In this document: positions 1 to 64,000 of the stretch, piece by piece
Position numbering within the stretch: position 1 is the first letter of the stretch
Layout: every line of letters begins with the position of its first letter
Source of the DNA: Pseudoalteromonas rubra
GTDB lineage: Bacteria; Pseudomonadota; Gammaproteobacteria; Enterobacterales; Alteromonadaceae
DNA length: 64,000 bases
Direction of reading: 5' to 3'
NCBI RefSeq assembly: GCF_005886805.2
Contig: NZ_CP045429.1
Coordinates: forward strand, 273,501-337,500
Notes under the pieces: generated by a model
The model's database searches: none
Told to the model about the DNA's origin: nothing
Seen by the model: only the letters and a program-made list of their open reading frames with translations
Translations under genes and position numbers: made by a program

Positions 1-936
1 CATCAGGTCATCGAAACCGCCATTAATACCCAGCTGGAAGATTTAGATACGATTTATCATGAAGTGGTGGGTATTCAAGAGGCGGTGCCAACGGTATTAG
101 ACATTCTGGCTGTGAAGTCGGCATCTGTCGGACGCTTGGAGCCATTGGTGAATGACTTATCCTGGATGGGCCGAGATCTGGTGTCTTTGGTGAATCTCCC
201 TCAATACCGTAAAAAGAGTGCGAAAGGCACAGCCGTGAAGGTTGATACACCGGCATTGGCGTTAAGATATCTGGGACTGGAAAACTTGCAAATGGTGATC
301 CCCACATTTGCAGTACGCCATTGGATGCCTCATTCAACCGAACCTTTTCCATTACTAAAGCGCAAGTTGCGTGATATGAGTATGGCAACCTCCATTGCGG
401 CTAAAACCCTAGCCCCGTTGTATGGCGTAAAAGAGCAACATGCGTTTACGCTGGGTATGTTGTTGGATGTCGGCAAAATTGCCCTGACGCGGCTATATTT
501 GCGTACCTTTGAGCGGGTCTGGCAGGGTAAAGTAAAGATTGCCCGTGATAAAAAACAAAAAGACTTGCATACTGCTCTGGTTGGTTTGGAGCCTGATCCT
601 CTGTTCCTGCGTAACTTACTGCTGGAGCACTCCGCCACGGTGTCACAGTATCTGATTGAGCGCATGGAGTTTCGTTATCTGCCGTTCAATGCCGCGATTG
701 AAGAGTTCGCGCAAAGCTATCTGCCAAAGGCGAATAATCATGCTGCCGACCAATTACCTCTCACTCAGGTAGTGCGTAAAGCCTATTGCTATGCGCAGTA
801 TCAGGTCCTAAAAGATACCCATTTATTAGAAGCGGATGAAGCCAAAGATTGGCTTGCCTTCAACCAACTCACCCGCGAAGAGCAAGATCTGCTGTCAAAA
901 ACAGCACTGCAAAGCCTACAATTGACTATCCTGTAA
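1..936 (+). CDS. HDOD domain protein, 5' end outside the window
   Basis: The frame is open from base 1 to the TAA at 934-936, so the N-terminus lies upstream and the GTG near 64 is not a convincing start. The visible 311 residues contain the helical pattern of the HDOD superfamily (a degenerate HD-type domain found in signalling proteins): an alternating helical core around VKSASVGRLEPLVNDLSWMG, then the segment with HAFTLGMLLDVGKIAL, where true HD phosphohydrolases have their HD dyad. No metal-binding HD pair is visible, which fits HDOD rather than a c-di-GMP phosphodiesterase. No membrane segment is seen. The family is known from regulators and chemotaxis or twitching-associated proteins. 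The specific role here cannot be read from the sequence. Confidence 0.75.
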   Translation, partial: HQVIETAINTQLEDLDTIYHEVVGIQEAVPTVLDILAVKSASVGRLEPLVNDLSWMGRDLVSLVNLPQYRKKSAKGTAVKVDTPALALRYLGLENLQMVIPTFAVRHWMPHSTEPFPLLKRKLRDMSMATSIAAKTLAPLYGVKEQHAFTLGMLLDVGKIALTRLYLRTFERVWQGKVKIARDKKQKDLHTALVGLEPDPLFLRNLLLEHSATVSQYLIERMEFRYLPFNAAIEEFAQSYLPKANNHAADQLPLTQVVRKAYCYAQYQVLKDTHLLEADEAKDWLAFNQLTREEQDLLSKTALQSLQLTIL

Positions 937-2470
<1,534 letters not shown>

Positions 2471-2546
2471 TTTTAGTCGGTGACATGTGGGTCGCACTTA
2501 TATGTGCGACTCAGCTATCTACATTTTTTGAGGAGTAAGCGGGCTC

Positions 2547-5061
<2,515 letters not shown>

Positions 5062-5132
5062 AATCCTAAATGGTGAGAGCCCCCTTAATTGCTAAGGTGG
5101 ATTATCGTTAGATTCTCACTCTTTAGTATTGG

Positions 5133-5168
5133 AAAAAGCAGCCTAGCGTAAAACTTGGCTGCTTTTTT
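5133..5168 (+). terminator. Rho-independent terminator after astD
   Basis: Stem GCAGCC (5138-5143) / GGCTGC (5157-5162) with flanking A-run and a run of T. A further pair, GTGAGA near 5073 and TCTCAC near 5113, lies upstream. Confidence 0.85.
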
Positions 5169-5258
5169 GTTGGTCAGCAAATATCAAAAGTAGCAATCAA
5201 AACTAGTTTCTGCTTAAATCAATAGGAGATGTCATTGATACATTCAGGTGGGCAATAT

Positions 5259-5597
5259 ATGGTTTTAGATAAACAAGGATACGATGAGTTAGTCATGTAC
5301 CTAACGCAACACTTAGCCTTGTTTGAGAAGCCGGGTGTGGTGAAAGCCAATGCACCTAAGGTGTTGGAGTTAATAGAAGATGTGATTGCTGAACACGTGA
5401 TCCGCCTCTGTGAGCAACAGACCGGATTGACGACCGAACAACGTAGCCTGATTGTCAGAGAAGTTGACGGCATCGTATATGATTTGCAGGAAGTACTCTC
5501 CAGCGTCACTGAGCAGCGCGTAACCGAAGAACAAAGAGAATTTATTGAAGAATTCGCCGGGTTGGTGAAAAATCTGTTCGATAATGCAATTAACTGA
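5259..5597 (+). CDS. Small conserved acidic protein, possibly DUF3802 family
   Basis: About 112 residues, rich in Glu and Leu, predicted helical throughout, with no signal peptide or membrane segment. The opening MVLDKQGYDELVMYLTQHL resembles the DUF3802 family of Shewanella, Vibrio and Pseudoalteromonas as I remember it; this is family recall, not a search. I chose the ATG at 5259 because AGGTGGG sits 6 bases upstream. The in-frame ATG at 5229 touches an AGGAG with no spacing, and a TTG at 5235 would be 6 bases from that AGGAG, so a slightly longer protein is possible. The function is unknown. A hairpin terminator separates it from the osmC-like gene. Confidence 0.65.
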   Translation: MVLDKQGYDELVMYLTQHLALFEKPGVVKANAPKVLELIEDVIAEHVIRLCEQQTGLTTEQRSLIVREVDGIVYDLQEVLSSVTEQRVTEEQREFIEEFAGLVKNLFDNAIN

Positions 5598-5625
5598 CAC
5601 CGTTTTGGCTGTCAGGTAGTAAAGA

Positions 5626-5650
5626 TAACACCGCCTCATGGCGGTGTTAT
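5626..5650 (+). terminator. Hairpin terminator
   Basis: AACACCGCC / GGCGGTGTT with a 4-base loop, followed by an interrupted T-rich stretch (attagtttt). It lies just upstream of the osmC-like gene. Confidence 0.6.
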
Positions 5651-5679
5651 TAGTTTTAGGAACTAGAGGAATAATAAAC

Positions 5680-6093
5680 ATGCAAGCAAGTGTGAAGTGG
5701 GTTGATGGCGATACCTTTATTGGGCGTTCTCATTCTGGTCATAACGTGGTTTTTGATGCCGGTGCTGAAAGTGCTGCACCCAGCCCGATGGAAATGGTGT
5801 TGATGTCGGCAGGTTGTTGCTCATCGGTGGACGTGGTGAGTATCCTGAAAAAAGCCAAGCAGGATGTCAGTGATGTCACTGTGGAGCTGACGGCTGAGCG
5901 CGCTGAGAGCGCACCTAGAGTATTTACAAAGATCAATCTACACTTTGTAGTGACTGGCAATAATGTGTCTGAAAAGCACCTAGCACGCGCCGTGCAATTG
6001 TCTGCTGAGAAGTACTGTTCTGTGGCCTTAATGCTTGAAAAAGCAGTAGAAATTACCCATAGCCATGAGGTGGTTGAAAACAGCGCAAAATAG
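5680..6093 (+). CDS. OsmC family protein (YhfA-like)
   Basis: A 137-residue OsmC/Ohr superfamily protein. Members use two cysteines to reduce hydroperoxides, though the YhfA branch is poorly characterised. Two conserved Cys positions are present: the C46-C47 pair in MSAGCCSSVDV and C113 in KYCSVALML. The length is typical. The ATG at 5680 is preceded by GAGGAA at a good distance; the in-frame upstream ATG at 5638 falls inside the preceding hairpin and is unlikely. speD follows after 86 bases. Confidence 0.85.
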   Translation: MQASVKWVDGDTFIGRSHSGHNVVFDAGAESAAPSPMEMVLMSAGCCSSVDVVSILKKAKQDVSDVTVELTAERAESAPRVFTKINLHFVVTGNNVSEKHLARAVQLSAEKYCSVALMLEKAVEITHSHEVVENSAK

Positions 6094-6179
6094 TGCTTTT
6101 TCGAGACGCTATTTTCGTATAAAATCCGCGAACTTTTATTTCTGCAGCGCAGATTTTCACGTTTTAAGGTGGGTCTATC

Positions 6180-6983
6180 GTGAACAAGCCCTTTGATAAA
6201 ATTAAACTCCATGGCTTTAACAACTTAACTAAGAGTTTAAGCTTTAGTATCTATGATATTTGCTATGCAAAGACCGAGCAGCAGCGAAAAGAATATCTGG
6301 AATACATCGATGAACAGTATAGTGCCGATCGTCTGACCGACATTCTGCGCGATGTTGTCGATATCATTGGTGCCAATGTACTAAATATTGCACGTCAGGA
6401 TTATGATCCTCAGGGGGCGAGTGTCACCATTTTGGTATCGGAAGAGCCAGTGGAACAGCAAACATTCGACAGCAATGAAGCGCCTGGTCCGTTACCGGAT
6501 TCGGTTGTTGCGCACTTGGATAAAAGCCATATCTGTGTGCACACCTATCCTGAAGCACACCCGCACGATGGCATTTGTACGTTCCGTGCTGATATCGAAG
6601 TATCGACCTGTGGCATTATTTCTCCGCTGAAGGCGCTAAACTTCCTGATCCACAAGTTGGAGTCAGATGTGGTGACTATCGACTATCGTGTACGTGGTTT
6701 TACCCGCGATGTGAATGGCGTAAAACACTACATAGACCATGCGATCCACTCTATCCAGAATTACATGACGGAAGACACCAAAGAGGCGTATCACATGGTG
6801 GATGTGAATGTGTATCAGGAAAACCTGTTCCACACTAAGATGATGTTAAAGGAAACCGACCTGAATACTTATTTATTCGGCATCACGACGGATGACCTGA
6901 ATACTGAAGAAGAAGAGCAGATCCGTGAACGTCTGAATCGCGAAATACAGGAAGTATTCTACGGCCGCAACCTGCCAGAGTAA
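6180..6983 (+). CDS. speD: S-adenosylmethionine decarboxylase proenzyme
   Basis: SpeD decarboxylates SAM to supply aminopropyl groups for spermidine synthesis. The 267-residue length and sequence match the long Escherichia coli-type enzyme (about 264 residues), with [19 protein letters not shown] at the N-terminus and [12 protein letters not shown] in the middle. The proenzyme cleaves itself at the Lys-Ser of [12 protein letters not shown]; Ser116 would become the pyruvoyl group. Translation starts at GTG 6180 with AAGGTGGG 6-13 bases upstream. speE is not adjacent. A bidirectional hairpin follows the stop codon. Confidence 0.96.
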
Positions 6984-6998
6984 TGAATAGATACTAAT

Positions 6999-7027
6999 AA
7001 AAAAGGCGCTCATCGAGCGCCTTTTTT
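6999..7027. terminator. Bidirectional terminator between speD and the TonB receptor gene
   Basis: GGCGCTC / GAGCGCC with a 3-base loop, flanked by a run of A on the left and a run of T on the right. It can serve both converging genes. Confidence 0.9.
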
Positions 7028-7035
7028 CATTAGGC

Positions 7036-9117
7036 TTACAGATCGTATGTGAATGTCAGGCCAAATACCCGAGGCTCACCATACTGAACATAGTTTCGTG
7101 CTGTGTAGCCATCACGTGGATCATTACCAAAGTAAAATCCTCTGACGGGCACGTCGCGATCGGCCAGATTACGTCCCCAGGCAGTTAATGACCATTGTTC
7201 ACCATAATAACTCACACTGGCATTGATCAGGTTTTGGCTCGGTGCTTGCTCATTGTGGCTGTCCGAGAAGAAATAATCATCTTTCCCTTCCAGGCCCAGC
7301 GTGACCACCAGGTTTTCCAGGATGCTGTAGTCTGCTGCGAACGCATATTGATATTTGGGTGCCTGTGCTTGCTCACGGCCGTCAAAGTTATCACCTGCTG
7401 TGGTGATAAAGTCTTCAATTTTAGTATCCAGATAACCCAAACTGTAGTTCAGCGTCAGCTGATCAGTGATCAGGCGTTGGCCTTCGATTTCCAGACCATA
7501 GTTCTCACCTTTACCTGCATTACTGATGAAACCGGCAAACTGTACACCATCGATTTGCCATTGCTTAAGCTGCATGTCTTCGCGTTCCATGTAGAAGGCG
7601 GTGACTGCCAGCGTGTGTTTTTTATCTTCAGACTGGCCTTTCACACCAAACTCTGCATTCCACAGATATTCTGGTTCAAAAGAAAATGCTGAGGCAGGAA
7701 TGCTAAAACCATCATCTTTGGCTTTTGCCAGTGCTTCGCCATTGGCACCACCGACTTTATAACCGCGACTCAGGCTTGTGTAGATCATAGTACGTGGGAC
7801 AACCTGATACTCCAGTGCCAGCTTGCCGCCCACCATGGTTTCATCTTGTTCGATATTAAAGCCGTTGGAATCGAGGTATTCACTGTCGTAGCGCTCAACC
7901 CGTAATCCTGTAATTAAGCGGGTTTGCTCATTCAGATGTGTGACTTTCTGGCCAAATAATGCCTGGCTGGAGACATCATAGCTAGACTTAAACGATGCGT
8001 TATTGCGATCTAAGTCAACGTCACGACGCTGTGCGTAGGCACCAAGAACCCAGTCGCCTTGTTTGTCTTTGAGTTTAACTTCAAGGCTGCCGCGTTCATG
8101 ATCGCGCAGATAACTGTCGAAGCTGACATAGTGATCAGGGTGTAACCCTGCAGCGCAGAGTTGAGCCTGGGTTGCGTCATGGCACGTCCAATCTTCGTCG
8201 TAGCTATACTCGGTATCTGCTTGTAATCCAGTCCCCTGAACTTCTATATCAAAGGCGCTCAGGCCCGTATAAAGTGCACTGAGTGCAAAGGCGTCACTGT
8301 TTTGTGTGTCTTTACCTGGTTGGTTGGCCACGCTATTACGTGTATTGTCTAACGTGAATCCGTCGTAGCCATTATCAATATCAATGTGATGCACAGCCAG
8401 GTTCACAGCCAGAGCCTCTGTTAGCTGGCTATTTAGTTTAAGACGTGCCAGTCGTTCCTGTTGATCCTGAGTCGGTTTGTTCAAATAGAGGTTATCGACA
8501 TACCCGTCAGAGCCTCGTTGGTACAGGCTGACACGGGCGGCCGTGTTGTCTGTTAATCCAGTACCTGCGGCCAGGCCCGCTTCATAGCTGTTATAATTTC
8601 CTGCGCCGACACGTAGTTTAAGTGCAGTATCTTCTGTTGGGGCATGAGATTGAAGATCAATGATCCCGCCCATTGCATCGGCACCAAAGCGTGTGCCCTG
8701 AGGGCCGCGGTACAGAGTGACCTGATCAATATCGAATAGCAGAGCACTGCCACCCAGACCAGAGTAATTAATGCCATCGACCAGCATGCCAACACTGGGG
8801 GTGATTGGATCGACAAACTGAGAGCGCAGGCCAACCCCCCGGATCTGCACAAAGCGGCCGCGCGATGCACCGGCGGTAAAGTTAACGTTTGCTGTGCTGT
8901 TCAGTAGCTCATCGAGATAACTGGCGCCGCGATGGGTCACTTCAACTTCACCCATCACACTGGCACTGGCACTCAGTGTTTGTAGAGATTCTGTTTGAAA
9001 GTCGCCGGTGACTTCAATGGTTTCAAGGGGCGCGGTTGTGCGTGATTCGTCAGCCACGGCTTGGTATGACAGGGCAGCCAACAGGCTAGTGCTAAGCAGA
9101 GAAAGTTTAAGCTTCAT
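7036..9117 (-). CDS. TonB-dependent outer-membrane receptor
   Basis: A 693-residue outer-membrane receptor. Residues 1-22 form a Sec signal peptide with a cleavage site after AVA. The sequence TAPLETIEVTG (28-38) looks like a TonB box. A plug domain follows to about residue 160 (VQIRGVGLR, LYRGPQGTRFGADAMGGII), then a beta-barrel with typical GYKVGGANGEA and GLEIEGQRL segments. The chain ends in FTYDL, so Leu rather than the usual Phe is last. A CxxxxxxxxC pair in one extracellular loop may form a disulfide. It is a single gene with no TonB, ExbB or periplasmic partner nearby, and no iron-box or riboswitch was recognised, so the substrate (siderophore, vitamin or carbohydrate) is unknown. Confidence 0.92.
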   Translation of the reverse strand: MKLKLSLLSTSLLAALSYQAVADESRTTAPLETIEVTGDFQTESLQTLSASASVMGEVEVTHRGASYLDELLNSTANVNFTAGASRGRFVQIRGVGLRSQFVDPITPSVGMLVDGINYSGLGGSALLFDIDQVTLYRGPQGTRFGADAMGGIIDLQSHAPTEDTALKLRVGAGNYNSYEAGLAAGTGLTDNTAARVSLYQRGSDGYVDNLYLNKPTQDQQERLARLKLNSQLTEALAVNLAVHHIDIDNGYDGFTLDNTRNSVANQPGKDTQNSDAFALSALYTGLSAFDIEVQGTGLQADTEYSYDEDWTCHDATQAQLCAAGLHPDHYVSFDSYLRDHERGSLEVKLKDKQGDWVLGAYAQRRDVDLDRNNASFKSSYDVSSQALFGQKVTHLNEQTRLITGLRVERYDSEYLDSNGFNIEQDETMVGGKLALEYQVVPRTMIYTSLSRGYKVGGANGEALAKAKDDGFSIPASAFSFEPEYLWNAEFGVKGQSEDKKHTLAVTAFYMEREDMQLKQWQIDGVQFAGFISNAGKGENYGLEIEGQRLITDQLTLNYSLGYLDTKIEDFITTAGDNFDGREQAQAPKYQYAFAADYSILENLVVTLGLEGKDDYFFSDSHNEQAPSQNLINASVSYYGEQWSLTAWGRNLADRDVPVRGFYFGNDPRDGYTARNYVQYGEPRVFGLTFTYDL

Positions 9118-9222
9118 GTCTTATCTTGTTCCATTTTTAATTGCGCACAGTGTAGCAAAAGCCCGACCAGTTAACAGTTAATATGTGTTATAAATTCGGC
9201 AACTTAGTGAAGAGGAAAAGCC

Positions 9223-9612
9223 ATGACATTTAAGCTTGATTTCAAAGTCAGGGATTACGAATGTGATTTGCAGGGCATTGTGAATAACAGTGTTTATTTT
9301 AATTATCTGGAGCACGCCAGACATGAATTTTTGATTGCCAATGGTATTGATTTCGCGGCGCTGGCAGAGCAAAAAATCAATCTGGTGGTGATCCGATCTG
9401 AAATGAATTATAAGGACTCGTTGAAACCGGGCGATGCTTTTTACGTTGAAGTTGAAACACTGCGCGTGAGCAAACTGAAGTTTGCATTTGTTCAGCGTAT
9501 TGTCCGTGCCGAGGACGATAAACTCATGCTGGATGCCATTGTCACTGGTACATCGGTGAATGAACGAGGGCGTCCGTTCCTACCTCAGGAAATTGATCAG
9601 CTTTTTGGCTGA
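9223..9612 (+). CDS. Acyl-CoA thioesterase, hotdog fold (YbgC/4HBT type)
   Basis: A 129-residue single-domain hotdog protein. The diagnostic segment VRDYECDLQGIVNNSVYFNY near residues 9-28 contains the aspartate and the G-x-VNN-x-x-Y pattern of 4-hydroxybenzoyl-CoA/YbgC-like thioesterases, followed by EHARHEFL. It should hydrolyse an acyl-CoA in the cytoplasm; the acyl chain is unknown. GAGGAAAAG precedes the ATG. It is divergent from the TonB receptor gene and followed by its own terminator, so it is probably monocistronic. Confidence 0.88.
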   Translation: MTFKLDFKVRDYECDLQGIVNNSVYFNYLEHARHEFLIANGIDFAALAEQKINLVVIRSEMNYKDSLKPGDAFYVEVETLRVSKLKFAFVQRIVRAEDDKLMLDAIVTGTSVNERGRPFLPQEIDQLFG

Positions 9613-9622
9613 TTTTTTTACT

Positions 9623-9658
9623 AAAAAGGCAGAAAATTACAGATTTTTACTGCCTTTT
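9623..9658 (+). terminator. Terminator after the thioesterase gene
   Basis: AAAAAGGCAG / CTGCCTTTT with an inner AAAAT / ATTTT helix. The T-run is short. Confidence 0.75.
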
Positions 9659-9710
9659 CCATACCGCCTGACGTTATAATATTAATCATATTTTAAGCGG
9701 TTGGTTTACC

Positions 9711-10130
9711 ATGAAAATTTCCATTTTTTTATGCCTAATGTGCGTAATATTGATGGCATGTTCCAGTACAGGGAAGGTAACCAGGGAACAGCTTAAGCAC
9801 TCTCACTGGCAGTTAACTCAGGTTGATGGAAACAGTGTTGCAGATGCTGCTGCCATCGAAATCGAATTTCTCGATGCTTTACAGGTAGTTGGTTTTGCGG
9901 GTTGCAATCGGTTTTTTGCTGAGGGCAACATTGAGTCGGATGTACTCAAATTGGCTCAGTTAGGTATGACCCGTAAGTCATGTGGCGATGTGCTGGATGC
10001 GCAGGAAACGCAGTTTCTGGAGATGTTACAGCAGGGCGTGACCGTCACCATCCAGAATAGCAAGCTACACCTGCAAGGCCAGAAGATCTGGCAATTTAAA
10101 GCGCTGGACGCAGAGCCTTTGACTAACTAG
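9711..10130 (+). CDS. META domain lipoprotein (HslJ-like)
   Basis: A 139-residue predicted lipoprotein. Residues 1-16 are a hydrophobic signal followed by a lipobox LMAC with Cys17 as the lipidated residue. The rest is one META domain: SHWQLTQVDGN, then VVGFAGCNRFFAEGNI with the conserved GCN, TRKSCGDV with a second Cys, and LHLQGQKIWQFK at the end. The domain occurs in HslJ, a heat-inducible outer-membrane protein linked to novobiocin resistance; the function here is not established. It is followed by the thiamine riboswitch and is not part of that operon. Confidence 0.88.
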   Translation: MKISIFLCLMCVILMACSSTGKVTREQLKHSHWQLTQVDGNSVADAAAIEIEFLDALQVVGFAGCNRFFAEGNIESDVLKLAQLGMTRKSCGDVLDAQETQFLEMLQQGVTVTIQNSKLHLQGQKIWQFKALDAEPLTN

Positions 10131-10163
10131 GCGCGATTCAGTACACTTTTTCACAGTTCGTTA

Positions 10164-10248
10164 CTTGTCGGAGTGCCCATCTGGGCTGAGATCGCAGTAT
10201 TGCGGGATCCGTGGACCTGATCAGGTTAATGCCTGCGTAGGGAACAAG
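10164..10248 (+). promoter_or_regulatory. TPP riboswitch (THI element)
   Basis: A classic TPP aptamer: closing stem CTTGT (10164-10168) / ACAAG (10244-10248), the conserved GGGCTGAGAT in the pyrimidine-sensor arm, and the ACCTGATCAGG..TAATGCC..GCGTAGGGA signature in the pyrophosphate-sensor arm. It lies about 180 bases before thiC. The region between (10249-10426) can form a hairpin with CATGTTG / CAACATG at 10290-10312 and further CACAG / CTGTG pairing, which are likely expression-platform elements. I cannot tell whether control is by termination or by blocking the ribosome binding site; no hairpin followed by a clean T-run is obvious. Confidence 0.95.
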
Positions 10249-10321
10249 CTACCTAAGTTGGTATATCGTAAGATATCTAGGTTGCCAGCCATGTTGTGCC
10301 TGTGCCAACATGCTCCACTGA

Positions 10322-12379
<2,058 letters not shown>

Positions 12380-12419
12380 TTGAAGACGGCGGGCCCATTT
12401 GGGCCCGCATGGAGGCAAG

Positions 12420-13439
12420 ATGTCCCAGACAAATAAACCGCGTGTTGCCATCGTCGGTTTTGGCCTGATCGGTCGGGTTGCTGCCTTGATGTTGGCAGAG
12501 CACTTTCACCTGAGTATCTTTGAACGTGATCCGGTCTCGGCGCCTTCCAGCGTCGGAACTTTAGCTGCGGCCATGCTCGCCCCCATGGCTGAATCTGTGA
12601 TTTGTGAGCAAGATCTGGCGGAGCTGGGTTTAGAAGCGATGGCCTTATGGCCTGAGTTGCTGGCCAAACTTGATACGCCGGTATTTTTTCAGCAGCAGGG
12701 GACAGTGATTGTTGCACATCAGCAAGACCGGGGTGATTTACTGAGTTTTCAGCGTCGTCTTAAGCCTCTGGCTGGTCATCAGGCACAAAGCCTGGATGGC
12801 TGTGGTATTGGTGCGTTAGAGCCTGAGTTAGCTGGTCGATTTCATCAGGGTTTGTATTTACCCTGTGAAGGTCAACTCGATAATCTGGCATTCTTTGCGG
12901 CGAGCCTCGGCACATTACAGAACATGGGCATGTGCTTTCATGAGGGGGCTGATGCACAGATTGAACAGGGCCGTGTGAATGGTGAGGCGTTTGACTGGAT
13001 CATCGATTGCCGCGGGTTAGACGCAAAAGCGCAGAGCCCAGGGTTGCGTGGCGTGCGGGGGGAAGTTGCACGCATTTATGCGCCTGAGGTGAACTTACAA
13101 CGCCCAGTACGTCTTATGCATCCGCGTTATCCACTCTATATTGCGCCTAAGCCAAACCATGAATTTGTGATAGGTGCCACCGAAATTGAGTCTCAGGATC
13201 GGGGCGATATCACAGTACGTTCGACGTTGGAGTTGTTATCGGCGGCTTATACGGTGCACAGTGGTTTTGCTGAGGGGCGTGTGATGTCATTACGTGCAGG
13301 GTTACGCCCAGCATATAAAGACAATCGCCCACAAATCAGTGTGACAGACAATGTGATCCGAATAAATGGTCTGTATCGACATGGCTTTTTGCTGGCACCT
13401 GCTGTGGTGCAACAAGCGTTACAACAAGGGGTATTATGA
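12420..13439 (+). CDS. thiO: Glycine oxidase ThiO
   Basis: An FAD-dependent oxidase of 339 residues of the DAO family. It oxidises glycine to iminoglycine (dehydroglycine) for thiazole synthesis. The Rossmann motif GFGLIGR is near residues 13-19, and the C-terminal FAD-binding end is INGLYRHGFLLAPAV. I chose ATG 12420, which has GGAGG 4-9 bases upstream, over the in-frame ATG at 12399. The stop overlaps the thiS start by 4 bases (ATGA). The gene replaces thiH, the usual iminoglycine source in enterobacteria, implying oxygen-dependent thiazole formation. Confidence 0.92.
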   Translation: MSQTNKPRVAIVGFGLIGRVAALMLAEHFHLSIFERDPVSAPSSVGTLAAAMLAPMAESVICEQDLAELGLEAMALWPELLAKLDTPVFFQQQGTVIVAHQQDRGDLLSFQRRLKPLAGHQAQSLDGCGIGALEPELAGRFHQGLYLPCEGQLDNLAFFAASLGTLQNMGMCFHEGADAQIEQGRVNGEAFDWIIDCRGLDAKAQSPGLRGVRGEVARIYAPEVNLQRPVRLMHPRYPLYIAPKPNHEFVIGATEIESQDRGDITVRSTLELLSAAYTVHSGFAEGRVMSLRAGLRPAYKDNRPQISVTDNVIRINGLYRHGFLLAPAVVQQALQQGVL

Positions 13440-13633
13440 ATATTAGTTACAATGGTCAGGCACTCACGTTGTCGCAGCCACACTCTCTGTTAGAGGTAAT
13501 TGAAGCACAGGGGGCGCAAGCACCCTACGCGGTTGCGCTCAATGGCCAGTTTGTACCGCGCAGCGGGTTGGCAGAGCAGCAATTGCAAGAAGGTGACAGC
13601 ATTGAGTTGTTATCGCCTATTCAGGGAGGCTGA
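13436..13633 (+). CDS. thiS: Sulfur carrier protein ThiS
   Basis: A 65-residue beta-grasp ubiquitin-like protein ending in Gly-Gly (IQGG), the tail that ThiF adenylates and that is then thiocarboxylated. [12 protein letters not shown] is the typical family core. The start overlaps the thiO stop and the stop codon touches the thiG start, so translation is probably coupled. Confidence 0.95.
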
Positions 13634-14427
13634 TGATGCAGACTGATAAGCCTTTCACGGTTTATGGAGAGCAGTTTGACAGTCGATTGTTGATAGGCTC
13701 TGCACTTTATCCCTCGCCGGAGGTGATGCAGCAAAGTTTGCTGGCTTCCCGGGCGCAAATCGTGACGGTTTCTTTACGGCGACAAAATTCTGTGTCAGCG
13801 GGGGATGATTTCTGGCAATTGATCAAGGATACTGGTTTGCGGGTATTGCCGAACACTGCCGGGTGTCACAGTGTTAAAGAAGTGGTGACACTGGCGCAAA
13901 TGTGCCGCGAAGTGTTTGCCACTGACTGGATAAAATTGGAACTCATCGGGGATGAATACAATTTACAACCAGATCCGATTGCGTTGCTCGAAGCAACCGA
14001 GATTTTAATAAAGCAAGGGTTTAAAGTGCTGCCCTACTGCACCGATGATTTAGTGGTGTGTCAGCGTCTGGCGGATCTGGGGTGTGAAGTTCTGATGCCC
14101 TGGGGTGCTCCCATAGGTACCGGTAAAGGCTTACTTAATCCCTATAATTTGCAAACCATTCGTGAGCGTCTGCCTGACCATACCCTGATTGTCGATGCGG
14201 GACTGGGCTTGCCATCTCATGCCGTTCAGGCGTTGGAGCTGGGCTATGACGCCGTGTTGCTAAATTCGGCCATTGCAGGTGCCGGGTGTCCTGTGACTAT
14301 GGCCAGCGCCTTTCATCATGCTGTGGTTGCCGGGCGTGCTGCCTATGTGGCGCAGGCGATGCCTGAGAAAGAGGTGGCGGCGCCTTCTACCCCGACAATG
14401 GGTATGCCTTTTTGGCATCAGAATTAA
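13633..14427 (+). CDS. thiG: Thiazole synthase
   Basis: ThiG condenses deoxyxylulose 5-phosphate, iminoglycine and ThiS-thiocarboxylate into thiazole phosphate. It is a TIM barrel of 264 residues. The Schiff-base lysine is K101 in [17 protein letters not shown] (74-80 region), [13 protein letters not shown] and [11 protein letters not shown] are the phosphate- and substrate-binding loops. The ATG at 13633 overlaps the thiS stop; the next codon is also ATG (13636) and has better spacing (6 bases) from GGGAGG, so the real start may be one codon later. Confidence 0.96.
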
Positions 14428-14511
14428 ACACACGTTTACGTGTCATGAAGACTGTGTGGCGTATTGCACTTAATCATGCGCCCATGTTCAACAGAATAAG
14501 TAGGAGTAATT

Positions 14512-16032
14512 GTGGCTGAACTGGTATGGACCATTGCAGGGTCGGACTCGGGTGGGGGAGCAGGCATACAGGCTGATGTGAAAGCTATGCACAGCTTTGG
14601 TGTGCAAACCTGCACGGCCGTAACCGCACTGACGGCGCAAAATAGTCTCGCGGTAGAGGAAATTAACGCGGTGTCCAGTGAAGTACTGGAATCTCAGTTG
14701 CTGGCGCTCGAAGCTGACTTAAAAGCGACTGTGATTAAGATTGGCATGCTCGCTAATAGTACGCAGATCCAGTTGGTTGCAGAGCACTTGGCACAGTACA
14801 AAAGCCGCTGGGAAAGACCGCCTGTGGTGGTTTTTGATCCTGTTGCCATTGCATCCAGTGGCGATGCGCTGACCGAAGAAGATACCCTGGACGCGCTGAA
14901 AAAGTACCTCTTGCCACAGGTTGACGTGATCACGCCCAATACGCAGGAAACACAAGTACTGACTGGAGTATATCTGATTGGCCCAGACGCAGTCAGGGAC
15001 GCTGCCCGTAAACTGAGGGAGCTTGGGGTGAAATCGGTGATTATTAAAGGGGGTCACTGGGATTACCCTAACGGTTACTGTATAGATTATTGCTGGAGCG
15101 AGGGCGAGGAGTATTGGCTTGGGAATGAGGCGATACAAACACCACATAGTCATGGCACTGGTTGTAGCTTTGCATCCTCTGTCGCTGCATGTCTGGCGAA
15201 AGGTTACCCTATCAAAGATGCCTTTATTCTGGCCAAAGCTTACATCAATCAGGGGTTGAAAGTAGCACAACGATTTGGTGAGGGCAGGGGGCCACTGGCC
15301 CACGCCGGGTTCCCAGAGCAGATCAGCGATTTTCCCCAGGTCATAGAGGCGGGCAGCTGGCTGGGCGATGAGCTGGAGTTTGCGGTTAGCGAAGAGTTTA
15401 ACTTTGCCGCAGGCTTTGCACCGGTGGGAGAAGAGTTGGGGCTCTATGCTGTTGTTGATTCTGTAGACTGGGTGGAAAAATGTCTGGCTGAGGGCGTGAA
15501 AACCGTGCAACTCAGAATTAAACAGGCTGACGAAACTACGCTGGAAGAAGACATACAGTGTGCGATCACCTTGGGGGAAAAGTATCAGGGTCGGGTTTTT
15601 ATCAATGACCATTGGGAACTGGCCATTCGCCACGGAGCTTATGGTGTCCATCTTGGTCAGGAAGATTTGGATTCGGCTAACCTGGTTGCCATTCAACAGG
15701 CGGGTTTACGTCTTGGGGTATCAACACATGGTTTTTACGAAATGCTACGCGCTCATAACTACCGACCCAGCTATCTGGCGTTTGGGGCAATATACCCTAC
15801 GACGACGAAAGACATGACAGGTCAGATCCAGGGGCTGGAGAAGCTTAGACATTTTGTGCCCCTGATGCGTGAGACGTATCCTACAGTGGCTATTGGGGGG
15901 ATCGACCTGACTCGTGCTCCTCAGGTCGCTGCGACGGGGGTCGGGAGCGTCGCGGTGGTGCGTGCCATTACAGAGGCCAGTGACCACAGGCAAGCGATTA
16001 TTGACCTGAAACGGGCCACGGGCGAATCATGA
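14512..16032 (+). CDS. thiDE: Bifunctional HMP(-P) kinase / thiamine-phosphate synthase
   Basis: A fusion of two enzymes in 506 residues. Residues 1-265 are ThiD, a ribokinase-fold kinase that phosphorylates HMP and HMP-P; it shows TIAGSDSGGGAGIQAD at the N-terminus and the SHGTGCSFASSVAA anion hole. Residues 300-506 are ThiE, which joins HMP-PP to thiazole phosphate; it shows TVQLRIK, VFINDHWELA, GVHLGQEDL, AFGAIYPTTTK and AIGGID. A linker of about 35 residues separates them. Translation starts at GTG 14512 with TAGGAG upstream. The 84-base gap after thiG contains a small ACACGT / ACGTGT hairpin. The end overlaps thiF by 4 bases. Confidence 0.96.
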   Translation: MAELVWTIAGSDSGGGAGIQADVKAMHSFGVQTCTAVTALTAQNSLAVEEINAVSSEVLESQLLALEADLKATVIKIGMLANSTQIQLVAEHLAQYKSRWERPPVVVFDPVAIASSGDALTEEDTLDALKKYLLPQVDVITPNTQETQVLTGVYLIGPDAVRDAARKLRELGVKSVIIKGGHWDYPNGYCIDYCWSEGEEYWLGNEAIQTPHSHGTGCSFASSVAACLAKGYPIKDAFILAKAYINQGLKVAQRFGEGRGPLAHAGFPEQISDFPQVIEAGSWLGDELEFAVSEEFNFAAGFAPVGEELGLYAVVDSVDWVEKCLAEGVKTVQLRIKQADETTLEEDIQCAITLGEKYQGRVFINDHWELAIRHGAYGVHLGQEDLDSANLVAIQQAGLRLGVSTHGFYEMLRAHNYRPSYLAFGAIYPTTTKDMTGQIQGLEKLRHFVPLMRETYPTVAIGGIDLTRAPQVAATGVGSVAVVRAITEASDHRQAIIDLKRATGES

Positions 16033-16781
16033 GTACAGAGCTCAATGACAAAGAGCGGCTTAGGTACAGTCGTCATTTGCTCCTCAATGCAGTATCTGAA
16101 GCTGGCCAGATGCGGCTCAAAGCGGCCCGAGTGGCCGTAATTGGGTGTGGTGGCCTGGGAAGCCCTGCGCTATTTTACTTAGCGGCAAGCGGTGTTGGTC
16201 AGTTGACCTTTTGTGATGATGATGCGGTTGAATTGTCGAATTTGCAAAGGCAGATTTTGTATAAGATTAATCACATTGGCCAGTCAAAAGCAAAAGCAGC
16301 AGGAAAAGTCTTAGCGAGTCTGAATAATCAAATTTCACTTATCCCACTGTCATTGAAGCTCGACACGAGCAATATAGACTCGGTTTTGCAAGACAGTGAC
16401 TGGATCCTCGATTGCAGCGATAATTTCGCCACGCGCTACTTACTGAATCAGTATTGCCTGCGTGAACGTAAAGTACTTATCTCTGGCGCAGCGCTGGGCA
16501 CTCAGGGACAGTTTATGACGTTTGACTTCAGAGCATCGTCTCCTTGCTATCATTGCGTCTTCCCTGAGTCGCCAGAATCTACCGAATTAAATTGTCAGAA
16601 TGCCGGCGTAGTCAGCCCATTGCTTGGCATGATTGGCTCTATGCAGGCTATGAAAGCGGTCAGTTTGATTGTCTCTGGTGTACCAGACAAGGCGAGTGAG
16701 ATGATAGTGGTTGATGCGTTAAGTTTGCAGCAGAGGCAATTTGCACTGGAAAAAGATCCCGCATGTACGGTGTGCTGCTAA
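16029..16781 (+). CDS. thiF: ThiS adenylyltransferase ThiF
   Basis: An E1-like enzyme of 250 residues that adenylates the C-terminal glycine of ThiS. The N-terminal RYSRHLLL is typical of the MoeB/ThiF family. The nucleotide motif is GCGGLGSPAL, and two Cys pairs (PCYHC and CTVCC at the C-terminus) should bind zinc. The ATG overlaps the thiDE stop (ATGA). It is the last gene of the thiamine operon. The gene for a small leader-type peptide starts 57 bases later with no terminator between, so readthrough into it is possible. Confidence 0.94.
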   Translation: MSTELNDKERLRYSRHLLLNAVSEAGQMRLKAARVAVIGCGGLGSPALFYLAASGVGQLTFCDDDAVELSNLQRQILYKINHIGQSKAKAAGKVLASLNNQISLIPLSLKLDTSNIDSVLQDSDWILDCSDNFATRYLLNQYCLRERKVLISGAALGTQGQFMTFDFRASSPCYHCVFPESPESTELNCQNAGVVSPLLGMIGSMQAMKAVSLIVSGVPDKASEMIVVDALSLQQRQFALEKDPACTVCC

Positions 16782-16838
16782 TCCTGTCATGCTAATGTGT
16801 TTTCGTATTGTCGATTTATTCATCAATAAGGAAACATT

Positions 16839-17012
16839 ATGAAAATCACACTCTCTAAAAAGAACCTCAAACAATTAAGCTCGCAAAGACGTGAGATAAA
16901 CCCGCAGGAAACCCCTAAAGTTGCTGGTGGGGTGTCGGTACTTGCGCCTTGCTATACAGGCCCGGCTGGTTCGTGCGTCTGGTCTGTGTGTACGCTGATT
17001 GGATGTCCTTAA
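16839..17012 (+). CDS. Putative RiPP precursor peptide with double-Gly leader (lanthipeptide-like)
   Basis: A 57-residue ORF with a good ribosome binding site (AAGGAA, 5 bases before the ATG). The first 31 residues form a charged Lys/Leu-rich leader (MKITLSKKNLKQLS...) ending in TPKVAGG, a double-glycine cleavage site. The last 26 residues form a hydrophobic core with four Cys (residues 38, 46, 51, 56) and several Ser and Thr. This layout is that of precursors of ribosomally made, modified peptides; small MK-x-L-x-KKNLK-x-LS...TP-x-VAGG peptides are, to my knowledge, frequent in Pseudoalteromonas and sometimes annotated as class I lanthipeptides. No modifying enzyme, peptidase or exporter lies nearby, so these would have to act from another locus. 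It ends before a strong terminator. Confidence 0.7.
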   Translation: MKITLSKKNLKQLSSQRREINPQETPKVAGGVSVLAPCYTGPAGSCVWSVCTLIGCP

Positions 17013-17044
17013 CGTTCAGTTTAGCACCCATATCTTGGTACTCT

Positions 17045-17082
17045 GACACTAAAAAGCCCGCATGCGCGGGCTTTTTAGTGTC
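17045..17082. terminator. Strong bidirectional terminator
   Basis: A perfect 17-bp stem (17045-17061 / 17066-17082) with a 4-base loop, GC-rich core GCCCGC / GCGGGC and A/T runs on both sides. It ends the peptide gene on the plus strand and psd on the minus strand. Confidence 0.95.
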
Positions 17083-17096
17083 TTATTTGGGTGGGG

Positions 17097-17963
17097 TTAT
17101 TCACGAATGGTCGCGAATGGCGTGCCCATGCGGGTGACTGTCTCTGGCAACTGGTTTGCGAGGAAGTCGGCTTTATCTTCTCCCCAGGCCAGGATCACCG
17201 TTGAGCCCAGCTTAAAGCGGCCCATCTCGTCGCCTTTTTTCAATTTAACGGCGTTGTCGCCCTCTGCGGGATAATCCCAGCTAAAGACGTCTTTGCCGGC
17301 TGGTGGCGTGACTGTGCCCGCCCAGATGGTTTCGATGCTGGCCACTATGGTGGCGCCCACCAGTACCATAGCCAGTGGACCTATCTCAGTGTCAAAGATA
17401 GCGACAACCCGCTCGTTACGAGCAAACAGATTAGGGACGTTTTGCGCAGTTAGCGGGTTTACCGAGAACAGATCGCCAGGTACGTAGATCATCTTTTTCA
17501 GCGTACCATCAAGGGGCATATGAATGCGGTGATAGTCTTTGGGCGCCAGATAAATGGTGGCAAACTTACCACCAAGATACGGTGCTACGTCGGATTCTTT
17601 GCCCCCCAGCAGGGTTTGCAGGCTGTAGTCATGGCCTTTGGCCTGAATGATCTGACCATCGACTACATCACCTAACTGGCTGATGGCACCGTCGACCGGG
17701 TGAGCCACAATGCTGGCTTCTTCGGCAAGTGGGCGGATCCCCGGCTTCAGCGGACGGGTAAAGAATTCATTAAAGGTTTTATAGTGAGCTGGATCTTCAT
17801 GCAGGGCTTCACTCATGTCTATCTTGTACTGTTTGATAAACAATTTAATTAAGGTGGTTGTCAGTGCACCCGCTTCGGCTGCGGCCAGTTTTCCCACCAA
17901 ACGTGATACGGCATGTTTGGGTAAAGCATATTGCAGGGCAATCTTTAGTTTATCCAAGTTCAC
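17097..17963 (-). CDS. psd: Phosphatidylserine decarboxylase proenzyme
   Basis: Psd makes phosphatidylethanolamine at the inner membrane. From the GTG whose first base is 17963 the protein has 288 residues, with AGGAA about 9 bases upstream and the normal N-terminus [19 protein letters not shown]; a longer reading would run into rsgA and is rejected. The self-cleavage motif LGST is at 252-255 (Ser254 becomes the pyruvoyl group). The AHPVDGAIS and YHRIHMP segments supply the other catalytic residues. It follows rsgA by 34 bases on the same strand, the common rsgA-psd arrangement. Confidence 0.95.
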
Positions 17964-17997
17964 TTTTATTATTCCTGAAAAAATTTTGAAGATAGTA

Positions 17998-19050
17998 TCA
18001 AACTCTTGGCGCGCGCGCACCTGCGCGACCATCCGCCATTGACTCCAGAATACGATGATAGCTGTCAAAGCGCAGCTCGCTGATCTTGCCCTCATCAACC
18101 GCTTCCAGGATCAGACAACCCGGATCGTTAAGGTGTTTGCAGTCACGAAAACGACAGCCGCCGATAAACTCACGAAACTCTTTAAAACACCAGGTTACCC
18201 GCTCAACCTCCAGGTGCCACAGACCGAACTCACGGATCCCCGGACTGTCTATCAGATTACCGCCACTGGGCAGGTGATGCAGTTTAGAAACCGTGGTGGT
18301 GTGCTGACCCAGGCCACTGTTTTCAGACACTTCCTGGGTCAGGATGGCTGCATCAGGCAGTACCGTATTGACCAGTGTTGACTTCCCGACTCCAGACTGA
18401 CCAACGAAGATATTATTCTTTTCTGTTAGCAGGGCTTTGAGCTCATCGATCCCTTCGCCAGTCTTGTTACTGACCAGTAAGACGCGGTAGCCTAAGTCGC
18501 GATAGATATCCAAGACTTCATCGACATAGTCGAGGCCTTCGTCATCGAGCAGATCGACCTTGTTGAGCAACAGAATTGGTTCAATACCCATGTCTTCACA
18601 GGCGACCAGGTAACGGTCAATGATCTGTGGGGTAAATTCAGGCACCACGGCGGACACCATTAAAATCTGATCTATGTTGGCTGCCACCACCTTAACGCCA
18701 TCATAAAAATCCGGACGAGTAAGCTGAGAGCGTCGAGGCTCGACGGCTTCTATGACGCCGGCCAAATCGCCTTCGCTCACTTTGGCGCGACGGAAAATCA
18801 CTTCGTCACCACACACTAAGCTGGTGACGGTACGGCGGATATTGCAGCGTAGCACGTCGCCATTTTCGCACTCGATATCGGCATGTTGCCCAAAGCGACT
18901 GATCACCACGGCGGGTTCTGTGGGGCCCAGATTGTCTGTTTGCCAGCTTACCTGAGTGTCGGATTGTTGTTTCGCTTTATGCAAGCGTTTTTGATGATTG
19001 GCACTGATCCGTCTGGATTGGCCCTTACTGAGTTTTTTGCGTTTTGCCAT
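17998..19050 (-). CDS. rsgA: Small ribosomal subunit biogenesis GTPase RsgA
   Basis: RsgA is a circularly permuted GTPase that helps late 30S maturation. The 350 residues show a basic N-terminal tail ([14 protein letters not shown]), an OB fold, the permuted motifs in order G4 (LLNKVDLL), G1 (GQSGVGKST) and G3 (DSPGIREFG), and a C-terminal zinc knuckle [14 protein letters not shown]. Divergent from orn, with psd downstream, as in E. coli. Confidence 0.96.
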
Positions 19051-19223
19051 ATCTAATAAACTCGCGACACGATTTATTGCTATCGAGTGGTATACAGGCC
19101 AATCATGGACTATAACTCAATAAATTGCCCCGCTTTGTAAAAAAAAGCTTTTGGTCGAGTGATGAAGCTAATATGATATATCTAATTGCATTGGATCTAA
19201 AGGAAAGTACCGTTAGGTAGTGT

Positions 19224-19769
19224 ATGTCTTTTCATGAATCAAACCTGATCTGGCTCGACTTAGAAATGACGGGTCTGGAACCTAAAACAGATAGGATCCT
19301 CGAAATTGCCACTGTGATCACAGACTGTGATCTTAACGTACTGGCTGAGGGACCTGTAATTGCTATCCATCAAAGTGATGAATTACTTGATAATATGGAT
19401 GAATGGTGCACAAACCAGCATGGCCGCTCAGGCTTAACTGCGCGTTGTAAGGCCAGTTCTCATTCTGAATCTGATGCAATCAAACAAACCTTGGACTTCC
19501 TGAAGCAATGGGTGCCGCCGGGCAAATCGCCTATGTGTGGTAATTCGATTGGTCAGGACCGTCGTTTCCTCAATAAATACATGCCTGAGCTGGAAGAATA
19601 CTTCCACTACCGCAACCTGGACGTTAGCACGATTAAAGAGCTGGCACGTCGCTGGAAGCCTGAGCTGTTAAACGGGATCCACAAAAAGAGCTCTCACCTG
19701 GCTCTGGACGACATTAAAGACTCCATTATGGAGTTGAAGGTCTATCAGCAAAAATTCTTCAATCTTTAA
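19224..19769 (+). CDS. orn: Oligoribonuclease
   Basis: A DEDDh 3'-5' exonuclease of 181 residues that degrades 2-5 nt RNAs, including pGpG from c-di-GMP breakdown. The first acidic pair is D12/E14 in LDLEMTGL; later DEDDh elements are [11 protein letters not shown] and the [11 protein letters not shown] end. It is divergent from rsgA and directly upstream of the tRNA-Gly cluster, whose promoter starts 18 bases after its stop codon. Confidence 0.97.
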
Positions 19770-19787
19770 AAAATTTAGAAAAAGTAC

Positions 19788-19815
19788 TTGCAATGCTTTT
19801 TCTATCTTGTAGAAT
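19788..19815 (+). promoter_or_regulatory. Promoter of the tRNA-Gly cluster
   Basis: -35 TTGCAA (19788-19793), 16-base spacer, -10 TAGAAT (19810-19815), followed by a GC-rich discriminator CCTGCCCCGC. The GC-rich discriminator is typical of stable-RNA promoters under stringent control. Confidence 0.75.
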
Positions 19816-19870
19816 CCTGCCCCGCTCAAGACGGCAAAGCTTATTTGTCTCTGGGGTATTGTATTTTAAA

Positions 19871-19950
19871 GCGGCACTAGCTCAGCTGCTAAAACGTTAG
19901 ACGCGACCAGTCGTGCTCCAGTGTTTAAAACAATCGAGCAATTGTGGAAT
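19871..19950 (+). repeat. tRNA-Gly-like chimeric repeat 1
   Basis: The first 18 bases are identical to the 5' end of the tRNA-Gly genes (acceptor strand plus D-arm up to CAGCTG). After that the sequence is unrelated: CTAAAACGTT, then a hairpin CGCGAC / GTCGTG (with one G-U pair) and a further AAACG / TGTTT pairing. There is no anticodon arm. The first 50 bases end in GCTCCA, as the real tRNA does. It is not a functional tRNA gene; whether it is transcribed as part of the precursor is likely from its position directly after the promoter. Confidence 0.7.
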
Positions 19951-20027
19951 GCGGCACTGGCTCAGCTGCTAAAACGTTAAACGCGACCCGTCGCGCACCA
20001 GCGTTTTAATATTCCATAACTTATGAA
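19951..20027 (+). repeat. tRNA-Gly-like chimeric repeat 2
   Basis: A diverged copy of repeat 1. It keeps the 5' tRNA segment (with one change, CTAG to CTGG), the CTAAAACGTT segment and the hairpin, now CGCGAC / GTCGCG, so the G-U pair of repeat 1 is a G-C pair here. Outer AAAACG / CGTTTT pairing is also kept. The structure is conserved better than the sequence. Confidence 0.7.
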
Positions 20028-20103
20028 GCGGCACTAGCTCAGCTGGTAGAGCGCGACCTTGCCAAGGTCGAGGTCACGAGTTCGAACCTCGTGTGCCGCT
20101 CCA
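20028..20103 (+). tRNA. tRNA-Gly (GCC), copy 1
   Basis: 76 bases with all four arms: acceptor GCGGCAC / GTGCCGC, anticodon loop TTGCCAA (anticodon GCC), T-arm with GTTCGAAC, and an encoded CCA. Confidence 0.97.
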
Positions 20104-20152
20104 ATCTACAATCAGTTTACTCAACTGACTAAAAAAGAGTACTTATGGTGAT

Positions 20153-20228
20153 GCGGCACTAGCTCAGCTGGTAGAGCGCGACCTTGCCAAGGTCGAGGTC
20201 ACGAGTTCGAACCTCGTGTGCCGCTCCA
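20153..20228 (+). tRNA. tRNA-Gly (GCC), copy 2
   Basis: Identical 76-base sequence to copy 1, with encoded CCA. The 49-base spacer before it is repeated before copy 3. Confidence 0.97.
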
Positions 20229-20240
20229 ATCTATAAGCAG

Positions 20241-20287
20241 CCTTGCCAAGGTCGAGGTCACGAGTTCGAACCTCGTGTGCCGCTCCA
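20241..20287 (+). pseudogene. 3' fragment of tRNA-Gly
   Basis: Forty-seven bases identical to the 3' part of the tRNA-Gly gene, from the anticodon arm through CCA. The acceptor 5' strand and D-arm are missing. The fragment follows directly on a truncated spacer (CTATAAGCAG), so a deletion between neighbouring repeats is the simplest origin. It cannot form a tRNA. Confidence 0.9.
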
Positions 20288-20336
20288 ATCTACAATCAGT
20301 TTACTCAACTGACTAAAAAAGAGTACTTATGGTGAT

Positions 20337-20412
20337 GCGGCACTAGCTCAGCTGGTAGAGCGCGACCTTGCCAAGGTCGAGGTCACGAGTTCGAACCTCG
20401 TGTGCCGCTCCA
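20337..20412 (+). tRNA. tRNA-Gly (GCC), copy 3
   Basis: Identical to copies 1 and 2, 76 bases with CCA. Confidence 0.97.
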
Positions 20413-20461
20413 ATCTATAAGCAGTTTACTCAACTGATTAAAAACGAGTATTTATTGTGAT

Positions 20462-20537
20462 GCGGCACTAGCTCAGCTGGTAGAGCGCGACCTTGCCAAG
20501 GTCGAGGTCACGAGTTCGAACCTCGTGTGCCGCTCCA
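20462..20537 (+). tRNA. tRNA-Gly (GCC), copy 4
   Basis: Identical to copies 1-3, 76 bases with CCA. Confidence 0.97.
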
Positions 20538-20577
20538 ACACTTCTTCAGGTGTATAAACTAGATACTTTATTATGAA

Positions 20578-20656
20578 GCGGCACTAGCTCAGCTGCTAAA
20601 CGTTAGACGCGACCTCAAGGTTGCGCCCAGCGGGAAACTAAGAGCTACATTGTGAT
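20578..20656 (+). repeat. tRNA-Gly-like chimeric repeat 3 (79-bp tandem unit)
   Basis: Begins with the same 18-base tRNA-Gly 5' segment, then CTAAACGTTAGA and a hairpin CGCGACC / GGTTGCG with loop TCAA. The hairpin differs from that of repeats 1 and 2. Followed at once by a second 79-bp unit. Confidence 0.7.
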
Positions 20657-20735
20657 GCGGCACTGGCTCAGCTGCTAAACGTTAGACGCGACCTCAAGGT
20701 TGCACCCAGCGGGAAACTAAGAGCTACATTGTGAT
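20657..20735 (+). repeat. tRNA-Gly-like chimeric repeat 4 (79-bp tandem unit)
   Basis: Seventy-seven of 79 bases match repeat 3. One of the two changes (G to A in the 3' arm) weakens the last base pair of the hairpin. The unit abuts tRNA-Gly copy 5. Confidence 0.7.
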
Positions 20736-20811
20736 GCGGCACTAGCTCAGCTGGTAGAGCGCGACCTTGCCAAGGTCGAGGTCACGAGTTCGAACCTCGT
20801 GTGCCGCTCCA
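20736..20811 (+). tRNA. tRNA-Gly (GCC), copy 5
   Basis: Identical to the other four copies, 76 bases with CCA; last gene of the cluster. Confidence 0.97.
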
Positions 20812-20913
20812 ACTTTCCTCTCGTTTTCGACCTTCATTTTACCCTTTTTTTTTCATTCTGACTTACTCACTCAACTTTAAATCTTATTCCACCAATTTTC
20901 AGAGATAAACTGA

Positions 20914-20942
20914 TTGCTTATTTTTAGCGCGGCACGTAAAAT
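20914..20942 (+). promoter_or_regulatory. Promoter of the rpsF operon
   Basis: -35 TTGCTT (20914-20919), 17-base spacer, -10 TAAAAT (20937-20942). It is the only good sigma-70 match between the tRNA cluster and rpsF. Confidence 0.65.
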
Positions 20943-20950
20943 ACGCGCTC

Positions 20951-20998
20951 TTTCGGCCTAACTAACTTTAGTTCCTTGCCTTACCCCGACTGGCCGAA
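20951..20998 (+). promoter_or_regulatory. rpsF leader structure, possible S6:S18 autoregulatory site
   Basis: A perfect 8-bp stem TTTCGGCC (20951-20958) / GGCCGAAA (20992-20999 region) encloses an AACTAA / TTAGTT hairpin and an unpaired C-rich segment (CCTTACCCCG). Structured rpsF leaders that bind the S6:S18 complex are known in many bacteria; that this one does so is inferred from position. Confidence 0.5.
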
Positions 20999-21033
20999 AC
21001 GGGACAAGGCTATATTAACCGTAAGGAATATCC

Positions 21034-21375
21034 ATGCGTCATTACGAAATCGTATTCATGGTTCACCCAGACCAAAGTGAGCAAGTACCTGGTATGATCG
21101 AGCGTTATACTGGTGCCATCACAGAAGCTGGCGGTAAAATCCACCGTCTAGAAGACTGGGGCCGTCGTCAACTGGCTTACCCAATCGAAAAGCTTCACAA
21201 AGCACACTATGTTCTGTTGAACGTTGAAGCACCTACTGAAGTAATCAGCGAGCTTGAAACTTCTTTCCGCTACAACGATGCAGTGCTTCGTAACCTGGTT
21301 ATGCGTACTAAGAACGCTGTAACTGAAGCGTCTCCTCTTGCTAAAGAAGAGAAAAAAGAAGCAGCAACTGCTTAA
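21034..21375 (+). CDS. rpsF: 30S ribosomal protein S6
   Basis: 113 residues with the standard start [21 protein letters not shown] and an acidic, Ala-rich tail. S6 binds the 16S central domain together with S18. TAAGGA lies before the ATG. First gene of rpsF-priB-rpsR-rplI. Confidence 0.98.
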
Positions 21376-21408
21376 TCGTTATTGATTCGGAATTGACCTG
21401 GTAGTTTG

Positions 21409-21735
21409 GTGAGCACTCAGTCTGAACTGTATACAAACCAGCTGGTATTATCTGGCACGGTCTGTAAGCCACCTAAGTACAGTCAAAGCCCCGCCGGCAT
21501 CGCGCATTGTATTTTTGTTTTAGAACATAAATCGATGCAGGTAGAAGCCGACCTAAATCGTAACAGTTATGTACGTATTCAGGTGGTTGCCAGCGGACAG
21601 CAGTTCCGGACTCAACTAGAGCATTTATACGTTGGGCAGACCTTACAGGTACGCGGTTTTTTAAACCGACACGAAAGTCGCAGTGGCTTGAGTCAACTTG
21701 TATTACATGCACAACATATTGAAAGAATTAATTGA
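21409..21735 (+). CDS. priB: Primosomal replication protein N (PriB)
   Basis: A 108-residue OB-fold single-stranded-DNA-binding protein of the PriA-PriB-DnaT restart primosome. NQLVLSGTVCKPP, HCIFVLEHKS and GLSQLVLHAQHIERI match the family. I chose GTG 21409 (protein MSTQSEL...); a TTG one codon upstream is possible. Its place between rpsF and rpsR is the usual gammaproteobacterial one. Confidence 0.93.
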   Translation: MSTQSELYTNQLVLSGTVCKPPKYSQSPAGIAHCIFVLEHKSMQVEADLNRNSYVRIQVVASGQQFRTQLEHLYVGQTLQVRGFLNRHESRSGLSQLVLHAQHIERIN

Positions 21736-21747
21736 GGAAATTTACTC

Positions 21748-21975
21748 ATGGCACGTTATTTCAGACGTCGTAAGTTCTGCCGTTTCAAAGCGGAAGGCGT
21801 ACAACAAATCGATTACAAAGATCTGGCTACTCTTAAAAACTATGTAACTGAAAGTGGCAAAATCGTACCTAGCCGTATCACAGGTACTAGCGCTAAATAC
21901 CAGCGTCAGCTAGCAACTGCTATCAAGCGTGCTCGCTACCTAGCCCTTCTTCCGTACACTGACTTACACAAGTAA
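21748..21975 (+). CDS. rpsR: 30S ribosomal protein S18
   Basis: 75 residues, [18 protein letters not shown] start and highly basic C-terminus ([17 protein letters not shown]). Partner of S6. Twelve bases after priB. Confidence 0.98.
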
Positions 21976-22010
21976 GCAGCTGATTAACAGTTTTTAAAAG
22001 GTGTAGAGAC

Positions 22011-22463
22011 ATGCAAGTTATTCTACTAGACAAGATCGCAAACCTAGGTGGCCTAGGTGACCAGGTTTCAGTTAAATCTGGTTTCGCACGTAACTTCCTT
22101 TTCCCTAAGGGCAAGGCAGTTCCTGCAACTAAAGCTAACATCGAAACTTTCGAAGCACGTCGTGCTGAGCTTGAAGCGAAAATCGCTGAAGAGCTAACTG
22201 CTGCACAAGCGCGCGCTGAAAAACTAGAAGCACTTGCTGAAGTGACTCTGGTTTCTAAAGCGGGTGACGAAGGTAAGCTATTCGGTTCTATCGGTACTCG
22301 CGATATCGCCGATGCTATCACTGCAGTAGGTCTTGAAGTTGCTAAGTCAGAAGTTCGTCTGCCTACCGGTACTATCCGTGAGACAGGTGAGTTCGACGTA
22401 ACTATCCAGCTTCACACTGACGTGACAACAGCTATCAAAGTAATCGTGATCGCTGAAGCTTAA
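22011..22463 (+). CDS. rplI: 50S ribosomal protein L9
   Basis: 150 residues. The N-domain [19 protein letters not shown] with [13 protein letters not shown] is typical, then a long connecting helix rich in Ala and Glu, and the C-domain. Last gene of the operon, followed by a GC-rich hairpin. Confidence 0.98.
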
Positions 22464-22476
22464 TTTTATTAAGCAC

Positions 22477-22502
22477 CAACCGCGCGCATCTGTGCGCGGT
22501 TG
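22477..22502 (+). terminator. Hairpin after rplI
   Basis: CAACCGCGC / GCGCGGTTG, a 9-bp GC-rich stem with loop GCATCTGT. The following T-run is weak (tgtatt). Confidence 0.65.
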
Positions 22503-22874
22503 TATTCCCAATCTCTGAAAGACAATAACAACTCCAATTTTCAGTGTGTGGATCTGATGATTATCGGGATCATCATGGAAGGTTTACAACACAAGTCGGA
22601 AAATTAATCCAAATCAAAACAACGGCGCTCGTAAACGGCTTATAGTCATTACGGGAACAATTGAAGCTAAAATCTAATGGTCTGACCTCACGGTTGTTCT
22701 AGGGTAAAAAGCCCGGCTGTTATAGACTGTAAGCGCGTTCCTGTTTTAGCTAATTCTGTTTTGTGATATTTTAGTTAACTGTTTTTATTACAGGCACTTT
22801 TTTTTATTGGTTAAATGTCATACAGTCTACTCAATGATTTATGACAGCGTTATCATTTAGGTGGGAAACCCAAT
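22503..22874. other. Intergenic region before the minor pilin operon
   Basis: About 370 bases with no convincing ORF. It contains a GATGAT / ATCATC hairpin near 22556-22574 and a very AT-rich tract from 22740 on. A 16-codon ORF at 22558 is not supported. I found no clear sigma-54 or sigma-70 promoter. The pilE ribosome binding site AGGTGGGA lies near 22859-22866. Confidence 0.4.
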
Positions 22875-23294
22875 ATGCTTAAGACCTCCAGAATGCGTGG
22901 ATTTACTTTGATAGAGCTGCTGATCGCCATTGCGATCGTCGCCATCCTGGCCAGTGTGGCATTGCCAAACTACAGCGAGTATGTGCGTGAAAGCAGACGA
23001 CTGGATGCACAACACTTGTTGTTGCAAACCAGTGCCACGTTGGAGCGTATCTATTCCCGCAATGGGGGTTACCCCAATACAGCAACATTTCAGGGTCTGC
23101 CTGCTGCTGAGTTCTACACGTTCAGCTACGAGGCGCGTAATAAGCCACAAGGTGCGAACGGTGATTTTCGCAATATGGGCTATATTTTAAGAGCGACACC
23201 AGTGGCTGATGAGGGCCAGAACAGAGACGTGTGTGGCGTGCTGACTTTAGACCATTTGGGCAATCAGGGAGGCAACCTGAATGACTGTTGGTAA
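22875..23294 (+). CDS. pilE: Type IV minor pilin, PilE-like
   Basis: A 139-residue class-III-signal pilin. The short positive leader MLKTSRMRG is cut before F in G|FTLIELL, with Glu at +5, by prepilin peptidase PilD. A long hydrophobic N-terminal helix (IAIAIVAILASVALPNYSEYV) follows. The C-terminal part has two Cys (VCGVL and NDCW) that probably form the D-region disulfide. An internal ATG just before RGFTLIE would give a shorter leader. The next gene overlaps it by 14 bases. Minor pilins of this cluster prime pilus assembly. Confidence 0.88.
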   Translation: MLKTSRMRGFTLIELLIAIAIVAILASVALPNYSEYVRESRRLDAQHLLLQTSATLERIYSRNGGYPNTATFQGLPAAEFYTFSYEARNKPQGANGDFRNMGYILRATPVADEGQNRDVCGVLTLDHLGNQGGNLNDCW

Positions 23295-23742
23295 ACACAC
23301 CCAGCGCGGCGTAACGCTCATTGAATTGTTGGTGGTGTTGGCGATTATTGCCATTCTGGCCATGGTTGCAGCACCTTCTTTGATTGGTCAGATTAAACAA
23401 GACCGGGTTAATACCACGGCAAATGAGTTAAGTAGTTTTTATCGCTTTGCGCGCAGTGAAGCGGTAAAGCGTGAAGTGCCGGTAAAGCTAGAGTTGGAAA
23501 ACAGCGACTGGGTCATGAAGGTGGTTGAGCAAGGTCAGGAAGTGACCTTAAAGCGTTTTACGATTGATCATAACCAAGTAGCGGTGAACCTGGTCGACAG
23601 AACATTACGTTCAAGTGGTGAGTTGAGTGCATTTAGTAACATACTGATTTCAGATAACGATGCGGCAACGGATGATGTACGTTTGTGCATTCTACATAGT
23701 GGGCAAAGTTGGTTGGGTAAGGCGACAGATAATTGCGCGTAG
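23281..23742 (+). CDS. fimT: Type IV pilin-like protein, GspH/FimT family
   Basis: 153 residues. Prepilin site G|VTLIELLVVLAIIAILAMV with Glu at +5. The segment following the helix (YRFARSEAVKREVPVKLE) is the typical GspH/FimT signature. The globular part has two Cys near the end (RLCIL and NCA). FimT proteins are minor pilins; some bind DNA during uptake, which is not evident here. It overlaps pilE and pilV. Confidence 0.87.
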   Translation: MTVGKHTQRGVTLIELLVVLAIIAILAMVAAPSLIGQIKQDRVNTTANELSSFYRFARSEAVKREVPVKLELENSDWVMKVVEQGQEVTLKRFTIDHNQVAVNLVDRTLRSSGELSAFSNILISDNDAATDDVRLCILHSGQSWLGKATDNCA

Positions 23743-24128
23743 TAAAAGGTTTTTCATTGCTGGAAGTCATGGTGTCTATGGTCATCGCGGCCATTGCCTT
23801 GCTGGGGCTTGCTGCGGCGCAGATAAAAGCCATACAGTTTGCACAGAATAGCTTTAACTACACCATTGCCCTGATCCATGGACAGAATGCAATTGAACGT
23901 ATCTGGCCGGATATTTGTCACTACCAAAGTGTCAATACCAGTCTGAATCCTGGTACGAATCCTACCGCGGCGGGATTGTACCCAAATGATCCGCGTTTCA
24001 AGCTGACGCTACCCGACACGTTTAACCTTGATATGAGTGTGTCAGTCAGCTGGCATGACGAACGTATGACTGATACGGGGGTGGATCAAATTTCCCTGCA
24101 TGCCAGCTTTGTTAATGTTTGCTTATGA
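23733..24128 (+). CDS. pilV: Type IV minor pilin, PilV-like
   Basis: 131 residues with G|FSLLEVMVSMVIAAIALLG, Glu at +5, followed by AAAQIKAIQFAQNS, as in PilV/GspI proteins. The only in-frame start that keeps the leader is TTG 23733 (MRVVKG), which overlaps the fimT stop by 10 bases; a rare start codon, but the overlap suggests coupled translation. Confidence 0.8.
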   Translation: MRVVKGFSLLEVMVSMVIAAIALLGLAAAQIKAIQFAQNSFNYTIALIHGQNAIERIWPDICHYQSVNTSLNPGTNPTAAGLYPNDPRFKLTLPDTFNLDMSVSVSWHDERMTDTGVDQISLHASFVNVCL

Positions 24129-24649
24129 GACGTCTGATGAACAGCCGCGGATTTACCCTGTTGGAGCTTTTGATAGCATTATCGATAGGGCTGTTTATGC
24201 TCGGTGGTATAGCAGTGGCCTATTCGACCATTCGCAGCACCATTGCTGTTAATCAGGAGTTGGCACAAGCGCAGGAAGTTATCCGCTACACCAGTCAGCT
24301 TATGACCCGAAGTATCAAACAAACAGCTTCTACGCCCCAGGTCAGACTCAATGGTAGCGCGTTAGAAGTTACGCAGGTAGCCAACACGCCGGCCTGTGAT
24401 GGCAGTGTACCTGCAGTCACTTATACAGAAACTTTTTCTTTGCTTGATGGTTATTTGTTGTGTGATATCAGCTCGGATAACTTGCCTGCACAACGCTTAT
24501 TGCGCGGTGTGAATGCTTTGAGCTTTTCAATCAACGGCTTGATCACGTCGATCACTGTAACGCCGGTGGGGATTCCTGTGCAGTATGCTGCGGGGATCCA
24601 AATAGACGTAGCTGCGAGCCAGCAAGTGCTCGCGACGGCTAATTGGTGA
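24125..24649 (+). CDS. pilW: Type IV minor pilin, PilW-like
   Basis: 174 residues from ATG 24125, which overlaps the pilV stop (ATGA). Leader MRRLMNSRG, then FTLLELLIALSIGLFMLGG with Glu at +5. VIRYTSQLMTRSIKQT after the helix fits PilW/GspJ. It is shorter than many PilW proteins. Ends 4 bases before the next gene. Confidence 0.82.
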   Translation: MRRLMNSRGFTLLELLIALSIGLFMLGGIAVAYSTIRSTIAVNQELAQAQEVIRYTSQLMTRSIKQTASTPQVRLNGSALEVTQVANTPACDGSVPAVTYTETFSLLDGYLLCDISSDNLPAQRLLRGVNALSFSINGLITSITVTPVGIPVQYAAGIQIDVAASQQVLATANW

Positions 24650-24653
24650 CACT

Positions 24654-26396
24654 ATGAAGATGCAGAGTTTACGACAACGTGGATTTACCCTGATTAAAGT
24701 CATGCTACTGAGTTCAGTGGCCAGCGTGGTTGTGTTTGCTGCATTTAAAGATACCCTGGTGCAGGAGCGCCTGAGTGGTAACTATCAAAAAGACCTCAAC
24801 GCGCGTCTCCTGGCTGAAAAAGGGGTTATAGAGCGGGGCCAAGCACTTAAAGCCGCCATCACCAATAACGCCAATCTGACACTTGAGCAAGCCGTGCAGC
24901 AGATAGGCGCCGGGCTGGGTACTGGCGAGCTGGATGGGACAAGCTATAACGCACAGTTGTCAGTCAATGGAGACGAAGTGTCGATTGCCAGCCTCGGTCA
25001 GCGTTATGATGATCAGGCGCATGCGCGAATGGTCTCTTATTTTAAATACACGCCCGCCGAACGCAGTTCAGTGTTTCAAAATGCGGTAACTGGATGTAAA
25101 GGCGTTAATCTGGCAGGTAGCGGTCTGGTTGACAGCTATGACTCTACTGTTGGTAGTTATGAAGACACGCGCACCAGCAATGGTGACGTGAATACTGTGA
25201 TTGGTGATGCAGATGTGGTATTGAATGGTCACTCACCGATTATGGGAGATGTAAAAGCATCTGGCGTTTTGTATCTCAAAGGGTCTTCACCTGTCGTGGG
25301 CACCGTGCAATCGAATACCGGGATCGACATTTCGGCGGGAAGTGGGGTGCGGGTTGATGGAGATGTACTCACTCAGGGGTATGTAAAACACAATGGCGGC
25401 CAGATCACAGGTGTGCTGCGCGCAAACGGTGACGTAAGCATGAAGTGGGGTGCTGAGATCCTCAATCAAAATCAGGCTGAGCTAGATATCATGTATGGGG
25501 GAACGGGGAGTTTTCAAAGTAGTCATGTACAGGACGGGCTCCATTACTCAGCGGATCGTTTCAATGTGAACCCTGAAGTTGAAGCGGTTCGTGTCTATGA
25601 TCCAAGTTCGCCAGATTATGACCCTAATGACCCTGACAAAGAATGTGACCCACTGGCTTTACCGCTCAATATGCCTTCCGTGATCGACAGCAATAACACT
25701 TACACGGATTTTACGGTGGGTGCACAGACCGACTATGTATTCACGCCAAGTGAGGGGCGTTATATACGGGGTGGTAGCGATACCTGGTCTTCGAGCCCTG
25801 CTGACATCTATTTGTTCCAGCATTTGACGCAAAATCATGGCCAGAGTAATACCAGCAGCGAATATGTCTTTGGTATGAAAAACATGAAGCTTACCAGTGA
25901 TGGCACCATTACCATAGAAGGCGGTGATGTGATCTGGCTGGTTGATGGAGACTTCAAAATGACGGGCCATACCAGCATCACCATCAAAGCAGGCAGCAGC
26001 CTGGCCATTTTTGTCACCGGTAAAGTGGATTTTGGCGCCAGTGGGGTAGTCATCACAGAGCAGGAAGGATTGACTAACAGTGGTTTTCCAAGCTTGAGCA
26101 TTTTCTCATCCTATTCAGGCCAGAATGGCATCACAATGCGCGGCGCCAGTTCAATGTATGCTGTTATATATGCGCCGGTGACCAGCATTGCTATGCGCGG
26201 GAGTGGCCAGTTTTATGGCACCATTCGCGGCGCAACTATAGATGCGACTGGCGGCAGTGGTGTGCACTTTGATGAAGCGCTGAAAAACTTCAATCTTGGC
26301 AATGGTGGCGTGATTACGCCGGCGAAACTGGAGTTTATGGGGTGGCGTTTTGAGTCTGGTGAAGATTACCAGGCACCGGATGAAGACGAAGAGTAA
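24654..26396 (+). CDS. PilX-like large minor pilin with repeat-rich C-terminal domain
   Basis: 580 residues. The N-terminus has a prepilin motif RG|FTLIKVMLLSSVASVVVF with Lys, not Glu, at +5 (codon AAA). After the helix comes VQERLSGNYQKDLNARLLAEKG, the mark of the PilX N-terminal domain. Residues of about 150-280 consist of short repeats with the pattern G-D-V / S-G-V-L / S-P-V-V-G-T, probably a right-handed beta-helix like bactofilin or DUF7305-type domains; a second beta-rich region runs from about 400 to 545 (DGTITIEGG, TSITIKAGSS, GITMRGASS). The tail is acidic. PilX and GspK at the pilus tip also lack Glu5. The cluster has no pilY1, so this protein may supply the tip surface; that is inference. 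Confidence 0.78.
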   Translation: MKMQSLRQRGFTLIKVMLLSSVASVVVFAAFKDTLVQERLSGNYQKDLNARLLAEKGVIERGQALKAAITNNANLTLEQAVQQIGAGLGTGELDGTSYNAQLSVNGDEVSIASLGQRYDDQAHARMVSYFKYTPAERSSVFQNAVTGCKGVNLAGSGLVDSYDSTVGSYEDTRTSNGDVNTVIGDADVVLNGHSPIMGDVKASGVLYLKGSSPVVGTVQSNTGIDISAGSGVRVDGDVLTQGYVKHNGGQITGVLRANGDVSMKWGAEILNQNQAELDIMYGGTGSFQSSHVQDGLHYSADRFNVNPEVEAVRVYDPSSPDYDPNDPDKECDPLALPLNMPSVIDSNNTYTDFTVGAQTDYVFTPSEGRYIRGGSDTWSSSPADIYLFQHLTQNHGQSNTSSEYVFGMKNMKLTSDGTITIEGGDVIWLVDGDFKMTGHTSITIKAGSSLAIFVTGKVDFGASGVVITEQEGLTNSGFPSLSIFSSYSGQNGITMRGASSMYAVIYAPVTSIAMRGSGQFYGTIRGATIDATGGSGVHFDEALKNFNLGNGGVITPAKLEFMGWRFESGEDYQAPDEDEE

Positions 26397-26549
26397 CCTG
26401 CCTGTCAGTTATTTAGAAAATTTTTCTTTCCTGTTTAAACCTTTTGTTGTTCCACGCTCGTCTTATCCTCTAAACATCGCACCATTGGGTTACTTTCTTT
26501 ATGGCACCTGATATGTCACGATGATGACACGCAAGCGAAGGAATACTCT
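26397..26549. promoter_or_regulatory. Intergenic region before the ECF sigma operon
   Basis: About 150 T-rich bases without a terminator hairpin for the pilin operon. I could not define the promoter. GAAGGAA lies 8-14 bases before the sigma factor ATG. Confidence 0.3.
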
Positions 26550-27101
26550 ATGATAATCAATGCCAAAGAGGCATTTAATCCAGACACGATTGAGTTGTTA
26601 GTGCAGCGTGCTCAGCAAGGCGAGCAAGCGGCATTTGAACAGCTCTATCAGCAGTGTTATCGCAGGGTGTATGGACTGTGTTTGCGTTTGCTCGCTGATC
26701 AGGCCCATGCGGAAGATGCGACACAGGAGGTGTTTGTACAACTTTGGCACAAAATTGCCCAGTTTCAGGGGCAGTCAAAATTCACTACCTGGTTGCACAG
26801 TGTCACATCGAATGTCGCGATCAGTTATTTACGTAAACAAAAAAACTGGCTGCAAAAAGTGGTAAGTCTCGAAGACAGTGGGATGGAATACGCCGAGATA
26901 ATGCAATGCCAATCGCTCAATGGGCTCGACAAACTGATCTTACGTTTACCAGAGCGAGCACGTCTGGTGTTTGTTTTGCACGCGGTGGAAGGGTACCGCC
27001 ACGAAGAAGTTGCCAGCATGTTGAATATGGCGGTGGGATCAAGTAAATCGCAGTTTCACCGGGCCAGGAAATTGTTACAGGAGTGGTATGACAATGAGTA
27101 A
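26550..27101 (+). CDS. ECF-type RNA polymerase sigma factor
   Basis: 183 residues with region 2 (FEQLYQQCYRRVYGLCLRLL, AEDATQEVFVQLWHKI) and region 4 (RARLVFVLHAVEGYRHEEVA, then the helix-turn-helix MAVGSSKSQFHRARKLL). Region 3 is missing, as in all ECF factors. It overlaps the next gene, a one-membrane-span protein likely to be its anti-sigma factor. The signal and regulon are not visible; the third gene, a periplasmic repeat protein, suggests an envelope response. Confidence 0.9.
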   Translation: MIINAKEAFNPDTIELLVQRAQQGEQAAFEQLYQQCYRRVYGLCLRLLADQAHAEDATQEVFVQLWHKIAQFQGQSKFTTWLHSVTSNVAISYLRKQKNWLQKVVSLEDSGMEYAEIMQCQSLNGLDKLILRLPERARLVFVLHAVEGYRHEEVASMLNMAVGSSKSQFHRARKLLQEWYDNE

Positions 27102-27579
27102 ACCAACATTTGAGCAGTTTCTGAAACAACAGCTGCCGCGCCAGCAAGATCAGGACCAGCTGCCTGAACCACAAAAAGACTTGTGGCAGGGCATTGAAAA
27201 AGCCATCAATGTATCCAGTACAGTGGCTCCGCCACCTAGCCCCTGGATAAAGTTAGCGGGAGTGGCAGCCTGTGTATCAGCAGGTTTACTGAGCTGGCAG
27301 GTCATTATGACGCAGCCCAGAGAAGATACCATGACCCATATGAGTGCTTTTTTTGAACAGAAGAAACAGACATTATTGGTTCAGTATGAGGCACAGCCGG
27401 CCTTGACTAAAGACTGGCAAGTGCCATTGCAGGAACTAGAGGAAGCAGAGCAGGCGATTAAGCTTGCACTGATGAAAGACCCTGACAACGCTGCCCTGCT
27501 TAAGATGCTGGCACAGGTTTACCAGCAGCAGTTAGATTTAATCACTAAGGTACATCAGCCCCAGTGGCAACAGATTTAG
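27088..27579 (+). CDS. Probable anti-sigma factor, single membrane span
   Basis: 163 residues. A polar N-terminal cytoplasmic part (1-50, rich in Gln and Pro), one membrane helix at about 54-72 (WIKLAGVAACVSAGLLSWQV), then a helical part outside the membrane with EEAEQAIKLALMKDPDNAAL, resembling a TPR-like repeat. There is no clear zinc-binding anti-sigma motif (HxxxCxxC). The function is inferred from its overlap with the sigma factor gene and its topology. ATG 27088 or 27094 could be the start; AGGAG lies 4 or 10 bases upstream. Confidence 0.6.
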   Translation: MTMSKPTFEQFLKQQLPRQQDQDQLPEPQKDLWQGIEKAINVSSTVAPPPSPWIKLAGVAACVSAGLLSWQVIMTQPREDTMTHMSAFFEQKKQTLLVQYEAQPALTKDWQVPLQELEEAEQAIKLALMKDPDNAALLKMLAQVYQQQLDLITKVHQPQWQQI

Positions 27580-27588
27580 GAGAGAAGC

Positions 27589-28530
27589 ATGAAAGCAATC
27601 ATTTTTGGACTGGCTACGCTGCCGCTGTTTGCCCTGGCGGGTGACAAGATTGACGAACAGATAGAGATACCGCTGGATGGCAAAGTCGTTATCGAAAGCC
27701 AGCGAGGCAAAGTGACAATTAAATCATGGGATAAGCCAAGCTTTCAGGTCATTGGTGAACTGGATGAACTGGCCGAAGGCTATACGCTGGAAACTCAGGG
27801 CAGTGTGACCGAGTTTATCGTTAAAATGCCACGCCGCAGTAAAAGCTGGAATAACCAGCGAGACGGCTCTCGGCTGACGATTTATATGCCACGGCAAAGC
27901 GAGCTTAACTTTGAAGGGGTGAGTGTTGACGTGGATGTTAGTCACTTTGATGCTGGTGTGGCCGTAACCACAGTCAACGGGGACATTGAGGCCAATGAAC
28001 TCAGCGGCAAGGTTGAACTGGAGACCGTGAATGGCGATATTGAAGGCAAAAAGTTATCTGGCAATATTCGTTATGAAACGGTCAATGGTGACATTGAAGA
28101 TATGGCATCAAATGGCAAGTTGCGTTTCAATGCGGTCAATGGCGGCATTGAGAGTGTGACTCAGGCTACTGATATTCGCGTTGAAAACGTCAATGGAGAA
28201 GTAGATTTTGACATTGCCAGCCTGAAAGACTTACGTATGAGTACGGTGAATGGTGAGATCAACGTGCGTCTAAGAGCACTCGAAAAAAGCGCGAATATTC
28301 GTTTTGAGTCGGTCAGCGGAGATGTCGACTTTTACTTCCCGGCAGAACTGTCCGCACGCTTCGATATTGATGCCCATGCAGGTGGACGGATCATCAATGA
28401 GCTTTCGACAGACAAAGAGAAGAAAGCCAAATATGGTCCATCCCGGGAATTGGAATTTGTGGTCAAAGATGGAGACGTGGATGTGGAAATCGATACTGTC
28501 AGCGGGCGCATTGCATTGAAGAAACTGTAA
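27589..28530 (+). CDS. Periplasmic DUF4097-type beta-strand repeat protein
   Basis: 313 residues with a signal peptide (1-17, cut after ALA). Residues 128-245 carry at least seven tandem repeats with the core VNG-[DE]-[IV], with periods 18, 18, 18, 18, 19 and 22 residues, predicted to stack as a beta-solenoid. This is the DUF4097 / DUF4098 family. Known members are often found with ECF sigma factors, and their role is unclear. It lies 9 bases after the anti-sigma gene with AGGAGAG upstream and is the last gene of the operon. Confidence 0.85.
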   Translation: MKAIIFGLATLPLFALAGDKIDEQIEIPLDGKVVIESQRGKVTIKSWDKPSFQVIGELDELAEGYTLETQGSVTEFIVKMPRRSKSWNNQRDGSRLTIYMPRQSELNFEGVSVDVDVSHFDAGVAVTTVNGDIEANELSGKVELETVNGDIEGKKLSGNIRYETVNGDIEDMASNGKLRFNAVNGGIESVTQATDIRVENVNGEVDFDIASLKDLRMSTVNGEINVRLRALEKSANIRFESVSGDVDFYFPAELSARFDIDAHAGGRIINELSTDKEKKAKYGPSRELEFVVKDGDVDVEIDTVSGRIALKKL

Positions 28531-28648
28531 AGCAAACGATGGGGGCGCAGTGCGCCTCCTGTGGTCATCATCAGACAGATAATCAAGATTCATTTCCACC
28601 CCATTTGCGTATACAATAACAGGTCTTTCCCTTAGTGTTTGTAGTGAT

Positions 28649-30028
28649 ATGGCGAAACCTGATCAACAAGTCGATACCCTGAAAGTTCCCCCCCATTCCA
28701 TCGAGGCTGAGCAGTCTGTGCTTGGCGGACTCATGCTTGATAACCAGGCGTTTGACAGAGTGGCAGAGCTGGTCGTCGCGCAGGATTTTTATACCCGCAC
28801 TCATAAGCTGATATTTGAGGCAATGACCAAATTGGTCGAGGCCAGCCAGCCGATTGACCTTATCACTATTTCGGAAAATCTTGAGAAGAATAACCAGCTG
28901 GACACTGTAGGTGGCTTTGCTTACCTGGCTGAGATTGCGAAAAATACCCCCAGTGCGGCGAACATTGATGCTTATGCCAGTATTGTCCGCGAGCGTGCAG
29001 TGGTCCGTGAGATGATCACGGTTGCCAATGAAATTGCCGAAGCGGGTTTCAACCCGGAAGGACGCGATAGCCACGAATTACTGGACCTGGCGGAAAGTAA
29101 GGTATTCAAAATCGCTGAGCAACGCACTAAGAGTACCGAAGGTCCGCAGAGTATTCACAGCATTCTGGAAAAAACCGTGGATAAGATCGAAGAGCTTTAC
29201 CAGTCGCCGCAGGATGGTGTAACCGGGGTGAGCACGGGCTACTCTGACCTTGACCAGATGACCGCAGGCCTACAACCGTCAGACCTGATCATCGTCGCGG
29301 CACGTCCGTCGATGGGTAAAACCACTTTTGCGATGAACCTGGCCGAGCATGCGGCGATGACGCAAGACAAGCCTGTACTTATTTACTCGCTGGAGATGCC
29401 TTCAGAACAGATCATGATGAGGATGCTGGCCTCACTGGGACGAATTAACCAGACTAAGGTCAGGACCGGTCAACTGGATGATGACGATTGGGCACGCCTG
29501 TCCTCAACTATGGGCTTGCTAATGGAAAAGGGCCAGATGTACATCGATGATGCCTCTGGCCTGACACCGACCGATGTGCGCTCTCGGGCGCGGCGGATAG
29601 CGCGGGATCATGGCGGGATCAGCATGATTATGGTGGACTACTTGCAATTAATGCGAGTCCCCAGTTTGTCGGATAACCGGACCTTAGAAATCGCCGAGAT
29701 ATCTCGTTCACTTAAGGCATTGGCAAAAGAGCTTCAGTGTCCGGTGATAGCCCTGTCGCAGCTTAACCGTACACTGGAACAACGGGCGGATAAGCGCCCG
29801 GTTAACTCAGACTTACGTGAATCGGGGTCTATCGAGCAGGATGCCGACTTAATCATGTTTATCTACCGGGATGAAGTGTATAACGACGACAGCCCGGATA
29901 AAGGCGTTGCAGAGATTATTATCGGTAAACAGCGTAATGGCCCGATTGGTAAGGTTAGGTTAACCTTCCAGGGGCAATTCTCTCGGTTCGACAATTATGC
30001 TGGCCCTGCAGTGGATGACGAATACTAA
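28649..30028 (+). CDS. dnaB: Replicative DNA helicase DnaB
   Basis: 459 residues; unwinds DNA at the fork as a hexamer. N-terminal domain (1-110, PPHSIEAEQSVLGGLMLDNQ), linker, then the RecA-like domain with Walker A ARPSMGKTT (218-226), Walker B region MIMVDYLQLM and the SQLNR arginine-finger region. No intein or insertion is present. alr follows after 48 bases, the usual pair. Confidence 0.98.
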   Translation: MAKPDQQVDTLKVPPHSIEAEQSVLGGLMLDNQAFDRVAELVVAQDFYTRTHKLIFEAMTKLVEASQPIDLITISENLEKNNQLDTVGGFAYLAEIAKNTPSAANIDAYASIVRERAVVREMITVANEIAEAGFNPEGRDSHELLDLAESKVFKIAEQRTKSTEGPQSIHSILEKTVDKIEELYQSPQDGVTGVSTGYSDLDQMTAGLQPSDLIIVAARPSMGKTTFAMNLAEHAAMTQDKPVLIYSLEMPSEQIMMRMLASLGRINQTKVRTGQLDDDDWARLSSTMGLLMEKGQMYIDDASGLTPTDVRSRARRIARDHGGISMIMVDYLQLMRVPSLSDNRTLEIAEISRSLKALAKELQCPVIALSQLNRTLEQRADKRPVNSDLRESGSIEQDADLIMFIYRDEVYNDDSPDKGVAEIIIGKQRNGPIGKVRLTFQGQFSRFDNYAGPAVDDEY

Positions 30029-30076
30029 GATATTTGTCAGTTGTGACTGACTCGGCAGCCTGAATTAGGAGTAAGC

Positions 30077-31174
30077 ATGCGCCTGGCAACCGCCGAAATT
30101 AACCTCGCGGCATTAAGTTATAATTTAAAACAGATCAAGGCACTGGCTCCAGGTGCCCGGGTGATGGCCGTGCTTAAGGCCAATGCCTATGGCCATGGTT
30201 TGGTCAAGATTGCGCAGCATCTTAATGATGCTGATGCCTTTGCGGTTGCGCGCATTGATGAAGCGCTGGCGTTGCGTGCCGGTGGCCTGACTAAACCAAT
30301 TGTGTTACTTGAGGGCTTCTTCAACCGTGCTGATTTGCCTATTCTGATCGCCAATAACTTTGAAACCATTATTCATGATGAAAACCAGTTGCGGGCCATT
30401 GAATCCAGTCAGCTGGACGCGCGTTTGCCGGTTTGGCTCAAGGTAGATACAGGCATGCACCGACTAGGTGTGGAGCCTGAGCAGTTTGAAGCGTTTTATC
30501 AGCGCCTTAAAGCCTGTGAGAATGTCGACCCCAAGATTAAGCTGATGACGCATTTCTCCTGTGCGGATGATGTCAATAATACACAAACACCAAGCCAGAT
30601 TGCCGCATTTGAGCGGTTGGTTCAGAGTAAACCGGAAGCCAAGTGTCTGGCTAACTCTGCCGGGGTGATCGGCTGGCCTCAGTCTCATGGCGACTGGATC
30701 CGACCTGGTTTGATGATGTATGGCGTCTCACCGATGCTGAACCGGGTCGGCACAGAGCATGGCCTTAAACCTGTGATGCGCTTGATAACACGTGTGATCG
30801 CTATCAAAACAGTGGCTGCAGGAGAGAAAGTCGGGTATGGCGGTCGTTGGCAAAGCAATAAACAAACTCAACTTGCTGTCGTGGCCATGGGGTATGGTGA
30901 TGGTTATCCGCGTAACGCGCAAGATGGTACACCTGTAGTTATAAGGGATAAACGCTATGGCATTGTTGGCGCAGTATCTATGGATATGATCACGGTGGAC
31001 ATAGGGAGAAACCCGGATGATATTCGCGTTGGCGACGAGGTTGAAATGTGGGGCCCTACACTGCCAGTTGAAGAAGTGGCATCGTGTGCAGGTACTATCC
31101 CCTATGAATTGCTATGCAATATCACACCTCGGGTGAGCTATGACTACCTTGCTCAGACAGACCAAGTAGACTGA
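30077..31174 (+). CDS. alr: Alanine racemase
   Basis: A PLP enzyme of 365 residues making D-alanine for peptidoglycan. K34 in VLKANAYGHG binds PLP; the tyrosine of KVGYGGRW is the second catalytic base; AMGYGDGYPR and YELLCNITPRV are family motifs. AGGAGTAAGC precedes the ATG. Its stop codon abuts the stop of the convergent yjbQ gene, with no bases between. Confidence 0.97.
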   Translation: MRLATAEINLAALSYNLKQIKALAPGARVMAVLKANAYGHGLVKIAQHLNDADAFAVARIDEALALRAGGLTKPIVLLEGFFNRADLPILIANNFETIIHDENQLRAIESSQLDARLPVWLKVDTGMHRLGVEPEQFEAFYQRLKACENVDPKIKLMTHFSCADDVNNTQTPSQIAAFERLVQSKPEAKCLANSAGVIGWPQSHGDWIRPGLMMYGVSPMLNRVGTEHGLKPVMRLITRVIAIKTVAAGEKVGYGGRWQSNKQTQLAVVAMGYGDGYPRNAQDGTPVVIRDKRYGIVGAVSMDMITVDIGRNPDDIRVGDEVEMWGPTLPVEEVASCAGTIPYELLCNITPRVSYDYLAQTDQVD

Positions 31175-31606
31175 CTATTCCAGCAGCTGACCATGCAAGG
31201 TTGCGACGATAGCGCGACTGCCCGCCTGGTCTCTGTGTTCCCCGAGATAGATCCCCTGCCATGTGCCTAATTGCAGGCGTCCCTGACTTACCGGGATCGT
31301 GACCTCGCAGCCCAGCGTACTCGACTTAATGTGCGCAGGCATGTCATCGTCCCCTTCGTAATCATGGCGATAGTAACTCTGCCGTTCAGGTACAAAGTGG
31401 TTGAAGTGACTTTCCATATCTATACGTACGGTGGGGTCGGCATTTTCATTGATGGTGAGACTGGCAGATGTATGCTGGATAAACAAATGCAGTAAGCCTA
31501 CTTTGTAGTAACCCAGCTGTGGTAGTTGGGTCAGGACTTCGTCATCAATCAAATGAAAGCCGCGTTGACGCGGCCTGAGTGTGATGTGTGTTTGATGCCA
31601 GCTCAT
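31175..31606 (-). CDS. YjbQ family protein (secondary thiamine-phosphate synthase type)
   Basis: 143 residues of the UPF0047/YjbQ family: [19 protein letters not shown] and the C-terminal [13 protein letters not shown] are the family signatures, with conserved His and Glu. E. coli YjbQ shows weak thiamine-phosphate synthase activity; the physiological role is uncertain. It overlaps the cheX-like gene by 4 bases (both minus strand), so the two are co-transcribed. Confidence 0.9.
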
Positions 31607-32070
31607 AGCTTATCGAAGCTCACCTCTATGTTGGCGTTGCCGTCATCTGACGTAAACGGCATGATGATCTTAGGGCCTTCACACTTGTGCGTGATGGTGT
31701 GGCCAGGCCCGGACACCACGATTGGGGTGGCCATATCAAACTCATAGCCTTTTTCGCCCAGTAAATTTTTTGCGCCACCGGTGACCATATTGGTGATTTC
31801 ACCCACCATATCAGTGACTTCTTCGTTAATTTTCTCCGGACGCTCGCCCAGCATTCTTTCCATAATGGTCAGAGCCAGACCTTCATCAAAGCTGATAGAA
31901 AAGGAGCCTTTGGTCTGTGGGCCCACCATGCCAATCAACCCGGACACGTCGCCACGTGCCACTTCATCTTTTTTAATCTTAGGCTTGCCAGGCGTTAGTT
32001 CTGTTTGTGCCATGGTGGCCAGTACATTCATCAGAGACGATAAAAAAGGGTTGATGAATTCTACATTCAT
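31603..32070 (-). CDS. CheX-like chemotaxis phosphatase
   Basis: 155 residues of the CheC/CheX/FliY family. The ExxN active-site pattern of CheX is in [13 protein letters not shown], following [17 protein letters not shown]. It would dephosphorylate a CheY-like regulator. No other chemotaxis genes are close. Stand-alone CheX-like proteins are common in this group. It is upstream of yjbQ in a two-gene unit. Confidence 0.85.
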
Positions 32071-32142
32071 ATGCTTCTTCCCTAGGTTCCTACATTGTAA
32101 CGGACGCTGAATTAAGTGTAGTGGGCTTTTTACTATGCTGCA

Positions 32143-32577
32143 CTACTCATTACATTTTCCACAACGCCCGTGTGCTTCAATCGTTTGTGCTTTAACAAGA
32201 AAGCCATGCTCGGCAGCCAGGTTATTCAGTTCATGTGAAATGGAATTGGAATGCAGCTCTTGTACGTGACCACAGGAATCGCAGATCAATAATTGCACAG
32301 GGTGAATACAATCGAAGTGATGGCACAACATAAATGCATTTGTGCTTTCAATCTTGTGAATAAACCCGAGCTCTGAGAGAAAATCCAATGCGCGATACAC
32401 AGTTGCTGGCTTAGCCCCGGATTCGGTCAGCTTGAGCTCTTCCAACAGGTCATAGGCGCCTACGCCGCCTTGTTTGGCAGCGAGTAAGCGAAAAACTTTC
32501 TCTCGGATAGGGGTAAAACGTGCACCCCGGTTGTCACAAACTTGCTTAGCTTTACTTACCAGTTGTTCTATATTCAT
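32143..32577 (-). CDS. zur: Fur family zinc uptake regulator Zur
   Basis: 144 residues. Winged helix with KPATVYRALDFLSELGFIHKI, then the metal-binding half with HHFDCIHPVQLLICDSCG and the C-terminal CGKC. Two CxxC pairs bind the structural zinc. The KIESTNAFMLCHH stretch is more like Zur than Fur. It should repress zinc uptake genes; none lie next to it. Confidence 0.88.
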   Translation of the reverse strand: MNIEQLVSKAKQVCDNRGARFTPIREKVFRLLAAKQGGVGAYDLLEELKLTESGAKPATVYRALDFLSELGFIHKIESTNAFMLCHHFDCIHPVQLLICDSCGHVQELHSNSISHELNNLAAEHGFLVKAQTIEAHGRCGKCNE

Positions 32578-32620
32578 GTTCTAAATCCTTACACTGCCAT
32601 GCAATACTAACATATTCTTT

Positions 32621-35119
32621 TTAATAGTCTTGTATCGACAGGGATTTATTCATTATATTCTCAGGACGGGAAAAGTTGTGTTCAAGCCAATCCTGAAATG
32701 CCGCTTCAGGCATTGGCTGACCGATCAGGTAGCCCTGTCCAATGTTACACTTGAATTCTACCAGGCGGTTTAGCTGCTCGTGATCTTCTATGCCTTCTGC
32801 AATCACTTTGAGCCCCAGGCCATGCGCCATGGTAATGATATTTTTGACCAGATATGCTGATTCGTTGCCTGCATGCATGTCGGCGATGAAGCTCTGGTCA
32901 ATTTTTAATACGTCAAATGGGTATTGGCGCAGATAGTTCAACGAAGAGTAGCCGGTACCAAAGTCATCCATTGAGATTAAGACCCCCATTTTTTGCAGGG
33001 TGTTAAGGGTGGCCTTAATAGTACTGTCACCGCTTAATAGCAAGCCTTCTGTGATCTCCAGTTCAAGAGTACCGGGTTGTAAAGCACAATGTGCTATCAG
33101 GTGTTTCACATGGCTGAGCAGTTCCGGATCGTTAAACTGGCGGGGTGATAAGTTGACCGCCAAACGCAATGACGTATTAAACTGCGTATGGATCTGTTGC
33201 AACGTACTGGCTGCTGAGTTTAAAACAAACTTACCCAATTCAATAATAAAGCCTGTTTGCTCAGCCAATGGAATAAACTCAGCGGGTGAGATTGGTCCCA
33301 TGGTTTCACTGTGCCAGCGTAACAATGCCTCTGCGCCGACGACTTTACGTGCCTGGAGGTCAAGTTGAGGCTGATAGTAGACTTCAAACTCCCCTCGCTC
33401 TAGCGCACCTTGCATGCTTTCTTCAAGCATCAATCGCCGCTGTAGCGTATTACTCATGCTTTCAGTGAACAAGCAATAGGTATTGCGACCTTGTTGCTTT
33501 GCGTTATACATGGCTGAGTCGGCTTTACGCAGCAGATCATTAGGGGTGTCGGCATCTTGAGGGAAAATCGCGATCCCCAGACTCAGCGAAATATTAAAAG
33601 CGCGACCGTCAATGTCGAATGGGGCATGAAAGAGTTTAACCAGCTTGGTTGCAATAGGATGGATATCAGCACTGGTTTTCAGATCCCCCAGCAAAATGAT
33701 GAACTCATCGCCCCCTAAGCGAGCCACAGTGTCTTTTTCTCGCAGTGCCGATTTGAGTCGCTGCGCTGAGTGGATCAGGACTTTATCACCGACTTCATGC
33801 CCCATCGAGTCATTGACTTTTTTAAAGTCGTCCAGGTCAATAAAGCCAACACCAACCAGTGACTTGTCTCGTCTGGCATCATGGATCAGTTGCTGGAGAC
33901 GATCGAGCACCAAAAAGCGATTGGGCAAGTCTGTCAATGTGTCGTAAAAGGCATGGTGAAGAATGATCTCTTCCTGGCGCTTTTTATCTGTGATATTGCG
34001 TACGGCAATGACCAGTGAATCCGAACCGGGCAGGGCACTGAGACGTGCTTCAAAGTGACGGTTGCCATCGTCAAAGGGCAAGGTGTACTCGAGCTGTGTT
34101 AGTTGTCCTGGCTGTTCTATGCTTTGGATCGCACGCGCAAAGTGGCGGGAGGTCCGTGCGGGTAAAAACTCTTCAATTTTATGCCCCAGAAATTGGGCTT
34201 CTGGTACGTACAGGTCGTCGGTTTGCCCACTATGGTACTCTAAAATAGTGCCTTGCTTATCGATGATAAAAAACAAGTCAGGAAGAGCCGAGAAAATACC
34301 TTCCAGTATTGCTGTTTTGCGCCTGGCTTCAGCCTCAGCCTGAAGTGTTTGCTGCCATCCGGTTTGCAGGCTGTGTGCCATTCGATTGAGGTTGTCAGCA
34401 AGGTGTTTAAATTCTCCAGCGCCTCGTGTTTCGAGTGCTTCACTGAAATCGAAGCTACTCAGTCGCTCACTGAGCGCAACCAGTTGAGAGACCGGGCGAT
34501 GGATAAACAGCCGGGTGAAATACAGCACAAGTGCGGTTAACAGTGATGCGATAGCGAGGATAGACAGCGTTTTCATCCGCGTGTATTCCAGTAGTTGTTG
34601 TGCCTGAGTGGCAATGGAATATTCAGCATAGATGAGGGCAGGCAGTGGCGTGCTCGCCGTCACGGCGCTTTGTTGCTCATAGGTGCTGTAGGCCTGAAAC
34701 AGATGTTTGTGTTTAGTGTATTCCACCATTAAATAAGGCGGACTGAGGCGTTGGCTGAGCGCTTCTGGCTTGATCTGTAAGGGGGTATCGCTGAAATGCT
34801 GACCCTCATAATTCTCTGTACTGCTATATAGTACAATGCCTTGCGCATCGACCAGGGCAAGTTGCGCGTAGTGCTGACCTTGTTTATAAGCAATCAGGGT
34901 GTTACGGATTTCATTTAGTTCATTGTGGGAGAGGTGCTGCTGGATGGTCAGGTTGAGTGATGAAAGGTCCCGTTTTAATGTCGCGTCGGTAATCGCCAGT
35001 AAGCTTTCTTGCTGGGTGTCGTGATGCACTTGTACCAAAGCGACTGCCAGTAGGGCGGCAAATAAAAAAGCACTGAGTGTAAGCCATAGCTTGAGGTCAA
35101 TGGAGTACAGTTTGGTCAC
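32621..35119 (-). CDS. Membrane GGDEF-EAL protein with HAMP and PAS domains
   Basis: About 832 residues. Order: membrane helix (about 10-32), periplasmic sensor (33-185), second helix (about 186-207), HAMP, PAS (about 270-385), GGDEF (about 395-560) and EAL (about 575-820). The diguanylate cyclase motif RLGGDEFIILL is intact, and the phosphodiesterase motif GAEALLRWH and later DDFGTGYSSL are also intact, so both activities are possible. I chose the GTG at 35119, with AGAGAGA upstream; a GTG at 35146 would add nine residues. The gene is a single unit between zur and the ybaK-type gene. Confidence 0.9.
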   Translation of the reverse strand: MTKLYSIDLKLWLTLSAFLFAALLAVALVQVHHDTQQESLLAITDATLKRDLSSLNLTIQQHLSHNELNEIRNTLIAYKQGQHYAQLALVDAQGIVLYSSTENYEGQHFSDTPLQIKPEALSQRLSPPYLMVEYTKHKHLFQAYSTYEQQSAVTASTPLPALIYAEYSIATQAQQLLEYTRMKTLSILAIASLLTALVLYFTRLFIHRPVSQLVALSERLSSFDFSEALETRGAGEFKHLADNLNRMAHSLQTGWQQTLQAEAEARRKTAILEGIFSALPDLFFIIDKQGTILEYHSGQTDDLYVPEAQFLGHKIEEFLPARTSRHFARAIQSIEQPGQLTQLEYTLPFDDGNRHFEARLSALPGSDSLVIAVRNITDKKRQEEIILHHAFYDTLTDLPNRFLVLDRLQQLIHDARRDKSLVGVGFIDLDDFKKVNDSMGHEVGDKVLIHSAQRLKSALREKDTVARLGGDEFIILLGDLKTSADIHPIATKLVKLFHAPFDIDGRAFNISLSLGIAIFPQDADTPNDLLRKADSAMYNAKQQGRNTYCLFTESMSNTLQRRLMLEESMQGALERGEFEVYYQPQLDLQARKVVGAEALLRWHSETMGPISPAEFIPLAEQTGFIIELGKFVLNSAASTLQQIHTQFNTSLRLAVNLSPRQFNDPELLSHVKHLIAHCALQPGTLELEITEGLLLSGDSTIKATLNTLQKMGVLISMDDFGTGYSSLNYLRQYPFDVLKIDQSFIADMHAGNESAYLVKNIITMAHGLGLKVIAEGIEDHEQLNRLVEFKCNIGQGYLIGQPMPEAAFQDWLEHNFSRPENIMNKSLSIQDY

Positions 35120-35400
35120 TCGGCTATCTCTCTTCTGTGTTATCACATGGCCCTGTGACTGAGTAGTCGATTTTGGGCTGTCCTTTGTTCAATCTGGACC
35201 TCGCGTAAAAAGCCATCTAAATATAAGTGTAGTTGAAAAGTACTGATTACTCGGTGTTATTTCAGATTAAAGAGAAAAAAGAGAGTCGCTCGGCCAGATG
35301 AAAGAAAATCATCACCAAATCATGCAATGTGTTTGGCCCGATTGATGTTTTTTAGCTAGGGTGAGAAAGACACTAATAGAGGTTAATACAAGGAGCGGCT

Positions 35401-35895
35401 ATGACCAGCCAAGATACAAAGACATTGAGTAAAAGTGCTCAGCGGGTTCAGGATGCGATAACGTCTGCGGGGTGTGAATTTACCGTACTGGAATTGCCCG
35501 GCAGTACGCGCACGGCGGAGGAGTCGGCACACACCATAGGGTGTGAACTGGGGCAAATCGTAAAATCACTGATTTTTAAAGGCAAAGAAAGCGGTAAGCC
35601 AGTGTTGTTGTTGGTTAGTGGCAGCAACCGGGTAAAAGAAAAGGTTGTGGCAAAACATCTGGGAGAAAAGCTGGTAAAAGCCGATGCTGAATTTACCCGT
35701 GAGGTAACCGGGTTTGCCATTGGCGGTATTCCGCCCATCGGGCACCTTACCCTCCCTGTTACTTATATTGACCAGGACCTGCTGCAATACGAGACGATAT
35801 GGGCTGCGGCTGGCACGCCACACGCTGTGTTTTCGTTGCCAGCGGCTAAACTGGAACCACTGACTCAGGGCACGGTGATTGCTGTAAAAGCCTGA
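35401..35895 (+). CDS. YbaK/EbsC family aminoacyl-tRNA deacylase
   Basis: 164 residues with the family pattern of prolyl-tRNA editing proteins: GQIVKSLIFKG with the conserved lysine, then VLLLVSGSNRV, and GGIPPIGH. Proteins of this family hydrolyse mischarged tRNA such as Cys-tRNA(Pro). AAGGAGCGG precedes the ATG. Divergent from the GGDEF/EAL gene and convergent with the next gene. Confidence 0.9.
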   Translation: MTSQDTKTLSKSAQRVQDAITSAGCEFTVLELPGSTRTAEESAHTIGCELGQIVKSLIFKGKESGKPVLLLVSGSNRVKEKVVAKHLGEKLVKADAEFTREVTGFAIGGIPPIGHLTLPVTYIDQDLLQYETIWAAAGTPHAVFSLPAAKLEPLTQGTVIAVKA

Positions 35896-35908
35896 TAATG
35901 ATGGGGCG

Positions 35909-36484
35909 TTATCCGGTAAAGAGTTGTAGTGTGATCTGCACTTCGTCTGACTCAAACTCGGCGACGCCCTCATAGCCTTCGATATTGTAATTAAAGCTGA
36001 AAAAGCGCCTTAGCCACAGGTCATCCTGGTTCTCTTTTAATACATCAATAGAAATATCCATCAGGCTTTCCGCGACATTCATCCCAACAGCAAACAAAGG
36101 GTTTGCTGCCGCAGCTGCTACAGTGCGAGTGAGCTCGCCAAATGCCGTAGTTTTTCTGACTTTTGCCATGAGCTTAGCTGTACTGCGGATGTCACTGTCA
36201 TCTTCCAATACGGCAATATGCGCATCCAGAAAACGGGGGATCTGACCGGCCCGGTTACGATAAATTGTGTAACCAGCAGGGCCAAAGCTGATGGTGCCGC
36301 CTTCACTGACTGGCATCACATTGAGTTCCATATTAAATGCATGATCCGCGACCCCGTCGCTTACTGCACTGAACACTTTGATCTCAAACTTGCGCTCACT
36401 GAGTAACTTGTCCACCAGGCCCAGCGATTTAACGTGAATAGACATGATACGCAGTTCGACATCGGTAAACATTTGATTAGGCAT
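35909..36484 (-). CDS. Protein of unknown function, 191 residues
   Basis: I do not recognise this family. There is no signal peptide. The N-terminal 120 residues are rich in beta-prone segments (VELRIMSIHVKSL, FEIKVFSAVSDGV, AHIAVLEDDSD), then an Ala-rich helix (TRTVAAAAANPLFAVGMNVA) and an acidic C-terminal strand region ending LQLFTG. It may be a beta-sandwich with a helical hairpin. The reading frame is well formed and unshadowed, with an AGGAC-like site before the ATG. It lies between the convergent ybaK-type gene and tRNA-Ile. Confidence 0.75.
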   Translation of the reverse strand: MPNQMFTDVELRIMSIHVKSLGLVDKLLSERKFEIKVFSAVSDGVADHAFNMELNVMPVSEGGTISFGPAGYTIYRNRAGQIPRFLDAHIAVLEDDSDIRSTAKLMAKVRKTTAFGELTRTVAAAAANPLFAVGMNVAESLMDISIDVLKENQDDLWLRRFFSFNYNIEGYEGVAEFESDEVQITLQLFTG

Positions 36485-36636
36485 GATTAAAGTCCTTTGA
36501 TATGCAATGGTATTAGCATACTTGGAACCAGATTGGGGCGCTATGGTTTTTGCTTGTAAGGTAAATTATTTGAGAATAATAAAAATCACATTGAGAGGTG
36601 GAAGTTTACTACAGAAGTATAATTGCGGAGGAAAAA

Positions 36637-36713
36637 TGGTGGCCCCACCTGGACTTGAACCAGGGACCTACCGATTATGAGTCGGGTGCTCTAACCAACT
36701 GAGCTATAGGGCC
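36637..36713 (-). tRNA. tRNA-Ile (CAU, lysidine type)
   Basis: 77 bases on the minus strand with encoded CCA. The anticodon loop CTCATAA gives CAT. The GGCCC acceptor start and the overall sequence resemble E. coli ileX, not elongator or initiator tRNA-Met, so C34 should be modified to lysidine by TilS and read AUA. Confidence 0.92.
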
Positions 36714-36743
36714 ATTTTCAAATTGTAGTGCTCAATAAATTCA

Positions 36744-36838
36744 TCCATGAAGCAAGATCCTGTCGGCGTCCTGCCTCCACCTCAACAAGCTGCGAAGCGG
36801 TGCTTCGGTCTTGTTTCGCCCAACTGAGCTATAGGGCC
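36744..36838 (-). pseudogene. Broken tandem copy of tRNA-Ile(CAU), 5' end only
   Basis: The first 19-20 bases of tRNA-Ile (minus strand, from 36838) are repeated exactly, up to CAGTTGG in the D-loop. The upstream flank is duplicated too: 36722-36741 and 36849-36868 match at 19 of 20 bases. After the D-loop the body is replaced by an unrelated sequence with a strong hairpin (AACAAG..CGAAGC / GCTTCG..CTTGTT). The break point is the same as in the tRNA-Gly chimeras. Confidence 0.8.
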
Positions 36839-36868
36839 ATTTTTTTAGATTGTAGTGCTCACTAAATT

Positions 36869-37044
36869 GAGCATACTCTTTAGCAGAGACCTAAAAAGCG
36901 CTGGCAGTATAAAAATTTTTAACAGGCTTGTCACTAGCAAAAGAGGAAAAAGTCGCACATATCTGATTCAATTGCTTAATAAAAAGCCAAACCAATGCGC
37001 TAAGCCTGTTTCTTTATTCGGTTCGTGCGCTTTACATCTGTGAG
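36869..37044. other. Intergenic region between the broken tRNA-Ile copy and the cupin gene
   Basis: About 175 AT-rich bases. A 62-codon frame on the plus strand has no ribosome binding site and no family resemblance and is taken as chance. A TACAAT that could be the -10 box of the minus-strand tRNA precedes both tRNA copies (inside 36845-36856 for the outer one). Confidence 0.35.
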
Positions 37045-37410
37045 TTAGATCCAGACATCGTTTTGTGCGGTGAGTGAGCTGTCGGCATCTCCGGTGTTGA
37101 CGACTCCTTTGGGTTCGACAATCAATACCTGACACTCTTGCTCGGCATAGGGTTTGTGCTCTACGCCCTTGGGCACAACCAGCATGTTACCTTCTTTCAG
37201 ATGCTCTGTGCGCTCCCGAAAGGCTATGTGCATCTCACCGGATAGCACAATGAACACTTCGTCGGTATCGGGATGATCGTGCCAGACAAATTCGCCCTGA
37301 AGTTTCACCAGTTTGAACTGATAGTCGTTCATTTCAGCAATGACTTTAGGGCTCCAGTGCTCTGAAAATAGCGCCAGCTTTTCGGCAAAATTGATCGTAG
37401 CGTGTGACAT
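37045..37410 (-). CDS. Cupin domain protein
   Basis: 121 residues forming one cupin barrel. Motif 1 is FVWHDHPDTDEVFIVLSGE, with two His and a Glu for metal binding; motif 2 is NMLVVPKGVEHKP with the last His. It resembles the mannose-6-phosphate isomerase-like small cupins of unknown substrate. It follows cysQ by 63 bases on the same strand and could be read with the cys genes. Confidence 0.85.
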   Translation of the reverse strand: MSHATINFAEKLALFSEHWSPKVIAEMNDYQFKLVKLQGEFVWHDHPDTDEVFIVLSGEMHIAFRERTEHLKEGNMLVVPKGVEHKPYAEQECQVLIVEPKGVVNTGDADSSLTAQNDVWI

Positions 37411-37473
37411 AGTATTTCCTTATGGTGACGGGCGTGAGAAGCAAGCCTTATCCGGGTGGATAAGGCTCAGAGA

Positions 37474-38241
37474 TTAGTTGAGTCGTGAAACCACAAAGTA
37501 GGGGTTCAGATAAGACTCTTTTTGATTGTATAGCAGTGGGCTGCCGTCCAGCTGGGTAACGGTTGCACCGGCGATTTTCGCGACTGCGTGTCCTGCACCG
37601 GTATCCCACTCACTGGTTGGGCCTAAACGGGGGTAGACATCAGCAGCACTTTCAGCGACCAGACACAGTTTTAATGAACTGCCTTTTGGCACCATGTTCA
37701 CATCGTCAAACTGTGTGAGATACTCAGCTAAATCAGGTGATGGGTGAGAGCGTGAGCCAACCACCTGGATGGTGCCCTGGTTGGCTATACGGGTGACTTT
37801 CAGCTCAATGCGTGCTTCGTCACACTCTTTAAAAGCACCGATGCTGTTGGCAGCGAAGTAACTCACGTTCAGTGCCGGTGCATGGACCACGCCCATGACG
37901 GGTTCGCCATTTTCAATTAAGGCGATGTTGACCGTGAACTCACCGTTTTTCTTAATAAACTCCTTAGTGCCGTCGATGGGGTCGACCAGCCAGTAACGTT
38001 GCCAGGTCTGGCGTTCCTGCCAGCTGATCTCTGCGCTTTCCTCACTGAGGATCGGTAAATCCGGGGTAAGGGCTTTCAGACCCGCTGTGATCACGTCATT
38101 AGCGGCTAAGTCGGCGTCGGTCACCGGGCTTTTGTCGTCTTTGTACTCTACGTTAAAGTCTTTGGCATAGATGGTGAGGATCTTGTCTCCGGCGCGTCGT
38201 GCCAGATTCACTATCTCCTCGAGTAAGTCGGTGTCGTTCAT
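37474..38241 (-). CDS. cysQ: 3'(2'),5'-bisphosphate nucleotidase CysQ
   Basis: 255 residues of the inositol-monophosphatase superfamily. Metal-binding motif WLVDPIDGTKEFI and the second motif EWDTGAGHAVA are present; ILSEESAEI carries the other metal-binding Glu. It removes PAP, the by-product of PAPS use. It follows cysC by 15 bases, which supports the sulfate role. Confidence 0.94.
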   Translation of the reverse strand: MNDTDLLEEIVNLARRAGDKILTIYAKDFNVEYKDDKSPVTDADLAANDVITAGLKALTPDLPILSEESAEISWQERQTWQRYWLVDPIDGTKEFIKKNGEFTVNIALIENGEPVMGVVHAPALNVSYFAANSIGAFKECDEARIELKVTRIANQGTIQVVGSRSHPSPDLAEYLTQFDDVNMVPKGSSLKLCLVAESAADVYPRLGPTSEWDTGAGHAVAKIAGATVTQLDGSPLLYNQKESYLNPYFVVSRLN

Positions 38242-38256
38242 GGTTTTTCCTTGGTA

Positions 38257-38856
38257 CTACAGATGGATTATCTCGCGCTGTTGTAGATACGCTACCAGCT
38301 GTTGCACCGATTGGTCCAGACTATTTTCACCGGTATTAATGCGGATCTCCGGGTTTTTTGGTGGCTCATAGTCAGAGTCTATGCCAGTAAAGTGTTTGAT
38401 CTCACCGGCACGGGCTTTTTTATATAACCCTTTTGGATCGCGTTGTTCACACACCTCCAGCGGTGTATCCAGATACACTTCAATAAACTCGGCCTCTTCA
38501 ACCAGCTCTCGAACCATGTCACGCTCAGCCTGGAAGGGCGAGATAAAGGCGGTGAGTACGATCAGGCCGGCATCGACCATGAGTTTACTCAATTCACCCA
38601 CACGACGAATGTTTTCGACTCTATCCTCGTCGCTGAATCCGAGGTCTTTACACAGACCATGACGCACATTGTCACCATCGAGTAAATAAGTGTGTGCGCC
38701 AAGTTGCTGCAGGGCACTCTCTAGTGCATTGGCGACGGTGCTTTTGCCCGACCCAGAATAGCCAGTAAACCATAAAATAACAGGACGGTGGCCTTTTTGT
38801 TCGCTGCGATGTGTTTTATTTACGGCATAGTTATGCCAGACAATATTCGTATCCAT
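38257..38856 (-). CDS. cysC: Adenylyl-sulfate kinase
   Basis: 199 residues. P-loop [15 protein letters not shown], then [18 protein letters not shown], the standard APS-binding stretch, and [15 protein letters not shown]. It phosphorylates APS to PAPS. It is a separate protein, not fused to cysN. It lies between the SLC13 permease and cysQ. Confidence 0.97.
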
Positions 38857-38868
38857 AATTCCTATCCA

Positions 38869-40596
38869 CTAAAACGGGAAAACCAAGGGGATCAGCGTCA
38901 GCACAGTGATCGAGTAAATAATTGAGAGCGGCAGGCCGACGGTCACATAGTCTTTGATCCGGTAATTACCTGCACTGTATACCATCAGATTAGTCTGATA
39001 GCCAAAAGGGGAAATAAAACTGGCCGATGCGCCAAAGGCGACTGCCATCACAAATGGCAGTGGGTTCACACCAAAACCAATCGCCAGTGCGTATGCCACA
39101 GGAAATGACAGCGCGGCGGCCGCATTGTTGGTGATCAATTCGGTGAACACCACCGTCATCACAAAAATGGCGATAAAGGCACCATACGGACCAAAGTCGC
39201 CCAGTACATAAAACAGCGCATCGGAAATTTGCCCGGCTAACCCTGTGTCTATCATCAGCTTAGCTAAGCCAATGGCACTGCCGACAATGGCAAGCAATTC
39301 AATGGGAAAGCGGCGCTTCATCTCGCTGACTTTGATGGAGCCAAACAGCACCAGTCCGAGTAATAAAACCATCAGGCCTTTGACTAAAGGCACAACATCG
39401 AAGATACCCAGACCGAGCACGGCAACAAAGGCAGCCATCACTTTATTCGATTGTGGCTGCGTTAAATGGGTTTGCAGGTCCAGGCCAGAGATATAAACAA
39501 ATTCGCGTTTTAGGTCGGGTAGCTGATAAAAATCTCCGCCAGGGGCTAGGATCAAAGAATCTCCTGCCTGCAGTTTGACCTGACCCAGGCCACCAGGCAG
39601 GCGGTCGTGACCACGGCGAATGGCAATCACCGCGGCATGAAACTGTTCGCGAAAGCGGATCTCTTTGAGTGTTTTGCCTAAAAACTTAGACGACTGACTG
39701 ATCACGACTTCCACCAAGTGTTCGGCGTCTTTTTCGTGTTTGTCATGTACCACCTGCAAGCCGTCGAAGCGGCGCAATAAAGGCACAGATTTGATGTCGC
39801 CGACAAACAGCAGAACATCGCCCTGCTGTATTTCCTGTTGTGGTGTGACCGCACAAATACGACGCTCGCCGCGGATGATCTCAGCGAGGAACAAGTCACG
39901 CAGGTCACGCAGGCCGTTTTCTTCGACTGTCCGGCCAATCAGTTTCGAGCCTGCGGTTACTTTCCCTTCCAGATAAAAAGGCACAACCTCTTCTTCTTTG
40001 CGGCCGTGATCGGGCAAAAACTTCAGTAATAGAATAATGGTAACCAGGCCCACACCCAGCGCGCCAATACCGACCAGCGTAAAGTCAAAAAAGCCCAACG
40101 GCGCCATACCGGCCTCAATGGCGAAACCATTAACGATTAAATTGGTTGACGTGCCGATCAGGGTCAGCGTCCCCCCCAGGATAGCGGTATAGGACAATGG
40201 CAATAATAGCTTAGACGGTGAATGGGTTTTACTGTCTTTGATAGTACTGATCAAAGACGCCACCACGGCGGTGTTATTGGTAAAAGACGATAAAAAAGCC
40301 GTGGATAATCCCAGTTTCATTACCGAGCGTGCCAGCGAGCCGTTGGCCAGTGAGCGCGCCAGGTATTGTACCAGGGTGGTTTTTTCGATGGCGATAGATA
40401 CCAAAACCAGTAAAACCAGGGTGATCAGCGATGGATTCGCATAATTGACCAGCATGGTTTCCAGATCGATGAGCCCAGCCAGGTAAGCGCTGCTGATGGC
40501 GCCAACAAATAACCAGGCCGGGTTGAGCCGCGTGCCAAAAAGACACGCGACCAGCACGAGCATGATGCCTGTTAAGATGATCTGCTCTAGCAGCAT
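38869..40596 (-). CDS. SLC13-type permease with RCK-C domains, probable sulfate transporter
   Basis: 575 residues. Membrane helices in residues 1-200 and 390-575 flank two cytoplasmic TrkA-C (RCK-C) domains at about 205-370 (AGSKLIGRTVEENGLRDL, GDVLLFVGDI; GKTLKEIRFREQF). TAFLSSFTNNTAVVASLI and ITNNAAAALSFPVA are the paired SNT/TNN substrate-loop motifs of the SLC13/DASS family. Its location between cysN and cysC strongly suggests sulfate uptake coupled to Na+; the substrate itself is inferred. Confidence 0.88.
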   Translation of the reverse strand: MLLEQIILTGIMLVLVACLFGTRLNPAWLFVGAISSAYLAGLIDLETMLVNYANPSLITLVLLVLVSIAIEKTTLVQYLARSLANGSLARSVMKLGLSTAFLSSFTNNTAVVASLISTIKDSKTHSPSKLLLPLSYTAILGGTLTLIGTSTNLIVNGFAIEAGMAPLGFFDFTLVGIGALGVGLVTIILLLKFLPDHGRKEEEVVPFYLEGKVTAGSKLIGRTVEENGLRDLRDLFLAEIIRGERRICAVTPQQEIQQGDVLLFVGDIKSVPLLRRFDGLQVVHDKHEKDAEHLVEVVISQSSKFLGKTLKEIRFREQFHAAVIAIRRGHDRLPGGLGQVKLQAGDSLILAPGGDFYQLPDLKREFVYISGLDLQTHLTQPQSNKVMAAFVAVLGLGIFDVVPLVKGLMVLLLGLVLFGSIKVSEMKRRFPIELLAIVGSAIGLAKLMIDTGLAGQISDALFYVLGDFGPYGAFIAIFVMTVVFTELITNNAAAALSFPVAYALAIGFGVNPLPFVMAVAFGASASFISPFGYQTNLMVYSAGNYRIKDYVTVGLPLSIIYSITVLTLIPLVFPF

Positions 40597-40626
40597 AGAT
40601 AACTCCCGTTAACAGGCATACAGCCG

Positions 40627-42042
40627 TTACTTCAGCTTGCTTAAATCAAGCGCTTGCCAGTGTGGGAAGTGCTTGCGAACCAAGGCATTCAGCTCCAGCT
40701 CAAATTCGCTGAATTGCTGATTTTCACTAACTTGCTCATCCAGAATGGCATCGATCATGCCTGCGCCTACGGTCAGGTTGCTCAGACGGTCAATCAGGAT
40801 AAAGGCACCTGTTTCGTGGTTATCACGATACACATCGGCAGCGATGGTTTCCGTCAGCTCAAGTGTAACGATTGCAATTTCGTTCAGTTGTAGACTGTCA
40901 GCCTTGCCATGCTCCAGAGTATTGACGTCAATGGTGTGATCAATCTGCTTCACGATGGCAGCCGTACTCTTCGCGCCCAGCTTGAAGTTGTACGTTTTGC
41001 CTAGCACCAGAGGCGCCTCGTGCATCCATACCAGCTTGGCCTGGATCAGGTTGGTTGCCTTAGTCGATGAGTCTGCCGGGACAATTACATCACCACGACT
41101 GACATCCACTTCGTCATTCAAAGTGATGGTCAGTGCCTGGCCGGTTTCAGCTTGCTCGAGGTTACCGTCGAACGTCACCAATTCTTTGATGGTGCTGGTT
41201 TTACCCGAAGGTAAAATCTTAATCGCCTGACCAACAGTTAGCGCGCCAGAGGTCAACGTGCCCTGAAAACCACGGAAGTCCAGATTAGGGCGTACTACAT
41301 ACTGCACCGGGAAGCGGGCTTCAAATGCACTGTTTGGTTCAGCAGCCGGAGAGTCTTCCAGTAGCGCCATCAGTGGCTGATCTGTGTAGTAAGGCGTGTG
41401 CTCAGAGCGAGTCACAACATTGTCACCTTTAAGAGCCGAAATAGGCACAAACTTGATGTCATTGACGTCCAATTGCTCAGCAAACTTCAGGTAATCGGCT
41501 TTGATTTTCTCGAACACGGCTTCATCAAAGTCAACGATGTCCATTTTGTTGATGGCCACAACAAATTGCTTGATACCCAGTGAGTCACAGATAAAGCTGT
41601 GGCGTTTGGTCTGGATCTGTACACCATAGCGGGCATCCACCAGAATAATCGCCAGATCACTGGTTGAAGCACCCGTCACCATGTTACGGGTATACTGTTC
41701 GTGTCCCGGTGTATCGGCGATGATGAACTTGCGCTTCGCAGTGGAGAAATAGCGATACGCCACATCAATGGTGATCCCTTGTTCTCGTTCTGCCTGCAAA
41801 CCATCAACCAGCAACGCCAGATCCAGCTCTTCACCAGCGTTACCTACTTTTTCGTTGTCTTTGTGCAGCGCCGCCAACTGATCTTCATAGATTTGGTGGC
41901 TGTCGTGCAGCAAGCGACCGATCAGGGTGGATTTACCATCGTCTACACTGCCGCAGGTCATCATGCGTAACAGGCTTTTGTCCTGTTGGCGTGATAAGTA
42001 GGTTTCAATCCCCAGTTCTTTTACTTCATTTGCGGTAGACAT
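40627..42042 (-). CDS. cysN: Sulfate adenylyltransferase large (GTPase) subunit
   Basis: 471 residues. EF-Tu-like GTPase with G1 GSVDDGKSTLIGRLL, G2 REQGITIDVAYRYF, G3 DTPGHEQYTRNM and G4 NKMD, then two beta domains. GTP hydrolysis drives APS formation by CysD. No C-terminal kinase domain is fused. It overlaps cysD by one base. Confidence 0.97.
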   Translation of the reverse strand: MSTANEVKELGIETYLSRQQDKSLLRMMTCGSVDDGKSTLIGRLLHDSHQIYEDQLAALHKDNEKVGNAGEELDLALLVDGLQAEREQGITIDVAYRYFSTAKRKFIIADTPGHEQYTRNMVTGASTSDLAIILVDARYGVQIQTKRHSFICDSLGIKQFVVAINKMDIVDFDEAVFEKIKADYLKFAEQLDVNDIKFVPISALKGDNVVTRSEHTPYYTDQPLMALLEDSPAAEPNSAFEARFPVQYVVRPNLDFRGFQGTLTSGALTVGQAIKILPSGKTSTIKELVTFDGNLEQAETGQALTITLNDEVDVSRGDVIVPADSSTKATNLIQAKLVWMHEAPLVLGKTYNFKLGAKSTAAIVKQIDHTIDVNTLEHGKADSLQLNEIAIVTLELTETIAADVYRDNHETGAFILIDRLSNLTVGAGMIDAILDEQVSENQQFSEFELELNALVRKHFPHWQALDLSKLK

Positions 42043-42941
42043 TAGAAATACCCCTCACGTTTTTTCTTCTCCATTGACCCGGATGAGTCATGGTCAATAA
42101 CCCGGCCTTCACGCTCGGAAGAGGTCGATAACAACATTTCTTCGATGATCCCGGTCAGGGTGTTTGCTTCTGACTCAACTGCACCGGTCAGCGGGTAGCA
42201 GCCCAGTGTACGGAAGCGTACCGACTTCATTTCAGGCACTTCACCTTCCGCCAGCGGCATACGCTCGTCGTCGACCATGATTAACGTGCCATCACGCTCA
42301 ACCACGGGGCGTTTCTCTGCCAGATACAACGGCACGATCTCAATGTTTTCCTGGTAGATGTATTGCCAGATATCCAGCTCAGTCCAGTTTGACAGCGGGA
42401 ATACACGGATACTTTCGCCCGGGTTCACCTGACCGTTGTAGGTATTCCATAGCTCAGGGCGCTGATTTTTAGGGTCCCAGCGATGGTGTTTATCGCGGAA
42501 AGAATAGACACGCTCTTTCGCGCGCGATTTTTCCTCATCACGACGCGCACCACCAAATGCGGCATCGAAGCCGTACTTGTTTAATGCCTGTTTAAGGCCC
42601 TGGGTTTTCATGATGTCGGTGTGCTTGGCTGAGCCGTGCGTGAATGGACCAACGCCCATCTCTAACCCTTCCGGGTTTTTATGCACAATCAGGTCAAAGT
42701 TGTATTCTTTGGCCAGACGATCTCGAAACTCAATCATCTCGCGGAATTTCCAGTCCGTATCTACATGCAGCAGAGGGAAAGGGATCTTTGCCGGGAAAAA
42801 CGCTTTACGTGCTAAGTGAAGGAGTACCGATGAGTCTTTACCGATGGAGTAAAGCATCACTGGGTTTTCAAACTCAGCAGCGACTTCGCGAATAATCTTT
42901 ATACTTTCAGCCTCAAGTTGCTGAAGGTGAGTTAAAGCCAT
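42042..42941 (-). CDS. cysD: Sulfate adenylyltransferase small subunit
   Basis: 299 residues of the PP-loop ATP pyrophosphatase family: [20 protein letters not shown] near the N-terminus and [16 protein letters not shown] in the middle. It makes APS from ATP and sulfate with CysN. It follows cysG by 44 bases on the same strand. Confidence 0.97.
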
Positions 42942-42985
42942 TGTCGTCGTCCTACTTAAATACTAAAAATAAAGTGGTTCATGCG

Positions 42986-44407
42986 TCAGGCGATCTTAGC
43001 GAGCGGCTGAGCGTAACTTGCAATTTGTTCTGTTTTACCAAACCAGGCCAGTTCCTGATGCAATGCAGCGACCTCGCCAATGATCAGCAATGCCGGTGAC
43101 TGGATATTATTGGCTTCGATTTGTGCTGCCAGCTGGCCAAGCTCAGTGGTCACAACACGCTGCGACTTGCGGGTGCCATTTTCGACGATGGCTACCGGCG
43201 TGTGTTCGCTGCGGCCATGGGCCAGTAGTTGGGCCTGAATATGCGGAGACTTAATGACCCCCATATAAATGGCCAGAGTTTGATTCGGTTTGGCCAGCGA
43301 CTGCCAGTCCAGCTCCTGGCCTTCTTTTTTACAGTGTCCAGTGACAAACTGAATCGCCTGAGCGTGGTCACGGTGTGTAAGCGGAATACCCGCATAGGCA
43401 CTGCATCCAGCAGCAGCTGTGATGCCCGGGACGATTTGATAGCGGATGTTAGCCGCAGCCAGTACCTGAACTTCTTCGCCACCCCGGCCATAAATGAACG
43501 GGTCACCGCCTTTGATACGGCATACCTTTTTACCTTGCTGGGCCAGCTTAACCAACATCTGATTGGTGTCTTCTTGTTTAACACTGTGGTGTCCGGCACG
43601 TTTACCGACACAGATGAGGTCGGCATCGCGTCTGACCAGTTCCATAATTTCATCGGACACTAGGTAGTCATACACCACAACATCAGCTTGTTGCATCAAT
43701 TGCAGTGCTTTGAGCGTCAATAGCTCCGGATCGCCCGGGCCTGCGCCTACGACATAGACTTCGCCTTGTGGCTCTGCGGTGTCGTTCAGCATATCATGCA
43801 GCTGTTGTTGTGCACCTTGTGTGTCTCCGCTTTGTACTTTACTGACAACATGTGAGTCGAATACTCGCTCCCAGAATTGACGGCGATCAGCAAAATGCTT
43901 AAAACGGCCTTTGACCTTGTCTCTGAATCCGCCAACCAGTTCAGCCAGTGGGCCGATATGCTGAGGGATTAGGGTTTCGAGTTTTTCCCTTAAACGGCGC
44001 GCCAAGACAGGTGCTGTGCCGGCACTGGAAATCGCAATTGTAATTGGGTTGCGGTCGACGATAGACGGGAAAATAAAGCTGCACTTGGGCTGGTCATCCA
44101 CCACATTGACGAAAATATTGCGCGCATCCGCTGCATCGCGCACCTGCGCGTTGACGTCATCGTTGTCGGTGGCAGCAATAACCAGCGCCATGCTGTCAAC
44201 GGCGTCGGCGCTAAAGTAGGCTGTTTTCAGTTGCAGTTCGCCTTCTTCAGACAACTGCATGAGTTCGTCACAGAATTCAGGGGCCAATACGGTTACATCG
44301 GCGCGAGCTTTGAGCAGTGCGCGGATCTTTCTCAGAGCAACTTCACCGCCGCCGACGACCAGCACGGGTTTGTTGTCCAATTTGGTAAAGATAGGTAAGT
44401 ACTGCAC
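42986..44407 (-). CDS. cysG: Siroheme synthase (CysG, trifunctional)
   Basis: 473 residues. Residues 1-205 form the dehydrogenase/ferrochelatase half with the NAD-binding VLVVGGGEVALRKI and SSAGTAPVLARRLREKLE. Residues 215-465 form uroporphyrinogen-III methyltransferase with YVVGAGPGDPELLTLKAL, CRIKGGDPFIYGRGGEE and VTGHCKK. It makes siroheme from uroporphyrinogen III for sulfite reductase. The start codon is GTG with GGGG upstream. It is the first gene of the cys block, so the operon promoter should lie between 44408 and 44550. Confidence 0.95.
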   Translation of the reverse strand: MQYLPIFTKLDNKPVLVVGGGEVALRKIRALLKARADVTVLAPEFCDELMQLSEEGELQLKTAYFSADAVDSMALVIAATDNDDVNAQVRDAADARNIFVNVVDDQPKCSFIFPSIVDRNPITIAISSAGTAPVLARRLREKLETLIPQHIGPLAELVGGFRDKVKGRFKHFADRRQFWERVFDSHVVSKVQSGDTQGAQQQLHDMLNDTAEPQGEVYVVGAGPGDPELLTLKALQLMQQADVVVYDYLVSDEIMELVRRDADLICVGKRAGHHSVKQEDTNQMLVKLAQQGKKVCRIKGGDPFIYGRGGEEVQVLAAANIRYQIVPGITAAAGCSAYAGIPLTHRDHAQAIQFVTGHCKKEGQELDWQSLAKPNQTLAIYMGVIKSPHIQAQLLAHGRSEHTPVAIVENGTRKSQRVVTTELGQLAAQIEANNIQSPALLIIGEVAALHQELAWFGKTEQIASYAQPLAKIA

Positions 44408-44518
44408 GCTGTTGCCCCTTAAACATCGTAAAACTTGATATAAGCCAACTCTGGCTTTTTCTAGAGTGGCAGAATATCCCGCGTACTGGCAGGGAAAAAA
44501 TAACTTAAACCCAGTTTT

Positions 44519-44535
44519 TATAACTAAAAGTTATA
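44519..44535. promoter_or_regulatory. Perfect palindrome upstream of cysG, possible CysB-type operator
   Basis: TATAACT-AAA-AGTTATA, a perfect 7-3-7 inverted repeat about 112 bases upstream of the cysG start codon. LysR-type activators such as CysB bind imperfect AT-rich dyads in this kind of position. The CysB assignment is inferred from the regulon only. Confidence 0.35.
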
Positions 44536-44860
44536 TAAAACGGAGGGAAAAGGCTTACCTCATATATATCAAGGGGTTTAGCGTGATAGCACACACCTAT
44601 TCACAGTTATAGCTATTGGTTATGAGTTATAATTTCCACAATTTAGCGTGTGCCGGGCGTATTGACACCCCTGTGAAGCGCTATGTTTGCTGTTTTCTGA
44701 CCAGGTGACAGGGGCTGCTTAGTAACATTTGACCGATGTACCGTCATAAAGGGTGCGGACAAATGTCCTGTGGTCCGATAGGGCAAGCAGCTAACGTTGA
44801 GGTCCGACTCATATGATGCAGCTTGTCCACAGAGCAGGGTGCAGTTAAAAGGAAACCAAT
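44536..44860. other. Intergenic region between cysG and deoC
   Basis: About 325 bases between divergent genes with no supported ORF. It contains an ACCCCTGT (44665-44672 region) / ACAGGGG pair near 44709-44716, a CGGAC / GTCCG pair near 44757-44779, and a TATAAT at about 44628 without a good -35. The deoC ribosome binding site is AAAGGAAA at about 44848. Confidence 0.35.
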
Positions 44861-45607
44861 ATGAAAATGCAAGCCGTCGCACGCGAGGTGCTTGGATTAA
44901 TGGATCTGACGTCGTTAAATGAGCAAGATAACGAGGCCAGCATCATTGCGTTGTTAGACAGCATTCGTCCTGAATTAGGGCTACCCGCAGCCGTATGTGT
45001 GTATCCCCAGTTTGTCGCGCTGTGTAAACAGGAACTAAACCGCCGAGGCTGGACTGAGGTAAAGGTCGCGACTGTGACCAACTTTCCCTGTGGTAAGCAT
45101 TCATTGCAACAGGTGCTGACACAAACGAGAGAGGCGTTGCAGGCCGGAGCCGATGAGATTGATCTGGTGATGCCTTATCAGCAGTTACAGGCGGGCGATC
45201 CGGATACGCCATGGCAATATGTGCGCTCCAGCAAACAGTTGTGTGGTACTCAGGCTAAGTTGAAAGTGATCATTGAATCTGGTGCACTCGAAAATACGCA
45301 ACAAATCGCGCAGGCCAGCGATGTCGCGATTCTGGCTGGTGCCGACTTTATTAAAACCAGTACTGGTAAGGTGCCGGTGAACGCCACACTGGAAGCAACT
45401 AGAGTCATGCTGGAGCGGATCCATGTATCGGGTAAGACGGTGGGCTTCAAAGCCGCCGGAGGAGTTAAAAGCGTCGAGCAAGCAAGTGATTACTTACAGC
45501 TTGCAAAAGAGATAATGGGTGATGACTGGCTGACCACCGAGCATTTTCGCTTTGGTGCGTCGAGCTTGTTGCAAGATGTCCATCGGGAGCTGGACAGTGC
45601 AGACTAG
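44861..45607 (+). CDS. deoC: Deoxyribose-phosphate aldolase
   Basis: 248 residues, TIM barrel, the long E. coli-type enzyme. It splits deoxyribose 5-phosphate to acetaldehyde and glyceraldehyde 3-phosphate. The Schiff-base lysine is K165 in ADFIKTSTGK; the second lysine is in VGFKAAGGVK; KVIIESGAL and EIDLVMPY are typical. It stands apart from other deo genes. The next gene starts 11 bases after its stop. Confidence 0.94.
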   Translation: MKMQAVAREVLGLMDLTSLNEQDNEASIIALLDSIRPELGLPAAVCVYPQFVALCKQELNRRGWTEVKVATVTNFPCGKHSLQQVLTQTREALQAGADEIDLVMPYQQLQAGDPDTPWQYVRSSKQLCGTQAKLKVIIESGALENTQQIAQASDVAILAGADFIKTSTGKVPVNATLEATRVMLERIHVSGKTVGFKAAGGVKSVEQASDYLQLAKEIMGDDWLTTEHFRFGASSLLQDVHRELDSAD

Positions 45608-45618
45608 CGGAAAGTAGT

Positions 45619-46137
45619 GTGAAGCATGATCAGGCAGTAATACGTGATAGTGAGCGGGAAAAACTGCAGCTGGAACATGGCGCTGCCAAATTGTTCATGC
45701 GCAGTTATGAGCGACTGACTCACACGCCGATGCGTCACATCTGGCATAACCAACCGGCCAAACCTGATGTCAGCTGTTACCTGGCGCAGTCGCGCTTAGA
45801 TATTGAAGTAGCGCATCTCTATGCTAGTGAAACAGAGGCCATGGCCGTGCTTGGCCGCCCTTTGTCGCTGACCATGCAGCGCGAACTGGCGTTGATGGCA
45901 CAGGCTCCGAGTACACAGCGGTTGCATACGGGTCTTGCTCGCTTACTCAAGCAAAAGGCGGGCAAGCGTTACCACTCTCAGCGCGTCTGGCTGTTGATCC
46001 GCAATGCCAGTCCGATGTGGCACCGGGCTGATTTTGAAAATGAGCTAGCGCATCTGGTGGTACCAGATTGTCATCCTTTTGAACAGATATGGCTGTTGTG
46101 CGACTTCTTTTATGGTGATCCTCTGCGCTTGTATTAA
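45619..46137 (+). CDS. Protein of unknown function, 172 residues
   Basis: I do not recognise this family. It starts with GTG 45619 and has no signal peptide or membrane segment. The protein is rich in His, Arg and Trp, with notable conserved-looking pieces HTPMRHIWHNQPAKPDVSC, LIRNASPMWHRADFE and DCHPFEQIWLLCDFFYG. It is close behind deoC (11 bases), so the two may be co-transcribed, but a role in nucleoside use cannot be claimed. Confidence 0.7.
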   Translation: MKHDQAVIRDSEREKLQLEHGAAKLFMRSYERLTHTPMRHIWHNQPAKPDVSCYLAQSRLDIEVAHLYASETEAMAVLGRPLSLTMQRELALMAQAPSTQRLHTGLARLLKQKAGKRYHSQRVWLLIRNASPMWHRADFENELAHLVVPDCHPFEQIWLLCDFFYGDPLRLY

Positions 46138-46265
46138 CTAAGAAACTTCCACTGAGTGAGGTTCAGTATGAGTTTCACCTAGCTGAAATTGGCACAAATA
46201 CCGCTTTGCGCATCTTTTACTCTTGTTTTCAGTTTGTTCGTCAGTATAATGGGCATCCACTTTGC

Positions 46266-46342
46266 AGGGGCGTAGTTCCAATTGGTAGAACAGCGGTCTC
46301 CAAAACCGATGGTTGCGGGTTCGAGTCCTGCCGCCCCTGCCA
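46266..46342 (+). tRNA. tRNA-Trp (CCA)
   Basis: 77 bases with encoded CCA. Acceptor AGGGGCG / CGCCCCT; anticodon loop CTCCAAA gives CCA; T-arm GTTCGAGTC. The outermost anticodon-stem pair (27-43) is G-A rather than Watson-Crick. Directly upstream of secE, as in E. coli. Confidence 0.95.
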
Positions 46343-46472
46343 CTCTTATAATCAGTCCAAATCTAAAATAATGGGTCTTATCACCACCGCTTATTTGTAA
46401 ATTTGGATTGAAATGGATTAACCCTGCTCTCATGTAGGGTTGTTGTGTCTGTATTTAAGGTAAAAATAAATT

Positions 46473-46850
46473 ATGAGCACTAATGTTGAAAACCCGTCTA
46501 GCTCGATGGACACGGTAAAGTGGATGTTGGCAGTCGTTTTACTGGCTGGCGCAGTTGTTGGTAATTATATGTATGCTGATATCTCAGTATTGACTCGCGC
46601 AATTGGCGTTGTGGTCGCTGTCGGTGCAGCATTGGGTATTGCAGCAACAACCGAAAAAGGGCGTACCTTTATCGCTTTTGCCAAAGAGTCTAGAATTGAG
46701 GTTCGCAAGGTAGTTTGGCCAACGCGTCAGGAAACAACACACACGACCTTTATCGTAATGGCTGCAACAGTAGTAATGGCACTGATCCTGTGGGGATTGG
46801 ATGGCATTCTGTTTCGTGCAGTTGGCTATTTAACCGGTTTGGCCTCGTAA
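46473..46850 (+). CDS. secE: Preprotein translocase subunit SecE
   Basis: 125 residues, three membrane helices as in gammaproteobacterial SecE, with the conserved amphipathic piece FAKESRIEVRKVVWPTRQE before the last helix. Part of the SecYEG channel. nusG follows 37 bases later. Confidence 0.97.
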   Translation: MSTNVENPSSSMDTVKWMLAVVLLAGAVVGNYMYADISVLTRAIGVVVAVGAALGIAATTEKGRTFIAFAKESRIEVRKVVWPTRQETTHTTFIVMAATVVMALILWGLDGILFRAVGYLTGLAS

Positions 46851-46887
46851 CAGGTTAGCGTTTTAACTGGATTGGAGATCTGATCCC

Positions 46888-47445
46888 ATGTCGGATGAGA
46901 ACAAAGAAAAGAAATTACGTTGGTACGTAATTCAGGCGTTTTCAGGTTTTGAAAAGCGCGTCGCTCAAACTATTCTTGAGCACATTAAAATCGAAGGTCT
47001 GGAAGACTACTTTGGTGAAGTACTGGTCCCAACTGAAGAAGTTGTGGAAATGCGTGCCGGACAAAAACGTAAGTCTGAGCGTAAATTCTTCCCGGGCTAT
47101 GTGTTAGTTGAAATGGTGATGGATGATGCATCTTGGCACCTGGTTAACAGCACACCACGCGTGATGGGCTTTGTTGGTGGAACGTCAGATCGTCCAGCAC
47201 CAATCAGCAAAAAAGAAGCGGATCGCATTCTTAACCGTCTGCAGGAAAATGCAGAAGCACCTAAGCCAGCAACTCTGTTTGAGCCAGGTGAAGTGGTTCG
47301 TGTTATCGATGGTCCATTTGCTGACTTTAACGGTGTTGTGGAAGAAGTTGATTACGAGAAGAGCCGTCTGAAAGTGTCAGTACTTATTTTCGGTCGTTCT
47401 ACGCCAGTTGACCTGGAATTTGGACAGGTTGAACAAGATAAATAA
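46888..47445 (+). CDS. nusG: Transcription termination/antitermination factor NusG
   Basis: 185 residues: NGN domain ([30 protein letters not shown]) and C-terminal KOW domain ([19 protein letters not shown]). It couples RNA polymerase to Rho or the ribosome. Followed by a hairpin pair and the rplK promoter. Confidence 0.98.
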
Positions 47446-47468
47446 TTTTGCTGTTTAAAACAGCAAAA
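47446..47468 (+). terminator. AT-rich inverted repeat after nusG
   Basis: TTTTGCTGTTT / AAACAGCAAAA, a perfect 11-bp inverted repeat around a single A, directly after the nusG stop codon. As RNA it would be weak; it may be an accessory structure before the main terminator. Confidence 0.4.
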
Positions 47469-47472
47469 GTTA

Positions 47473-47501
47473 TTGCCAAAGGCCGCTGGTTAATCTATAA
47501 T
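47473..47501 (+). promoter_or_regulatory. rplK operon promoter, nested in the nusG terminator
   Basis: -35 TTGCCA (47473-47478), 17-base spacer, -10 TATAAT (47496-47501), an excellent sigma-70 match. The -10 box lies in the loop of the terminator hairpin. Confidence 0.75.
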
Positions 47502-47515
47502 CAGCGGCCTTTTTG
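47478..47515 (+). terminator. Rho-independent terminator after nusG
   Basis: GGCCGCTG (47481-47488) / CAGCGGCC (47502-47509), 13-base loop, then TTTTT. Shares its sequence with the rplK promoter. Confidence 0.85.
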
Positions 47516-47621
47516 TATGTCATTACTATGACGCACAAAAAGACAGTTTTTTAATTGGGAAGCCGTCTGAGTACGCGTCCTCGCGCGCACAAGGCTAAGA
47601 CCCACATAACGAGGTATTATC

Positions 47622-48050
47622 ATGGCTAAAAAAGTTGAAGCTTTAATCAAGCTACAAGTTGCTGCTGGTATGGCTAATCCTAGTCCTCCAGTAGGTCCTG
47701 CACTAGGTCAACACGGTGTAAACATCATGGAATTCTGTAAAGCGTTCAACGCACGTACAGAGTCTATCGAGAAAGGCGCACCGGTTCCTGTAATCATTTC
47801 TGTTTACAACGACCGTTCTTTCACTTTCGACATGAAAACTCCACCTGCTTCTTACCTTCTTAAGAAAGCAGCTGGTATCAAGTCTGGTTCTGGCCGTCCT
47901 AACACTGAGAAAGTGGGTACTGTTACTCGCGCTCAGCTTGAAGAGATCGTTGAGACTAAACGTCCGGATCTTACTGCTGCTGATATGGACGCAGCTGTAC
48001 GCACGATCGCAGGTTCTGCACGTGCAATGGGCTTGAACGTAGAGGGGTAA
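47622..48050 (+). CDS. rplK: 50S ribosomal protein L11
   Basis: 142 residues with [20 protein letters not shown] at the N-terminus and the RNA-binding C-domain ([13 protein letters not shown]). Needed for the GTPase centre and RelA activation. The 107-base leader upstream of the ATG likely contains the L1 translational operator known from E. coli, but I could not define it. Confidence 0.98.
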
Positions 48051-48056
48051 TTGAGA

Positions 48057-48761
48057 ATGGCTAAATTAACTAAGCGTATGCGTACTATCCGCGAAAAAGT
48101 GGATGTTACTAAAGAATACGAAATCAACGAAGCTGTTGCTCTTCTTAAAGAACTAGCTACTGCTAAGTTCGTTGAAAGTGTAGACGTTGCTGTAAACCTG
48201 GGTATCGATGCTCGTAAATCTGACCAAAACGTACGTGGTGCAACTGTACTACCTCACGGTACTGGTCGTGAAGTACGCGTAGCGGTATTCACTCAAGGTG
48301 CAAACGCTGACGCAGCAAAAGAAGCTGGCGCTGATCTGGTAGGCATGGAAGACCTTGCTGAACAGGTTAAGAAAGGCGAAATGAACTTCGACGTAGTTGT
48401 TGCTTCTCCGGATGCAATGCGTGTTGTTGGTCAACTAGGTCAAATCCTAGGTCCACGTGGCCTTATGCCTAACCCTAAAACTGGTACTGTAACACCTAAC
48501 GTTGCAGAAGCAGTTAAAAACGCGAAAGCGGGTCAGGTTCGCTACCGTAACGACAAAAACGGCATCATCCACACTACTATCGGTAAGGTTGATTTCGACG
48601 CGAACCAGCTTCAGGAAAACCTGGAAGCACTTATCGTTGCGCTTAAGAAGGCTAAGCCTTCACAAGCAAAAGGTACTTACGTGAAGAAAGTAAGCATCTC
48701 AACGACTATGGGCGCGGGTGTTGCTGTAGACCAAGCTACTCTAAACACGCAAGTGGCTTAA
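48057..48761 (+). CDS. rplA: 50S ribosomal protein L1
   Basis: 234 residues from ATG 48057; a TTG at 48051 would overlap the rplK end and is unlikely. [16 protein letters not shown] start, [15 protein letters not shown] and [16 protein letters not shown] are typical. In E. coli L1 represses its own operon. Confidence 0.97.
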
Positions 48762-48775
48762 TTTAGAAATAAGCG

Positions 48776-48804
48776 TTTACATGGCGTAAAAATTAGACTA
48801 TAAT
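48776..48804 (+). promoter_or_regulatory. rplJ operon promoter
   Basis: -35 TTTACA (48776-48781), 17-base spacer, -10 TATAAT (48799-48804). About 290 bases before rplJ. Confidence 0.7.
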
Positions 48805-49093
48805 TTTGCGCCATTTCGTTGAGAGCTGAGCTCAAAACGAAGCAAAGAATTCGGGTTGAAGCGCATAATTTCGGCACTTTGCAGACTTTATAGTCTACAA
48901 TGATCCGATAAATTGCGTTTCCGTCCAAGACCGTAGGTGTAACCTAGTTACTTAATTCCCTACGTAGACGGTGTGAATCCCAGCTAGATTTTCCTAATCT
49001 TCTGGTTCTCGCCGTAAAAAGCAGCTCACAGTCGTAAGACGATGAGTAAAGTAGAACTGGGACATGTTCCCATCATAACCAGGAGTAACACCC
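48805..49093 (+). promoter_or_regulatory. L10 leader (autoregulatory site for L10-L7/L12)
   Basis: A long leader RNA before rplJ. The core hairpin is CCGTC..GTAGG (48921-48936) / CCTAC..GACGG (48958-48971), the shape of the conserved L10 leader of proteobacteria. Binding of L10-(L12)4 is known to repress rplJL translation. A ribosome binding site CCAGGAG lies 9 bases before the ATG. Confidence 0.75.
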
Positions 49094-49588
49094 ATGGCTT
49101 TAAATCTTCAAGACAAAAAAGCAATTGTTGCTGAAGTCAACGAAGCTGCCAAAGGTGCTCTGTCTGCAGTTGTTGCAGATTCTCGTGGTGTAACAGTAGA
49201 TGCGATCACTGCACTTCGTAAAGAAGCTCGTGAAGCAGGCGTATGGATGAAAGTTGTCCGTAATACCCTAGCTAAGCGCGCTGTAGAAGGTACTGACTAT
49301 GAGTGCCTTAACGAATCGCTAGTGGGCCCAAGCCTAATCGCTTTCTCTTCAGAGCATCCAGGTGCTGCAGCTCGTATCTTCGCTGATTTCGCGAAGAAGA
49401 ACGAGTTGTTCGAACTGAAAGCGGCTGCATTTGAAGGCAATGTTGTAGACGTAGACATGCTAGCTAAGCTGCCTACTTACGACGAAGCTGTTGCACGCCT
49501 AATGAGCGCTATGAAAGAAGCGTCAGCTGGTAAATTGTGTAAAACAATTGAAGCTGTACGTGTTCAGAAAGCTGAAGCAGCTGCTTAA
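49094..49588 (+). CDS. rplJ: 50S ribosomal protein L10
   Basis: 164 residues, [21 protein letters not shown] start, [23 protein letters not shown] in the RNA-binding part, and the C-terminal helix that carries L7/L12 dimers. rplL follows after 70 bases. Confidence 0.97.
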
Positions 49589-49658
49589 TAGCACGCTTCT
49601 TACTTTCACAAATAAATTTTTAGAACCCCATGGTTCGTGATTAATTAGGAAACTTAAA

Positions 49659-50021
49659 ATGTCTGTAACTAAAGACCAAATCCTTGACGCGATTGCTGAA
49701 ATGTCAGTAATGGAAGTTGTTGAACTAGTTGAAGCAATGGAAGAAAAATTCGGTGTAACTGCAGCTGCTGCTGTTGTTGCTGCTGGTCCTGCTGAAGCTG
49801 CTGAAGAGAAGACTGAGTTCGACGTAATCCTAGCTGGCGCTGGCGGTAACAAAGTTGCTGCTATCAAAGCTGTACGTGGTGCAACTGGTCTTGGCCTTAA
49901 AGAAGCAAAAGCTCTTGTTGAGTCTGCTCCTGCGCCAATCAAAGAAGCTGTTTCTAAAGAAGAAGCTGAAGCACTTAAGAAAGATCTTGAAGAAGCTGGT
50001 GCTGAAGTTGAGATCAAGTAA
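49659..50021 (+). CDS. rplL: 50S ribosomal protein L7/L12
   Basis: 120 residues: N-terminal dimerisation helix, Ala-rich hinge ([20 protein letters not shown]), C-domain with [13 protein letters not shown]. Factor-binding stalk protein. Strong AT-ending codon bias as in other highly expressed genes here. Confidence 0.98.
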
Positions 50022-50060
50022 TCTGGCATTTGCTAGGTTCGCTGCCTGAGCAATCAGGCA

Positions 50061-50093
50061 AGGGCTGGTGATTATTTAATCACCGGCCCTTTT
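50061..50093 (+). terminator. rplL-rpoB attenuator-like hairpin
   Basis: GGGCTGGTGATTA / TAATCACCGGCCC followed by TTTT, with one G-U pair. The position between rplL and rpoB matches the partial terminator of E. coli, which lets only part of transcription continue into rpoB. Confidence 0.7.
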
Positions 50094-50285
50094 GCGCTAT
50101 AGAGCGACGCTTTCCTGTTGCGCAATAAATTCCTATGTTTTTCTTATTTTTCAATCTGTTAGAAGTATTTTGAAAGTGAGTGACTCATAGGACGACAATT
50201 AGATGTTGTTATCATGGCTTAGATGCCAATGAAGTCTGTTCTCCATGAACAGGTTGGGTCAAAGATCAGCAAGCTGAGGAACCCC

Positions 50286-54311
<4,026 letters not shown>

Positions 54312-54318
54312 TCCGCCG

Positions 54319-54335
54319 GGCCGCCAAGCGGCCCA
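54319..54335 (+). other. GC-rich hairpin in the rpoB-rpoC spacer
   Basis: GGGCCGC / GCGGCCC with a 3-base loop, without a T-run. A further GGGGC / GCCCT pairing lies at about 54357-54378. It may be a processing or stability element. It is not a terminator. Confidence 0.45.
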
Positions 54336-54406
54336 GACCGGACTGAAAAGAATGAAGGGGCGAGCCCAGGCTTGCCCTCAAGATTAACTCCGACAGGAGA
54401 GCTAAG

Positions 54407-57400
54407 GTGAAAGACTTACTTAAGTTTCTGAAGCAACAAAATAAGACCGAAGAATTCGATGCAATTCGTATTGGTCTTGCTTCGCCGGACATGGTGCGTT
54501 CATGGTCTTACGGTGAGGTAAAGAAACCTGAGACAATTAACTACCGTACTTTCAAGCCTGAGCGTGACGGCTTATTCTGTGCCCGTATCTTCGGCCCAGT
54601 AAAAGATTATGAGTGTTTGTGTGGTAAGTACAAGCGCTTAAAGCACCGTGGTGTGATCTGTGAGAAGTGTGGCGTTGAAGTTACACTGACTAAAGTACGC
54701 CGTGACCGCATGGGTCACATTGAGCTGGCTAGCCCAGTTGCACACATTTGGTTCCTTAAATCATTGCCGTCTCGTATCGGCCTGATGCTGGACATGACGC
54801 TTCGTGATATCGAGCGTGTACTTTACTTCGAATCATTCGTAGTAACTGAACCTGGCATGACAACGCTTGAGCGTGGTCAGCTATTAGGTGAAGAAGAGTA
54901 CCTGGATGCACTGGAAGAGCACGGTGATGAATTCGAAGCGAAGATGGGTGCCGAAGCGGTACTTGATTTGCTACGTGATTTGGACCTGGGTCAGCTAATC
55001 GCTGAAATGCGTGAAGAGCTGCCAACCATCAACTCTGAAACTAAGCGTAAGAAAATTACTAAGCGTCTTAAGTTGATGGAAGCATTCCACCAGTCAGGTA
55101 ATAACCCTGAGTGGATGGTAATGAGCGTATTACCAGTTCTGCCACCTGATCTACGTCCACTTGTACCACTGGATGGTGGTCGTTTTGCGACGTCTGATCT
55201 AAACGACTTATACCGTCGTGTTATCAACCGTAACAACCGTCTTAAGCGTCTACTTGATCTCGCTGCTCCGGATATCATCGTACGTAACGAAAAGCGTATG
55301 TTGCAAGAAGCGGTGGATGCACTACTGGATAACGGTCGTCGTGGTCGTGCGATCACAGGTTCTAACAAGCGTCCTCTGAAGTCGCTTGCAGACATGATCA
55401 AAGGTAAGCAAGGTCGTTTCCGTCAAAACCTATTAGGTAAGCGTGTAGACTACTCTGGCCGTTCTGTAATCACAGTTGGTCCTACACTGAAACTACATCA
55501 GTGTGGTCTGCCTAAGAAGATGGCACTTGAGCTATTCAAGCCATTCATCTACGGCAAACTGGAGCGCCGCGGCATGGCGACTACCATTAAAGCTGCGAAG
55601 AAGATGGTAGAGCGCGAAGTACCAGAGGTTTGGGACGTACTTGACGAAGTGATCCGTGAACACCCGGTTCTACTGAACCGTGCACCAACACTTCACAGAC
55701 TTGGTATCCAGGCGTTTGAACCAGTACTAATCGAAGGTAAAGCAATCCACCTGCACCCACTAGTGTGTGCGGCGTATAACGCTGACTTCGATGGTGACCA
55801 AATGGCGGTACACGTACCGTTGACGCTGGAAGCACAGCTTGAAGCGCGTGCGTTAATGATGTCGACCAATAACATTCTGTCTCCTGCGAATGGTGAGCCA
55901 ATCATCGTACCTTCACAGGACGTTGTATTGGGTCTGTACTACATGACGCGTGATCGTATCAATGCAAAAGGTGAAGGTATTGCCTTTAAAGATGCGAAAG
56001 AAGCTGAAAAAGCATACCGTACTGGCGCTGCAGAACTACACGCACGCGTAAAAGTACGTATCGCAGAAGTACATATTGATGGCGAAACAGGTGAACGTAA
56101 AGACGTGACTGAAGTGGTTGAAACCACGGTAGGTCGTGCGATCCTGTCTTTGATTATGCCGACTGGCCTGCCGTTTGAACTAATCAACCGTGCGCTAGGT
56201 AAAAAGCAAATCTCTGGTCTGTTGAACGAGTGTTATCGTCGTCTGGGTCTGAAAGATACCGTTATCTTCGCGGACCAAGTGATGTACACCGGTTTCCACT
56301 ATGCGATGAAGTCGGGTGTTTCTATCGGTATCAACGATATGGAAATCCCACCAACTAAAACAGGCATCATCGAAGCGGCAGAAGCTGAAGTTACAGAAAT
56401 CAACCAGCAATTCCAGTCTGGTCTTGTAACTGCGGGTGAGAAATACAACAAAGTTATCGATATCTGGTCACGTGTTAATGAAAACTTATCACGCGAGATG
56501 ATGGCGAACTTGTCGAAAGACACGGTTGTGAATGCGCAGGGTGAAGAAGAAGAGCAAGACTCTTTCAACTCAGTGTTTATGATGGCCGACTCGGGCGCAC
56601 GTGGTAGTGCTGCTCAGATCCGTCAGCTAGCCGGTATGCGTGGTCTGATGGCTCGTCCGGATGGTTCAATCATCGAAACACCTATTACAGCAAACTTCCG
56701 TGAAGGTCTGAACGTACTACAGTACTTCATCTCGACGCACGGTGCGCGTAAAGGTCTTGCGGATACCGCACTTAAGACAGCGAACTCGGGTTACCTGACT
56801 CGTCGTCTGGTAGACGTTGCACAAGATTTGGTCATCAACGAATCAGATTGTGGTACCCTTGAAGGTACAGTGATGAAGCCGCTGATTGAAGGTGGTGACG
56901 TTGTAGAGCCATTGCGTGAGCGTGTATTGGGTCGTGTTGTTGCAGAAGACGTGGTTATCCCAGGCACTGACGAAGTGCTGGTTGAACGTAACGTGATGCT
57001 TGATGAGAAGCTGTGTGACCTGTTAGAAGAGCACTCAGTGGACGAAGTAAAAGTACGTTCAGTTATCACCTGTGAAAACGACTTTGGTGTATGTGCTAAG
57101 TGTTACGGTCGTGACCTTGCTCGTGGCCACATCATCAACGCGGGTGAGTCTGTTGGTGTTATCGCGGCACAGTCAATCGGTGAGCCGGGCACACAGCTTA
57201 CGATGCGTACCTTCCACATCGGTGGTGCGGCATCTCGAGCGTCTGCAGAAAACAGCGTTCAGGTTAAGAACAACGGTAGCATGAAGCTGCACAATGCGAA
57301 GTTCGTAATCAATACCGACGGCAAGATCGTGATCACCTCACGTTCAACCGAAATTACGGTTATTGACGAGCAAGGCCGTGAGAAAGAGCGCTATAAAGTG

Positions 57401-58588
57401 CCTTACGGTGCCGTATTGTCAGTGAGTGACGGTGCAGAAGTTAAAGGTAACGACATTGTCGCGACCTGGGACCCGCATAGTCACCCAATCATCATCGAGC
57501 ACGAGTCTAAAGTATCGTTCAGCGACATCGACGATTCTAACACTGAAGCACAAACAGACGAGCTAACTGGTCTGACGCGTGTGGTTGTTAAAGACCTTGC
57601 TAAGGTGAATGCAAAAGAGCCTAAGCTGATCATTGAAAATGAAGAGCGTGGTCTGCAGGAAATTCGTCTGCCTTCGTTCACTACCATCGAAATCACAGAT
57701 GGTGCAACGGCACAGCCGGGTGACGTTCTGGCACGTATTCCGCAGGAAGGTTCGAAGACTCGTGATATCACGGGTGGTCTACCTCGAGTTGCTGACTTGT
57801 TTGAAGCGCGTAAGCCGAAAGATCCAGCAATCCTGGCAGAAATCACAGGTACCGTTAGCTTTGGTAAAGAAACCAAAGGTAAGAAGCGCCTGGTGATTAC
57901 ACCGGAAGAGGGTGATGCATACGAAGAAATGATCCCGAAATGGCGTCAGCTGAACGTGTTCGAGGGTGAGCAGGTATCTAAAGGTGAAGTTATCGCCGAT
58001 GGTCCTGAATCTCCGCACGACATCTTACGTCTGCGTGGTGTGACTGACGTATCTAATTACATCGTAAACGAAGTACAAGAAGTATATCGTCTACAGGGTG
58101 TAAAGATTAACGACAAGCACATCGAAACCATTATCCGTCAGATGCTGCGTAAATGTATCATCCTTGATGGTGGTGACAGTGAGTTCCTGGCAGGCGAACA
58201 AGCCGAAGTGGCGCGCGTTAACATCGCAAACCGTGAGCTAGAGAAACAAGGTAAGATCCCAGCGAAGTTCGAAATTCAGCTGATGGGTATTACTAAAGCC
58301 TCACTGGCAACAGAGTCTTTCATCTCTGCAGCCTCGTTCCAGGAGACGACACGTGTCCTGACTGAAGCCGCAGTAAATGGTAAGAGTGATGAGCTTCGTG
58401 GTCTGAAAGAAAACGTTATCGTGGGTCGTCTGATCCCAGCGGGTACCGGTTTCTCTTACCACTTAGATCGCATCAACCGTCGTAAGCAAAATGAAGCTGC
58501 AGTTGAAGAGCAAACTGTAAGTGCTGAAGAAGCATCTCAGGCACTGACAGACGCACTAAATGCAGACTTGCTTGGTGGCCAAGACTAA
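54407..58588 (+). CDS. rpoC: DNA-directed RNA polymerase subunit beta'
   Basis: 1393 residues, GTG start with GACAGGAG upstream. N-terminal zinc site ([15 protein letters not shown]), catalytic [12 protein letters not shown], bridge-helix/trigger-loop region ([25 protein letters not shown]), and C-terminal part. Length and order agree with E. coli RpoC (1407). No split or insertion is seen. Confidence 0.98.
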
Positions 58589-58616
58589 AATTGACGAAAA
58601 ACACGTCAATTGCAAT

Positions 58617-58644
58617 AAAAAGGCAGCTTTAACGCTGCCTTTTT
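58617..58644 (+). terminator. Terminator after rpoC
   Basis: GGCAGC / GCTGCC with loop TTTAAC, A-run before and TTTTT after. A second perfect hairpin AATTGACG / CGTCAATT (58589-58611) precedes it. Confidence 0.92.
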
Positions 58645-58655
58645 AGTTGTTTTGG

Positions 58656-58684
58656 TTGACAGGTTAAACTTTGCTCATTAAAAT
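58656..58684 (+). promoter_or_regulatory. Promoter of the rpsL operon
   Basis: -35 TTGACA (58656-58661, consensus), 17-base spacer, -10 TAAAAT (58679-58684), followed by a leader of about 90 bases. Confidence 0.78.
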
Positions 58685-58779
58685 TCCGCCACCCATTTAT
58701 TCGTTCGAATAACAGAACGCTTAAATTGGCGAAATTTGATTTTTTCAGTAGTAATTTTTATTAATTCAGGAGCTATTTA

Positions 58780-59154
58780 ATGGCAACTATTAACCAGCTA
58801 GTACGTAAGCCACGTCGCAGCAAGGTTACTAAGAGCAACTCAGCTGCTCTTAAAGCTTGTCCTCAAAAGCGTGGTGTATGTACTCGTGTATATACAACTA
58901 CACCTAAGAAGCCAAACTCTGCACTACGTAAAGTAGCGCGTGTTCGTCTAACGAACGGCTTCGAAGTAACATCTTACATTGGTGGTGAAGGCCACAACTT
59001 GCAAGAGCACAGTGTTATCCTAATCCGTGGTGGTCGTGTTAAAGACTTACCAGGTGTGCGTTTCCACACAGTACGTGGCGCGCTGGACTGTGCTGGTGTA
59101 AATGACCGTAAACAAGGTCGTTCTAAGTACGGTGCAAAACGTCCTAAGGGCTAA
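58780..59154 (+). CDS. rpsL: 30S ribosomal protein S12
   Basis: 124 residues. K43 ([11 protein letters not shown]) and K88 ([10 protein letters not shown]), the streptomycin-resistance positions, are wild type. D89 for methylthiolation is present. First gene of rpsL-rpsG-fusA-tuf. AGGAG precedes the ATG. Confidence 0.98.
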
Positions 59155-59238
59155 TGGTTCTCCGTTAGTAAGGCCAAGCACTTAAGTTTTAATTTATATA
59201 TTTTGTTTTGGGAATTCGTCGTAGTAAGACGAACCTGA

Positions 59239-59727
<489 letters not shown>

Positions 59728-59754
59728 TCTGCCCAAGACCTTTAAGAGGATAAT

Positions 59755-61869
59755 ATGGCACGTACAACTCCTATTGAGCGTTACCGTAATATCGGTATTT
59801 GTGCTCACGTAGATGCGGGGAAAACCACCACCACGGAACGTGTACTTTATTACACGGGCCTGTCTCACAAAATTGGTGAGGTGCATGATGGTGCCGCAAC
59901 TATGGACTGGATGGAGCAGGAGCAGGAGCGTGGTATTACCATCACTTCTGCTGCGACCACGTGTTTCTGGAAAGGGATGGATGCTCAGTTTGATGAGCAT
60001 CGTATAAACATCATCGATACTCCCGGACACGTAGACTTCACCATCGAAGTAGAACGTTCATTACGTGTACTAGATGGCGCTGTAGTCGTATTATGTGCTT
60101 CATCAGGTGTACAACCACAAACGGAAACCGTTTGGCGTCAGGCGAACAAGTACGAAGTACCTCGCATGATTTTCGTCAACAAAATGGACCGTACCGGTGC
60201 AGACTTTCTGGCCGTTGTGGATCAGGTGAAAAAGCGTCTTGGCGCTGCACCTGTGCCAATTCAGTTACCAATCGGTGCTGAAGATGAATTTAAAGGTGTT
60301 ATCGATCTCATCAAGATGAAAGCCATCAACTGGAATGCTGAAGACCAGGGGATGACTTTCAACTATGAAGAGATCCCGGCAGAGCTTCAGGAGCTGGCAG
60401 AAGAGTGGCGCGCAGAGCTACTCGAATCTGCCGCAGAAGCATCTGAAGAGCTAATGGACAAATATCTTGAAGAAGGTGAACTGAGCGAGGCCGAAATTAA
60501 GGCCGCGATCCGTCAGCGTACATTGAACAATGAAATTGTGCCAATGAGCTGTGGTAGTGCATTCAAGAACAAAGGTGTTCAGGCTGTGCTTGATGCCGTG
60601 ATTGAATACATGCCGTCTCCAACAGAGGTTAAAGAGATCCAGGGTATCCTGGACGATGAAAGCGAAGCAACGCGTCCTGCGGACGATGATGCGCCGTTTT
60701 CTGCTCTGGCGTTTAAAATCGCCACCGACCCATTTGTTGGTACGCTTACCTTCTTCCGAGTTTATTCCGGCACAGTAGGTCAGGGTGACTCGGTTTATAA
60801 CCCAGTTAAAGGCAAAAAAGAGCGCTTTGGACGTATCGTTCAGATGCACTCTAACTCGCGTGAAGAGATCAAAGAAGTTCGCGCCGGGGACATTGCCGCT
60901 GCAATTGGTATGAAGGACGTCACCACAGGTGACACGCTTTGTGCTCATGATGCTGTTATCACGTTAGAGCGTATGGAATTTCCAGAGCCTGTGATTTCGG
61001 TTGCAGTAGAGCCTAAGACCGTTGCTGACCAAGAAAAAATGGGTATCGCGCTAGGTAAGCTGGCTGCGGAAGACCCGTCTTTCAGAGTTGAAACCGACGA
61101 AGAATCAGGCCAAACCATTATTTCAGGTATGGGTGAACTCCACCTGGATATCATCGTAGATCGTATGAAGCGTGAATTCAGTGTTGAATGTAACGTAGGT
61201 AAGCCTCAAGTTGCTTATCGTGAAACGATCCGCGGTTCGGTTGAAGCCGAAGGTAAATTCGTACGTCAATCAGGCGGACGCGGCCAATATGGTCACGTTT
61301 GGTTGAAGCTCGAACCTATGGAAGTTGCTGATGAAGACGCACCGATTTACGAATTCGTTAATGAAATCGTAGGTGGTGCAGTACCTAAGGAATACATTCC
61401 TGCGGTTGACAAAGGCATCCAGGAACAGATGAAGCAAGGTGTTCTTGCTGGTTATCCTATGCTGGGTGTGAAAGCTACCTTGTTTGATGGCTCATTCCAT
61501 GATGTTGACTCAAACGAGATGGCGTTTAAGATTGCCGGCGCAATGGGCTTTAAGAAGGGCGCGCTTGATGCGCAGCCAGTGATTCTTGAACCCGTTATGA
61601 AGGTAGAAGTCACCACCCCTGAAGCAAACATGGGTGATGTCGTTGGCGACCTGAACCGTCGTCGAGGCATAATCGAAGGTATGGACGACTCATTTGGTGG
61701 TCTGAAGCAAGTTAATGCTCAGGTCCCGCTGTCTGAAATGTTTGGTTATGCAACTGATCTTCGTTCTGCAACACAAGGTCGAGCTTCGTACTCAATGGAA
61801 TTTTCCAAGTACGCAGAAGCGGCGAAAAACGTTGCTGACGCAATTATTGCAGCTCGCGCTGTTAAGTAA
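59755..61869 (+). CDS. fusA: Elongation factor G
   Basis: 704 residues with all five domains. G1 [15 protein letters not shown]2 REQ-like [13 protein letters not shown]3 DTPGHVDF, G4 NKMDR; domain [17 protein letters not shown]. It catalyses translocation. AAGAGGA precedes the ATG. Confidence 0.98.
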
Positions 61870-61926
61870 TTTTAGTTCGGTCCGGTCTTAGGGCTGGACT
61901 TTAATTTCTTTATAGGAATTTTTAAA

Positions 61927-63111
61927 ATGGCAAAAGAAAAGTTTGAACGTTCGAAACCGCACGTTAACGTTGGTACTATCGGCCACGTTGACCACGGTAA
62001 AACTACCCTAACTGCAGCAATCACTAACGTACTTGCAAAAGTATACGGTGGTGAAGCGAAAGACTTCGCATCAATCGATAACGCTCCAGAAGAGCGTGAG
62101 CGTGGTATCACAATCTCAACTTCACACGTTGAGTATGACACTCCAACTCGCCACTACGCGCACGTTGACTGTCCTGGACACGCTGACTACGTTAAAAACA
62201 TGATCACTGGTGCTGCTCAGATGGACGGCGCGATCCTGGTAGTTGCTGCAACTGACGGTCCTATGCCTCAAACTCGTGAGCACATCCTACTTTCTCGTCA
62301 GGTTGGTGTACCTTACATCATCGTATTCATGAACAAATGTGACATGGTTGACGACGAAGAGCTTCTAGAGCTAGTAGAGATGGAAGTTCGTGAACTTCTT
62401 TCTGAGTACGACTTCCCAGGTGATGACCTGCCTCTAATCCAGGGTTCAGCTCTTAAAGCGCTAGAAGGCGAGAAAGAGTGGGAAGACAAGATCGTTGAGC
62501 TTGCAGAAGCACTAGATTCTTACATCCCAGAGCCAGAGCGTGACATCGATAAGCCGTTCATCATGCCTATCGAAGACGTATTCTCAATCCAGGGTCGTGG
62601 TACTGTTGTAACTGGCCGTGTTGAAGCTGGTATCATCAACGTGAACGACGAAGTTGAAATCGTAGGTATCAAAGAAACTACGAAGACAACTTGTACAGGT
62701 GTTGAAATGTTCCGTAAGCTGCTTGACGAAGGTCGTGCAGGTGAGAACATCGGTGCCCTTCTACGTGGTACTAAGCGTGATGAAGTTGAGCGTGGTCAGG
62801 TTCTTTGTAAGCCTGGTTCAATCAACCCACACACTAAGTTCACTTCAGAAGTATACGTACTGTCTAAAGATGAAGGTGGCCGTCATACTCCATTCTTCAA
62901 AGGCTACCGTCCACAGTTCTACTTCCGTACAACTGACGTAACTGGTAACGTTGAGCTTCCAGAAGGCGTAGAAATGGTAATGCCTGGTGACAACATCAAG
63001 ATGACTGTTGAGCTAATCGTTCCAATCGCGATGGACGAAGGTCTACGTTTCGCGATCCGTGAAGGTGGCCGTACAGTTGGTGCTGGTGTTGTAGCTACAA
63101 TCGTAGAATAA
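61927..63111 (+). CDS. tuf: Elongation factor Tu
   Basis: 394 residues. G1 [15 protein letters not shown]3 [13 protein letters not shown]4 NKCD; domain II-III ends with [15 protein letters not shown]. Delivers aminoacyl-tRNA to the A site. Alteromonadales usually carry a second copy elsewhere; only one is in the window. Confidence 0.98.
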
Positions 63112-63135
63112 TCTACAGATTGCAGTAACACTTTG

Positions 63136-63162
63136 AAAAAGGTCGCTTAGGCGGCCTTTTTT
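63136..63162 (+). terminator. Terminator after tuf
   Basis: AAAAAGGTCGC / GCGGCCTTTTTT with loop TTAG and one G-U pair. Confidence 0.9.
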
Positions 63163-63587
63163 AATGCCTGAAATATGAGAAAAGTGGGGCGTTCAGTTAA
63201 ACTGGCTCATTTCACCTTGCGCAAAGGAAATGCCAGTGCAAGCACTGTGTCATTAGCCCTTTGCACGATAGGTGACGCTCTCTACAGGGGGATGTAGGTG
63301 CTAGTTGCAACTATCGTTGAGTAATATCGACTTTAGTTAATGCAAATAAGCATTGTAAAAAAGGTCACTTCGGTGGTCTTTTTTAATGTCTGAGTGAAAG
63401 TTGTCATTTGAAGGCACGTCTTCCACAAGGCAATGCAGGTGAGCAGGGTGTTCCGTTAAACTGGCCTATTTCCTTTACGTGAGAGACGTCACTACCTATC
63501 AGGTAACATCTGTGCTAGCTGCATCTACCCCACTAGAATTTCAATAATAAATTTAATGAAATAGATTTAACCCATAAGAAGTAAAAT
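63163..63587. repeat. Degenerate tandem duplication downstream of tuf
   Basis: About 425 bases without a supported ORF. The right half repeats elements of the left half in the same order at a distance of 214-259 bases: the terminator plus TTTTTTAATG-CTGA (63136 and 63357), GTTAAACTGGC-ATTTC (63196 and 63455), and GTGCTAG-TGCA-CTA (63298 and 63512). The two copies have diverged by substitutions and indels. I see no transposase or tRNA signature. Confidence 0.6.
63357..63384 (+). terminator. Second terminator downstream of tuf
   Basis: AAAAAAGGTCAC / GGTGGTCTTTTTT, loop TTC, with two G-U pairs. It is a diverged copy of the first tuf terminator. Confidence 0.75.
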
Positions 63588-64000
63588 ATGAAGTCTGTAA
63601 TAAAGCTCTTATTCTCCCCTATCGTAATTTTGTTCTTAAGCGGCTGTGTAAGCACTTTTATTCCTCCCGTAGAGAACTTTCAACCGGTGAATAACCCTAA
63701 GGTTGCTGTACTTGTCCAGGTTCAGGATCAGTTTACTCATACTCATTACGGCACTACGATATTCAATAACTTTGTCAAAAAGTATGACACTAATCCCTCG
63801 ATAAAAGCAGAGATCTTTGCAACGATTAAAAGCAAGCTTGAAGCCGAAGTAAATGCTGAGGTTGTTCCGCTTGAGGAAATTATCGACGCTCAAGAGGAAG
63901 AGCTTAACTTAGTTGCTATTGTAGATAAGAAATGGAAATACACTTATGAGGGGGAACGTGTACGTGAAGCGCTTCTGTCTGAGGGAGTTACTGCAACCAT
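63588..64000 (+). CDS. Predicted lipoprotein, 3' end outside the window
   Basis: The frame is open from ATG 63588 to the window end (137 residues visible). Residues 1-19 are a signal peptide with lipobox LSGC and Cys20 as the lipid site. After it, VSTFIPPVENFQPVNNPKVA leads into a mixed alpha/beta part with VAVLVQVQDQ and a Lys/Glu-rich helix. I do not recognise the family. The +2 residue is Val, so outer-membrane targeting would be expected by the E. coli Lol rule. AAGAAG lies upstream of the start. Confidence 0.7.
   Translation, partial: MKSVIKLLFSPIVILFLSGCVSTFIPPVENFQPVNNPKVAVLVQVQDQFTHTHYGTTIFNNFVKKYDTNPSIKAEIFATIKSKLEAEVNAEVVPLEEIIDAQEEELNLVAIVDKKWKYTYEGERVREALLSEGVTAT

Follow-up and report, generated by a model that had tools for sequence, protein, structure and literature searches.

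A predicted class I lanthipeptide precursor behind the thiamine operon of Pseudoalteromonas rubra and its dispersed leader family

What is a 57-codon gene with a precursor-like product doing behind thiF in Pseudoalteromonas rubra, and which enzymes would process that product? The gene (positions 16839..17012, plus strand, of the 64,000-nucleotide stretch analyzed here, which we call the window) adjoins thiF, its presumed operon partner, upstream (16029..16781, plus strand; PF00899, E 4e-72) and the convergent psd downstream (17097..17978, minus strand, with a provisional start; PF02666 and TIGR00163). None of this genome's matches to LanB, LanC, or C39 falls within the 64-kb window, in agreement with a first-pass annotation that saw no such genes nearby. 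Elsewhere, the window contains five consecutive tRNA-Gly(gcc) genes with equal Rfam scores (20028-20811) and an Rfam match to the Pseudomonas sRNA P26 (RF00630, 47 bits; 50029-50089).

The open reading frame (ORF) runs from an ATG through its stop codon and is preceded by a Shine-Dalgarno-like AAGGAA (16828..16833, plus strand). Its product consists of a 31-residue leader, MKITLSKKNLKQLSSQRREINPQETPKVAGG (16839..16931), with the double-Gly end TPKVAGG, as delimited by an alignment of 34 leaders (A1), and a 26-residue core, VSVLAPCYTGPAGSCVWSVCTLIGCP (16932..17009), with four Cys and five Ser/Thr in the ORF translation. The gene length, good ribosome binding site, leader end, and four-Cys core described in the first-pass annotation can all be read in the letters as stated.

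In the nearest genome (G007, with an RsgA 100% identical at the printed precision), a 96% identical counterpart occupies the same place. The two genes differ by 13 synonymous and 2 nonsynonymous changes (dN/dS 0.039), which departs from neutrality (binomial P 7e-7), and their cores alone by 9 synonymous and 1 nonsynonymous change (dN/dS 0.030). The ORF is a real gene under purifying selection. A Pfam search of the peptide found no family above the cut-off (best DUF707, E 0.11) and an NCBIfam search found no match; no leader family of either collection was hit. A search of 5.8 billion proteins returned one homologue, near-identical, because the method needs shared 5-residue words. Siblings of the gene were recovered by whole-genome searches.

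These siblings share a leader with the consensus MKLxLxKKxxKxLS...TPxVAGG, in which K7, K11, L13, T25, and G30 are invariant across the 34 leaders of A1. The peptide had been called an orphan, and a leader search for sibling precursors had been proposed. The term is right for the local neighborhood, where ThiF and Psd adjoin, but wrong genome-wide: the A1 leader model found 30 places in this genome (G000) at E <= 1e-3, on both contigs and with cores that all differ. The gene behind thiF scores E 5.6e-15, being itself a row of the model. Of the 30 members, 23 have AAGGA no more than 20 bases from the start, and 25 have AGGA. Four further places were weaker (E 0.014 to 0.7). One of them, on contig C1 (G000 C1:1314295-1314366, minus strand; E 0.014), is a truncated relic near L107 whose counterparts in G007 and G106 are longer and have a core with Cys, so not every family member is functional.

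Across 107 genomes of the genus, the leader model found at least 1,299 places in 51 genomes, a lower bound, since scoring was limited to 75 candidates in nine genomes. The median was 20 places per genome and the maximum 71, among the candidates scored. As A1 was built from members of the genus, its counts lean to this leader type. Among 394 genomes from the order, five matched at E <= 1e-4: G000 and G012 from this genus, two from another genus of the family, and one from another family. A single-sequence search at E <= 1 was set aside; it matched 68 of 108 genomes, including 17 without LanB that had weak matches only (best E 0.037), and in those 17 the leader model finds no match at 1e-3.

The paralogues in this genome have a mean identity of 44% in the leaders and 19% in the cores. 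Cys accounts for 98 of 835 core residues (about 12%) versus 2 of 908 leader residues; all 30 cores contain Cys and Ser/Thr, and 29 contain at least two Cys. We compared the 30 precursors with 40 from G007 and 30 from G106, and found counterparts (matching flank, >50% identity) for 26 in G007 and 14 in G106. Summed over the G007 pairs, dN/dS was 0.118 for leaders and 0.117 for cores, with a mean identity of 0.94 for both. The core was more identical than the leader in 11 of these pairs and the leader more than the core in 10, and the idea that cores are the more conserved part was not supported. Synonymous change in the G106 pairs is near saturation, making their ratios rough. Three G007 cores have at most 75% identity (L109, the second gene of L116, and L118), and L096, L110, and one of the two L116 genes have no counterpart among the G007 precursors compared. 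Because the cores vary among genes and yet persist across species (dN/dS 0.12), a separate function for each product is probable. Selection seems to act on the individual sequence of most products, even as members are still gained and lost. A biological activity of the peptide encoded behind thiF is likewise predicted.

The first-pass annotation supposed that the processing enzymes are encoded elsewhere and suggested a search for LanB/LanC and C39 exporter genes. One such set exists, on the same contig and far outside the window: one LanB, one standalone LanC, one C39 ABC exporter, and an HlyD-type adaptor are encoded by adjoining genes on the minus strand of C1, at about 4543397-4551370. LanB (1049 aa) and LanC (406 aa) lie at G000 C1:4543397-4547774, and the exporter has 714 aa. 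LanB carries both dehydratase domains (PF04738 and PF14028) and, among sequences of solved structure, matches NisB and a chain named Lantibiotic dehydratase (5ehk), which we take to be MibB. LanC (PF05147) has WCYG and CHG aligned with LanC-like proteins of solved structure; these are presumably the Zn ligands. Solved chains named ABC-type bacteriocin transporter, which we assume to be PCAT, align with the exporter over about 700 residues. The leader model found no match in the 20-kb region around the LanB set (L090) and no family precursor within 200 kb of it. The nearest precursors are at C1:4208934 (334 kb away) and C1:191189, the latter about 235 kb away if the 4,595,233-base contig is circular, as we assumed. 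A second lanthipeptide locus is present on contig C2 (L091 7033-9756), where a class III LanKC-like synthetase gene (RamC_N, kinase, and LanC-like domains) adjoins an S9-type peptidase and an ABC transporter.

Leaders and LanB are found in the same 51 of the 107 genomes. LanC was also detected in 51, a set that differs by two genomes: G001, which has LanB and one leader and no LanC match, and G017, which has a weak match below the cut-off. Grouped by RsgA identity (RsgA was matched in 106 of the 107 genomes), LanB-positive genomes make up 35/35 at 88-100%, 10/22 at 86-87%, 4/42 at 81-84%, and 2/7 below 81%. This patchy distribution does not look like that of one clade. Of 37 named LanB loci, 12 by a hand count carry a precursor with this leader no more than about 2.5 kb from LanB; some of the 37 include little sequence beside LanB (L161, L184). 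Loci of P. flavipulchra, P. piscicida, P. phenolica, and Colwellia MAGs are among the 12. The five nearest loci (LanB identity 91-93%; L152, L153, L154, L171, and L177), three of them labelled P. rubra, have no same-leader precursor in the 20-23 kb covered.

Some LanB loci carry precursors of another kind. In four loci of the P. luteoviolacea group (L155, L157, L170, and L182), tandem Cys-free precursors lie at about 2200-3040, ~7 kb from LanB, with a related leader ending in MTxxINGG and, in most, a common SSDTSVT core. Lacking Cys, they are unable to form lanthionines and may serve as substrates of another enzyme. L156, L162, L163, and L168 (from P. luteoviolacea, P. aurantia, strain B95, and P. 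byunsanensis) have a leader of this kind and, after it, NTDTVTQ, NTDTITQ, or NTDTVNP, repeated in some.

How did one member of the family come to sit behind thiF? In seven relatives (G051, G093, G052, G061, G094, G106, and G053), thiF and psd are 58-62 bp apart, with little in between except a GCCCGC...GCGGGC hairpin, bordered by runs of A and T, right behind thiF. The gap is 315 bp in G000 and 306 bp in G007, with the precursor between thiF and the hairpin. Gap ends were taken from the psd alignment or the ORF end, and the hairpins of the relatives were read by eye. When two relatives were put through the terminator scan, the hairpin was reported in G106 and not in G051, where pairing between the flanking A and T runs uses up the T tail. 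The leader model found no match at the thiF locus in 29 of the 30 other genomes examined, the exception being G007. The precursor is a small module inserted between thiF and the thi terminator. No repeats convincingly explain the insertion; a 19-bp repeat (79%) coincides in part with the terminator stem itself. Elsewhere, one precursor is shared by L117 of G000 and L224 of G007 within a similar segment of 340 bp whose flanks do not match over the stretches compared, so precursor modules of about 340 bp may move.

Together, these data lead us to propose, with considerable confidence, that 16839..17012 encodes a class I lanthipeptide precursor that is modified and exported in trans by the single distant LanB/LanC/C39/HlyD set and is expressed on a thi-tail mRNA. 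The distant LanB and LanC would recognize the leader, dehydrate Ser/Thr of the core, and close thioether rings with its four Cys. The C39-peptidase ABC exporter and the HlyD-type adaptor would then cut after Gly-Gly and export a core with up to four rings. About 30 precursors of the genome are predicted to use this one enzyme set, and the mRNA of the inserted module would come mainly from the tail of the TPP-riboswitch thi operon. The first-pass annotation had proposed a double-Gly-leader RiPP precursor, possibly one of many scattered precursors with one shared set of enzymes. The VAGG leader end, the C39-peptidase exporter in the genome, the 30 same-leader places, and the match of leaders and LanB in the same 51 of 107 genomes agree with that proposal, and the class is narrowed to class I (LanB/LanC). 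The observations it had singled out as critical are present as well, with siblings in the genus, a C39 exporter in the genome, and an intact counterpart in G007.

The expression part of this proposal depends on the thi operon. A TPP riboswitch (10159..10260, plus strand; RF00059, 82.6 bits) stands at the head of the operon, and 5' of it is a promoter-like site (10119..10147, plus strand), a consensus match only, in a region with 9 such sites versus 6.5 expected by chance. The thi genes other than thiF are named presumptively from their sequences. The gene begins 57 bases 3' of the thiF end at 16781, and the terminator scan found no terminator-like site between the two (16782..16838), as had been noted earlier. 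It sits between thiF and the terminator hairpin (17045..17082; 17-bp stem, 4-nt loop) that separates the convergent thi operon and psd, which would make it the final cistron of the operon under the TPP riboswitch. The simplest reading of this arrangement is that the gene is transcribed as the thi tail, at a low level at high thiamine. Both this anatomy and the insertion before the ancestral hairpin are consistent with expression coupled to thiamine status.

It is possible, though we think it somewhat unlikely, that this real class I precursor is instead transcribed independently of thiamine, from its own promoter in the 57-bp spacer. The spacer differs from that of G007 at 2 of 57 positions while the synonymous divergence of the gene is 0.40, and a promoter inside so conserved a spacer is possible. 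Position at an operon tail is not supported as a general rule: by a rough ORF call, an upstream gene in the same direction precedes 17 of the 30 family members (one has no upstream gene called), and the 13 for which no such gene was found must have their own promoters. On the other hand, a scan for sigma-70-like sites found none in 16600-17150 (mean 0.7 expected by chance), no terminator lies between thiF and the gene, and no 7-mer stood out upstream of the 30 members in a weak test limited to 7-mers. No riboswitch was found within ~1.5 kb on either side of the other members, and the only hits were rRNA genes beside one of them; the riboswitch test is weak, as our gene's own TPP riboswitch is 6.6 kb upstream and the same stretch around this gene is also empty. 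PhoU, two sigma-54 response regulators, an AraC-type regulator, and a flavodoxin are among the domains of the co-directional upstream neighbors of ten other members, so the host genes are diverse. One sibling lies 94 bp behind a phoU gene.

The assignment to class I has to be weighed against processing by other means. A C39 exporter alone would be needed if the product were an unmodified double-Gly microcin-type peptide, and the double-Gly leader and the C39 exporter with its HlyD adaptor would suit this. However, C39 matches occur in all 51 LanB genomes and also in 29 genomes that lack LanB, and none of these 29 has a leader at E <= 1e-3. Thirteen of them have a strong C39 match (E <= 2e-30), and the remaining matches are mostly weaker, perhaps degenerate domains. 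With at least one leader in every LanB genome, precursors beside LanB in 12 of the 37 named loci, and cores with about 12% Cys plus Ser/Thr, we regard the microcin-type explanation as very improbable. Slightly less probable still is processing by the LanKC-like synthetase on C2. It has the RamC_N, kinase, and LanC-like domains, and one sibling is encoded about 8 kb away (L091 17327-17530), but the leader model finds only that sibling on the 20-kb C2 stretch, and by our own count 10 of the 51 leader-positive genomes have a LanC-domain frame of about 890-931 residues and 41 have none, the frame in G000 being the one identified as LanKC-like. A chance ORF or decayed relic, which would be short and would explain the one homologue among 5.8 billion proteins and the lack of a Pfam family above the cut-off or an NCBIfam match, is next to impossible given the 13 synonymous versus 2 nonsynonymous changes against G007 and the conservation of the leader in 51 genomes.

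A distant class I set acting on a class I precursor, the reading we prefer, has precedents in the genus for its chemistry. Pseudorosins A-C are described as class I lanthipeptides of P. flavipulchra S16, made with the dehydratase PsfB (PMC12819058, citing Wang 2023), and PciA as a class I lanthipeptide of P. citrea (PMC9993889). As far as the available portions of these reports go, they share the genus and the LanB/LanC chemistry with the system described here, and differ in that our 30 precursors are dispersed, with none found less than 200 kb from the enzymes and this one in a thiamine operon. Three precursors with this leader lie in the LanB locus of P. flavipulchra BAA-314 (L175). A similar class I lanthipeptide region has been described in P. 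viridis BBR56, and the excerpt available makes no mention of remote precursors, unlike here (PMC11015633).

For the scattered layout, the closest parallels are the prochlorosins and synechococsins, whose scattered precursors are served by one synthetase (ProcM, SyncM; PMC10783134, PMC7268733). From the parts of those papers at hand, the prochlorosins and our system have in common tens of scattered precursors with a conserved leader and diverse cores, and one synthetase set. The prochlorosin system differs, by the same partial sources, in its class II LanM and its Nif11-family leader; ours has class I LanB/LanC and a different leader, about 31 residues long. By analogy, the dispersed system would work like the prochlorosins without being a member, given that the covarying enzyme is LanB and no known leader family matched. 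Class I lanthipeptides of the Bacteroidota type have Lys-rich double-Gly leaders, a C39 exporter, and precursors inside the gene cluster. Leader style and exporter are alike, whereas the precursors are clustered there and dispersed here. A double-Gly exporter also belongs to the prochlorosin system.

In literature searches of incomplete coverage, which drew on partial texts, we recognized no report of dispersed class I precursors in Pseudoalteromonas. Class I lanthipeptides of the genus were already known; new here is the dispersed, prochlorosin-like layout of the precursors, one of them inserted in a riboswitch-controlled vitamin operon. The genetics and evolution of this dispersed class I system are well supported. 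As a tentative generalization, which we consider unlikely to hold in its entirety, mobile modules of about 250-340 bp, some at the tails of physiologically controlled operons such as thi, would each yield a distinct, individually selected lanthipeptide only while the host operon is on, all processed by one promiscuous LanB/LanC/exporter set. If true, the product of 16839..17012 would be a lanthipeptide under thiamine control. The family would parallel the prochlorosins in class I, a single genome having as many as 71 leader matches among the candidates scored, and mining only beside LanB/LanC would miss most of these precursors. It would also provide a large natural substrate set for one LanB/LanC pair, and insertion at operon tails makes the wiring of peptide production to local physiology, such as thiamine status, testable.
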